A stretch of 44,218 bases of DNA, taken from the NCBI GenBank assembly GCA_019638285.1, contig JAHBUB010000006.1, positions 1 through 44,218 of the forward strand. The letters are read 5' to 3'. Under the pieces are notes generated by a model. The model was not told the DNA's origin. It worked only from the letters and a program-made list of their open reading frames with translations, and made no database searches. Positions 1 to 44,218 of the stretch are shown here, piece after piece (the first letter of the stretch is position 1; every line of letters begins with the position of its first letter). Position numbers and translations under genes: made by a program. The stretch comes from Cyclobacteriaceae bacterium (GTDB lineage: Bacteria > Bacteroidota > Bacteroidia > Cytophagales > Cyclobacteriaceae).

Positions 1-487
1 CATCAAAATCACTTAAGTGCAACTCAAGGCCCTTTGCTTCCTGATAATCCATAAGAAAGTTTCTCACTGTTGTCTTACCTGTAATTGTGCGCGCTGCTGA
101 ATTTGATTTTATAGAATCCAGGTATTCGCTAAATAATGGCTCGAAAAATTTTTTAGCGAGTTGTACACTATCCTTTTTGAAAAGCCATTCGAGAATAAAT
201 TTCTCGTTAATTCGTATGCGGTTTAAGAAAGCATGCTTTTTGGCCTCCCCAATTTTGCTCTGAATTTCATCTAGCCTGGTGTTAAATTCCTGATATTGAT
301 TATCAGCCTCTGTTTTGGTAGGCTTCCTGACCCGATTTTTATCTTGGAGCCAATGTTGAGGTTTTACTTTGACTCCTTGCACCGGCCTCCTTATCCTGTT
401 CCCATTGAAACTGATTTGCATGAAAACAGGGCAAGTACCATCTTTGTATTGGCGCTCTTTTTTGAGAAAAAAGAAAACTGATATCAT
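1..487 (-). CDS. Site-specific tyrosine recombinase/integrase, N-terminal part only (runs off left edge)
   Basis: The frame is open from the ATG at 487 down to the window edge, about 162 codons; an in-frame TAG lies upstream and no other start codon fits. The translation begins MISVFFFLKKERQYKDG and continues with TCPVFMQISFNGNRIRRP and VKVKPQHW, the pattern of the Arm DNA-binding domain found at the N terminus of Bacteroidota integrases (residues about 1-75). A helical stretch follows (about 80-162) that fits the start of the SAM-like core-binding domain. The catalytic R-H-R-Y domain would lie outside the window, so activity cannot be judged. Such integrases usually mark integrative elements or genomic islands. 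Because the gene points out of the window, the rest of any element could lie to the left, and 488-921 could then hold its end. Confidence 0.85.
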   Translation of the reverse strand, partial: MISVFFFLKKERQYKDGTCPVFMQISFNGNRIRRPVQGVKVKPQHWLQDKNRVRKPTKTEADNQYQEFNTRLDEIQSKIGEAKKHAFLNRIRINEKFILEWLFKKDSVQLAKKFFEPLFSEYLDSIKSNSAARTITGKTTVRNFLMDYQEAKGLELHLSDFD

Positions 488-841
488 ACCCGATAATTTT
501 ACGTGTGGCTAATAGTGTGACCAAAAAACCAATTCGCGTTAATGATAGCTGATTTAAATTGCTAACATTTCACGCAATCGTGTCTTTTTCATACATTTTA
601 GCTCATGTGGACGGGTTTAAAAAGTATTGTATTCCCGTCTCGGGTACATGTATAAAGTAAGGCTCTGAATATCAGTGCTTTCCAACCCATTAGGCATTCA
701 GAATGGTAGCAAAGGATTTTGTGCTATCGTAAAAGTTTAATTTATTTCCCTCTCGTCTACTCCCGCATAGGCGGGCTGCCTTCCCGAGAAAACTTTCTAA
801 AACATTTTACGTTTCAAAGGCAGAAGTAGAGGTTGAGTGCT

Positions 842-863
842 ATTGATAATTAAAATTATCAAT
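842..863. promoter_or_regulatory. Perfect 22-bp palindrome, candidate operator ahead of the efflux locus
   Basis: ATTGATAATT and AATTATCAAT are exact reverse complements separated by AA. The site ends 26 bases before a -7-like box (890-897), so it overlaps the expected -33 region. That position and symmetry fit the binding site of a dimeric repressor such as a TetR or MarR type. No regulator gene is next to it in the window. AT-rich palindromes do arise by chance, but a 10-bp perfect arm is notable. Confidence 0.5.
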
Positions 864-889
864 GATGCGGAATCCTAATTTACTGCATT

Positions 890-897
890 TAAATTTG
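890..897 (+). promoter_or_regulatory. Bacteroidota-type -7 box TAAATTTG
   Basis: TAAATTTG matches the TAnnTTTG consensus and lies 24 bases before the ATG at 922. No TTTG is seen at the -33 position; the palindrome at 842-863 is nearby instead. It would drive the small ORF and possibly, by read-through, the RND operon. Confidence 0.4.
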
Positions 898-921
898 CGC
901 CCTCTTTAGAATAATCAAGTT

Positions 922-1266
922 ATGAAGACAATAGTCCAGTACGCTTTTTTGTTGGGCTTTTCTTTTTTCCTTTCGGGCTCCATGGCTTCATTCGAAGCAA
1001 GGCATGATTCTCCAATCAAATATTCTTTTCAGGAAGCAAGGCATTGTCAAAACGACACTCTTCTTTTCGAAGAAGATTCATTCGACTCTGATCAAACGAC
1101 TTCTATAAGAAAAGGTAAACTTTCGGTTTACCCAACACTCAGTGACAATGGCCAATTTAAATTGAATTTAATAAGCTATAGGTTATATAGCAATGTTAGT
1201 TGCTACCCACTTCACCCCACAACATCCTCCTTCAGTTATCTTTCTTTGAGAGTATTGAGGCTCTGA
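922..1266 (+). CDS. Small hypothetical secreted protein (114 aa)
   Basis: I do not recognise this protein. It starts with a plausible signal peptide (Lys, then hydrophobic residues about 6-20, small residues near 20-22). The remainder is polar, with no clear domain. Residues around 66-80 (LSVYPTLSDNGQFKLNL) resemble the first strands of a type A type-IX-secretion sorting domain, but the next 35 residues do not continue that fold and the protein then stops. It may be a small exported protein, a truncated remnant, or a chance frame. In favour of a real gene are the upstream -7 box and the position directly ahead of, and on the same strand as, the efflux operon, 89 bases away. Confidence 0.4.
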   Translation: MKTIVQYAFLLGFSFFLSGSMASFEARHDSPIKYSFQEARHCQNDTLLFEEDSFDSDQTTSIRKGKLSVYPTLSDNGQFKLNLISYRLYSNVSCYPLHPTTSSFSYLSLRVLRL

Positions 1267-1322
1267 TTTAGCCCGCTGTCAAAGCTGTAAAAATTGATCG
1301 ATTCCTAAAAGATTCGATTAAC

Positions 1323-1334
1323 AAACAATTGTTT
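1323..1334. promoter_or_regulatory. 12-bp palindrome AAACAATTGTTT upstream of efflux adaptor
   Basis: A perfect 12-bp palindrome lies 22 bases before the ATG at 1356. A second AT-only palindrome, TTATTTTAAAATAA, runs from 1342 to the base before the start codon. Either could be an operator for the RND operon; both may also be chance in AT-rich DNA. No good -7/-33 pair was found between 1267 and 1355. Confidence 0.3.
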
Positions 1335-1355
1335 TCACCTCTTATTTTAAAATAA

Positions 1356-2435
1356 ATGAATAGAATAGCGTTGCTAATTGGCATATGCGCCTTTGTGGGT
1401 TTAGCAGGTTGTACTCCAAGTAAAGAAGCAAGTGATGAAATCGGAAAATTTGAAGTTACAAGCCCGATTGTCACCGACACCTCCTTCACCAGGGAGTATG
1501 TTACACAAATTCAATCGCTGCAAAATATTGAGTTAAGGGCGATGACGAAAGGGTTTATACAAACCATAAATGTTGACGAAGGTCAGCTGGTTAAATCCGG
1601 TCAGGTTCTTTTCACTATTATGCCTAAGGAGTATGAGGCGGAATTGCAAAAAGCAAAGGCTGAAGCTAAAACAGCTGAGTTGGAATGGCTGAATACAAAA
1701 ACTCTGGAAGAAAAAAGTATTGTTTCGCAAACGGAATTAGCAATTGCTCAATCAAAACTTGACCAAGCAAAAGCTCAAGTAGCTCTTGCTGAATTGTATC
1801 TTTCCTTCACTATAGTCAAAGCCCCATTTGATGGAGTAATTGACAGGATCCGGTTTAAAATAGGAAGCCTAATAGATGAGGGAACCCTATTAACCACGCT
1901 TTCAAATAACAAAGAAGTGTATGCCTATTTCAATGTGTCCGAATCGGAGTACTTGGAATACAAAACAAAGAATGATGGAGAAGCTAAGGTAGGCCTTTTG
2001 TTGGCAAATAACCAGATGCATAAGTATAAGGGTACGATAGAGACCATCGAGGGTGAATTTGACAATAGCACGGGAAACATTGCCTTTCGTGCAAAATTTC
2101 CGAATCCCGACTTACTACTAAAGCACGGAGAAACAGGGAAAATCTTAATGACAATTCCTATCAAAAACGCTTTAATAATCCCTCAAAAAGCAACCTTTGA
2201 AATTCAGGGTAAAGTATATGTGTATAAAGTGGATGAAAACAATGTGGTCAAATCCCAAAACATTTCTATAAAACAGAGCTTACCCAATATATACATCGTT
2301 GAGTCCGGGCTTTCGGAAAAAGATAAAATTCTCTTAGAAGGAGTCCAATCTGTAAAAGATGATGACAAGATATTGGCCAATTATGTTTCGCTCAGATCTG
2401 TCATTGGAAAACTACAACTGATTCCAACACCCTAA
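1356..2435 (+). CDS. RND efflux periplasmic adaptor subunit (membrane fusion protein), lipoprotein
   Basis: This is an AcrA/MexA-type adaptor that links an inner-membrane RND pump to an outer-membrane channel. The N terminus is a lipoprotein signal ending GLAGC, with the lipidated Cys at residue 19. The lipoyl/barrel-sandwich half-motif appears near residues 55-90 (IQTINVDEGQLVKSGQVLF), a Lys/Glu/Ala-rich alpha hairpin at about 95-150, the second lipoyl half at about 155-185 (APFDGVIDRIRFKIGSLID), then beta-barrel and membrane-proximal domains. Its 359 residues are normal for the family. It is first in a three-gene operon, with the pump 33 bases downstream. The substrate cannot be told from sequence; drugs, detergents or metabolites are all possible. 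Confidence 0.95.
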   Translation: MNRIALLIGICAFVGLAGCTPSKEASDEIGKFEVTSPIVTDTSFTREYVTQIQSLQNIELRAMTKGFIQTINVDEGQLVKSGQVLFTIMPKEYEAELQKAKAEAKTAELEWLNTKTLEEKSIVSQTELAIAQSKLDQAKAQVALAELYLSFTIVKAPFDGVIDRIRFKIGSLIDEGTLLTTLSNNKEVYAYFNVSESEYLEYKTKNDGEAKVGLLLANNQMHKYKGTIETIEGEFDNSTGNIAFRAKFPNPDLLLKHGETGKILMTIPIKNALIIPQKATFEIQGKVYVYKVDENNVVKSQNISIKQSLPNIYIVESGLSEKDKILLEGVQSVKDDDKILANYVSLRSVIGKLQLIPTP

Positions 2436-2468
2436 GGGTCTTAATAATTCTTATCTAACATTAATCGT

Positions 2469-5400
2469 ATGTTTAATAAATTCATACATCGGCCCGTACT
2501 GTCCATTGTTATTTCACTCCTCATCACACTGTTGGGTGTTTTGGCTGTTGTTCAATTACCCATCACTCAGTTTCCTTCTATCTCGCCACCCAAAGTAAAT
2601 ATCAATGCAGAATATCCAGGCGCTAATGGAGAGCTGATGATCAAATCAGTCATCATTCCATTAGAGCGTGCCATCAATGGAGTTCCCGGAATGAAATACA
2701 TGGCCTCTGATGCGGGTAACGATGGAGAAGCAGCCATACAAGTCGTTTTCAATTTAGGAACTGATCCAAATATTGCCTCCGTCAACGTTCAAAATCGTGT
2801 GGCTGCAGTGATTAATAAACTGCCTCCCATCGTGGTAAGGGAAGGCGTTAAGATCACCAGACAAGAATCAAATATGCTGATGTATATCAACTTATACAGT
2901 GACGACCCCAGCCTGGACGACAAGTTTTTATACAATTTTGCTGATATCAATTTGTTAGCTGAACTAAAACGAATTGATGGTGTAGGGTTTGCCGATATTT
3001 TGGGAGACAGAGAATATTCGATGAGGATATGGCTAAAGCCTGACCGAATGCTTGCCTACAAAATTTCAGCTGATGAAATTCTAAAAGCCCTGGACGAGCA
3101 AAGCCTAGAAGCATCACCGGGCAGAACAGGCGAAAGCTCCGGGAAAAAATCTCAAGCCTTTGAATACATCTTAAAATACCCCGGAAGATATACGACCCCT
3201 GAAGGATATGAAAACATCATATTGAGATCAAGTCCCGATGGGGAAATTCTTCGCATCAAAGATGTAGCCGATGTTGAGTTTGGCAGTTCATACTATGATC
3301 TGTACTCCAAGCTAAACGGAAAAACTTCTGCTGCTATCATCGTTAAACAATCGTATGGCAGCAATGCAAGCGTTACCATAGCCAACATTAAAAAAACACT
3401 GGAGGAGATAAAAGCAACCACATTCCCTAAAGGAATGAATTATGAAATAAGTTATGATGTATCTTCATTCTTAGATGCCTCTATTGATAAAGTAATTCAT
3501 ACACTTATAGAAGCCTTTCTACTCGTAGGATTGGTTGTATTTATATTCTTAGGCGATTGGCGCTCTACCTTGATACCAACCATTGCTGTTCCGGTTTCCT
3601 TAGTGGGCACATTCATTTTTATGCAAATTTTGGGAATCTCTCTTAATATGATAACTCTTTTTGCGTTGGTCTTGGCCATAGGGATTGTGGTGGACAATGC
3701 AATCGTAGTAGTAGAAGCGGTGCACGCAAAAATGGAGGAAAAAAATCTTGATCCAATCACCGCAACAGAATTAGCGATGGAAGAAATAAGTGGAGCTATT
3801 ATTGCCATCACCTTGGTAATGGCGGCTGTCTTCATTCCAGTGGCGTTTATGTCGGGTCCGGTAGGTATTTTCTATCGGCAATTTTCCATAACTATGGCAA
3901 CGTCCATTATCCTATCAGGGGTTATTGCATTGACATTGACCCCCGCTCTGTGTGCCCTTATGTTAAAAAGTACACACGGAATTGAAAAGAAAAAAATATG
4001 GATAAACTCTCTTTTACAAGGGTTTAATACTTGGTTCAATGGAATAAATGAGAAGTATAAAAAATTATTGAGATTAATCGTCAACAGGAGGGTAGTGACT
4101 ATTTTAATATTATTAGGTTTCTGTCTCGGAACATGGGGTTTAAATTCATTCCTCCCATCCGGCTTTATCCCTAATGAAGATCAGGGCGTTTTTTATGCAA
4201 TTATCCTTACACCACCCGGCTCTACCTTAGAAAGAACTGATGCAGTAAGCTCTCAGATACAAAAAATCGCTTCAGATATAAAGGATATCAAATCAGTTTC
4301 CTCCATAGCGGGCTACGAAATTCTATCTGAAGGAACAGGGGCCAATTCAGGAAGTTGTATCATAAATCTCAAAAGTTGGAATGAAAGAGAGCATTCTCTT
4401 GTGGAAGTAATGAAGGATCTGGAAGAAAAAACAAAGGACATCAAAGGTGCTACCATTGAATTCTTTCCTCCTCCTGCTGTTCCAGGTTATGGTGCCGCAG
4501 GTGGGTTTGAATTGCGACTCTTAGATAAGGCAGGTAGTGGCAATTATAAAAAAATGGAAACGGTAAGCAATGAGTTTGTGACTGAGCTAAACAGAAGGCC
4601 GGAACTCGCCTCTGTCTTTACTTTTTACAGTGCTAGCTTCCCTCAGTATATGTTGAATATTGATAATGATAAGGCACAACAAAAGGGTGTTACCATTGAG
4701 AATGCAGCGAACACTTTGTCTACTTTGATCGGCAGTAATTATGAAACTAGTTTCATTAAGTATGACCGACAGTATAAAGTGATGGTGCAAGCATTGCCCC
4801 AATATCGGGCGCTACCGGAAGACATCCTGAAACTCTATGTCAAGAATGATCGTGATGAAATGGTGCCTTTTTCTGCTTTTATGAAATTAGATAAGGTCTA
4901 TGGCCTATCAGAAATTACCAGGCACAACATGTATAATGCCTCAGAGGTGAGTGGAAGCGCTGCCCCTGGTTACAGCAGTGGAGCGGCCATAGCAGCCATA
5001 TCAGATGTGGCTAAAAACAAGCTACCCAAAGGCTTTGGTATTGACTGGGCGGGGATTTCAAAAGATGAAGTGGCTCAGGGGAATCAAGCCATTTATATTT
5101 TTCTCATCTGCCTCGCCTTCGTGTACTTACTCTTATCCGCACAGTACGAAAGTTTTATTTTACCATTTCCAGTCATACTCTCCCTCCCTACCGGAATTTT
5201 TGGGGCATTTCTTTTTCTAACGGCCTTTGGGTTAGAGAATAATATCTACGCTCAGGTGGCTATGGTAATGCTGATTGGGTTATTGGGGAAAAATGCTGTG
5301 TTGATTGTAGAGTTTGCAGTTCAGAGACACCGGGGGGGAAGTAATATATTCCAAGCAGCGGTAGAGGGCGCGGCTGTTCGACTTCGTCCGATTCTAATGA

Positions 5401-5627
5401 CGTCATTTGCTTTCATGGCTGGCCTGATTCCTCTTGTCTTTGCTTCTGGCCCAGGAGCAATAGGGAATAGAACTATTGGGTCCGCTGCTGCCGGAGGTAT
5501 GTTATTTGGTACTGTGTTCGGAGTCATTGTAGTCCCAGGACTCTATTACATTTTTGCCCGTATTTCCTCAGGGCATGAGCTCATCGAAAATGAAGAAGGA
5601 AATCCTCTAACCGAAGAAATTAAATAG
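2469..5627 (+). CDS. RND multidrug efflux pump, inner-membrane permease (HAE1/AcrB type)
   Basis: This is the proton-driven inner-membrane pump of the tripartite system. Its 1052 residues match the AcrB/MexB length. It shows the usual two-fold repeat: TM1 at the N terminus (FIHRPVLSIVISLLITLLG), a large periplasmic porter loop, TM2-6 from about 335, a second loop, and TM8-12 at the C terminus. The TM4 proton-relay motif reads VVDNAIVVVEAV, so the first Asp is present (D409) but the second Asp of AcrB (D408) is Asn here (N410). The relay Lys (K941, in GKNAVLIVEF) and the RLRPILMTSFAF motif of TM11 are present. The downstream outer-membrane factor begins one base after the stop, so the genes are surely co-transcribed. 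Confidence 0.97.
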   Translation: MFNKFIHRPVLSIVISLLITLLGVLAVVQLPITQFPSISPPKVNINAEYPGANGELMIKSVIIPLERAINGVPGMKYMASDAGNDGEAAIQVVFNLGTDPNIASVNVQNRVAAVINKLPPIVVREGVKITRQESNMLMYINLYSDDPSLDDKFLYNFADINLLAELKRIDGVGFADILGDREYSMRIWLKPDRMLAYKISADEILKALDEQSLEASPGRTGESSGKKSQAFEYILKYPGRYTTPEGYENIILRSSPDGEILRIKDVADVEFGSSYYDLYSKLNGKTSAAIIVKQSYGSNASVTIANIKKTLEEIKATTFPKGMNYEISYDVSSFLDASIDKVIHTLIEAFLLVGLVVFIFLGDWRSTLIPTIAVPVSLVGTFIFMQILGISLNMITLFALVLAIGIVVDNAIVVVEAVHAKMEEKNLDPITATELAMEEISGAIIAITLVMAAVFIPVAFMSGPVGIFYRQFSITMATSIILSGVIALTLTPALCALMLKSTHGIEKKKIWINSLLQGFNTWFNGINEKYKKLLRLIVNRRVVTILILLGFCLGTWGLNSFLPSGFIPNEDQGVFYAIILTPPGSTLERTDAVSSQIQKIASDIKDIKSVSSIAGYEILSEGTGANSGSCIINLKSWNEREHSLVEVMKDLEEKTKDIKGATIEFFPPPAVPGYGAAGGFELRLLDKAGSGNYKKMETVSNEFVTELNRRPELASVFTFYSASFPQYMLNIDNDKAQQKGVTIENAANTLSTLIGSNYETSFIKYDRQYKVMVQALPQYRALPEDILKLYVKNDRDEMVPFSAFMKLDKVYGLSEITRHNMYNASEVSGSAAPGYSSGAAIAAISDVAKNKLPKGFGIDWAGISKDEVAQGNQAIYIFLICLAFVYLLLSAQYESFILPFPVILSLPTGIFGAFLFLTAFGLENNIYAQVAMVMLIGLLGKNAVLIVEFAVQRHRGGSNIFQAAVEGAAVRLRPILMTSFAFMAGLIPLVFASGPGAIGNRTIGSAAAGGMLFGTVFGVIVVPGLYYIFARISSGHELIENEEGNPLTEEIK

Positions 5628-5628
5628 C

Positions 5629-7062
5629 ATGAACTTATCCAACAAATACAAATGCATCGGGATTCTATTAACGTGTATCATTTATTCAGGCTGTAAAACA
5701 TTTACACCAATTGAAAGCGAGAACACAAATGCACTGCCTTTGTCGTACAACACATCAAATGACTCTACAAATTCAGCAAAAATAAAATGGAAAGATTTTT
5801 TTTTAGACAAAAATCTAGTCAACCTTATAGACACCGCCCTTAAAAACAATCTTGATCTTTTAATGACTTTGCAGAATGTTGAAATTGCAAGAAATGAAAT
5901 AAAATATAGAAGGGGGCAGTTATTTCCCTACGTTACAGTTGGAGCAGGAGTGGCCCATGACAAAGTTGGACGATATACCAGCGAAGGCGCAGGTGATGCT
6001 GCCACCGAAATCACTCCCGGTGAATTAGTTCCAGATCCACTTAATGATCTTTTGCTTGGACTGCATGCCAGTTGGGAAGTAGATATATGGAAAAAGTTGC
6101 ATAATTCTAAAAAGGCTGCAATAACCAGGTACTTGGCCAGCATAGAAGGTAAAAATTTCGTAGTGACCAACTTGGTTGCTGAAATTGCCAATGCTTATTA
6201 TGAATTGCTTTCATTGGATAATCAAATGGGTATTATAAAGGAAACCATTCGATTACAAAAAAGTGTTTTGGAAATTGTCAAAGTGCAAAAAGATGCCTCG
6301 GTGGTCACCGAACTGGCCGTAAAGAAATTTGAAGCAGAGGTCTTAAATTCGCAAAGCATGGAATTTGAGGTGCTTCAAAAAATAAGAGTGAATGAAAATG
6401 AAATAAATTTTTTGCTAGGCAGGTTCCCTCAGGCAATAGTAAGAGATCAGTCTACCTTCATCACTCAAATACCACCTCAAATAAAGGCAGGTATTCCTTC
6501 GCAATTATTAATAAATCGCCCTGATATTAAGCAAGCAGAATTAGAGTTGTTTGCCACTAAGTGTGATGTAAAAGCAGCGCAAGCAGAGTTTTATCCTTCT
6601 TTCAATATATCTGGCTCGCTGGGTTTTCAGGCATTCAATTCTTCCTATCTGTTTCACTCCCCTCAATCATTAGTTTACTCCTTAGTGGGGGATTTAACGG
6701 CACCCTTAATCAACCGAAGTGCTATAAGAGCAGAATTCAATAAAGCAAAAGCTTATCAAATCGAGGCCATGTATGATTTTCAAAAAGCGATTTTAAACGG
6801 ATATATTGAAGTGTCCAATGAACTATCAAACATTAACAACCTGGAGCAATTATATGATCTAAAAAGTAAAGAGGTGGAAACGCGAATAAAATCTATAGAA
6901 ATCTCCAACGACCTGTTCAAGTCAGGCAGAGCTGATTATCTAGAGGTTTTAATCACACAACGCGATGTACTCCAGTCCAGATTAGAATTAGTGGAAGCAC
7001 GAAAAAGACAATTTAATGCGGTCACAAATATTTATCAAGCATTGGGTGGAGGATGGAACTAA
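5629..7062 (+). CDS. TolC/NodT-family outer-membrane efflux lipoprotein
   Basis: This is the outer-membrane channel of the efflux system. It has a lipoprotein signal with Cys22 in YSGC and about 477 residues, normal for the NodT/OprM family. The two OEP repeats are recognisable: long amphipathic helices around 70-110 and 150-260, the conserved LLINRPDIKQAELEL segment near 290-305 between the repeats, and a second helical pair from about 360 to the end, with the family-typical RADYLEVLITQRDVL near 435-450. It is the last gene of the operon, one base after the pump stop. A weak stem (GGATT/AATCC, about 7114-7130) follows but has no T-tract, so I do not call a terminator. Confidence 0.96.
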   Translation: MNLSNKYKCIGILLTCIIYSGCKTFTPIESENTNALPLSYNTSNDSTNSAKIKWKDFFLDKNLVNLIDTALKNNLDLLMTLQNVEIARNEIKYRRGQLFPYVTVGAGVAHDKVGRYTSEGAGDAATEITPGELVPDPLNDLLLGLHASWEVDIWKKLHNSKKAAITRYLASIEGKNFVVTNLVAEIANAYYELLSLDNQMGIIKETIRLQKSVLEIVKVQKDASVVTELAVKKFEAEVLNSQSMEFEVLQKIRVNENEINFLLGRFPQAIVRDQSTFITQIPPQIKAGIPSQLLINRPDIKQAELELFATKCDVKAAQAEFYPSFNISGSLGFQAFNSSYLFHSPQSLVYSLVGDLTAPLINRSAIRAEFNKAKAYQIEAMYDFQKAILNGYIEVSNELSNINNLEQLYDLKSKEVETRIKSIEISNDLFKSGRADYLEVLITQRDVLQSRLELVEARKRQFNAVTNIYQALGGGWN

Positions 7063-7156
7063 AAATTGAGAATAAATGAATAATACGCAAATGACTAAAC
7101 CTGATGTTTTTGGATTGTCTAAGAATCCATAACATTAAAATCGGTCATACCTACTC

Positions 7157-7762
7157 TCAATTCACATTAATCTCAAACTCGATATCCAAGTCAGTCTCAC
7201 CGGTATTCGCATCAGAGGTAGATGTTTTTAGTTCGGGTTGATGCTTTAACACAATTCGAAATACTCCGGAAGATGAAGAAGCCGCTCCTGCTGTCCATTT
7301 TGTAATAATGCCAATTGGTAAGTTTTTCGCATCTACATCCTGATAATTGACAATGCCATCGCGGTTATCAATATTACCATCCCCAGTTGGATCCGAAAAT
7401 ACGTTGTGTGTCCATCCATAGAAAAACATGTGCTCGTTACCCTCTTCCTCTACCTCTTCAGTAATGTCGTATTCTGGTGAGGAGGTTTCGGCTAATTCAT
7501 TGATCAATGAAAGAGTTAGGGTATAACTAACACTAGCAGTCAAATTGATTGGACCATCCACAGCAATATCTTGTACCCCGTCTCCGTCAGGATCAGAAGC
7601 AGTAGCCGTAACCGGTGCGCCTCCATCTGTCGGAACAAATGTGAGCGTGACTCTGGTAATCAACTCAGGGGTATTTTCCTTAACGGGGTCTTCGGCCTCA
7701 CACCCACTCAGAATCAAAAAGATTACACCTAGAAATGTAAAGCCCAGCAAGGCTTTCTTCAT
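7157..7762 (-). CDS. Lipoprotein of a TonB-receptor-associated metal-uptake group
   Basis: A small surface or periplasmic lipoprotein of a family common in Bacteroidota beside ZnuD-like TonB receptors; it is sometimes named 'type 1 periplasmic binding fold superfamily protein', a label I cannot confirm. I chose the ATG at 7762 because it gives a standard lipoprotein signal with Cys21 in LSGC; an upstream ATG at 7786 would add eight residues. Features are a repeat-like beta region, an Asp/Gly-rich segment (SDPDGDGVQDI), an acidic ITEEVEEEGNEHMFFYGW stretch that could bind metal, and a beta-rich C terminus. It lies 31 bases after the receptor stop, in the same direction, so an operon is likely. 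Its role is inferred from this partnership. Confidence 0.85.
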   Translation of the reverse strand: MKKALLGFTFLGVIFLILSGCEAEDPVKENTPELITRVTLTFVPTDGGAPVTATASDPDGDGVQDIAVDGPINLTASVSYTLTLSLINELAETSSPEYDITEEVEEEGNEHMFFYGWTHNVFSDPTGDGNIDNRDGIVNYQDVDAKNLPIGIITKWTAGAASSSSGVFRIVLKHQPELKTSTSDANTGETDLDIEFEINVN

Positions 7763-7793
7763 AATATAAAATATTCCATCCATCATTTAAGTC

Positions 7794-10211
7794 TTAAAAA
7801 TTACATTTCAGGCTTACCAAAAAACTTCTTCCCATATCATCTGCGTAGTAACGAAATCTGTTTGTGTATTCCCGATAAGATGTGTTCAACACATTTTCTG
7901 TCGCCAACCTTACATCATAACGCACTTTCTCTCTATGAATAGAGAATCCAGTGCTTAGATTCAAGAGTGCGTATCCATTGGGCGCTTCCATAAAATCAAA
8001 AATTTCACTGTTGTCTGAGAATAAATTAATATTTTGATCGGCAGCTTCTTTAATTTGGCGTGGAGTAATCACCCTTGGAGCCCTGCCCTGCCGTTCCACA
8101 TACTTTATCTTCGCCTCTACAAAGAATCGTTTCATCACAAACTGATTAGGCTCTTCAAAGCGAAGAGCCAATTCATATTTATTGGATGGAATAAATACCA
8201 GCACATCTTTGTTTGTGACATCCGAAGCACGAAGCAAAGAAACCTGTGGCGTTACTTTAATTTGCTTTGTCACATTCCAAATCGCTAACATATCCGTACC
8301 TAAAAATAAAGCGTCTGTTTGGGTATATCTGAAATATGGATAGGTTCCTCTCAAATTTTGAGTAATTCCAGTTGGCCGCTGGTAGATGTAATTGAAAATG
8401 TAGTTGGCAAATCCGCTCAACTCCAATTGGAGATTTCGCCATTGTCTTTTGTAAGTACTCACTCCTTTAAGTGCTCTTTCAATCTTAAACGAAACATCTT
8501 TAATATTCATCACTTCGTTGGTGAGATCATTGAGTAATAATCCATACTCAATTGCTGCTGCACTTTGATGGGTCCCCAAGCTATACAACTCTGCCACATG
8601 TGGTGGGCGCCATGAACTGCTGAGATTAAGTGCCAGTGACTGATTGGGGCCCATTTTTTTTGTGGCGCCACTAGTGACGCTGAAGTTATCAAAGTTAAGG
8701 GTTTCATCATAGGATGCATTTTTGAAATCAAATCCCTTCGCATTGTAATACCTATAATCGTATCTGCCTCCCAGATCAAAAACCCAGTCGTTGCGAATAA
8801 ATTTTGCTACACCAAAAACTCCACCGGAAAAATTGACATAATTTGGAATGAATGGAATGCGGTGTGTGCCAAAAATGTTAATGTTGTTTTGGTACATTCC
8901 ATTTAACCCAACACATAGTTCATTGTTCCCACCTTTCAGTGTCTCCCACTCTGCCTCTATGGTATGGGTATTCAATTGCAAATCAATACTTGGCACTCTT
9001 GCCAGGTTACCCCTGCGGATATCAAATTCCTTCCTGTTGTTATTTTGAAATCCATATTGCACACGCCAATTTCCGTTTTCAGTTTGTGTATGTCCACTGA
9101 GCTTAATCAGGTTATGGCTTACTTTTTGTCTTGGCTCGCCTATGTTATAACTAAATCCGCTGGTCGATTGTGGCGGTTCTCTTTCCATGGCTGAAATCAA
9201 ATCGTCTAAGTTACTGATTGCTGTTCCTTTAAGTATGCCAAGTTCTGTTCTGAAATGGCTCACAAAAAACTCAAACCCTTTCTTTTTATCATGATAACCC
9301 ACAGCACTGGAAAAGTTGAGTTCCTTAATCCCGGTATTAGTTAAAGAATAGTCCGGTGTATGAAAATCTCCAGAGCGTTTTCCTGTGCCTTGTACACGCC
9401 AACCCCAGCCATCGTGATTTTTTATGCCTCCTTCCAATAATCCGGATACCGTGCCTGACCTTCCATTGCTTTGTCCGATAATATTGAGTGTGCCTCCAAT
9501 ACCCGGAGCCTCAGGTAAATCTGCGGGATTCACAATAACCACCCCACCCAATGCATCTGTTCCGTATTTAATAGCAGAAGCATCTTTGACAACCACAATA
9601 TTAGAAGCAATAAACGGATCAATTTCCGGAGCATGTTCTGCCCCCCACTGCTGACCCTCCTGCCTGATTCCGTGATTGAGTATCAAGACTCGTTCACTAT
9701 GAACCCCATGAATAACAGGCTTAAAAATTCCCGGGCCTGCTTGAATAGAATTTACTCCTGAAATTTCAGTGAGTGATTCACCCAACGACTTACCGGCAGT
9801 TTCCGCCAGTTTTTCTCCACTTAATACAGTATAGTTTTGTGTCGTTTCCAGGTGAGCAACTTTATCTTTTACCACTATCTCGCGTAGTGTTTCCACATCT
9901 GGCTGGAGAGTAAAGGTCTTTTTTATTTTACCGGTAATCGAAATTTCTAATACTTGTTGTGTGTAGCCAAGAAACTGCACCGTTACATGATATACGCCTT
10001 CGCATATTCCTTTCAATTCAAATTTTCCATCAATATCAGAAACCACCCCCTTGCCGGTCGGCTCCAGCACAATCGTAGCCCCTATTAACGAATTGCCTTG
10101 CTCATCAAGTATTTGCCCCGACAATACCCCATTACATCTGTTTTGCGAATAGCCAAAATTGTAAAAGAGTGTTAACACTATGGTTAGTGTAAATATTTTT
10201 TTCACAGTCAT
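7794..10211 (-). CDS. TonB-dependent outer-membrane receptor, probable metal (zinc/copper) uptake
   Basis: An energised outer-membrane transporter. After a signal peptide (about 1-22) comes a carboxypeptidase-like regulatory domain (about 28-112, with SGQILDEQGNSLIGATIVL), then the plug domain (about 118-230) with the segments PVIHGVHSERVLILNHG, WGAEHAPEIDPF and YGTDALGGVVIV, and a beta barrel ending in the aromatic C terminus SLKCNF. The plug segments resemble the ZnuD zinc receptor group more than SusC-type receptors (805 residues, no SusD partner). The neighbouring Cys/His-rich proteins fit metal uptake. No Zur or Fur box could be recognised upstream, so which metal it carries is inference. 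Confidence 0.9.
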   Translation of the reverse strand: MTVKKIFTLTIVLTLFYNFGYSQNRCNGVLSGQILDEQGNSLIGATIVLEPTGKGVVSDIDGKFELKGICEGVYHVTVQFLGYTQQVLEISITGKIKKTFTLQPDVETLREIVVKDKVAHLETTQNYTVLSGEKLAETAGKSLGESLTEISGVNSIQAGPGIFKPVIHGVHSERVLILNHGIRQEGQQWGAEHAPEIDPFIASNIVVVKDASAIKYGTDALGGVVIVNPADLPEAPGIGGTLNIIGQSNGRSGTVSGLLEGGIKNHDGWGWRVQGTGKRSGDFHTPDYSLTNTGIKELNFSSAVGYHDKKKGFEFFVSHFRTELGILKGTAISNLDDLISAMEREPPQSTSGFSYNIGEPRQKVSHNLIKLSGHTQTENGNWRVQYGFQNNNRKEFDIRRGNLARVPSIDLQLNTHTIEAEWETLKGGNNELCVGLNGMYQNNINIFGTHRIPFIPNYVNFSGGVFGVAKFIRNDWVFDLGGRYDYRYYNAKGFDFKNASYDETLNFDNFSVTSGATKKMGPNQSLALNLSSSWRPPHVAELYSLGTHQSAAAIEYGLLLNDLTNEVMNIKDVSFKIERALKGVSTYKRQWRNLQLELSGFANYIFNYIYQRPTGITQNLRGTYPYFRYTQTDALFLGTDMLAIWNVTKQIKVTPQVSLLRASDVTNKDVLVFIPSNKYELALRFEEPNQFVMKRFFVEAKIKYVERQGRAPRVITPRQIKEAADQNINLFSDNSEIFDFMEAPNGYALLNLSTGFSIHREKVRYDVRLATENVLNTSYREYTNRFRYYADDMGRSFLVSLKCNF

Positions 10212-10288
10212 TAATAATTTTATTGGTCAAGCTTAGTCGGAATTCTTTTAATTCCAGAATGTATAAAATCCACTCCGGGATATACTTA

Positions 10289-10705
10289 CTAAGCAATCGG
10301 GGGCGCCCTTCCAGGGAGAAGGGAAAATATTTCGCCTATAGCAGCGGCATACACATCACCATTGGGTAGTTCTATAGAAATAGAAAAATAATCAGCAGGT
10401 TTTATGCAGGCATAATGAAAAGACTGAAGTGATAAATGACATAGTGGGCAGTTTTTGTTAGCTACAAGATGTGCCTTGTGCTCACAATCTTGATTCTTAT
10501 TGTTATGATATACCCATTGATGGCAACCATTCGATTCATTAACGGCTGAGTGTAACTCACTTTGGTTATCCGTTTGATGAAAAATAGCATGAACCGAATT
10601 GATCTCAACCGTGCCCACCAAATATATAACCAACAGAAGAACGACAGTAAACAGCACAAAGCTGCTCCTTTTTCTTTTATCCTGAATGATGCGAGGTAAA
10701 TGCAC
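10289..10705 (-). CDS. Small membrane-anchored Cys/His-rich protein (DUF2946-like), metal-associated
   Basis: A 138-residue protein with one N-terminal membrane segment (about 16-36). The following exported part is rich in His and Cys (SNGCHQWVYHNNKNQDCEHK, then ANKNCPLCHLS). The C terminus ends LLPGRAPPIA, the R-x-P-P tail seen in DUF2946-type proteins that accompany copper or zinc receptors. The CxxC motif and clustered His suggest metal binding. It lies 77 bases upstream of the TonB receptor on the same strand and probably heads the operon with the receptor and lipoprotein. The exact family is uncertain. Confidence 0.7.
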   Translation of the reverse strand: MHLPRIIQDKRKRSSFVLFTVVLLLVIYLVGTVEINSVHAIFHQTDNQSELHSAVNESNGCHQWVYHNNKNQDCEHKAHLVANKNCPLCHLSLQSFHYACIKPADYFSISIELPNGDVYAAAIGEIFSLLPGRAPPIA

Positions 10706-10823
10706 AGGGTTAAATTTTCACTAATTTCACCTAAATGTAAATGCTTGAGGTGCTACTTGCAACCTCATTGCATGTAAGGTGGCTGTTTTTAAGTATCAGT
10801 GGTGGGTAAAAATGTTAAGTTTG

Positions 10824-11156
10824 ATGGAGATAAAGGTTAAGGGCAAAACAATTGACGAGGAAACACGATGTGTTCATTTCCATTCATCTAACGATGTGAT
10901 CGCCATTAGGTTCAAATGTTGTGACCAATACTATCCCTGTTATCAATGCCACGCAGAGGAAGCCAACCATGAGGCCGAAGTATGGCCTTCTGTCGATTTT
11001 GATAAAAAGGCAATATTATGTGGCGTGTGTAAAACAGAGCTTACCGTTCGTCAGTACCTGAATAGTCAAAACACCTGCCCTCACTGCAAGGCATCATTCA
11101 ATCCCAAATGTAAAAACCACTACTCGCTTTACTTTGACCTAAAGGGATTCAGGTAA
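10824..11156 (+). CDS. CHY-type zinc finger protein
   Basis: A short cytoplasmic protein of the CHY zinc finger family, with ordered Cys/His pairs: TRCVHFHS, RFKCCDQYYPCYQCH, an H-E-A-E segment, LCGVCKTELT, NTCPHCKASFNPKC, then a final His. I place the start at the ATG at 10824 (MEIKVKGKTIDEETR) because homologs begin there; the longer frame would need a GTG at 10779. The family binds several zinc ions, and its bacterial function is not established. It is divergent from the metal-uptake operon on the minus strand and the two may share regulation, which is inference. It ends two bases before the convergent membrane-protein gene. Confidence 0.88.
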   Translation: MEIKVKGKTIDEETRCVHFHSSNDVIAIRFKCCDQYYPCYQCHAEEANHEAEVWPSVDFDKKAILCGVCKTELTVRQYLNSQNTCPHCKASFNPKCKNHYSLYFDLKGFR

Positions 11157-11158
11157 AA

Positions 11159-11398
11159 TCAATTATTAGATTGACTTGGCCTAACAAGACCTAACAGATT
11201 TATGATCGCAATCCTTACCAAAAGTATCCATGGCAAGGCATGAAAAAAGGTGTCAAACCAATCCATGGGCTTCATTCCTGTCGCACCCCCTAAAATCCAC
11301 TTTAATTTTCCCCAGATGTGCGGCTCAGGAAAAAACGGTGCCAAACCGAGGGTCAGACAAAAGAGAATTACTGTTTTCCAATCGTTAAAAATTTTCAT
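11159..11398 (-). CDS. Small two-helix membrane protein, conserved beside sterol desaturase
   Basis: A 79-residue protein with two hydrophobic segments (about 8-25 and 50-70) separated by a short loop (PFFPEPHIWGKLKW, MKPMDWFD). I recognise it only as a small conserved Bacteroidota family, sometimes labelled 'RND transporter' in databases without visible reason, since it is far too short. Its ATG overlaps the stop of the upstream hydroxylase by four bases (ATGA), so the two are translationally coupled. It may be a partner or stabiliser of that enzyme. Confidence 0.8.
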   Translation of the reverse strand: MKIFNDWKTVILFCLTLGLAPFFPEPHIWGKLKWILGGATGMKPMDWFDTFFHALPWILLVRIAIINLLGLVRPSQSNN

Positions 11399-12270
11399 TT
11401 CTTGTTTTTAATAAAGGGATAGGTGACTTGCGCAAGGAATTGGCTCGGGAAATTCTCATCTTTTGGAAATCCTAATTCTATATCTCGCCCATTGGATGGT
11501 AGGTAAACCGTGCCAAAGAGATAATCCCAGACACTCAAACTCAAACCGTAGTTTACCCCAGAGCTTCCGTCCGGCAAATGTTTGGCATGGTGCCAAATGT
11601 GCATGGCAGGGTTATTGAGAAAATATTTCAATGGTCCATAAGTAATGTAAAGATTAGAATGATTAAGGTGGCCAATAGCTACTGCAAAAATATGTACTAG
11701 AAAAAAATCATCTATTCCAAAGCCGATCATGGCCAAAGGAATATATTGAATGGATTTGTATATGATTGTTTCCATCCAGTGAAAGCGAAGATGAGCCGCA
11801 AAACCCATCTCCTTTACAGAGTGATGCACTTTATGAAACTCCCACAAGGCTGGTGCCTTGTGTAGCAAACGGTGCACATTCCATTGAATAAAATCAGCGA
11901 TTATAAACATAACCAACAGTTGTAGCCAATGAGGCCAGGTGGCAACATTTATAGCTACTAGGTTTGTAATGCCAAATAAGTTTAAAAAATCATTAAAGGC
12001 ATGTACACCTATGTTAGATATTGCGTTGTATCCGATCAGTGAGAAAAGGAAGAAATTGAAAAACATGTAAAATCCATCCAACCAAAAATCTTTTCGGAAG
12101 ATTGACTGCCCTTTTCGCCACGGAATAATTATTTCCAGCAGCCACACCGTCAGGGAAAGACCCAATAGCCAATAAAAATAATTATGCCAGCTGGGGTATA
12201 GAATTTCGCTTTTAAAGTAGCTCCAATATCCTGTGAACGACCCCAGAAAAAGATCAAAGTATTCTTGCAC
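11395..12270 (-). CDS. Sterol desaturase / fatty acid hydroxylase superfamily membrane protein
   Basis: A di-iron membrane oxygenase of the fatty-acid-hydroxylase superfamily, 291 residues. The His clusters are visible: WNVHRLLHK, HKVHHS, GHLNHSN and HIWHHAKH, spaced as in C5-sterol desaturase and similar hydroxylases, with four or more membrane segments (about 25-45, 65-90, 110-130, 170-200). The start is GTG at 12270, directly after the TAA of the upstream persulfide dioxygenase gene, so they form one operon. The substrate is unknown; a membrane lipid or carotenoid-like molecule is likely, since bacteria of this group seldom make sterols. Confidence 0.9.
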   Translation of the reverse strand: MQEYFDLFLGSFTGYWSYFKSEILYPSWHNYFYWLLGLSLTVWLLEIIIPWRKGQSIFRKDFWLDGFYMFFNFFLFSLIGYNAISNIGVHAFNDFLNLFGITNLVAINVATWPHWLQLLVMFIIADFIQWNVHRLLHKAPALWEFHKVHHSVKEMGFAAHLRFHWMETIIYKSIQYIPLAMIGFGIDDFFLVHIFAVAIGHLNHSNLYITYGPLKYFLNNPAMHIWHHAKHLPDGSSGVNYGLSLSVWDYLFGTVYLPSNGRDIELGFPKDENFPSQFLAQVTYPFIKNKK

Positions 12271-13692
12271 TTATTTCTGAAAGGTTGTAGGGCAAATGTA
12301 ATCGGTCATAGGAATCCCTGCTTCACACAATGCTTTTACCCCACCAGAGACCTCTATAAAGTTTTCCCATCCACGGGATTTGAGAATGGAGGCGGCCACC
12401 ATAGAACGATAGCCACTAGCACAATGCATGTAGAACTTTTCTTCTTTTGGAAATTCTGCCAAGTATTCGTTAATAAAGTCCAGTGGTAAATTGATGGCAC
12501 CCTCTATATGTTCAGAAGAAAATTCAGTAGGCTTTCGTACGTCTATTACTTTTATTTTAGTGCTTTCATTCTTGACGCACCTTGCATACTCTTCTGCCGA
12601 TATCGATTCAATGGTATCAATTTCTTTACCCGCCTCTCGCCAAGCCACTATTCCTCCCTTTAGGAAACCAATTGAATTGTCATATCCCACTCTGGCCAAT
12701 CTTGCAATCACTTCCTCTTCCCGTCCATCGGCTGCCACAATCAAAAGTGGTTGATCAACCCCAAGAATCAACGCTCCAACCCATGGTGCAAAACTTCCAT
12801 CAATTCCAATATTAATTGAATTTGGTATAAAACCTTTTGCAAAAATCTGAGCTGCCCGAGTGTCGAGAATGAGCGCACCGGTTTCATTCGCGGCTATTTC
12901 AAACTCATCAGGGCTCAATGCGGTTAGTCCTTGTCTCATTACTTTATCAATGCTCTCATAACCTTCCTTATTCATTCTCACGTTTTCAGGAAAATAAGCG
13001 GGTGGTGGAAGCAGGCCATCCGTCACCTCTTTTACAAACTCTTCCTTGGTCATGTCAGCCCGCAAAGCATAATTCATTCTTTTCTGATTGCCCAGCGTAT
13101 CTACTGTCTCCTTCATCATGTTTTTTCCGCATGCTGAACCAGCACCATGAGCCGGATAAACTGTTATCTCATCTGCCAAAGGCATAATCTTATTGCGCAA
13201 GGAGTCAAATAGCATTCCCGCTAATTCTTCTTGAGTCATGTGCGCTGCCTTTTGCGCCAGGTCGGGCCGGCCCACATCTCCTAAAAAGAGTGTATCTCCT
13301 GAAAAAATAGCATGGTCCTTTCCGCTCTCATCTCTTAATAAATAGGTAGTGGATTCCGTGGTGTGCCCGGGTGTATGCAATACCTTGATAGTTACCCTTC
13401 CGATTTTTAATTCTTCTCCGTCTTTGGCTATGTGACATTCAAACTTTGGTGCCGCAGTAGGGCCATAAACAATAGTTGCTCCTGTCTTTTTGGCTAAGTC
13501 AACATGCCCCGATACAAAATCCGCATGAAAGTGAGTTTCTAATATATATTTGATTTTTGCATTATTCCTTTTTGCCCGATCCAAATAGGGAGCAGTTTCC
13601 CTTAGTGGATCAATAATTGCGACCTCTCCTTCAGATTCGATATAGTATGCGCCTTGCGCAAGACAGCCTGTATATATTTGTTCAACTTGCAT
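12271..13692 (-). CDS. MBL-fold persulfide dioxygenase fused to two rhodanese domains (CstB/ETHE1-like)
   Basis: The N-terminal half (about 1-245) is a metallo-beta-lactamase-fold persulfide dioxygenase: metal-binding motif THFHADF followed by SGH, HTPGHT, SGDTLF and YPAHG, as in ETHE1 and Blh. Two rhodanese domains follow. The first (about 265-355) has no Cys in its active loop (IVAADGREE) and is probably structural; the second (about 370-465) has Cys424 in the loop MHCASGYRS and should be active. This order (dioxygenase, pseudo-rhodanese, rhodanese) is that of CstB, which oxidises low-molecular-weight persulfides and yields sulfite and thiosulfate. It would detoxify sulfide or persulfide in the cytoplasm. 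It heads an operon with the hydroxylase, with no gap between the genes. Confidence 0.93.
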   Translation of the reverse strand: MQVEQIYTGCLAQGAYYIESEGEVAIIDPLRETAPYLDRAKRNNAKIKYILETHFHADFVSGHVDLAKKTGATIVYGPTAAPKFECHIAKDGEELKIGRVTIKVLHTPGHTTESTTYLLRDESGKDHAIFSGDTLFLGDVGRPDLAQKAAHMTQEELAGMLFDSLRNKIMPLADEITVYPAHGAGSACGKNMMKETVDTLGNQKRMNYALRADMTKEEFVKEVTDGLLPPPAYFPENVRMNKEGYESIDKVMRQGLTALSPDEFEIAANETGALILDTRAAQIFAKGFIPNSINIGIDGSFAPWVGALILGVDQPLLIVAADGREEEVIARLARVGYDNSIGFLKGGIVAWREAGKEIDTIESISAEEYARCVKNESTKIKVIDVRKPTEFSSEHIEGAINLPLDFINEYLAEFPKEEKFYMHCASGYRSMVAASILKSRGWENFIEVSGGVKALCEAGIPMTDYICPTTFQK

Positions 13693-13777
13693 CGCTCATA
13701 GTTTATTCAATTGCAAAGGTCGTAACAACGACTTCTAAAAACAGTGATTTTAGTCACATTCACTCAGTTATCAAAGC

Positions 13778-14347
13778 TTATTTTAGGCCTTCTGTAAAGT
13801 GTTTACGCTCTGGAGGCTTACCCAATTTATCTGCATTAAATGCGCTGGTTCCCCCTACTGGAATAGAGAGTGATTTCCAATCCTTGCCCTTTATTTGTTT
13901 ACCTATAAACATAATTTGACCCACATGTGAAGCATAATGTGCCAGTTGCCGGTGTATCGCCTCTACCACAGAATGGCCTTCATTTCTTATAAAAATAATC
14001 CTTTCAAGGTCTTCAGGTTTCAATCCTTCAAGTGTTGTAAGTAGACACGTCCATCCTTTGCTCCAGGCCTGCATCATTCTCGTTTTGTCCTGGTAGCCTA
14101 CTTCAAATTCAGCTTCCCGGTTGCGCCACGGTTTTTCTCCATCACTGGTAAGAAAATCTGTCCATCGAGAAAGCATGTTTCCTGAAAGGTGATGCACGAT
14201 TACTGCAATGCTATTACTTGCCTCGTTAGGTCTCCACTGCAATTCTTCATCAGTAAGCTGGTCGAATGTTTTTTCACTCAAGCTTTTATAGTTGTTAAAA
14301 AGCTTGATGATGCTTTGTAAAAAATTCTGATTTATTTCTGTTGACAT
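13778..14347 (-). CDS. DinB-like / DUF1572 family protein
   Basis: A 189-residue four-helix-bundle protein of the DinB/YfiT superfamily, DUF1572 branch. Its typical signs are a first helix ending in EELQWRPNEASNSIA, a VHHLSGNM motif, and a C-terminal HRQLAHYASHVGQ helix. The spaced His residues are those expected to bind a divalent metal. The biochemical role of this branch is unknown; related enzymes are thiol (bacillithiol/mycothiol) S-transferases. It starts immediately after the stop of the desaturase gene on the same strand, so the two are co-transcribed. Confidence 0.85.
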   Translation of the reverse strand: MSTEINQNFLQSIIKLFNNYKSLSEKTFDQLTDEELQWRPNEASNSIAVIVHHLSGNMLSRWTDFLTSDGEKPWRNREAEFEVGYQDKTRMMQAWSKGWTCLLTTLEGLKPEDLERIIFIRNEGHSVVEAIHRQLAHYASHVGQIMFIGKQIKGKDWKSLSIPVGGTSAFNADKLGKPPERKHFTEGLK

Positions 14348-15280
14348 TTAGACAGATTCTAGAACCTCTTCGAACTCTCTCTTCAATTCTCGTGCCTCGA
14401 CTTTGTTCTTTGATAGCTTAATGTGCTTGGGAACTCCTTTCAAATCCCAAATCAGCCCTGTCCACGACAGCATCTTCAAAATGTACCAGGTAATATCAAT
14501 CTCCCACCAAAAGAATCCCTGACGGGAAGCCACTTCATAATAATGATGGTTGTTGTGCCAGCCTTCTCCTAATGTTAACAATGCAAGCCATAAACTATTT
14601 CTGGATTCATCTCCGGTTTCATAACGCTGCTTACCAAACTTGTGCATGATAGAGTTAATAGAAAAGGTGCCGTGGTATAATAAAACAGTACTTAAGAAAA
14701 AGCCAATGAACAAAGTGGATAGTCCGGCAGAGGTAAACATGGTAAGAATACTTCCACCATTAATAATCCCTCCCAATGCCGTTACCACCACTGCCAAAAA
14801 TACAGGAGGCACCAGATAATGCTTATTCAACCAAACTAACTCTGGGTATTTTGCATAGTCTCCGATTACTTTATAATCCGTTTCCTTGAAGTCAGGCCCT
14901 ACAATCCAACCCACATGAGAATACCAGAATCCATAAATTTTCATGGAGTGTGGATCGGCAGGAGTATCGCTACTGCGATGATGGTGACGATGGTGAGCAG
15001 CCCACCACAATGCTCCCTTTTGAGCAGAAGTTTGAGCCATAAATGCAATCACAAATTGGAACCAACGCGATGTACTATATGACTTGTGCGCAAAGTAACG
15101 ATGGTACCCGCCTGTAACCCAAAACATACGAAAGACATACAAGAAGATACAAACCATCCAATCAAAAAGAGTGGCTCCCGTCCATATTGCAGCCAAGGGA
15201 AGCAAATGGATAACCAAAAAAGCAATTTCCTGCTTCAAAATAGGCTTTCTTCGTGCTTCAGGGGTGGCTGTAGTTTCCAT
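14348..15280 (-). CDS. Acyl-CoA / fatty acid delta-9 desaturase, membrane-bound
   Basis: An integral-membrane di-iron desaturase of the SCD/Ole1 type, 310 residues. The three His boxes are clear: GYHRYFAHKS (about residue 60), AHHRHHHRSSD (about 95-103) and GWHNNHHYY (about 240). Hydrophobic pairs lie at about 20-60 and 150-205. It introduces a cis double bond into acyl chains and so sets membrane fluidity. The start is the ATG at 15280; a -7 box TACTTTTG lies 15-22 bases upstream on the minus strand. The DinB-like gene follows without a gap. Confidence 0.93.
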   Translation of the reverse strand: METTATPEARRKPILKQEIAFLVIHLLPLAAIWTGATLFDWMVCIFLYVFRMFWVTGGYHRYFAHKSYSTSRWFQFVIAFMAQTSAQKGALWWAAHHRHHHRSSDTPADPHSMKIYGFWYSHVGWIVGPDFKETDYKVIGDYAKYPELVWLNKHYLVPPVFLAVVVTALGGIINGGSILTMFTSAGLSTLFIGFFLSTVLLYHGTFSINSIMHKFGKQRYETGDESRNSLWLALLTLGEGWHNNHHYYEVASRQGFFWWEIDITWYILKMLSWTGLIWDLKGVPKHIKLSKNKVEARELKREFEEVLESV

Positions 15281-15738
15281 GATATATAGTAAAACAAAAG
15301 TAATCCCTAATAATTCAATAATTACAGTGCAATGCTATTAAGTTATAACATAAAAAGCGCCTAACAAAACGTAAAAATGACTCTTTGAACTGCCCATGAT
15401 TGAAAAACATTCTATTGATAACCAGTCATTTAAATAGAGTTGAGCCTCCAAAGTTAATATCTTTTGATGCGCTATTAAAATTAACAATGGCACTATCTTG
15501 AGTTATCGGGCCCGCTCTCCAAATTATTTATGAGATAAGACTGATCACTTTATTTAAAATACCAATAATATTACAATTGGAATGATCTCATATCCATTAA
15601 CCCCTCGGCATACACATATTATAGAATCTCTTCCTACGGAAAAATAAAAGGAATTAAGAAAACAACAAGAACAAAGGCTTGGGAAGTCCAGTATTACTAT
15701 CTTTAGAAAAAATTAACATTTAGAAATCTATTGGTGAG
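15281..15738. other. Intergenic region between desaturase and tatC; no gene seen
   Basis: This 458-base AT-rich gap separates two divergent genes. I found no coding frame, tRNA or recognisable RNA. It contains the minus-strand -7 box of the desaturase (15295-15302), a weak plus-strand promoter-like pair ahead of tatC (TTG at 15679, 16 bases, TATCTTTA at 15698-15705), and an 8-bp inverted repeat TATGAGAT/ATCTCATA (15529-15536 and 15585-15592) with a 48-base loop. Confidence 0.5.
15295..15302 (-). promoter_or_regulatory. -7 box TACTTTTG for the desaturase operon
   Basis: On the minus strand TACTTTTG matches TAnnTTTG and lies 14 bases before the ATG at 15280. No TTG is found at 17-21 bases upstream, so only half of the promoter is supported. 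Confidence 0.4.
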
Positions 15739-16563
15739 ATGAAGGTAGGGCAGAATGAAATGGGTTTCCTTGATCACTTTGAAGAACTGCGGTGGCATCT
15801 TATACGCTCACTTCTGGCCATAGGTGTTTTCACCATTTTGGCATTTGTATACATCCCCTGGATTTTTGATCATATCATTTTCGCGCCTGCGAAATTGGAC
15901 TTTCCTACCTTCAAGTACATGTGTCAGCTCAGTGAGTGGACTGGAATAAAAGATTTATGCATAACTGAACTGCCGTTTAAAATTCAAAGTCGGAATATGA
16001 CTGGTCAATTCATGATGTCTATTACTGCATCGTTTGTTATTGGTCTAATTATAGCCTTTCCGTACATAGCTTGGGAGTTCTGGCGATTTATAAAACCAGG
16101 GCTAGTGGATAGAGAAATTAAATTATCAAGAGGCGCAACTTTTTTTATTTCACTCCTTTTTTTTCTCGGTGTATTTTTTGGTTACTACCTGCTTAGCCCC
16201 ATGTCGGTTTGGTTTTTATCAACCTATTCCATTAGCGATATCATTGTAAATGAATTTGACATCACTTCGTACGTGTCAACCATTGCCAGTCTAGTGATTG
16301 GTTGTGGCGTATTGTTTGAGTTTCCCATAGTCATATTTTTCCTGTCCAAGATTGGGATAGTGACACCACAGCTAATGCGAAAATATAGAAAGCATTCGGT
16401 GGTTGTCATTCTAATATTGGCAGCAGTCATTACCCCTACAGCAGATCCATTTACACTTACGCTTATTTCTTTACCCCTCTACCTTCTCTTTGAAATAAGT
16501 GTACTTACTTCTGCGATGGTAATGAAAAAGAATTTGGAGGAATCAGAATCATTAGATAGCTGA
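15739..16563 (+). CDS. tatC: Sec-independent protein translocase TatC
   Basis: The core inner-membrane subunit of the twin-arginine translocase, which exports folded proteins. The family signature is at the N terminus (MGFLDHFEELRWHLIRSL), followed by six hydrophobic segments, FWRFIKPGL after TM2, and the late loop VITPTADPFT before TM5. At 274 residues it is slightly longer than the E. coli protein because of a longer first periplasmic loop (about 52-90), which contains Cys62 and Cys74 and could be disulfide-bonded. No tatA/tatB gene is beside it; in many Bacteroidota these are encoded elsewhere. It converges on the pyruvate carboxylase gene 11 bases downstream. Confidence 0.95.
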   Translation: MKVGQNEMGFLDHFEELRWHLIRSLLAIGVFTILAFVYIPWIFDHIIFAPAKLDFPTFKYMCQLSEWTGIKDLCITELPFKIQSRNMTGQFMMSITASFVIGLIIAFPYIAWEFWRFIKPGLVDREIKLSRGATFFISLLFFLGVFFGYYLLSPMSVWFLSTYSISDIIVNEFDITSYVSTIASLVIGCGVLFEFPIVIFFLSKIGIVTPQLMRKYRKHSVVVILILAAVITPTADPFTLTLISLPLYLLFEISVLTSAMVMKKNLEESESLDS

Positions 16564-16574
16564 GGCTTCTCGGT

Positions 16575-19500
16575 CTATATCAATGATATCACGAGATCAT
16601 CCGTTCCCACCATGGTGGCTTCCTTCAAGTGTATCGACTTAATCTCACCGGCTTCACTTGCCGTAATAGTTGTTTCCATCTTCATGGCTTCAATAACGAA
16701 AAGTGGTTCATTCTTTTTTACCTTCTGCCCCTTTTTTACCAAAATCTTAGAAAGCAGACCCTGAAGTGGAACACCGATGTGTCTGGTATTCCCTGATTCA
16801 ATCTTCTGATTCTCTATTCTTTCAATCTTCACAGACTTATCCTTTACCTCAATATTTCGCGTTTGTCCGTTTACTTTAAAGAATACAGTTCGCATACCCT
16901 CCTCATTCACGACACCAATAGAAAGCAATTCAATTATCACTTTCTTTCCCTCCCCCATCTCCACGATAGTTTCTTCATGAAGATCCATCCCATAGAAGAA
17001 ATTTAAAGTAGGTATGTGCATCACATCCCCAAATTCAATTAGCTTTTTCAACATATCTTCAAACACCTTTGGGTATAATTTCCATGAAAGAAAATCCACA
17101 AATTCAAGTTCACGGAGATAGCCTGGTTGAAATTTTTTCCGAAAAGATTTAAATTCACCCTCTAGATCTACCGGATCGAGGTGTGCATTCGGTCTGTCTT
17201 TGTATGGCTTTTTACCTTTCAAAATAATTTTTTGAAGCTTCTGAGGAAAGCCTCCGGTAGGCTGCCCCAAATCTCCTCTGAAAAAAGATTGAACAGACTC
17301 GGGAAAAGAAATCGATTCGCCCTTCTCAATTATATCTTCCTTAGTGAGACCATTGGAGACCATATACAATGCCATATCACCTACCACTTTAGAACTTGGT
17401 GTTACCTTAACAATGTCACCAAATAATTCATTGACATCTGCATACCGTTGTTTGATTTCCTCAAACTTGTCAATCAATCCGAGCCCACGAGCCTGTGGCC
17501 CCAGATTGGAATATTGTCCACCCGGGATTTCATGATGATACACATCTGCGGTTCCCGCTTTTAACCCTGATTCAAAGGGGTAATAGTATTCTCTCACAAT
17601 TTCCCAATAATTTGAAAATTGATTGAGTGATGCAATATCATACTTATTTTCTCTCTTCTGTCCCTTCATCATCTCTACCATTGCGTTGAAATTGGGCTGA
17701 GAGGTGAGACCGGATACTCCGCCAAGCGCCACATCAACAACATCCACGCCTGCTTCAATGGCTTTCAGGTAAGTGGCGCTTTGTAACGAAGAGGTGTCGT
17801 GGGTATGCAAGTGTATAGGAAGTTTTATAGCATCCTTTAATGCAGATACCAATTCTTTGGCAGCGTAGGGCTTCAACAATCCTGTCATGTCTTTTATGGC
17901 AAGAATATGGGCACCGCTATCTTCAATTTGTTTGGCCAGTTTTACATAATAATCTAGGGAGTACTTGGTACGCACAGGGTCAAGTATATCTCCTGTATAA
18001 CAAATTGATACTTCTGCTAATCCTTTTGTTCTTTTGTTTACAAACTTGATGCAAGGCTCCATGTTTTTAAGCCAGTTGAGCGAATCAAAAATCCGAAATA
18101 CATCCACGCCTTCCTCCCACGATTTCTCCACAAAAGATTCTATGAGGTTATCAGGATAGGCTGTATATCCAACTCCATTGGAGCCCCTGATTAACATTTG
18201 TAGCAAAATATTGGGAACGGCCTTCCTCAATTCTCTGAGTCTTCGCCAGGGATTTTCCAACAAAAATCTCATGCACACATCAAATGTAGCGCCACCCCAC
18301 ACCTCCAGGCTAAACGTTTGTGGATGATGGTGCGCAAAACTTGCAGCTACATCCAACATGTCAATCGTGCGCATACGAGTGGCCAGCAATGATTGATGCG
18401 CATCGCGCAAGGTGGTATCCGTGTAGTGAATTTTCTTTTCCTTAAGCAACCATTCACTGAATTTTTTAGGCCCCAATTCAGTCAGTAAATCTTTAGTGCC
18501 TTTGGGATAAGGTGCGTCATAGCCAAACTCTGGAATAAAAGGTACTCGAAATTGTTTGTTCTTATCAACAACTCTCACATCCGGATGACCATTTACAATT
18601 ACATCAGCCAGATACTTTACTACTTTGGTAGCGCGGTCTTGGCGCTGATCAAATTTAAAAAGTTCTTTGTGCTTCTGAATAAAATCAACCGTGGCCTTAC
18701 CGGATCTAAAAACCTTGTGATTGATAATATTTTCAAGAAAGGCTACGTTGGTTTTCACTCCACGCGTTCTGAATTCACGAAGTGCACGGTACATTTTTCT
18801 GCTTGCTCCATCTAGGGTACGTGAATGAGCAGAAACTTTTACCAACATTGAATCAAAAAAAGGACTGATCTCTACGCCCTGGTATAAACTACCCGCATCG
18901 AGACGAATACCAAACCCTCCTACACTTCGATAGGTGAGAATGGTCCCATAATCCGGCTTAAAGTTATTTTCAGGATCTTCAGTAGTAATTCTACACTGCA
19001 TAGCGTAACCAATGGTGTGCAGTGAGTCCTGAGAAGGAATCTTAATTTGTTCATCAGATAGTTTGTATCCACCGGCAATAAAAATCTGAGTTTTGACTAA
19101 ATCTATTCCAGTAACCATTTCGGTAACTGTATGTTCCACCTGAATACGTGGATTCACTTCAATGAAATATATACTTCCTTTTTTGTCTACCAGAAATTCT
19201 ACTGTGCCCACATTATCATACATCACAGCCCTGGTCACCTTCAACGCATAATCATACAACTTATCAAGTATGCTTTGTTTTAATCCAAAAGAAGGCGCTA
19301 CCTCGACCACTTTTTGAAATCTTCTTTGCACAGAGCAGTCTCTCTCAAACAAGTGCACCGAATTTCCATGCTTATCTGCAACAATCTGAATTTCGATGTG
19401 CTTTGGTTCTTCCACAAATCTTTCAAGGAAAACCGTACCATCACCAAATGCATTCAAGGCCTCTCGGGTTCCTTCGTTGTAAGCGTTCTCTAACTCCTCT

Positions 19501-20027
19501 TCAGAACGCACCACCCTCATCCCTCTACCACCCCCACCCGATGCAGCCTTAAGCATCAAAGGAAACCCAATCCGCTTACCCTCCTTCACCGCTATCTTTG
19601 CCGATGTCAATGGCACATTGCTACTCTCAATAAGCGGCAGGCCATTTTTTTCAGCAATTTTTTTAGCCGAAATTTTATCTCCCAGCAAATTCATTGCCTT
19701 GGGATTGGGACCCACCCAAATGATCCCATTCTCTTCACATTTTTTTGCAAACACAGCATTCTCAGAAAGGAATCCATAACCGGGATGGATGGCATCCACT
19801 TTCCTTTTCAATGCTACACGAATGATCTCATCAATATCGAGATAAGGTTTTAGAGGATCTCCTTCTTTGCCTATCTGATAACTTTCGTCCGCCTTATATC
19901 GGTGCAGTGAGTACCTGTCTTCATGCGTATAAACCGCAACGGTTTTAAGGCCAATTTCCACACTGGCACGAAAAACACGAATGGCAATTTCGCCACGATT
20001 GGCTACTAATATTTTCTTGATCTTCAT
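16575..20027 (-). CDS. pyc: Pyruvate carboxylase
   Basis: A single-chain biotin enzyme (1150 residues) that converts pyruvate, bicarbonate and ATP to oxaloacetate, replenishing the TCA cycle. Domains in order: biotin carboxylase (about 1-450; ATP-grasp loop AASGGGGRGMRVV, ERDCSVQRRFQKVVE, VEFLVD and EVNPRIQVEHTVTE), carboxyltransferase (about 525-810; TDTTLRDAHQSLLATR, the metal-binding LHTHDT and AIKDMTG), the tetramerisation/PC region, and a C-terminal biotinyl domain with EAMKMETT, where the biotinylated Lys is residue 1116. All key motifs are intact and the length is that of the alpha4-type enzyme. It is monocistronic by position. Confidence 0.98.
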   Translation of the reverse strand: MKIKKILVANRGEIAIRVFRASVEIGLKTVAVYTHEDRYSLHRYKADESYQIGKEGDPLKPYLDIDEIIRVALKRKVDAIHPGYGFLSENAVFAKKCEENGIIWVGPNPKAMNLLGDKISAKKIAEKNGLPLIESSNVPLTSAKIAVKEGKRIGFPLMLKAASGGGGRGMRVVRSEEELENAYNEGTREALNAFGDGTVFLERFVEEPKHIEIQIVADKHGNSVHLFERDCSVQRRFQKVVEVAPSFGLKQSILDKLYDYALKVTRAVMYDNVGTVEFLVDKKGSIYFIEVNPRIQVEHTVTEMVTGIDLVKTQIFIAGGYKLSDEQIKIPSQDSLHTIGYAMQCRITTEDPENNFKPDYGTILTYRSVGGFGIRLDAGSLYQGVEISPFFDSMLVKVSAHSRTLDGASRKMYRALREFRTRGVKTNVAFLENIINHKVFRSGKATVDFIQKHKELFKFDQRQDRATKVVKYLADVIVNGHPDVRVVDKNKQFRVPFIPEFGYDAPYPKGTKDLLTELGPKKFSEWLLKEKKIHYTDTTLRDAHQSLLATRMRTIDMLDVAASFAHHHPQTFSLEVWGGATFDVCMRFLLENPWRRLRELRKAVPNILLQMLIRGSNGVGYTAYPDNLIESFVEKSWEEGVDVFRIFDSLNWLKNMEPCIKFVNKRTKGLAEVSICYTGDILDPVRTKYSLDYYVKLAKQIEDSGAHILAIKDMTGLLKPYAAKELVSALKDAIKLPIHLHTHDTSSLQSATYLKAIEAGVDVVDVALGGVSGLTSQPNFNAMVEMMKGQKRENKYDIASLNQFSNYWEIVREYYYPFESGLKAGTADVYHHEIPGGQYSNLGPQARGLGLIDKFEEIKQRYADVNELFGDIVKVTPSSKVVGDMALYMVSNGLTKEDIIEKGESISFPESVQSFFRGDLGQPTGGFPQKLQKIILKGKKPYKDRPNAHLDPVDLEGEFKSFRKKFQPGYLRELEFVDFLSWKLYPKVFEDMLKKLIEFGDVMHIPTLNFFYGMDLHEETIVEMGEGKKVIIELLSIGVVNEEGMRTVFFKVNGQTRNIEVKDKSVKIERIENQKIESGNTRHIGVPLQGLLSKILVKKGQKVKKNEPLFVIEAMKMETTITASEAGEIKSIHLKEATMVGTDDLVISLI

Positions 20028-20216
20028 TCAGGTAAGATACTAAATGAAGTGATTGTTTTATAATTAATAATGCAGACTAAGTGCGATTTCCCTTTTATTG
20101 AGCCACAAATTCCCGATTTTATTCAATGACCCGCGGAACATAGATAAGAAGTGGTACAGAAAGATGCGGGACTCCGCAATTAAGGTTTTAACGCTAGCTT
20201 ACAATGTTGAATGACG

Positions 20217-22823
20217 CTAGCCTTTCTTTAGCAGGGATAAGACTTCATTCAGTTTTAACAAAGCCTCCACCGGACTGATGGTGTTTATGTCGATTTTGGT
20301 CAATGTATCTTCCATCAGCTTTAACTTGGGATCAACCTCAAATAATCCCATCTGCGCTGTTGGTTTAGGCAATTCCTCCATCTTCTTTGCGGATTGGTTT
20401 TTTTGTTTGTTTTTTTCCAGAAAACGAAGAATTTCATTGGCTCTGATTACAATTCGATTGGGCATCCCTGCCAACTGTGCTACATGGATCCCAAAACTAT
20501 GTTCACTCCCCCCTTCTTTGAGCTTGCGCATAAAGATGATCTTCTCTCCTGTTTCTTTAACCGAAACATTAAAGTTTTTCACGCGAACCAGATCCTCAGC
20601 CAATTGATTTAATTCGTGATAGTGTGTTGCAAAAAGGGTCTTAGGCTTAAATTCTTTATGGTTGTGTAAATACTCCACGATGGCCCAGGCAATTGATACC
20701 CCATCGTAGGTGCTGGTGCCCCGACCAATTTCATCCATTAATATCAAACTGCGATTGCTAAGGTTGTTGAGAATGCTGGCTGTTTCCGTCATCTCTACCA
20801 TAAAAGTCGACTCCCCTCTTGATAAATTATCAGAAGCCCCTACCCTGGTAAATACCTTATCCACCATTCCAATCTTTGCTGTCTCTGCCGGAACAAAACT
20901 TCCAATTTGAGCCATCAATACAATCAAAGCGGTTTGTCGCAACAAGGCAGATTTACCGGCCATATTAGGGCCTGTAATTATCAATATCTGTTGTGATTCA
21001 TTATCGAGGTAAATATCATTGGGTACATAGTTCTCACCTATCGGCAACTGTTTTTCAATCACCGGATGACGTCCTTCCTTTATGTTAATTATCATAGTGT
21101 CGTTCACTTCTGGTTTGCTGTATCGGTTGGCTTTGGCCACCCTGGCAAATGAAAGCAAACAGTCCAACACCGCAATTACTCTTGCGTTTTGCTGTATTTG
21201 TGAAATAAAGTCTGTCGCATTGAGCACCAAGTCTTGAAAGATTTTTTGTTCAATTACAGTAAGCTTTTCCTCTGCATGTAAAATCTTCTCTTCATACGTT
21301 TTTAGTTCTTCAGTAATGTATCGTTCTGCATTCACCAGAGTCTGCTTCCGAATCCATTCCGTAGGCACCTTGGCCTTGTGAACATTGCTTACTTCCAAAT
21401 AGTAGCCAAATACTTTATTGTAAGAAATTTTCAGTGAAGAGATTCCAGTCTTTTCAATTTCCCGCTTTTGAAGCTTTAACAAGTAATCCTTGCCCGAAAA
21501 AGCAATACTGCGAAGCTCATCCAGTTCTTCGTCAACACCTTCTTTGATTATTCCGCCCTGATGCACCAACATGGGTGCGTCTTCTTTCAATTCCTTTTCA
21601 ATCTTATCCAGTAAAAATTCGCATCGCTCTAGTTGGTCGCCCAATTTTTTCAGCGCTATTGATTTTTGCCCCATGAGCAAATCTTTAATAGGAATGGCAG
21701 CCTGAAGCGACCTTTTCATTTGAATCATCTCCCTCGGATTGATTCTCCCTACAGCCACCTTTGAAATAAGACGCTCTAAATCTGCAATGTGGCTGAGTTG
21801 TTCAACTATCTTTTCCAAAAGCTCACCTTCATGGTAAAATGTCTCCACCACATCCAAGCGTTCTTGTACTGCTGACCTTTCTTTTAGGGGAAGGATCATC
21901 CACTTGCGCAACTGCCTTGAGCCCATCGCTGTGACGGTCTTATCGAGAATATGAATGAGTGGCACTCCGCCCTCTTGTTGAGGGTTTACAATTTCCAAAT
22001 TGCGTATAGTGAACTTATCCAACCACACATATTTGTCTTCATCAATTCTTGATATGGATGAAATATGATGCGTCTCCTTGTGTTCGGTAACCTCTAAGTA
22101 ATGAAGTATGGAGCCAGCCGCTACAATGGCTTCTGCCATTCCATCTACACCAAAGCCCTTGAGGTTGGCTGTTTCAAATTGATTGGTAAGTTTTTCGTAA
22201 GTATAATCAGAAGCGAAAACCCACTCGTCTAATGCAAAGGTGGCATATGCTTCACCAAACTGGTTTTCAAATTTCTCTCTATGCAACTTGCTGAAAATAA
22301 TTTCAGCAGGCGAAAAGCTTTGAATTAATTTATATACATAAGTCTCGTTCCCTTCTGCGGCATAAAATTCTCCGGTGCTGATATCCAAAAAAGCGATGCC
22401 TAATAAATTATTCCCCACTTGAACGGACGCCAGAAAATTGTTCTGATTCTTTTCAAGAACATTATCATTAAAAGAAACGCCAGGCGTAACCAATTCGGTA
22501 ACTCCGCGCTTCACAATGCCTTTTACAAATCGGGGGTCTTCCAACTGATCGCAAATGGCCACACGATAACCAGCCCGCACCAATTTGGGTAGATAATTAT
22601 CCAATGCGTGATGAGGAAATCCGGCCAATTCTATTTCTGATGCCGATCCACTTCCCCGCTTTGTGAGCACAATGCCGAGAACCTTGCTTGCTTTGATGGC
22701 GTCTTCACCAAAAGTCTCATAAAAGTCTCCCACACGAAATAATAACAGCGCCCCAGGATATTTCACCTTGATCGCGTTGTACTGTTTCATTAAGGGGGTT
22801 TCGGAAGAGGAGCTTGAGGCCAT
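20217..22823 (-). CDS. mutS: DNA mismatch repair protein MutS
   Basis: It recognises mismatches and small loops and recruits MutL. The mismatch-reading FxE motif is in the N-terminal domain ([12 protein letters not shown]), followed by connector and lever/clamp domains. The ATPase domain has Walker [17 protein letters not shown]-loop residues [19 protein letters not shown] and Walker [13 protein letters not shown]. The C-terminal helical region ends [12 protein letters not shown] chose the ATG at 22823 (MASSSS) because a longer frame would use a TTG that lies inside the -7 promoter box. Length is about 868 residues, as expected for MutS1. No mutL is nearby. Confidence 0.97.
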
Positions 22824-22829
22824 GAAGGG

Positions 22830-22858
22830 CAAAGATAAAATCCGTGCGCAAGATGCAA
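22830..22858 (-). promoter_or_regulatory. mutS promoter, Bacteroidota type, with almost no leader
   Basis: On the minus strand TTG, 18 bases, then TATCTTTG ends only 6 bases before the ATG at 22823. With the usual distance from -7 box to start point, the transcript would begin at or next to the start codon, which suggests a leaderless or near-leaderless mRNA. Confidence 0.5.
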
Positions 22859-22879
22859 GGTGGAAGTCGAAATTATATT

Positions 22880-23542
22880 CTACTTCTCAGCCACTATCAG
22901 CCACATTTTATCTCCCTTTATTTTTTCGCGATCAATATAGGGGTCTTGTTTGAATACAATCTTAAATCCTGCCTTTTGTAAGTCTTCCATAGCATAATTC
23001 ATCCCCAACTCGTGTTGTCGCTCTTGTTCTGCCCTTGACCAATTTCTCCGGTCTTCCGCTATCGGCTCACAAATAACCAATTTTCCGCCTGTCTTAAGGG
23101 CTGCTTTTATGTGTTTAAGCATATCATCATGATCAGCCATTTCATGGTAGGTATCAATGATTATCGCCCCATTTAAACTATTAGAAGGCAAATGAGGATT
23201 GTCATAATCACCTTTTACAGCGGTTACATTGGTAATCCCCCTGTCTTTAAGAATGCCATTCAATTTATCCAGCCGATTTTGCTGCACATCTACTGCATAG
23301 ACTTTACCTGACATTCCTACAGCTTTGGTTAATTTCATGGTCATGTAACCCTCGTGACAGCCGATGTCCGCTACTTTATCTCCATCTTTCAGATTCAATT
23401 GGGTAATGATGTCGTCAGCTCGTTGCCATTGGTCTCGTTCTTTCCATGCGTTCTGGGTGTAAATATTTTTCCATTGGTCTTGTGCATAGGCAGTGTACCC
23501 TGCAAAAATTAAAAGTCCAAAAAGTTGAATAGTCTTCATCAT
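22880..23542 (-). CDS. SAM-dependent methyltransferase with N-terminal signal peptide
   Basis: A class I methyltransferase fold of about 200 residues: motif [16 protein letters not shown], motif [10 protein letters not shown], then [11 protein letters not shown] and [11 protein letters not shown]. Before it stands what looks like a cleavable signal peptide ([20 protein letters not shown], cleavage after about residue 20), so the protein may be exported to the periplasm. That is odd for an enzyme needing cytoplasmic SAM. Exported homologs of this type are known to be annotated in Bacteroidota and Proteobacteria, with unknown substrates. An ATG at 23539 is an equal start choice. It lies 57 bases upstream of mutS on the same strand. 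Confidence 0.85.
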
Positions 23543-23614
23543 ATTACAAAGTGACCCTTTTTTACTTACAATTACGAAAATAGCACGATAGCGCTCAAAG
23601 TAATTTTTTCATTC

Positions 23615-23622
23615 TACTTTTG
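23615..23622 (+). promoter_or_regulatory. -7 box TACTTTTG directly ahead of the RNA methyltransferase gene
   Basis: TACTTTTG fits TAnnTTTG and ends 4 bases before the GTG at 23627, again predicting little or no 5' leader. No -33 TTG is present at the right distance. Confidence 0.4.
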
Positions 23623-23626
23623 CCCT

Positions 23627-24154
23627 GTGAAAAAGCTAAAACTGGAAGAGTTAGGAAGAGTTTCGACTGAAGAGTATAAATCAGTTGTCAAGCTTCCCAT
23701 CGTTATTGTTCTGGACAATGTGCGGAGCCTCCACAATGTAGGATCTGCTTTTAGAACTGCGGACGCGTTTAGGATTGAAAAAATTTTCCTTACAGGTATT
23801 ACTGGCCAACCCCCTCATCGTGAAATACAAAAAACCGCATTAGGTGCTACAGAATCTGTAGACTGGGAATATTTTAAAAGTGAATCTGAGTTGGTTCAGC
23901 AACTAAAATCCGAAGGCTATACCATCATTATTATAGAGCAAACTTCCGAAAGTGTAGCCTTACACCATTTCGCTCCCATTGATGGCGTTAAATATTGCCT
24001 CGTTTTCGGCAACGAAGTAAATGGCGTAAGTGATGGTGTGATTGATCAAGCAGATTTGGCTATTGAAATCCCTCAATCAGGTACCAAGCACTCCATTAAT
24101 GTTTCTGTTTGTATAGGTATTGTTGTTTGGGAGATGGCTAAAAAATTTATTTAG
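23627..24154 (+). CDS. TrmH/SpoU-family RNA methyltransferase
   Basis: A SPOUT-class 2'-O-methyltransferase of tRNA or rRNA, 175 residues, the short form without an N-terminal substrate-binding domain. The three SpoU motifs are present: motif 1 NVGSAFRTADAF (about 42-53), motif 2 LVFGNEVNGVS (about 125-135) and motif 3 IPQSGTKHSINVSVC (about 147-161). The catalytic Arg is in motif 1, and the deep trefoil knot is formed by motifs 2 and 3. The start is GTG at 23627, right after a promoter box. The exact target nucleotide cannot be told; TrmH (Gm18 of tRNA) and TrmL types are candidates. Confidence 0.93.
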   Translation: MKKLKLEELGRVSTEEYKSVVKLPIVIVLDNVRSLHNVGSAFRTADAFRIEKIFLTGITGQPPHREIQKTALGATESVDWEYFKSESELVQQLKSEGYTIIIIEQTSESVALHHFAPIDGVKYCLVFGNEVNGVSDGVIDQADLAIEIPQSGTKHSINVSVCIGIVVWEMAKKFI

Positions 24155-24227
24155 AATAGGTCGCGTAATGCCCTGCCTATGAGACAGAGTCAAGTATTAT
24201 TTGCATTTTTGTGAAGCATCTAATTTT

Positions 24228-25391
24228 ATGTCAGACAGATATAATCAAAGAGGAGTTTCCGCATCTAAAGAAGATGTTCATAAAGCCATCAGCAAGCTGG
24301 ATAAAGGTTTGTTTCCACAAGCCTTTTGCAAAATCGTAGAGGATCATCTTGGTGGAGATCCTGAATACTGCACCGTAATGCATGCCGATGGTGCTGGCAC
24401 CAAATCATCTCTTGCCTATATCTATTGGAAAGAAACCGGGGACCTTTCGGTTTGGAAAGGAATAGCACAGGATGCCATTATCATGAATGTCGATGATCTG
24501 TTATGTGTAGGTGCTACCGATAATATTTTGCTTTCCTCCACCATTGGCCGCAACAAAAATTTAATTCCGGGCGAAGTTATCTCGGAAATTATCAATGGCA
24601 CCGAGGAAGTACTGGCCATGCTACGAAAGTACGGAATGAACATAAGAAGCACTGGCGGAGAAACTGCCGATGTGGGAGATTTAGTTCGAACCATAATTGT
24701 TGATAGTACCGTAACTGCTCGAATGAAACGAAGCGAGGTGATTTCTAATCACAATATAAAAGCTGGTGATGTTATTGTTGGTTTATCCTCTTATGGACAG
24801 GCCTCTTACGAAACAGAATACAACGGAGGCATGGGTAGCAACGGGCTCACCTCTGCACGCCACGATGTGTTTTCAAAAATCTATAGAGATAAGTATCCAG
24901 AGTCATTTGATAGCAATGTTCCCATAGATCTTATTTATAGTGGTGAATGTAAGCTTAATGATACAATTGCAGATACTCCTGTTAATGTTGGAAAGTTAGT
25001 CCTCTCCCCGACTCGTACGTATACACCCATTATAATTGAGATTTTAAAAAATCCTCGTAACCAAATTCATGGATTGGTACATTGCAGTGGTGGTGCCCAA
25101 ACGAAAGTATTACACTTTATTGAAAATCTTCACATCATAAAAGATAATCTGTTACCTATTCCTCCCCTGTTCAAATTGATTCAACAACAGTCAGGAACGG
25201 ATTGGAGGGAGATGTACAAAGTATTTAATATGGGGCACCGCATGGAAATTTACCTTGACGAAAAACATGCTGAGGGGGTGATCGCTATCTCCAAATCATT
25301 TGGTGTTGAAGCTCAAGTAATCGGTCGTGTTGAAGCTTCTTCGCAAAAGAAGGTGACCATTAAGAGCGATAAAGGAGAATTTCAATACTAA
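24228..25391 (+). CDS. purM: Phosphoribosylformylglycinamidine cyclo-ligase (AIR synthase)
   Basis: This enzyme catalyses the ATP-dependent ring closure of FGAM to aminoimidazole ribotide in purine synthesis. The start of the catalytic fold is DRYNQRGVSASKEDVHKAI; other conserved parts are HADGAGTKSSLA, MNVDDLLCVGA, GGETADVGD and the C-terminal GGAQTK and NMGHRMEIY. The sequence is the longer Bacteroidota form (about 387 residues against 345 in E. coli) with the distinct N terminus typical of that branch. I chose the ATG at 24228 because the longer frame begins with TTG at 24201 and adds unrelated residues. It is convergent with the next gene, 6 bases away, with no clear terminator between. 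Confidence 0.93.
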   Translation: MSDRYNQRGVSASKEDVHKAISKLDKGLFPQAFCKIVEDHLGGDPEYCTVMHADGAGTKSSLAYIYWKETGDLSVWKGIAQDAIIMNVDDLLCVGATDNILLSSTIGRNKNLIPGEVISEIINGTEEVLAMLRKYGMNIRSTGGETADVGDLVRTIIVDSTVTARMKRSEVISNHNIKAGDVIVGLSSYGQASYETEYNGGMGSNGLTSARHDVFSKIYRDKYPESFDSNVPIDLIYSGECKLNDTIADTPVNVGKLVLSPTRTYTPIIIEILKNPRNQIHGLVHCSGGAQTKVLHFIENLHIIKDNLLPIPPLFKLIQQQSGTDWREMYKVFNMGHRMEIYLDEKHAEGVIAISKSFGVEAQVIGRVEASSQKKVTIKSDKGEFQY

Positions 25392-25397
25392 TTAACT

Positions 25398-26342
25398 CTA
25401 AAAAAATACTCCAGAAAGCATCCCCCTTGCCGGAGATGTTCCTTGCATCGCTTTTTCTCTACTGCCCGAAGCTGGAACAATAATGTCTGAAATGGTTATA
25501 TAGTCAGGTCCTTTCTTTTCAAAGGTTTGAACAATCTGAACAGGCCTATTTTCTTCTCCATTGATATTCATTTGGGTGTAGACTCCCGTATGAGAGGCCT
25601 CTGTCACCCCTCCCGGTAAAGTACCCTTCGCTGAAACAAATTTTGATGTGAGGGTTACATGATCTGACATTCCTTCATAATACCTAAAAGCCAAACCATA
25701 GATGCCATCAGGTGCCGGTGTACCTATCGCAATTTTTTCAAAACCAGTGCCTATTGTAGCAGACGCGGCTAAAAAGACTGGGCCGTCTTTTGGGTCGATT
25801 AAGAATAAAATCAAATCTAAGTCTACATCTCCAGGGGTTCCATCTCCCGAATCCCATGACAAGTCAATACTTAATGACTTTTCAATCTGTTCGTTTTCCT
25901 TTATAATTAATAAATGTGATGTCTCTTCCTCATTTTCAGAGGGCAATGCGTTACCAGTAATACGCGCAAGACTTATTTCCAATGATTTGCCAAATATGCC
26001 TGCCAAATCAATCAAATCACGGTCAAATTCAAATTCCGAATCATCTATAATGGTAATTAATAAATCCCCAGTAGTGGCGCCATTCGGAATGGTTGCACTT
26101 GCTGTAGTCTCATAATCAATACCAGCTTGTGCCGAACCCCTGATGGTGAAGTCTATAACGATATCATGATAAGCAGCCTTATCAAGGTTTAATGTTATCA
26201 GTGCTGATCCCTCATTTTCAGATACAATCGTTGCCTTGGTGGCAAATGTTAAGGTCGCGGGTGGTGGTAATTCTTCCTCCTTGCAGGAGATAAACTGAAG
26301 TAGCATAATAAAAAGGAGGGAGGAGGTAAAGATTTTTTTCAT
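25398..26342 (-). CDS. Calx-beta-domain lipoprotein
   Basis: A 314-residue exported lipoprotein: signal peptide with Cys20 in FISC. Residues about 28-155 form a Calx-beta-like unit (VSENEGSALITLNLDKAA, SAQAGIDYE, TIIDDSEFEFDRDLIDL), a calcium-binding beta sandwich common in Bacteroidota surface proteins. The second half (about 160-285) is a different beta-rich domain with the Asp-rich motif DLSWDSGDGTPGDVDLDL, similar in style to WD..DVDLD sandwiches such as DUF2135, though this is a guess. The final residues (MQGTSPARGMLSGVFF) show no sorting domain. Function unknown; cell-surface location is inferred. Confidence 0.85.
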   Translation of the reverse strand: MKKIFTSSLLFIMLLQFISCKEEELPPPATLTFATKATIVSENEGSALITLNLDKAAYHDIVIDFTIRGSAQAGIDYETTASATIPNGATTGDLLITIIDDSEFEFDRDLIDLAGIFGKSLEISLARITGNALPSENEEETSHLLIIKENEQIEKSLSIDLSWDSGDGTPGDVDLDLILFLIDPKDGPVFLAASATIGTGFEKIAIGTPAPDGIYGLAFRYYEGMSDHVTLTSKFVSAKGTLPGGVTEASHTGVYTQMNINGEENRPVQIVQTFEKKGPDYITISDIIVPASGSREKAMQGTSPARGMLSGVFF

Positions 26343-26514
26343 AGGATCAATTGGTTACAGGATGCAACACACTTGGCAGACAAACAAATCAATTGCTTAA
26401 AACATTTGATTTGACCAAATGAGAAAAATCCAATCGCAATAAAACTACAATTATTGTTCGATCTCCAACTACCGTGTTAAGGGTTATTCTTTCGTTGAAG
26501 TCAAGTAAAGGGAG

Positions 26515-28503
26515 CTAATTTTCGTTTTTAAAATACTTGTCCTCATCAAATTCATCGAAATTCTTCTTTTGCGTAGCTCCTATCTCAAGTATCTTAAACT
26601 CTGTCCTCCTGTTGCGCTGGCGCCCTTCAGGGTTATCAGTACCGTCAGGATGGGTGTTTCTTGCAATAGGTTTTTCTTCACCATAGCCTTTGGCTACCAA
26701 TCGATCAGGAGCAATACCCTTAGAAATTAAATAGGCCACGGTAGACTCTGCCCTGCGTTGTGAAAGCTGAATGTTGTAGGAGTTGGTCCCTATACTGTCG
26801 GTATGTGAACTCATTTCTATTTTAATCTCAGGATTGTCCATAAGCAAGTCCACCAATTTATTAAGCTCAATGGCAGCATCGGGCCGTATGTCCGATTTGT
26901 CGAGATCGAAATAGATATTGTTAAGTACGAAAATCTTATTTTTCTCCATCTTGTCGAGCACCATAAGTGTATCCAATGTTACGTTGGTCACCAACTCTTT
27001 TAGTGATTCAAGTGGAATGGATTTTCCATGCGTTGTGTACGATTGCCTTTTCACAAGGTAGCCATCGGTTTCACCCACAAGGGTATAGTCTTCGTTTTCA
27101 TAAACCCTAAAAAAGAACTTTCCGTCATTTCCGGTGACAAAATCCTGCATTGGCTCACCTCTGGAATCGAGCAGCGTTACTTTTGTATTGGCCAATACTT
27201 CGAGCGTGCTGTCCTTTTTGGGCGTCATGGTGATGCCTTCAAGATAGTAATTGACCACCTTCAAATTTGGATCTTCATTTACAAAAGTATAGATATCATC
27301 ATCTCCTTTACCTCCATCACGATTGGAGGTAAAAAAACCACGATCTGGTTTGAATAAAAATATTCCAAAGTCATCCGCATCAGAATTCATAGGCTGCCCC
27401 AGATTCTCTACTACATATTTTCCATCTGCTCTTTTAACTTCAAACAAGTCCAGCATACCAAAGCCAGGATGGCCATCAGAGGCGATGAAAAGTTTATTAC
27501 TCTCGCTTACGTAGGGAAACGTTTCGTTTCCTGAAGTATTAATGTCCGGCCCCATGTTTCTCACTCTTGAGAAACGACCTCTGGAGTCCATTCGAGCTGT
27601 ATAAATATCCAACCCTCCATACCCTCCTTTGCGATTGGATGAAAAATAAATAGTGCTGCCATCCGGACTGAAAGCAGGAGTTGACTCCCAGGAATCGGGT
27701 TGATTAATATTGATCTGCCTTGGCTCTTCCCACTCTCCATTTCTAAATCGAGACATGTAGATATCCACATCCGGGTTGCCCTTTTTCTTACCTGTATTGC
27801 CTTTCGCAAAAAGCATTATTCTTCCATCGGGAGAAAATGTAATACAGCCATCATTGACATTGGGCGTATTTAATATTTCGGATAACGGAGCAAGGGTAGA
27901 CGCATCCACATTGGCCCCAGATGTTTGAACCTTATACAATTTTGTGAAGGGTGTGCCCGTGGCGAGGTAAACCCGACTATCGTCACGACTTGCTGTAAAA
28001 TAAAGCTCCCCATTTAGGTAAGCAGGGGAGTATTCACTGAGGGGTGTATTAATGGCATCAAGATTTTTTATCTTGTAATAGCTATGCTTTCGGGAAAGCT
28101 CATCAATGTAGTCGATTCCATCTATCTCTCTTTCCACGCGCCCTTTGAGGTCTTCATTCTTTGTGTTTACTGCCAAGTCTTCCAGCTGAGCCTTTGCCTC
28201 ATTGTATTTTCCATTTGCCTTCAGTGCCTGGGCATAAAACAGGATAACAGAGTCTCGGTTTATATCTCGGCTTTTTGCTTTTGCATAGAATGGCTCCGAC
28301 TCCCTAATTCGGTTAGACAATCTGTAAGACTCTGCTATGTAGTAATTGGCTTTACTATTGTTGGGGTCTTTTTCCAGAACATGTTTATAGTAGTTAATTA
28401 CATTCTGGTACTTCCCAAAACGCATTGATTTCATTGCCTTCTTCTCGGGGCCACAGCCCAACAGAAAAATAATTACAAAAAAAAATACTGCTCGTAATCT
28501 CAT
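26515..28503 (-). CDS. PorE-like OmpA-family lipoprotein (TPR, beta-propeller, CRD, OmpA)
   Basis: A 662-residue outer-membrane lipoprotein with Cys17 in LLGC. Domain order: TPR helices (about 20-140; YQNVINYYKHVLEKDPNNSK), a WD40/PD40-like beta propeller (about 155-410; repeats such as FSPDGRIMLFAKGN, FSPDGSTIYFSSNRKGGYGG and FTSNRDGGKGDDDIYTF), a carboxypeptidase-regulatory-like domain (about 425-520), and a C-terminal OmpA domain (about 540-650; YFDLDKSDIRPDA, SHTDSIG, LSQRRAESTVAYL) that binds peptidoglycan. This is the architecture and size of PorE, which anchors the type IX secretion system to peptidoglycan. Bacteroidota often carry several paralogs, usually next to a PorP/SprF-like gene; here none is adjacent, so a true T9SS role is unproven. 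Confidence 0.9.
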   Translation of the reverse strand: MRLRAVFFFVIIFLLGCGPEKKAMKSMRFGKYQNVINYYKHVLEKDPNNSKANYYIAESYRLSNRIRESEPFYAKAKSRDINRDSVILFYAQALKANGKYNEAKAQLEDLAVNTKNEDLKGRVEREIDGIDYIDELSRKHSYYKIKNLDAINTPLSEYSPAYLNGELYFTASRDDSRVYLATGTPFTKLYKVQTSGANVDASTLAPLSEILNTPNVNDGCITFSPDGRIMLFAKGNTGKKKGNPDVDIYMSRFRNGEWEEPRQININQPDSWESTPAFSPDGSTIYFSSNRKGGYGGLDIYTARMDSRGRFSRVRNMGPDINTSGNETFPYVSESNKLFIASDGHPGFGMLDLFEVKRADGKYVVENLGQPMNSDADDFGIFLFKPDRGFFTSNRDGGKGDDDIYTFVNEDPNLKVVNYYLEGITMTPKKDSTLEVLANTKVTLLDSRGEPMQDFVTGNDGKFFFRVYENEDYTLVGETDGYLVKRQSYTTHGKSIPLESLKELVTNVTLDTLMVLDKMEKNKIFVLNNIYFDLDKSDIRPDAAIELNKLVDLLMDNPEIKIEMSSHTDSIGTNSYNIQLSQRRAESTVAYLISKGIAPDRLVAKGYGEEKPIARNTHPDGTDNPEGRQRNRRTEFKILEIGATQKKNFDEFDEDKYFKNEN

Positions 28504-28546
28504 ATTCTCATCAAAAAGCAGCTAAAGTTACAAAAAAGAAAAACGC

Positions 28547-29047
28547 TCAGGCTAACGTGCTTTTAGGTAGATATCTAGCCAGCCAGGACTCCGCTACACT
28601 TACGCTCCAATTTTGAAGATAGTCTGCTTTTGTAGTTACTAAATTATTGAACGTATTCATTGATGCATTTAGCGTCCCAGCATTAAATAATTCCTTCAAT
28701 TTTGAAATTGAATAGAGATCAATCTTACCATTAATTAGAAATGCGGCCTGTCCTCTATCGAAAAAATCAATCTCCATTCTATCTCCCAATTCTTTTAGTA
28801 CACGTACAGATCCATCCACAGAACAACCACTGGCTTCACTTGCATTTTCATCTACTGCAAGAATTAGAAAATGATTATAGGCAATATCAAAAGATGTTTG
28901 CAGTGGCTCACCATGCGCTTGCCATTGAGAGCAAAAGGTCTCTATTGCAGTTGCCATCTCCTCCATCTCGGGAGCAGATATTTCTCTGTTCATTTGGTAG
29001 ACCCAAACCTTAGCCTGATCTGATATTTCATTAAAAGGAATAAACAT
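28547..29047 (-). CDS. Conserved Bacteroidota protein of unknown function (misnamed 'ABC transporter ATPase')
   Basis: A 166-residue cytoplasmic protein of a conserved Bacteroidota family. Recognisable parts are the N-terminal FNEISDQAKVWVYQMNRE, the middle YNHFLILAVDENASEASGCS followed by DGSVRVLKEL, and the C-terminal FNNLVTTKADYLQNW. Databases often call it an ABC transporter ATPase, but there is no Walker A or signature motif, so I reject that name. It is the last gene of a cluster with two Fe-S proteins, 16 bases after the previous stop, so it may act in the same electron-transfer process. Confidence 0.85.
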   Translation of the reverse strand: MFIPFNEISDQAKVWVYQMNREISAPEMEEMATAIETFCSQWQAHGEPLQTSFDIAYNHFLILAVDENASEASGCSVDGSVRVLKELGDRMEIDFFDRGQAAFLINGKIDLYSISKLKELFNAGTLNASMNTFNNLVTTKADYLQNWSVSVAESWLARYLPKSTLA

Positions 29048-29063
29048 ATTTTTATCTTTACTC

Positions 29064-29861
29064 CTATAAACCTTGCGACTCGGCTATTAGTTCGGCCAAA
29101 TCTTTTACCACCACCTCGTTTTCTTTCTCTTTATTTTTTACTCCGTCACTCATCATGGTCAGGCAAAAGGGACAGGCAACTGCCACAGTAGTGGCTCCTG
29201 TTTGTAATGCTTCTTCTGTGCGTTCTACATTAATATCTTTATTTCCTTTTTCAGGCTCTTTCCACATTTGGGCTCCGCCTCCCCCGCAACACAAGCCAGT
29301 AGAGCGGTTGCGCTTCATTTCTACCAAATCTGCATCCAATGATTCCAACACTTTCCGGGGAGCCTCATATACACCGTTTGCCCTGCCCAAATAACAAGAA
29401 TCATGATAAGTGATTTTTTTTCCTTTGAAAGCCCCTCCTTCTTTCATCTTAATCCGGCCTTCGTCAATCAATTGTTGAAGAAAGGTGGAGTGATGAACCA
29501 TTTCATAGTTACCACCCAGTTCAGGATATTCATTTTTAATAGTGTTGAAACAGTGTGGACATGCCGTTACAATCTTTTTGATGTTATAGCCATTCAAAAC
29601 AGTAATGTTGCTCATTGCCTGCATCTGAAACAAGAATTCGTTGCCTGCTCTTCTTGCAGGATCCCCTGTACAGCTTTCCTCTGGACCCAGCACGGCAAAC
29701 TTTATTCCTACTGCATTTAATATTTTAACAAATGCTATTGTTACTTTCTTGTATCTGTCATCGAACGAGCCGGCACAGCCCACCCAAAAAAGAATTTCGG
29801 GAGACTCATTCTTAGCTGCCATTTCAGCCATTGTTGGAACAGTATTGCTCTCTTCGCTCAT
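29064..29861 (-). CDS. (Fe-S)-binding CCG-domain protein, HdrB/LutA-like
   Basis: A cytoplasmic protein of 265 residues with two cysteine-rich CCG-type domains: the first around GCAGSFDDRYKK, CTGDPARR and CPHCFNTIKNEYP, the second around HDSCYLGRANG, CCGGGGAQMW and CPFCLTMM. Such domains bind unusual Fe-S clusters in heterodisulfide reductase subunit B, LutA and GlpC. It lies 10 bases after a membrane Fe-S protein and would receive electrons from or give electrons to it. The electron donor and acceptor are unknown. Confidence 0.92.
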   Translation of the reverse strand: MSEESNTVPTMAEMAAKNESPEILFWVGCAGSFDDRYKKVTIAFVKILNAVGIKFAVLGPEESCTGDPARRAGNEFLFQMQAMSNITVLNGYNIKKIVTACPHCFNTIKNEYPELGGNYEMVHHSTFLQQLIDEGRIKMKEGGAFKGKKITYHDSCYLGRANGVYEAPRKVLESLDADLVEMKRNRSTGLCCGGGGAQMWKEPEKGNKDINVERTEEALQTGATTVAVACPFCLTMMSDGVKNKEKENEVVVKDLAELIAESQGL

Positions 29862-29871
29862 TATTATGTTA

Positions 29872-31191
29872 TTACGATTTCGACTTTAATTCATTCGCCC
29901 AGTTAAACCGATCGCTTGCAGAAAACTTCCAGGGAGCAAAATTGGTTTCAATATTTTGAAACATACTATTCCACTGGGCAGGCGATCCTGACTCCTCCAT
30001 GGCTACATATCTTCTCAACTCCAATATAATATCTAGCGGGTTGATCAAAACAGGACAAGCCTCTACACATGCATTGCAAGTAGTGCAGGCATTGATCTCT
30101 TCTTTTGTGATGTAGTCTCCCAATAAAGATTTGCCGTCTTGTAATCCAGGCCCGCCTGAAGCAATGCTTTTACCCACCTCCTCCATTCTATCCCTCGTAT
30201 CCATCATGACCTTGCGGGGAGAAAGTTTTTTGCCTGTAATATTGGCAGGACATTCTGAAGTACATCTGCCACACTCGGTACAGGCATAGGCTGCCATCAG
30301 GTTGACTCTGCTCAAATCATTTATGTCTTTAGCACCAAATCTTCCTGGTTCACCTAGAGGGGTTTCGGTAGCTCCCAATCCAAGCATTGACTTTACTTCA
30401 TTGGTTACAACAGGCATATTATCAATATGTCCTTTTGGACCTAACTTGGAAAAATAAGTGTTCGGAAAAGCCAAAAAAATATGCAGATGCTTTGAGTACG
30501 TTACATATAGCGCGAAACCTAAAATACCAACGATATGAAACCACCAAGTCGATCGCTCCAAAACAATCAGGGTGGAAGTGTTAAGTCCATCAAAAAGCGG
30601 CATCAAAAAAGAACTAAAGAAAAGCCTGCCGGTTTGTGCATAATGATCATTCCTTAATTGCAGGAGTTGATCGGATGCATTCATTGTAAGAATGGCCAAC
30701 ATCAAAGTAATTTCAATAACCAGAATCAGATTACCATCCAGTCTTGGCCAAGAGGTCATCTCAGCAGACCAGAAACGCTTCACTCTTAAGACATTTCTTC
30801 TGATTAGAAAAACAATGCAAGAAATAAGCACTGCCACCGCCAGAAATTCAAAGAAGTTCATGAGCAGTGGGTAAAAGCTGCCCAATAGCGGAGCAAAAAG
30901 ACGATGAGTCCCCAGTACGCCATCTAAAATAAACTCTAATACTTCCAGGTTGATGATGATAAAGCCCGCATAAATCCAAAAATGCAGGAAGGCTGGAATG
31001 ATTCTTTTAAACATCTTCTTCTGGCCAAAAGCAATCAAAAGCACATTTCTCCACCTTGCTGCTTTATTACCATTAATTGGCGTTTGCCTGCCCAGTTGTA
31101 TGTTGGACTTGATCCTGACTATCCTTTTCCAGATAAAAAAGATGGCAACAATCAGGGTAATCAAAAATAAAATTTGTTGAACTACGGCCAT
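29872..31191 (-). CDS. Membrane-bound 4Fe-4S oxidoreductase, HdrC/DsrK-like
   Basis: A 439-residue protein whose N-terminal half (about 1-255) has five or six membrane segments in the style of a nitrate-reductase gamma/HdrE-type haem b anchor. A cytoplasmic two-cluster ferredoxin domain follows (about 295-390) with the motifs CTECGRCTSECP and CTTCNACVEACP. It pairs with the CCG protein downstream to form a quinone-linked electron-transfer complex, by analogy with membrane heterodisulfide reductase and DsrMK. The start is the ATG at 31191. Upstream on the minus strand is a weak -7-like TACTTTCG, 4 bases before the ATG. Confidence 0.92.
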   Translation of the reverse strand: MAVVQQILFLITLIVAIFFIWKRIVRIKSNIQLGRQTPINGNKAARWRNVLLIAFGQKKMFKRIIPAFLHFWIYAGFIIINLEVLEFILDGVLGTHRLFAPLLGSFYPLLMNFFEFLAVAVLISCIVFLIRRNVLRVKRFWSAEMTSWPRLDGNLILVIEITLMLAILTMNASDQLLQLRNDHYAQTGRLFFSSFLMPLFDGLNTSTLIVLERSTWWFHIVGILGFALYVTYSKHLHIFLAFPNTYFSKLGPKGHIDNMPVVTNEVKSMLGLGATETPLGEPGRFGAKDINDLSRVNLMAAYACTECGRCTSECPANITGKKLSPRKVMMDTRDRMEEVGKSIASGGPGLQDGKSLLGDYITKEEINACTTCNACVEACPVLINPLDIILELRRYVAMEESGSPAQWNSMFQNIETNFAPWKFSASDRFNWANELKSKS

Positions 31192-31242
31192 GCAACGAAA
31201 GTAAGTGACATAATTCTCTTAACCAGAAAAATTTAAGCAATT

Positions 31243-31273
31243 TTTGTCGCAAAACTAAATTTGTCTAGTTTTG
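31243..31273 (+). promoter_or_regulatory. tRNA-Phe promoter, Bacteroidota sigma type
   Basis: TTTG (31243-31246), 19 bases, TAGTTTTG (31266-31273) is an excellent match to the TTTG-N19-TAnnTTTG consensus. The transcript should start near 31279, about 28 bases before the tRNA. A second -7-like box TAAATTTG (31256-31263) overlaps the spacer. Confidence 0.65.
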
Positions 31274-31276
31274 TGC

Positions 31277-31305
31277 CCCATCTAAAATGAGAGATGGGAT
31301 TTTTT
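31277..31305 (+). promoter_or_regulatory. Terminator-like hairpin in the tRNA-Phe leader
   Basis: CCCATCT (31277-31283) pairs with AGATGGG (31292-31298) over an 8-base loop, followed by AT and TTTTT up to 31305, one base before the tRNA. It sits between the predicted start site and the tRNA. It has the shape of an intrinsic terminator or attenuator, or could serve as a processing signal for the tRNA 5' end. Confidence 0.45.
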
Positions 31306-31306
31306 C

Positions 31307-31379
31307 GGTGACGTAGCTCAGTTGGTAGAGCAAAGGACTGAAAATCCTTGTGTCGGGGGTTCAATTCCCTCCGTCACCA
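31307..31379 (+). tRNA. tRNA-Phe (GAA)
   Basis: A complete cloverleaf of 73 bases: acceptor stem GGTGACG/CGTCACC, D arm GCTC-AGTTGGTA-GAGC, anticodon stem AAGGA/TCCTT with loop CTGAAAA (anticodon GAA), T arm GGGGG-TTCAATT-CCCTC, discriminator A. CCA is not encoded. Its last 16 bases are the start of a 49-bp sequence that is repeated 418 bp downstream. Confidence 0.97.
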
Positions 31380-31412
31380 CAAATGCCTCCTTTTCTTTAA
31401 GGAGGCATTTTT
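31364..31412 (+). repeat. Direct repeat copy 1: tRNA-Phe 3' end plus terminator
   Basis: The 49 bases from ATTCCCTCCGTCACC through the terminator stem and the first T bases recur at 31782-31830 with two differences (C to T in the acceptor strand, G to A in the hairpin). Copy 1 belongs to the intact tRNA. Duplicated tRNA 3' ends are the usual trace of integration at a tRNA gene. Confidence 0.9.
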
Positions 31413-31414
31413 TT
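31381..31414 (+). terminator. Intrinsic terminator of tRNA-Phe
   Basis: AAATGCCTCCTT and AAGGAGGCATTT form a perfect 12-bp stem with loop TTCTTT, followed by further T bases to 31414. It begins two bases after the tRNA discriminator base. Confidence 0.9.
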
Positions 31415-31727
31415 ATTAGACAAGGAGTGCTTTGTCTATATCCTTCAAAGCCAAAATAACGGTTCTTTCTATAAGGGATCAACTGATAATCTTTTGAGAG
31501 GATTTGATCAACACAACAGTGGAAAAGATTTTGCTACTCGAAGGTTTCTACCGTGGCGCCTAGTTTGGTATAGGTTAAAGAAAGATCGATCTGAGGCAGT
31601 AGCTCTTGAGATGAAACTAAAAAACCTGTCTGTTAATAGAACAATTGAGTTCACAGTAAAGCACCTTGTTACCGAAAACATCCGTGGGTTAATAATATAC
31701 CCAATCGAAAATACAGGGAAAAAATAG
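31407..31727 (+). pseudogene. GIY-YIG endonuclease reading frame without a normal start codon
   Basis: The frame is open from 31401 to the TAG at 31725-31727. It encodes a nearly whole single-domain GIY-YIG nuclease of the UPF0213/YhbQ type: CFVYILQSQNNGSFYKGST (GIY and YIG strands), NLLRGFDQHNSGKDFATRR with the catalytic-type Arg and the H-N-S-G-K motif, PWRLVWY, then RSEAVALEMKLKNL with the late Glu. Homologs start with ATG one or two residues before the first strand; here that place reads GAG TGC and no ATG exists. An ATT at 31407 is a possible but rare start, and the TTG at 31494 would remove the nuclease motifs. The frame fills most of a unit bounded by the direct repeat of the tRNA-Phe end. 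It is either a decayed gene or one with an unusual start. Confidence 0.7.
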
Positions 31728-31731
31728 TTCA

Positions 31732-31782
31732 ATCCTGAGGAGACGCACAGCGCCTGTCAGGATGCTGACCGAAGCGTCAGCA
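31732..31782 (+). repeat. Two adjacent hairpins at the tail of the GIY-YIG unit
   Basis: Hairpin 1 has arms ATCCTGA (31732-31738) and TCAGGAT (31757-31763) with an 18-base loop. Hairpin 2 has arms TGCTGAC (31763-31769) and GTCAGCA (31776-31782) around CGAAGC. They share one base, and the second ends exactly on the first base of the tRNA-end repeat. The layout recalls REP-type elements. Confidence 0.7.
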
Positions 31783-31830
31783 TTCCCTCCGTTACCACAA
31801 ATGCCTCCTTTTCTTTAAGAAGGCATTTTT
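31782..31830 (+). repeat. Direct repeat copy 2: pseudo tRNA-Phe 3' end plus terminator
   Basis: 47 of 49 bases match 31364-31412. No tRNA body precedes it. The change C to T would make a G-U pair in the acceptor stem, and G to A places one mismatch in the terminator stem. Confidence 0.9.
31799..31830 (+). terminator. Second terminator copy after the GIY-YIG unit
   Basis: AAATGCCTCCTT and AAGAAGGCATTT pair with one C-A mismatch around loop TTCTTT, followed by T bases. It would end transcripts leaving the GIY-YIG frame. Confidence 0.7.
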
Positions 31831-31903
31831 GTTTATGGCCTATTCCACTTGGGGGAAAGCATAAGTGAGGTGCTTATACTTGTTATTCAATTAGCTACTC
31901 TAT

Positions 31904-33139
31904 TTAATTCGCAATACTCATTGCTGCCACATACGCTGTGGTCCAAGCGGACTGAAAATTAAAACCCCCTGTCTCACCATCTATATTAAGTACTTCACCA
32001 GCAAAATAGATTCCTGGAACAATAGTGCTTTCACATGTATCGAGATTGATTTCGTCAAGGTTTACACCTCCACAGGTAACAAACTCTTCTTTAAAAGTAG
32101 TTTTGCCTTTAATCTCAAATTCACACCTCACAAGATTTTCGATCAATCTATTCAAATACTTCTTGGGCATCTCGTCCCAAATCTTTGTGGCCTCTATTCC
32201 CGCTAATGCACATACCCTTGCCCAGAGCCTGTTTGGTAAATCATACAATGCGTGAGCAATAATTTTCTGCTTCGGATGCCTGGTCTTATACTCATTCAAT
32301 TGCCCTCTCACTTCATCTTCAGTGCTTTGACCTGTCCAGTTGACTAGGACGGTGAATTCATACTTCTTTTGAAACAAGTATTCTGCTGCCCAAGAAGAAA
32401 GTTTTATTACAGCGGGTCCACTTAACCCCCAATGGGTAATTAATACTGGCCCAAGCTCCCGGAATTTAGTTCCTGCAATTTGCACGCTTGCCTTTTCTAC
32501 TGACACACCCATCAAATCTTTGAATCGTCCATTGCTATCATTAAAGGTAAAAAGAGATGGAATGGGACTTATCAGTTTATGCCCCAATTGCTCGACCCAT
32601 TGATAAGCCGACCGCTTTGGAGAGCCGCCACTGGCAATCAATATCTTCTTTGAAAAATAATGTTTATGGTTTGAACCTTCAATCTGAAATCCCCCCCCAT
32701 CCTCTCTTTCCACTTTAGTCACCTCACAATTCTTTTCAATTTTAATATTGAGTCTGTCTGCCTCCGAAAGAAAACAATCAACAATTGTCTTTGACTGATC
32801 CGTTATGGGGAACATTCTCCCGTCTTTTTCTGCTTTAAGTTTTATTCCTCTATGATCAAACCAGGCAACGACATCCTTGGCTTGAAAGCTTTTAAATAAT
32901 TTCTTCAGCTCTTTTTGCCCACGAGGATAATGCCTGGACAAGGGCGTGGGTTCAAAGCAATGATGTGTTACATTACAACGGCCTCCACCAGATACACTTA
33001 CCTTAGATAAAATTTTATTGGTCTTTTCAAGTATGAGCACACTCAGCTTTGGGTTGTTTGAGACAGCATTGATCGCTCCAAAGAAGCCAGCAGCTCCACC
33101 CCCGATCACAATTAAGTCAAATGATTCAGGTGTTTCCAT
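31904..33139 (-). CDS. HI0933/BaiN-family NAD(P)/FAD-dependent oxidoreductase
   Basis: A 411-residue flavoprotein of the HI0933/YhiN family. It has the FAD-binding Rossmann motif VIGGGAAGFFGAINA at the N terminus, the family signature SKVSVSGGGRCNVTH (about 43-57), ASGGSPKRSAYQW in the middle, and the C-terminal FAD motif GIYFAGEVLNIDGETGGFN. Some members reduce bile-acid intermediates or act on other substrates, but most have no known reaction, so I give no specific function. It is downstream of lysA on the same strand with a 17-base gap. Confidence 0.92.
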   Translation of the reverse strand: METPESFDLIVIGGGAAGFFGAINAVSNNPKLSVLILEKTNKILSKVSVSGGGRCNVTHHCFEPTPLSRHYPRGQKELKKLFKSFQAKDVVAWFDHRGIKLKAEKDGRMFPITDQSKTIVDCFLSEADRLNIKIEKNCEVTKVEREDGGGFQIEGSNHKHYFSKKILIASGGSPKRSAYQWVEQLGHKLISPIPSLFTFNDSNGRFKDLMGVSVEKASVQIAGTKFRELGPVLITHWGLSGPAVIKLSSWAAEYLFQKKYEFTVLVNWTGQSTEDEVRGQLNEYKTRHPKQKIIAHALYDLPNRLWARVCALAGIEATKIWDEMPKKYLNRLIENLVRCEFEIKGKTTFKEEFVTCGGVNLDEINLDTCESTIVPGIYFAGEVLNIDGETGGFNFQSAWTTAYVAAMSIAN

Positions 33140-33156
33140 GATAATGAAGGAGCTTC

Positions 33157-34389
33157 TTAATCCACTTCAATCTGCCCACGAACCAAATCTTCAAACGTGT
33201 CTCGTTGCCTGATAAGATGAGCTTTTCCATCCTTAATCATTACTTCTGTAGGCCTTAATCTGGAATTGAAGGTAGAGGCCATTGAGTAACCGTAGGCTCC
33301 AGCATTTTTTAGCACTAAAACATCCCCCTCTCGCACTTCATTCAGTTTGCGATCTGAGCCAAAGGTGTCTGTTTCACATATATTGCCTACTACGGTGTAT
33401 ACCTTTTGAGTACCTGTAGGATTCGACACATTTATAATCTCGTGATAGGCATCATACATCATTGGCCGGATAAGGTGGTTGAGACCGGAGTTAACGCCTA
33501 CAAAATTGACGGAGGGTGTGGGTTTAACCACATTGGTTTTTACCAGCAAATAACCGGCTTCGCTTACTAAATATTTTCCTGGCTCAATCCACAATTCTAA
33601 TTTGCGACCATAGCTTTCATAAAAATCCCTAAAAGCCTTTCCTAACTTTAGGCCTAGATCATACACATTGGTAACCATATCGTCTGATTTATAGGCCACT
33701 TTAAACCCACTTCCAAAGTCGATAAATTTAAGTGAGGGGAAATCTCTGGCTATCCCAAAAAGAATCTCTGACATTTTCAGGTACACATCGGTTTCAGAAA
33801 TTTCTGACCCTGTGTGAATATGCAATCCATTGATATTGATATTGTACTTATTCACTATTTCAATAATCTCCGGCATTTGGAATACCGAGATTCCAAACTT
33901 TGAATTACCATGCCCCGTAGATATTTTATAGTTGCCGCCAGCGAGTATGTGCGGGTTGAGTCGTATGCAGCATGAGTAATCGCCTTTGTATTTCTTACCA
34001 AATTTCTCAAGCACAGACAAATTATCCAGATTGATATGGACGCCCATCTCCACTCCTGCGACTATCTCTTCAAAATCTACACAACTTGGTGTAAACATGA
34101 TCTCATTTGGTTTAAATCCTGCTCTTAGGGCTAGTTTAGCCTCGTTGAGAGAAACCACGTCAATGCCACAACCTTGTTGCCGAATGTGTTTCAGAATGGA
34201 TAGATTGGTGAGCGCTTTTGCTGCGTATTTTATTTTTAAATCACTGTCAGAAAAAGCATTCTTAAGGCTTTGAATCTGCTTTGTTATTTTTTCTGCATCA
34301 TACACATATAGGGGAGTTCCATATTCACTGCAAATATCAAGCACATTCAGTCCCTGTATTTGATAAGTCCCATTGGTCAATTCCATCAT
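33157..34389 (-). CDS. lysA: Diaminopimelate decarboxylase
   Basis: The last step of lysine biosynthesis: PLP-dependent decarboxylation of meso-diaminopimelate. It is a fold-III enzyme with the PLP Lys in KYAAKAL (near residue 58), HTGSEIS (phosphate side), the glycine loop FIDFGSGF, the active-site Cys in GNICETD, and NAGAYGYSMAS near the C terminus. I chose the ATG at 34389 because the longer frame begins with TTG; the ATG at 34386 is equally possible. About 410 residues, normal for the Bacteroidota form. A -7 box (34439-34446) lies about 50 bases upstream. Confidence 0.95.
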   Translation of the reverse strand: MMELTNGTYQIQGLNVLDICSEYGTPLYVYDAEKITKQIQSLKNAFSDSDLKIKYAAKALTNLSILKHIRQQGCGIDVVSLNEAKLALRAGFKPNEIMFTPSCVDFEEIVAGVEMGVHINLDNLSVLEKFGKKYKGDYSCCIRLNPHILAGGNYKISTGHGNSKFGISVFQMPEIIEIVNKYNININGLHIHTGSEISETDVYLKMSEILFGIARDFPSLKFIDFGSGFKVAYKSDDMVTNVYDLGLKLGKAFRDFYESYGRKLELWIEPGKYLVSEAGYLLVKTNVVKPTPSVNFVGVNSGLNHLIRPMMYDAYHEIINVSNPTGTQKVYTVVGNICETDTFGSDRKLNEVREGDVLVLKNAGAYGYSMASTFNSRLRPTEVMIKDGKAHLIRQRDTFEDLVRGQIEVD

Positions 34390-34438
34390 TGGCAAGCATT
34401 ATTAGATTACTCCATGTAATATTGCGGTGTGCAATCAA

Positions 34439-34446
34439 CAAATATA
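34439..34446 (-). promoter_or_regulatory. -7 box TATATTTG ahead of lysA
   Basis: On the minus strand TATATTTG matches TAnnTTTG, about 50 bases before the lysA ATG. No TTG stands at 17-21 bases upstream of it, so support is partial. Confidence 0.4.
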
Positions 34447-34507
34447 TCATGAATGGTACGGTCATTTGTATCTTCAAGCCTGAATTTTAATTTGTAAAAA
34501 AGCGGTT

Positions 34508-35269
34508 ATGAAATTATTTTTTAGAGAATTGGGCCAGGGTCAGCCACTTATTATCCTTCACGGGCTATTTGGCTCCTCTGACAACTGGCATAGCTTATCA
34601 AAAGTCTTTGCTGAAAAGTATAAGGTTTATGTTGTTGACCAAAGAAATCATGGGCAGTCTCCTCACGATCCAATCCATGACTACAAAGCGTTGACAGATG
34701 ATTTGAATGAATTTATTGATGATCATCAAATTGAGATGCCAATTGTTATGGGGCATTCAATGGGAGGAAAAACAGCCATGAATTTTGCCATAAGGTTCCC
34801 AGAGAAATTATCGAAACTAATAGTGGTTGACATTGTGCCAAAGACATATCCAGTCCATCACGATTCAATCTTAGAAGGCCTTACTTCAATTGATCTTGGT
34901 CTGCTTGAATCACGTGGCCAAGCCGATGAAATGCTAAGTCAATACGTACCCCAGCCTGCCGTGAGACAGTTTTTGCTCAAGAATCTGGCAAGGGACAATA
35001 ATCAAAAGTTTGAATGGAGAATAAATATTCCCGTATTGGAAAAGCATATTGAAGACATGGGGGCAGAACTCCAATATAAGGGCAAGTTTAAGGGACCCGC
35101 CCTGTTTATTGTGGGTGTCAAATCAAATTATTTTAGAGCAGGTGATGATGTGTTGATAAGGTCGTATTTTCCAGGCGCAGAGATTGTAACACTGGATACA
35201 GGCCACTGGGTGCAAGCTGAAGACCCCAAAGGTTTTGCGGAAGTAGTTTTTAACTTCGTAAATAAATAA
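34508..35269 (+). CDS. Alpha/beta-fold hydrolase, YbfF-like esterase
   Basis: A 253-residue serine hydrolase. The oxyanion region is ILHGLFGSSDNW, the nucleophile elbow is GHSMGGKTAM (Ser about residue 83), and the catalytic His is in TLDTGHWVQAEDP near 237. The DQRNHGQSPH motif after strand 4 is typical of YbfF and the human ABHD11 group, which hydrolyse acyl-CoA or acyl esters. No signal peptide, so cytoplasmic. It lies 15 bases before the RsmI-like gene on the same strand; the natural substrate is unknown. Confidence 0.92.
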   Translation: MKLFFRELGQGQPLIILHGLFGSSDNWHSLSKVFAEKYKVYVVDQRNHGQSPHDPIHDYKALTDDLNEFIDDHQIEMPIVMGHSMGGKTAMNFAIRFPEKLSKLIVVDIVPKTYPVHHDSILEGLTSIDLGLLESRGQADEMLSQYVPQPAVRQFLLKNLARDNNQKFEWRINIPVLEKHIEDMGAELQYKGKFKGPALFIVGVKSNYFRAGDDVLIRSYFPGAEIVTLDTGHWVQAEDPKGFAEVVFNFVNK

Positions 35270-35284
35270 TTAAAAAATGAGACC

Positions 35285-35998
35285 ATGAAGGCTACAGGAA
35301 AATTATACCTGATACCTACAGTTATTGCTGACAACACTACTAATAAGGTAATATCCACCTATGTGCGTGAAACCCTTAAGCCAATTCGGTTTTTCCTAGT
35401 GGAGGATATCCGCACGGCAAGAAGGTTTTTAAGTAGTTTGTCAATTTTTGAAAATATCGAGCAGCTTTATTTCAACACTCTTGACAAAAACACCGCAGAA
35501 GCCGATCTCCCACAATTGATGAGCCCATTATTAAAAGGGAAGCCTATTGGAATCATTTCAGAGTCGGGTTGTCCTGGGGTAGCAGACCCTGGAGCATTGG
35601 CTGTTCGCTATGCCCATCAAAAAGGAATTTCTGTAGAGCCCCTAGTTGGCCCATCAAGCATTTTGCTGGCATTGATGGCTTCGGGATTGAATGGTCAGCG
35701 TTTTTCTTTTAATGGTTACCTCCCGGTAGAAGCGCAAGAAGCAACTCAGGCAATAAAGAAATTAGAGGGCGAATCAAGAGCAAAGAATCAAACACAAATT
35801 TTCATTGAAACTCCTTATAGGAACAATTCCCTGGTGAGTCACCTACTCAAATCCCTGAATGACGAAACTTTGTTGTGTATTGCTGTAAATATTACTGGTG
35901 AGTCAGAGATGATTAAGACTCAGACCATTAAAGCTTGGAAAAATACCGAAATCACATTGCCTCGCCAGCCCGCACTGTTCCTATTTCTGGCTTTCTGA
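35285..35998 (+). CDS. RsmI-like SAM-dependent methyltransferase (tetrapyrrole-methylase fold)
   Basis: A 237-residue protein of the RsmI/CbiF fold. It shows [12 protein letters not shown] at the N terminus, [11 protein letters not shown], the conserved [15 protein letters not shown] and a [19 protein letters not shown] loop that binds SAM, and IFIETPYRN. RsmI proper methylates 16S rRNA C1402 and is about 280 residues with a C-terminal RNA-binding part. This shorter branch is a second paralog frequent in Bacteroidota, usually annotated only as a SAM-dependent methyltransferase. The RNA target is therefore uncertain. Confidence 0.9.
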
Positions 35999-36000
35999 GT

Positions 36001-36030
36001 TTTGTTTTAAGCCCATTACGTCTAAATTTG
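36001..36030 (+). promoter_or_regulatory. metK promoter, Bacteroidota type
   Basis: TTTG (36001-36004), 18 bases, TAAATTTG (36023-36030), followed by the ATG at 36054. The predicted leader is short, about 17 bases. No SAM riboswitch fits in the gap, so I see no sign of one. Confidence 0.55.
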
Positions 36031-36053
36031 CCGCTTCCATTTCAACTATTTAT

Positions 36054-37307
36054 ATGCCTTATTTATTCACTTCAGAGTCAGTTTCCGAAGGTCATCCTGA
36101 CAAAGTCTCCGATCAAATTTCCGATGCGTTAATAGACTACTTTTTGGCCTACGATGCCAATTCCAAGGTGGCCTGTGAAACATTGGTGACCACCGGGCAA
36201 GTTGTACTCGCTGGTGAGGTGAAGTCAGAAGCCTATTTGGATGTACAGGACATTGCGCGAGAAGTAATCCGCAAGATTGGCTACACCAAAAGCGAATACA
36301 TGTTTGAGGCCAATTCGTGTGGAATCCTTTCCGCCATTCATGAGCAATCTCCCGATATTAATCAGGGCGTTGAGAGAAAGAAAAAAGAAGATCAGGGTGC
36401 CGGTGACCAAGGAATGATGTTTGGTTACGCAACTAACGAAACGGACAACTACATGCCGTTGCCTTTAGAGCTTGCTCATTTACTTTTAAAAGAAATGGCA
36501 GCTATACGAAGGGAAGGAAAAATAATGACTTACCTCCGCCCCGATGCGAAATCTCAGGTAACCATTGAATACAGTGACGACAAAAAGCCTCAACGCATTG
36601 ATACTATTGTTATTTCTACTCAACACGATGACTTTGGAAGTGACAGTTTCATGTTAAAAAAAATAAGAGAGGATATGATTTCTATCCTCATCCCCAGGAT
36701 CAAAAAGAAATTACCCAAGCGAATTCAAAAGCTCTTTACAGATAAAATTCAATACCACATCAACCCAACTGGTAAATTTGTAATTGGTGGGCCCCATGGT
36801 GACACAGGCCTTACGGGTCGAAAAATTATTGTAGATACTTATGGTGGTAAAGGAGCACATGGAGGAGGTGCATTCTCAGGAAAGGATCCATCAAAAGTGG
36901 ACCGCTCTGCAGCATATGCCACTCGCCATATTGCCAAGAATATGGTAGCTGCTGGTATTTGTGACGAAGTGCTAGTGCAGGTGGCTTATGCAATTGGTGT
37001 AGCAAAACCTGTAGGTCTTTATGTTGACACCTATGGCTCCTCCAAAGTGAAAATGAATGATGGAGCTATCGCTGAAAAGATCGGTAAGATATTTGACATG
37101 CGTCCGTACTTTATCGAAAAGCGATTCAATCTTCGTACCCCCATCTACAGCGAAACAGCAGCCTACGGCCACATGGGGCGTGAACCAAAAATTGTAGAAA
37201 AAGTATTCAATAAAGGAAAAAAGAATCAGGTGAAAATAAAGGTAGAGTTATTTCCCTGGGAGAAACTTGATTTTGTAGATACTCTTAAAAAGGCTTTTAA
37301 AGTATAA
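36054..37307 (+). CDS. metK: S-adenosylmethionine synthase
   Basis: It makes SAM from methionine and ATP in the cytoplasm. Signature motifs are the N-terminal [32 protein letters not shown], the nucleotide loop [13 protein letters not shown] and the P-loop-like [19 protein letters not shown]. The protein has 417 residues, in the range of the Bacteroidota form. It has its own promoter and a strong terminator downstream. SAM produced here serves the methyltransferases in the window among others, but no regulatory link is visible. Confidence 0.97.
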
Positions 37308-37330
37308 TTCAATATCTAATGATACATGAA

Positions 37331-37365
37331 AATAAAGGCCCCAGTGATGGGGCCTTTATTTTTTT
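37331..37365. terminator. Bidirectional terminator between metK and hpf
   Basis: AATAAAGGCCCCA (37331-37343) and TGGGGCCTTTATT (37348-37360) form a perfect 13-bp stem with the loop GTGA. T bases follow on the plus side (37361-37365) and A bases precede it, so it can end both metK and the convergent hpf transcript. Confidence 0.93.
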
Positions 37366-37663
37366 ATCGGCTAACTGTTATCTTCTTTTTAAACTTAAGT
37401 AACTGTTTTCGCAGTGCCTCTGTGGCTTGATCTGTGGCTGCCTCAAATGAAACGGCCTGCTCGCTAGCAAATAACAAACTTCCAGGCACCCTCAATTTAA
37501 TCTCCACTGTTTTGTTTTCTGTTCCTTCATTATTTAAACGAAGAAAAACTTCCCCATCTACCGTGCGGTCATAAAATGTCTCCAGCTTATCCACTTTTTT
37601 CTGAATAAAATCAATCAATTTCTGATCTGCATCAAAGCGAATAGAATGAACTTGCAACTTCAT
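37364..37663 (-). CDS. hpf: Ribosome hibernation-promoting factor, short form (HPF/RaiA)
   Basis: A 99-residue S30AE-domain protein that binds the 30S decoding channel and silences ribosomes in stationary phase. Motifs are KLQVHSIRFDADQKLIDFIQ, DKLETFYDRTVDGEVFLRL and the C-terminal basic LRKQLLKFKKKITVSR. Only the N-terminal domain is present, as in short HPF, without the dimerising C-terminal extension. I start at the ATG at 37663 rather than 37669. It follows the Xer recombinase gene by about 110 bases in the rpsU-xer-hpf order familiar in Bacteroidota. Confidence 0.93.
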   Translation of the reverse strand: MKLQVHSIRFDADQKLIDFIQKKVDKLETFYDRTVDGEVFLRLNNEGTENKTVEIKLRVPGSLLFASEQAVSFEAATDQATEALRKQLLKFKKKITVSR

Positions 37664-37776
37664 ACACATTTATTTAAAGGTTAAACAATATTATTTCTTT
37701 GTAAGGTGTGCGCCTGATTTACACGTAGGGGTTACATCATAAACGTTTTACTTATTTATCTATAATTTAGTCAATC

Positions 37777-38667
37777 TTATGCTTTAGGGTGCGCTTGATC
37801 AAAAACTTTTTTCAATTTCTCCATTGAGTTGTGTGTGTACACTTGTGTGGCAGCCAAACTAGTGTGCCCCAGTAAGTCTTTCACAGCATTTATCTCCGCT
37901 CCTTTATTTAATAAGTGAGTGGCAAACGAATGGCGTAGCACGTGCGGACTTCTTTTTTCCACCGAGGTAAATTGATCCAGGTATTTTCGCACCAGTCGGT
38001 AGATCATCATTGGGTAAACAGGCCCACCTGAGTCATTAACAAATAGCAAGCCATGGCTTTTTTTCTCCACGTCTCTATCCCTAACTTTCCTATACTCTTC
38101 TATAATAGAAACGATACTCTTTGAAAAAGGTATTACCCTTTCCTTATTTCTTTTCCCCAAAACCTTAATAGTGCGCTCTTGCAAATTGACATACTGCTCT
38201 TTTAAGCCAATTAATTCAGATAATCGGATTCCCGTTCCATAAAATAATTCTATAATTAAGCGATCGCGCCAACCTTCCAGTGTATTCTCAAATTCAATAT
38301 TATCCAAGAGCCTGGTCATATCTTCCTCATGGACAAAATGCGGAAGTTTTTTAGAGGTCTTAAGTATTTTAATTTTTTGCATCGGATCTTTTTCTATTGC
38401 CTCTTGTTTAAGGCAAAACTTAAAAAAACTCCGGAGACAGGCGATTTTCCTGTTGATTGATCTGGGATCCAGTTTGATCTCAACCATGCTTACAATCCAA
38501 GCTCTAATTGCCCCATAAGTTGCCAGTTCTGGGCGTTTTTCCTCATAAGATGTTTCAAGAAACTTAGAAAACTGATGAATATCTGTCTGGTAAGACAAGA
38601 TCGTTTTTGGACTATACCTTTTTTCGTATTGAAGATATTTAAAAAATGAGTCCACCATTGCTTCCAT
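37777..38667 (-). CDS. Tyrosine recombinase of the XerC/XerD type
   Basis: About 296 residues. The SAM-like core-binding domain (about 1-85) contains KYLQYEKRYSPKTILSYQTD; the catalytic domain carries Arg in GTGIRLSEL, HVLRHSFATHLL (His-x-x-Arg), the later LLGHTSLAATQVYTH and the C-terminal Tyr. It resolves chromosome dimers at dif together with a partner Xer protein. The frame runs upstream to a GTG at 38715, but that stretch is the rpsU terminator, so I start at the ATG at 38667 (38658 is also possible). Its place between rpsU and hpf is a conserved housekeeping location, so it is not a mobile integrase. Confidence 0.92.
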   Translation of the reverse strand: MEAMVDSFFKYLQYEKRYSPKTILSYQTDIHQFSKFLETSYEEKRPELATYGAIRAWIVSMVEIKLDPRSINRKIACLRSFFKFCLKQEAIEKDPMQKIKILKTSKKLPHFVHEEDMTRLLDNIEFENTLEGWRDRLIIELFYGTGIRLSELIGLKEQYVNLQERTIKVLGKRNKERVIPFSKSIVSIIEEYRKVRDRDVEKKSHGLLFVNDSGGPVYPMMIYRLVRKYLDQFTSVEKRSPHVLRHSFATHLLNKGAEINAVKDLLGHTSLAATQVYTHNSMEKLKKVFDQAHPKA

Positions 38668-38687
38668 CCCTTCGTATAGAGCAATGT

Positions 38688-38727
38688 AAAAAAAATATCC
38701 CCTTGGGTAAAGCACCCAAGGGGATAT
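38688..38727 (-). terminator. Intrinsic terminator of rpsU
   Basis: ATATCCCCTTGGGT (38695-38708) and its exact complement ACCCAAGGGGATAT (38714-38727) form a perfect 14-bp stem with loop AAAGC. On the minus strand a run of T bases follows (A bases at 38688-38694). Confidence 0.92.
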
Positions 38728-38754
38728 GTTAATTATTTCGAAGTTATTAAACTA

Positions 38755-38949
38755 TTAATAGTTGTCGTTGGCGTACATTTTCTGCCTGTAAGCAGCACCC
38801 AACACTTCTTGTCTTCTTGTAATAGAGGGCTTTTCAAAAGATGTCCTTGAGCGCAGCTCCTTTAGAACACCCGTTTTCTCAAACTTCTTTTTGAAGCGTT
38901 TAAGTGCCTTGTCTATTGATTCGTTCTCCTTTACGTTGATAATCAGCAT
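38755..38949 (-). CDS. rpsU: 30S ribosomal protein S21
   Basis: A 64-residue basic protein of the small ribosomal subunit, with the S21 signature ESIDKALKRFKKKFEKTGVL and the Arg-rich ELRSRTSFEKPSITRR. In Bacteroidota S21 influences access of mRNA to the anti-Shine-Dalgarno end. It has a strong promoter upstream and a perfect terminator downstream, fitting high expression. Confidence 0.97.
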   Translation of the reverse strand: MLIINVKENESIDKALKRFKKKFEKTGVLKELRSRTSFEKPSITRRQEVLGAAYRQKMYANDNY

Positions 38950-38973
38950 AATGTAAAATTTCTATTCGGGCTG

Positions 38974-39005
38974 CAAATATAGCCAGATCCACTTGAATTT
39001 TGCAA
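38974..39005 (-). promoter_or_regulatory. rpsU promoter
   Basis: On the minus strand TTG (39003-39005), 21 bases, TATATTTG (38974-38981). The ATG at 38949 lies 24 bases after the -7 box. Confidence 0.55.
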
Positions 39006-39008
39006 GTT

Positions 39009-40178
39009 TTACTTTAAAACAGCTCGTGAAATTACCAGTTTTTGAATTTCAGAGGTTCCCTCACCAATGGTGCAAAGTTTTGCATCACGGTAAAACTTCT
39101 CTACTGGGAAATCCTTGATATAACCATACCCACCAAATATCTGAACAGCATCATTGGCTACCTCCACTGCAATCTCAGAAGCATAGAGTTTCGCCATGGC
39201 CGATTCCAGATTCACACTTTTCCCTCTATTTTTCAGATCAGCCGCCCTAAAAGTAAGCAGCTTAGCGGCCTCCACCTTGGTTGCCATATCTGCCAACTTA
39301 AAAGAGATACCCTGAAAAGAAGAAATAGGCTTATTAAACTGATGGCGCTCCTTGGAATATTGAAGCGCTGCGTCAAAGGCTCCTTGGGCTATACCCAAGC
39401 TAAGTGCTGCAATCGAAATCCTTCCTCCATCCAACACTTTAAGAGATTGTACAAAACCATCTCCAGCTTTTCCAATTACCTGGCTTTCGTGAACGCGACA
39501 ATCAGTAAAAATGAGTTCTGCTGTTTCTGAGGCACGCATCCCCAATTTGTTTTCCTTCTTACCTGCACTAAACCCAGGAGTTCCCTTTTCAATAATAAAG
39601 GCTGTCATCCCGTGAGAATCCCCCACTTCACCTGTCCTGACAATGACAACAGCTACGTCCCCTGACTTACCATGAGTAATAAAATTCTTAGCCCCATTAA
39701 TCACGTAATGATCTCCATCCTTTACAGCAACCGTGCGCATATTCCCTGCATCAGAGCCTGTATTTGGCTCCGTAAGGCCCCACGCACCTATCCATTGGCC
39801 AGAAGCTAACTTGGGTAAATATTTTTTCTTCTGCTCTTCATTGGCAAATTGTAAAATGTGGCCCGTGCAGAGAGAATTGTGAGCTGCAACAGATAGCCCA
39901 ATCGAGCCGTCAATTCTGGCAATTTCAGAAACCGCAGTCACATACTCGGGGTATCCAAACCCAGAGCCTCCATATTCCTCAGGAACCAAAACACCCATTA
40001 GCCCAAGATTTCCCATTTTACGAAACAGGGGAACAGGAAATTCCTGGCTCTCATCCCATTTCATAATGTTGGGTTTAATCTCCAATTCACCAAAATCTTT
40101 GATCATCTGAGCAATCATTTTTTGATTCTCTGATTCGTCAAAGTTTATGCCCACGGCCGGTTCTGTCATTGTTGTCAT
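39009..40178 (-). CDS. Acyl-CoA dehydrogenase
   Basis: An FAD enzyme (389 residues) that oxidises acyl-CoA to trans-2-enoyl-CoA in beta-oxidation, passing electrons to ETF. Motifs: [34 protein letters not shown] (FAD and substrate loop), [47 protein letters not shown] and the C-terminal [14 protein letters not shown], where the catalytic Glu is expected in short/medium-chain types. The chain-length preference cannot be told. It has its own promoter with an overlapping inverted repeat. The start may be 40178 or the ATG at 40169. Confidence 0.95.
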
Positions 40179-40202
40179 CTCTTTCTATATTTTTTAGGGC
40201 TT

Positions 40203-40234
40203 CAAAAGTATTTCGTAAAATTGAATTAACCAAA
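40203..40234 (-). promoter_or_regulatory. Acyl-CoA dehydrogenase promoter
   Basis: On the minus strand TTTG (40231-40234), 20 bases, TACTTTTG (40203-40210), a close match to the Bacteroidota consensus. The predicted leader is about 18 bases. Confidence 0.6.
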
Positions 40235-40250
40235 CGAATGTTAGTTTGGT
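40229..40250. promoter_or_regulatory. Inverted repeat over the -33 element, candidate operator
   Basis: ACCAAAC (40229-40235) and GTTTGGT (40244-40250) are exact complements with an 8-base spacer. The left arm covers the -33 TTTG of the acyl-CoA dehydrogenase promoter. This is where a fatty-acid-responsive repressor could bind; none is encoded next to it. Confidence 0.4.
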
Positions 40251-40324
40251 GGTTTATAGTAAGATGACTTTACCCTCAGAGCCCAGAAAACACTATTTTT
40301 ACGCCTCTTTCAAACTTTGAAAAT

Positions 40325-41632
40325 ATGAAAATTGCAGTTGTTGGGACGGGATATGTGGGATTGGTCACTGGTACTTGCCTGGCCGAAACCGGAAATACGG
40401 TAACCTGTATAGATATAGACGAAGAAAAGGTAAAAACTCTTCAGGGAGGAAAAGTTACCATTTATGAACCTGGACTTACTCTTTTGTTTGAACGGAATGT
40501 GAAACAAAATCGTCTTTCATTCACCAGCCATTTAAAAGAAGGAATAAAAGATGCTAAGATCATATTTTTGGCCCTACCCACTCCTTCTGGTGAAGATGGC
40601 TCTGCTGATCTTAAGTATATATTAAAGGTAGCTAACGATCTGGGCCCTCTATTGGATGCTTATACTGTCATTGTTGATAAGAGTACTGTCCCAGTGGGCA
40701 CGGCCGAAAAGGTAAGAGGGGCCATTGCTGTCAATGCGAAGGTAGAATTTGATGTGGTTTCCAATCCTGAATTTTTGAGAGAAGGTGTTGCCGTTGATGA
40801 CTTTATGAAGCCGGAGCGCGTAGTTATTGGCACTAGTTCTGATAGGGCACAAAAATTAATGGAGGAGTTATACGCACCCTTTGTTCGTCAGGGTAACCCC
40901 ATCATTTTTATGGATGAACGCTCTGCAGAATTAACCAAATATGCCGCCAACTCTTTTCTGGCAACCAAGATCAGCTTCATGAACGAGATTGCTAACCTTT
41001 GTGAACTACTGGGAGCTGATGTGGATTCGGTGCGTAAAGGGATTGGTTCTGATAGCCGCATTGGCAAACGCTTTTTATTTCCGGGCATAGGTTATGGCGG
41101 GAGTTGCTTTCCAAAAGATGTTAAGGCATTGGCTAAATCTTCCTCCGATGCCAATTACGATTTTAAAATTTTAAATTCCGTAATGGAGGTAAACGTGATC
41201 CAACGAACCAAACTGATGGATCGCGTTAAAAAACATTTCAACGGAAACCTGAGGGATAAAAAGATTGCCATATGGGGTTTGGCTTTTAAGCCTCACACTG
41301 ACGATATCAGGGAAGCTCCTGCACTTTATAATATTGAATATTTATTAAAAGAGGGTGCTACAATAACCACCCATGACCCCGAAGCAATGGAGAATGTGAA
41401 AAAGGTATTAGGAGAAAAAATTAAATATTTCTCTAATCCTTACGATGCAGCAGAGGGAGCCGATGCCATACTTATCGCTACAGAATGGCCAGAATTTCGG
41501 GCTCCGGACTTTGAAAGATTAGGGACGCTTATGAAAAATAAGGTGATCTTTGATGGAAGAAATTTGTATGATGTAAGTACCATGAAGGAACTTGGATTCA
41601 CCTATACAAGCATTGGAAGAAAATCCGTATGA
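40325..41632 (+). CDS. ugd: UDP-glucose 6-dehydrogenase
   Basis: It oxidises UDP-glucose to UDP-glucuronate with two NAD+. The N-terminal Rossmann motif is [19 protein letters not shown], the central substrate part includes [11 protein letters not shown] and [17 protein letters not shown], the catalytic Cys is in [16 protein letters not shown] (about residue 260), and the C-terminal domain has [17 protein letters not shown]. The 435 residues are normal. It is the first of four overlapping sugar-nucleotide genes; its product feeds directly into the next enzyme. The ATG of the next gene overlaps its TGA. Confidence 0.97.
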
Positions 41633-42618
41633 GTAAAAAAAGAATATTAATCACAGGGGGCGCAGGCTTTCTTGGGTCTCATCTGTGTGACAGGTATGTC
41701 AAAGAAGGTTATCATGTAATCGCTATGGATAATCTTATAACTGGTGATCTTAAAAACATAGAGCATCTTTTTAAACATCCTGATTTTGAGTTTTCTCATA
41801 GTGATGTTTCAAAGTTTGTTTATGTTCCTGGAAAACTTGACTACATTCTGCATTTTGCATCCCCCGCAAGTCCAATAGATTATTTGAAAATACCCATACA
41901 AACGTTAAAGGTTGGCTCGCTGGGCACTCACAACTTGTTAGGATTAGCCTTAGCCAAAAAAGCAAGAATTCTAGTAGCCTCTACTTCAGAGGTGTATGGC
42001 GATCCGCTTGTTCACCCTCAGGTAGAGGAGTATTATGGCAATGTTGATCCTGTCGGCCCACGTGGTGTTTACGATGAAGCCAAGCGCTTTCAGGAGGCCA
42101 TGACGATGGCCTATCACACCTTTCATGGACTGGAAACCCGAATTATAAGAATATTTAATACCTATGGCCCACGCATGCGACTCAATGATGGAAGGGTGCT
42201 TCCTGCGTTTATCGGGCAAGCTTTGAGGGGTGAAGATTTAACTGTTTTTGGGGACGGATCTCAAACAAGATCATTTTGCTATGTAGATGACTTGGTGGAA
42301 GGAATCTACCGTCTTCTTCTTTCTGATTACCACTTGCCTGTGAACATTGGGAATCCTGATGAGATTACGATCCTTCAATTCGCGGAGGAAATCGTAAAGC
42401 TGACTGGAACTACACAAAAGATCATTAGAAAGTCATTACCTGTAAACGATCCAAAACAAAGGCGGCCCGATATCACCAAAGCCAAATCCCTTTTGAAATG
42501 GGAGCCAAAGGTAAATCGTGCGGAGGGGTTAAAAATAACTTATGATTATTTTAAATCTCTGCCTAAAGAAGTCTTGTTTGATCGTGACCATAAAAACTTT
42601 GAGCAATATATTAGGTGA
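41629..42618 (+). CDS. uxs: UDP-glucuronate decarboxylase (UDP-xylose synthase)
   Basis: An SDR enzyme that decarboxylates UDP-glucuronate to UDP-xylose, using bound NAD+. The NAD motif is [14 protein letters not shown], the active-site residues are in [10 protein letters not shown] and the Y-x-x-x-K motif of [15 protein letters not shown], followed by [17 protein letters not shown], which is specific for this family. It has 329 residues. The four-base overlap with ugd and with rfbB indicates translational coupling. Together ugd and uxs turn UDP-glucose into UDP-xylose for surface polysaccharide. Confidence 0.95.
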
Positions 42619-43673
42619 GTCTTTTAAAAAAAATATTAATCACTGGGGGCGCAGGGTTCATTGGATCGCATGTCGTCCGTTTGTTTGTAAACAAATATCC
42701 TGATTGTGAAATTGTAAATCTGGACAAGCTCACTTACGCAGGAAACCTGGAAAACCTAAGAGACATAGAAAACAAACAGAATTATCGATTTATCAAAGGT
42801 GATATCGTGGATACTCCTGCAATGTTAAAGCTATTCTCAGAAGAGAAATTTGATGGAGTAGTTCACCTGGCCGCTGAATCGCACGTAGACCGATCCCTAG
42901 AAAATCCCAATGAATTTGTAATGACCAATATTATTGGAACCGTGAATCTGCTTCAGGCCGCTTTGAAAACCTGGGGGGCAGATTCTTCAAAAAGATTCTA
43001 TCACATTTCTACAGATGAGGTATATGGTTCTGCTGAGGGGAGCGACTTGTTTACCGAACAAACTGCTATCGATCCTCAATCCCCTTACTCATCATCTAAA
43101 GCCGGAAGCGACCATTTTGTAAAAGCTTTTTATAATAGCTTTAATTTACCCATTTTGATTAGCCGCTGTTCGAACAACTACGGCCCCAATCATTTCCCTG
43201 AAAAGCTGATCCCTTTAATGATCAACAACCTCCTCGAAAGCAAACCCCTTCCAGTTTATGGAAAAGGTGAAAATGTTAGGGATTGGTTATATGTGGCGGA
43301 TCATGCTAGGGCTATCGATATAATTTTCCACAAAGGAAAAACAGGTGAGGTGTATAACGTTGGAGGAAATAATGAGTGGAGAAACATTGACCTGGTGAAT
43401 CTTTTGTGCCGTGTAATGGACAAAAAACTTCAGCGCCCTGAAGGAGCCTCAGCAAAACTCATCACTTATGTGAAGGACAGGCCCGGCCATGATTTGCGGT
43501 ATGCCGTTGATTCCTCAAAATTACAAAACGATTTAGGCTGGGCGCCTTCAGTTACCTTAGAAATTGGCTTAGAGAAAACTGTGGATTGGTATCTCAACAA
43601 TAAGGAGTGGCTGAGCCGCGTGACTTCCGGGCAGTATAGAGCCTACTACACTCAAATGTACGAAAAGAGATGA
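42615..43673 (+). CDS. rfbB: dTDP-glucose 4,6-dehydratase
   Basis: It converts dTDP-glucose to dTDP-4-keto-6-deoxyglucose, the second step to dTDP-rhamnose and related deoxysugars. Motifs: NAD loop [49 protein letters not shown] (with the Asp-Glu pair used in dehydration), the [10 protein letters not shown] catalytic Tyr/Lys, and [15 protein letters not shown]. The start is GTG at 42615, overlapping the stop of uxs; the residues after it ([11 protein letters not shown]) fit the family start. The next gene overlaps by ATGA. Confidence 0.97.
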
Positions 43674-44218
43674 AAGGAATTATTCTGGCAGGAGGATCCG
43701 GCACACGTTTGCATCCTTTAACATTGGTGATCAGCAAACAACTTATGCCTTTGTACGACAAGCCCATGATTTATTACCCATTGTCGGTGTTGATGATGAC
43801 TGGCATTCGGGAGATTCTTATTATATCTACCCCACAAGATTTGCCATTATTTGAAAGGCTACTGGGTGATGGCTCAAAATTGGGATGTTCGTTTTCGTAT
43901 GCAGAACAGCCAAAACCTGAAGGCCTTGCACAAGCATTTGTTATTGGTGAAAAATTTATTGGTAAAGATAAGGTCGCGCTCATTCTTGGCGATAATATAT
44001 TTTACGGATCAGGCTTGGTCAACCTTCTTCAGACGCATAAAGATCCACAGGGTGGAGTCGTCTTTGCCTACCATGTGCATGATCCGGAGCGCTACGGTGT
44101 GGTGGAGTTTGATAAAGACAACAAAGCAATTTCCATTGAAGAAAAACCTCAAACTCCCAAATCAAATTTTGCGGTGCCTGGACTATACTTTTATGATAAC
44201 GAGGTAGTTTCAATAGCC
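43670..44218 (+). CDS. rfbA: Glucose-1-phosphate thymidylyltransferase, 3' end outside the window
   Basis: The first 183 codons are present; the frame is open to the window edge. It joins dTTP and glucose-1-phosphate to dTDP-glucose, the substrate of the preceding rfbB product. Motifs: [16 protein letters not shown] at the nucleotide loop, [41 protein letters not shown] and [12 protein letters not shown], then EEKP and VPGLYFYD. The family has about 290 residues, so some 100 are missing on the right. The order B then A is usual for polysaccharide loci; rfbC and rfbD are expected further on. Confidence 0.96.

Follow-up and report, generated by a model that had tools for sequence, protein, structure and literature searches.

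What occupies the interval between an intact tRNA-Phe gene and a second copy of its own 3' end? The question is raised by a stretch of 44,218 nucleotides from a Cyclobacteriaceae bacterium (contig JAHBUB010000006.1), called here the window. The intact tRNA-Phe(GAA), host gene of the element, was located by ARAGORN at 31307-31380 on the plus strand and scored 75.9 bits with the Rfam tRNA model. Its 3' end and a terminator hairpin (arms 31381-31392 and 31399-31410) form a first repeat copy at 31364-31412 on the plus strand, and the same 49 nucleotides return at 31782-31830 with 47 identical positions and a spacing of 418, which confirmed the duplication reported in the first-pass annotation. On the same strand, a GIY-YIG nuclease frame is open from 31401 to a stop codon at 31725-31727. 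Its domain (31428-31679) matched Pfam PF01541 with an E-value of 7.3e-14 over residues 10-77 of 108, and the score of 52.3 bits against a gathering cut-off of 22.6 places the frame in the GIY-YIG superfamily.

Two hairpins are placed on the plus strand between the frame and the second repeat copy: HP1 (31733-31762), a variable palindrome with a covarying stem, and HP2 (TGCTGACCGAAGCGTCAGCA, 31763-31782), the sole match in the genome at up to one mismatch. Comparison of the sequence with relatives identified a left T-arm piece, GTTCAA, at 31727-31732 (+), overlapping the stop codon by one base. A right T-arm and acceptor copy, TTCCCTCCGTTACCAC, follows the hairpins at 31783-31798 (+) with one mismatch to the tRNA, and is continued by the second terminator hairpin at 31799-31830 (+). 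Since GTTCAA stands 5' of the hairpins and TTCCCTCCG 3' of them, the pair lies inside a copy of the T-arm, and the hairpins interrupt a partial tRNA copy rather than merely separate the gene from the repeat. The earlier description of the interval as a GIY-YIG frame and two hairpins thus stands for these parts and has to be extended by the T-arm piece GTTCAA. In the same way, the second copy does contain the tRNA 3' end and terminator, as had been said, and is more than a 3' end, being a T-arm copy split by hairpins.

tRNA genes are classic docking sites for integrase-bearing islands. No tyrosine or serine integrase was found between the repeats: among the frames of at least 50 amino acids there, the nuclease is the sole one in sense orientation, and the others run antisense across it or across the tRNA. 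The statement that the unit has no integrase was therefore upheld. A tRNA-integrating island or ICE was rejected accordingly. A group I intron with a GIY-YIG gene was also rejected: the host tRNA is complete, Rfam models run over 31200-31950 gave no RNA family other than tRNA above the cut-off, group I introns included, and NCBIfam TIGR01453 stayed below its cut-off. The only sense gene of the unit being a GIY-YIG gene, a REPtron with a RAYT (Y1 HUH) gene was discarded as well.

The window copy itself is probably inactivated, because its usual start codon is absent and a near-invariant arginine is replaced. No in-frame ATG, GTG or TTG was found before 31494 in the window frame, whereas an in-frame ATG is present at the corresponding site of L148 (titled Flammeovirgaceae bacterium UBA2338), its closest relative. 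The window carries glycine in a column that is arginine in 131 of 134 open GIY-YIG domains and that we take to be the equivalent of I-TevI Arg27. The other motif columns of the open domains, to which, together with this one, we presumptively assign the catalytic roles, are conserved as well (Tyr in 129/131, Tyr in 134/134 and Glu in 132/134). Function has consequently to be argued from relatives.

A protein search gave matches in 47 of 96 genomes. We collected 134 distinct open GIY-YIG domains, mainly from the same genus and order, of which 126 came from the protein search, five from loci of a tRNA census and three from named loci. tRNA sequence adjoins 124 of the 134, with the same isotype on both sides in 101, compared with 17 and three in the same test on the opposite strand. 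The ten domains without adjoining tRNA sequence, several of which look like ordinary stand-alone GIY-YIG genes, were retained in the counts. A partial copy of at least 14 nt was present within 800 bp of 70 of the 97 tRNAs having a GIY-YIG domain at 150 bp or less, of 5/25 tRNAs with the domain at 150-1000 bp, of 1/13 tRNAs without GIY-YIG within 1 kb (a small control), and of 0/135 shuffled tRNAs; this excess is not due to chance. The census of two genomes showed such copies at 2/27 (G000) and 4/26 (G041) tRNAs without a GIY-YIG gene, and a hairpin was present in all five that were read among these 6/53. Phylum-wide, a profile search at 1e-13 matched 75 of 148 genomes; the best 30 loci, the window's included, had a tRNA within 400 bp in 25 cases and a partial copy of at least 14 nt in 22. 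A one-off tandem duplication was ruled out, since the arrangement is repeated at many tRNAs and in many genera with tRNA copies beside the homologous genes, and the minimal unit proposed for this locus proved to be far more general than had been supposed. At least six draft contigs (L009, L014, L026, L074, L151 and L193) start or stop at a unit, so that counts of units and of empty sites drawn from drafts are lower bounds.

Read across these loci, a unit combines a nuclease gene with one intact tRNA and with a partial copy of that tRNA, which palindromes break up; in its working form the GIY-YIG gene codes for about 80-110 amino acids and is accompanied by one or two lineage-specific palindromes that split the copy. 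Two polarities were observed. In one, the intact tRNA is followed by terminator, gene and 3' copy (for example Phe, His, Pro(UGG) and Leu(CAA)), and in the other a 5' copy and the gene precede the intact tRNA (for example Arg in L024 and L081, Glu in L142 and Gly in L086), with the region 5' of the tRNA duplicated as well in L142. Units also form tandem arrays with a period of about 320-390 bp, and gene-less partial copies bearing hairpins do the same, with a period of about 78 bp at Thr(UGU) (L175) and as three copies 121 bp apart at Leu(UAA) (L199). Every array that was read (L012, L018, L029, L175, L199) holds one intact tRNA, the additional copies being partial and interrupted by hairpins.

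Some loci depart from this plan. L153 carries at 2412-2470 a gene-less remnant (the end of HP1, HP2 and the tRNA-Phe 3' end), directly flanked by the intact tRNA-Phe on one side and by a complete unit on the other. In L228 (990-2200), several repeats of about 180 bp stand 3' of the tRNA-Ser(UGA) of G148; each contains the tRNA 3' end and a terminator, most lack the nuclease gene, and they resemble the tyrT repeats of E. coli. In L004 (1504-1803) the GIY-YIG frame continues into the tRNA-Asn copy, and annotated proteins of the family can therefore bear tRNA-derived C-terminal tails.

We examined the inserts that interrupt the tRNA copies. There were 193 junction records, 148 of which have an insert folding into a hairpin that spans it; as some records are overlapping chainings of one copy, a deduplicated set was used for the analysis of sites. 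Of the 51 distinct insertions of a hairpin that cost the tRNA copy no bases, 37 are flanked on both sides by positions of a D, anticodon or T loop, for an expectation of 31% (binomial p 2e-9), and the enrichment persists when the set is collapsed to distinct tRNA sites (23/36, p 6e-5). The other 14 pure insertions are not wholly within a loop, and some hairpins substitute for an arm of the cloverleaf, for example the whole anticodon arm in the 26|44 class. The site recurs between genomes, as for Ser(UGA) 36|37 in six loci and Leu(CAA) 65|66 in three.

The hairpins of the Phe type covary. In 15 of 19 hits (the four omitted are a partial copy, a hit in coding sequence and two terminator copies that lack HP1), 96.8% of the cells were paired, and both sides had changed in 10 of 17 pairs, a value reached in 0 of 500 shuffles; seven of these pairs belong to HP1 and three to HP2, which, unlike HP1, had been selected by a pattern demanding near-complementary arms. 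Further pair types were not above the shuffles (153/500). With up to one mismatch, HP2 occurs in 6 of 58 genomes as a single copy each, five times at known Phe units and once at a contig end (G026, L193) where the Phe 3' copy adjoins the same oxidoreductase gene. An HP1- or HP2-like hairpin also stands as the tRNA-Phe terminator in several genomes (L007 1457-1500, for example TGCTGACCGAAACGTCAGCATTTTTT; L039 and L006 just 3' of tRNA-Phe), as if element hairpins had turned into the terminator of the host tRNA.

The exact 16-nt core of HP2 was found in 7 of 395 genomes, the window included. In another family it belongs to a unit at tRNA-Ser(UGA), and the GIY-YIG gene of that unit, compared with the 134 domains, matches a Phe-type one best; in G144 it belongs to a gene-less hairpin pair in a D-loop copy of tRNA-Asp, the tRNA-Phe of this genome (L230) carrying a 3'-truncated GIY-YIG gene. 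Matches in four genomes of one genus (f35/g69; L260-L263, near 1501) have neither tRNA nor GIY-YIG sequence in the 3-kb locus; they were counted as unrelated and, being four of the seven, run against a clean association of HP2 with tRNAs. In L154, from a MAG titled Flavobacteriales, a Phe-clade nuclease and a compensatorily changed hairpin pair lie inside tRNA-Arg(CCG), the T-arm of which (GGGGTTCGATTCCC) is nearly equal to that of tRNA-Phe (GGGGTTCAATTCCC).

Other hairpin families behave less uniformly. CCTGCC..GGCAGG hairpins occur at sites 22, 26, 42 and 55 of tRNA-Arg, so that the family tracks the protein lineage and the site varies; the sequence CCTGCCTGCCGGCAGGCAGG was found at 12 places in 8 of 56 genomes, with tRNA pieces around eight places and none near four. 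TCCCG..CGGGA was found in four genomes with mixed placement. In G041, 13 of its 17 places are at the Thr(UGU), Pro(AGG) and Leu(UAA) arrays and four elsewhere, and in G048, which has ten places, four of the six inspected are at tRNAs. The loci of both G042 places and of the single G000 place contain no tRNA, and the reversed control pattern outnumbers TCCCG..CGGGA in G000 (four against one). A generic dispersed REP was ruled against on the ground that HP2 occurs once in each of its 6/58 genomes, at the Phe unit, and CCTGCC..GGCAGG mainly at tRNAs.

The GIY-YIG genes are under purifying selection: dN/dS had a median of 0.12 and a maximum of 0.222 for the 24 of 81 pairs with finite dS, within-clade pairs not being independent. 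A nuclease tree built from 73 columns, with 56 of 130 inner branches unresolved, requires 23 changes of tRNA amino acid over 124 labelled rows, compared with 76-90 in 200 shuffles. The two genomes surveyed have a single tRNA gene for nearly every anticodon, and this agreement between clade and tRNA is therefore partly expected by descent in place. The protein consists of a GIY-YIG domain without a separate DNA-binding part. Its profile is nearest to UPF0213 (1zg2, E 2e-15; 1ywl, 1e-12), followed by the structure-specific endonuclease SLX1 (7cq2, 7e-7), and I-TevI matches it marginally. For the L148, L018, L029 and L024 proteins, the NCBIfam scan gave nothing above cut-off, PHROGs gave weak matches, and PADLOC gave weak partial matches to PDC-S14 and HEase, short of an anti-phage assignment. 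With L148 as query, the homologues in phage (two) and plasmid (seven) records were all distant, the best in the phage collection being a 39% match, and these searches thus did not identify a carrier.

Does the unit come and go at a given tRNA? The gene 5' of the window tRNA, the FeS gene, was used to find the locus in other genomes. Among 30 loci, tRNA-Phe adjoins this gene in 22, all of the genus, of which nine have GIY-YIG sequence (truncated in at least three) and 13 are empty as judged by domain, copy and HP2, one of them (L062) with a 14-nt tRNA match nearby. Allelic empty sites at the nuclease locus, which are expected of a homing endonuclease and had been asked for at this tRNA, are therefore present, with the close pair L037/L039 as an example. 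Between the close relatives G010 (empty) and G025 (occupied), divergence starts at the tRNA 3' end. On a tree of the FeS gene, 29 loci (13 empty, five remnant and 11 full, the last including one frameshifted and one contig-end-cut locus) require at least eight changes of state, and clustering of occupancy on this tree was not beyond chance (55 of 300 shuffles were as low).

In the two closest occupied pairs, the identity of the GIY-YIG genes follows that of the neighbour gene (88 versus 85% and 93 versus 92%), so that inheritance looks vertical there; over 36 pairs the two identities gave a Pearson coefficient of 0.74 and a Spearman coefficient of 0.26. Beyond the Phe locus, one lineage is found in other tRNAs and in distant taxa. 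tRNA-Phe is identical in 16 loci that have or have had the unit (a 17th, L010, has no tRNA in the locus) and is the same in 12 of the 13 empty loci, which speaks against an altered-target immunity in the intact tRNA.

The origin of the tRNA copies was approached by comparing 3' copies with the tRNAs of their own and of other genomes. All 72 scored copies were nearest to the tRNA of their own genome, a set preselected for likeness to it; a looser selection gave 71 own, one tie and 15 other, and the eight of these 15 that are among the matches listed were all shifted-register readings. Replacement by a foreign tRNA end was not seen in either set. Gene conversion or local duplication would leave such own-genome likeness as well. 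We also compared what follows the intact tRNA with what follows the last 3' copy. In 28 of 60 loci the two sequences are unrelated, the outcome expected of a unit that brings a terminator along and pushes the previous one aside; in the other 32 they are related, which fits tandem growth or local duplication. Of the proposal that the unit supplies a replacement tRNA end and terminator, the terminator thus finds some support and a foreign tRNA end does not. The broader suggestion of a homing mobile unit at a tRNA gene gains from the empty sites and the recurrence, and loses from the vertical appearance of the closest pairs and the lack of altered-target immunity.

Taken together, we regard it as fairly probable that the unit in the window, itself probably dead, belongs to a new family of GIY-YIG/palindrome units that are nested in tRNA genes across the Bacteroidota and would work like free-standing homing endonucleases. 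The nuclease would cut either in a tRNA loop or at the palindrome cognate to the enzyme, and the break would be repaired by homologous recombination through the tRNA-derived segment that is common to every naive copy of the gene. Repair would insert or duplicate the unit and leave one complete tRNA, and the palindrome would mark the inserted end and stop that copy from serving as a tRNA or as a fresh target. The element would thereby act like a free-standing GIY-YIG homing endonuclease such as the phage enzyme SegB. In this scheme cutting by the nuclease, the tRNA as its cut site and transfer of the units are all inferred from sequence comparison, and its weak point is how the intact tRNA is protected from the unit's own nuclease.

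The hairpins allow a different division of roles, in which the palindrome is the mobile part, as in REP systems, the GIY-YIG protein serves to mobilise it, as a dedicated nuclease that also works in trans, and the loops of folded tRNA genes or cruciforms are the landing places. We consider this credible, if short of probable. Such mobility would account for a hairpin family that follows the protein lineage over four Arg sites (22, 26, 42 and 55), for Phe-type HP1-HP2 pairs in Phe, Arg and Ser and, gene-less, in Asp, for the preference for loops, for the gene-less tandem copies at Thr and Leu and for the SLX1-like nuclease sequence; however, the palindromes are few and mainly at tRNAs, where dispersed REPs would be common elsewhere, and the unit has no RAYT-type gene. 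A related proposal, which we make tentatively, is that of a selfish element aimed at tRNA shape: a structure-specific GIY-YIG nuclease and a co-diversifying palindrome would enter the single-stranded or cruciform loops of folded tRNA genes, bringing along or copying tRNA sequence in such a way that an intact tRNA is always kept, and giving rise to hairpin-only copies in trans. Such an element would be a GIY-YIG counterpart of RAYT/REP spread over the tRNA genes of the whole phylum.

Mobility might also be absent altogether, the nuclease gene being a long-standing resident beside tRNAs and the repeats arising from slippage and unequal crossing-over. The agreeing identities of GIY-YIG and neighbour genes in the two closest pairs, the likeness of 3' copies to their own tRNA and the frequency of arrays fit this view, which is nevertheless unlikely, because slippage can neither place covarying lineage-specific palindromes in tRNA loops nor yield the 5'-copy polarity; the Phe-type lineage and its hairpins in different tRNAs of distant taxa, and the 28 of 60 loci with unrelated downstream sequences, also count against it. 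That the nuclease serves the host by driving tandem amplification of tRNA loci in the manner of SegB, for dosage or as decoys against tRNA-cutting toxins, appears rather unlikely: arrays with a period of about 320-390 bp and purifying selection would suit it, and in phage T6 tandem amplification of segB with tRNA-Tyr defeats Septu (PMC13096335, in the part available), but a single intact tRNA with partial, interrupted extra copies does not raise dosage, and occupancy of the Phe locus is patchy and includes remnants. Quite improbable, finally, is a role at the RNA level, with the interrupted copy as a tRNA-like leader or trailer controlling the nuclease message or as the RNA substrate of the nuclease. 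The presence in several units (L024, L101, L107, L113, L140) of an ATG at most about 6 nt away from the tRNA or from its copy and the frequent exchange of a cloverleaf arm for another hairpin (the 26|44 class) point that way, yet the copies are truncated on either side, lie variously 5' or 3' of the gene, and persist without it.

We therefore keep the reading of homing units nested in tRNA genes as the preferred one. An integrase-less, single-domain nuclease seems to exploit tRNA genes repeatedly while sparing them, the palindromes marking the loop insertion point. If this is right, the units offer a natural set of nucleases, palindromes and targets for testing how GIY-YIG enzymes choose DNA, and they bear on the survival of minimal elements in essential genes and on the source of pseudo-tRNA repeats. 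The family would also explain many small Bacteroidota GIY-YIG genes and probably some contig breaks at tRNA loci.

No description of tRNA-nested GIY-YIG/palindrome units was found among the titles and abstracts listed by searches of the open-licence PMC literature, the nearest system being SegB. The best sequence relatives of known structure, the UPF0213 and SLX1-like GIY-YIG nucleases, are stand-alone cellular enzymes for which we know of no tRNA association. The rtT repeats of E. coli tyrT are tandem and contain a tRNA 3' end, like the units described here; unlike them, to our knowledge, they have no nuclease gene and no palindrome in the tRNA copy. In the accessible part of PMC1564403, the three mentions of tRNA do not concern small GIY-YIG genes adjacent to tRNAs. 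REP/RAYT REPtrons, as far as the portion of PMC3733652 at hand describes them, share with the units a small nuclease gene, short lineage-specific palindromes, doublets and gene-less copies, whereas their enzyme is of another class and the palindromes of the units are few and concentrated in tRNA copies instead of dispersed. SegB, which is enriched near tRNAs, is a free-standing homing endonuclease of the GIY-YIG class from the tRNA region of phages T4 and T6, and the tandem unit amplified in T6 measures 718 bp and comprises segB and tRNA-Tyr (PMC13096335, available sections). According to the same sections, SegB is like the units in having a GIY-YIG gene adjoining tRNA genes of many isotypes, short homology between the tRNA and the end of the nuclease gene, and tandem repeats of tRNA and nuclease (PMC13096335). 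It differs in being phage-borne, whereas the units lie in bacterial genome assemblies, code for a single domain of about 80-110 amino acids and typically carry palindromes inside the partial tRNA copy.
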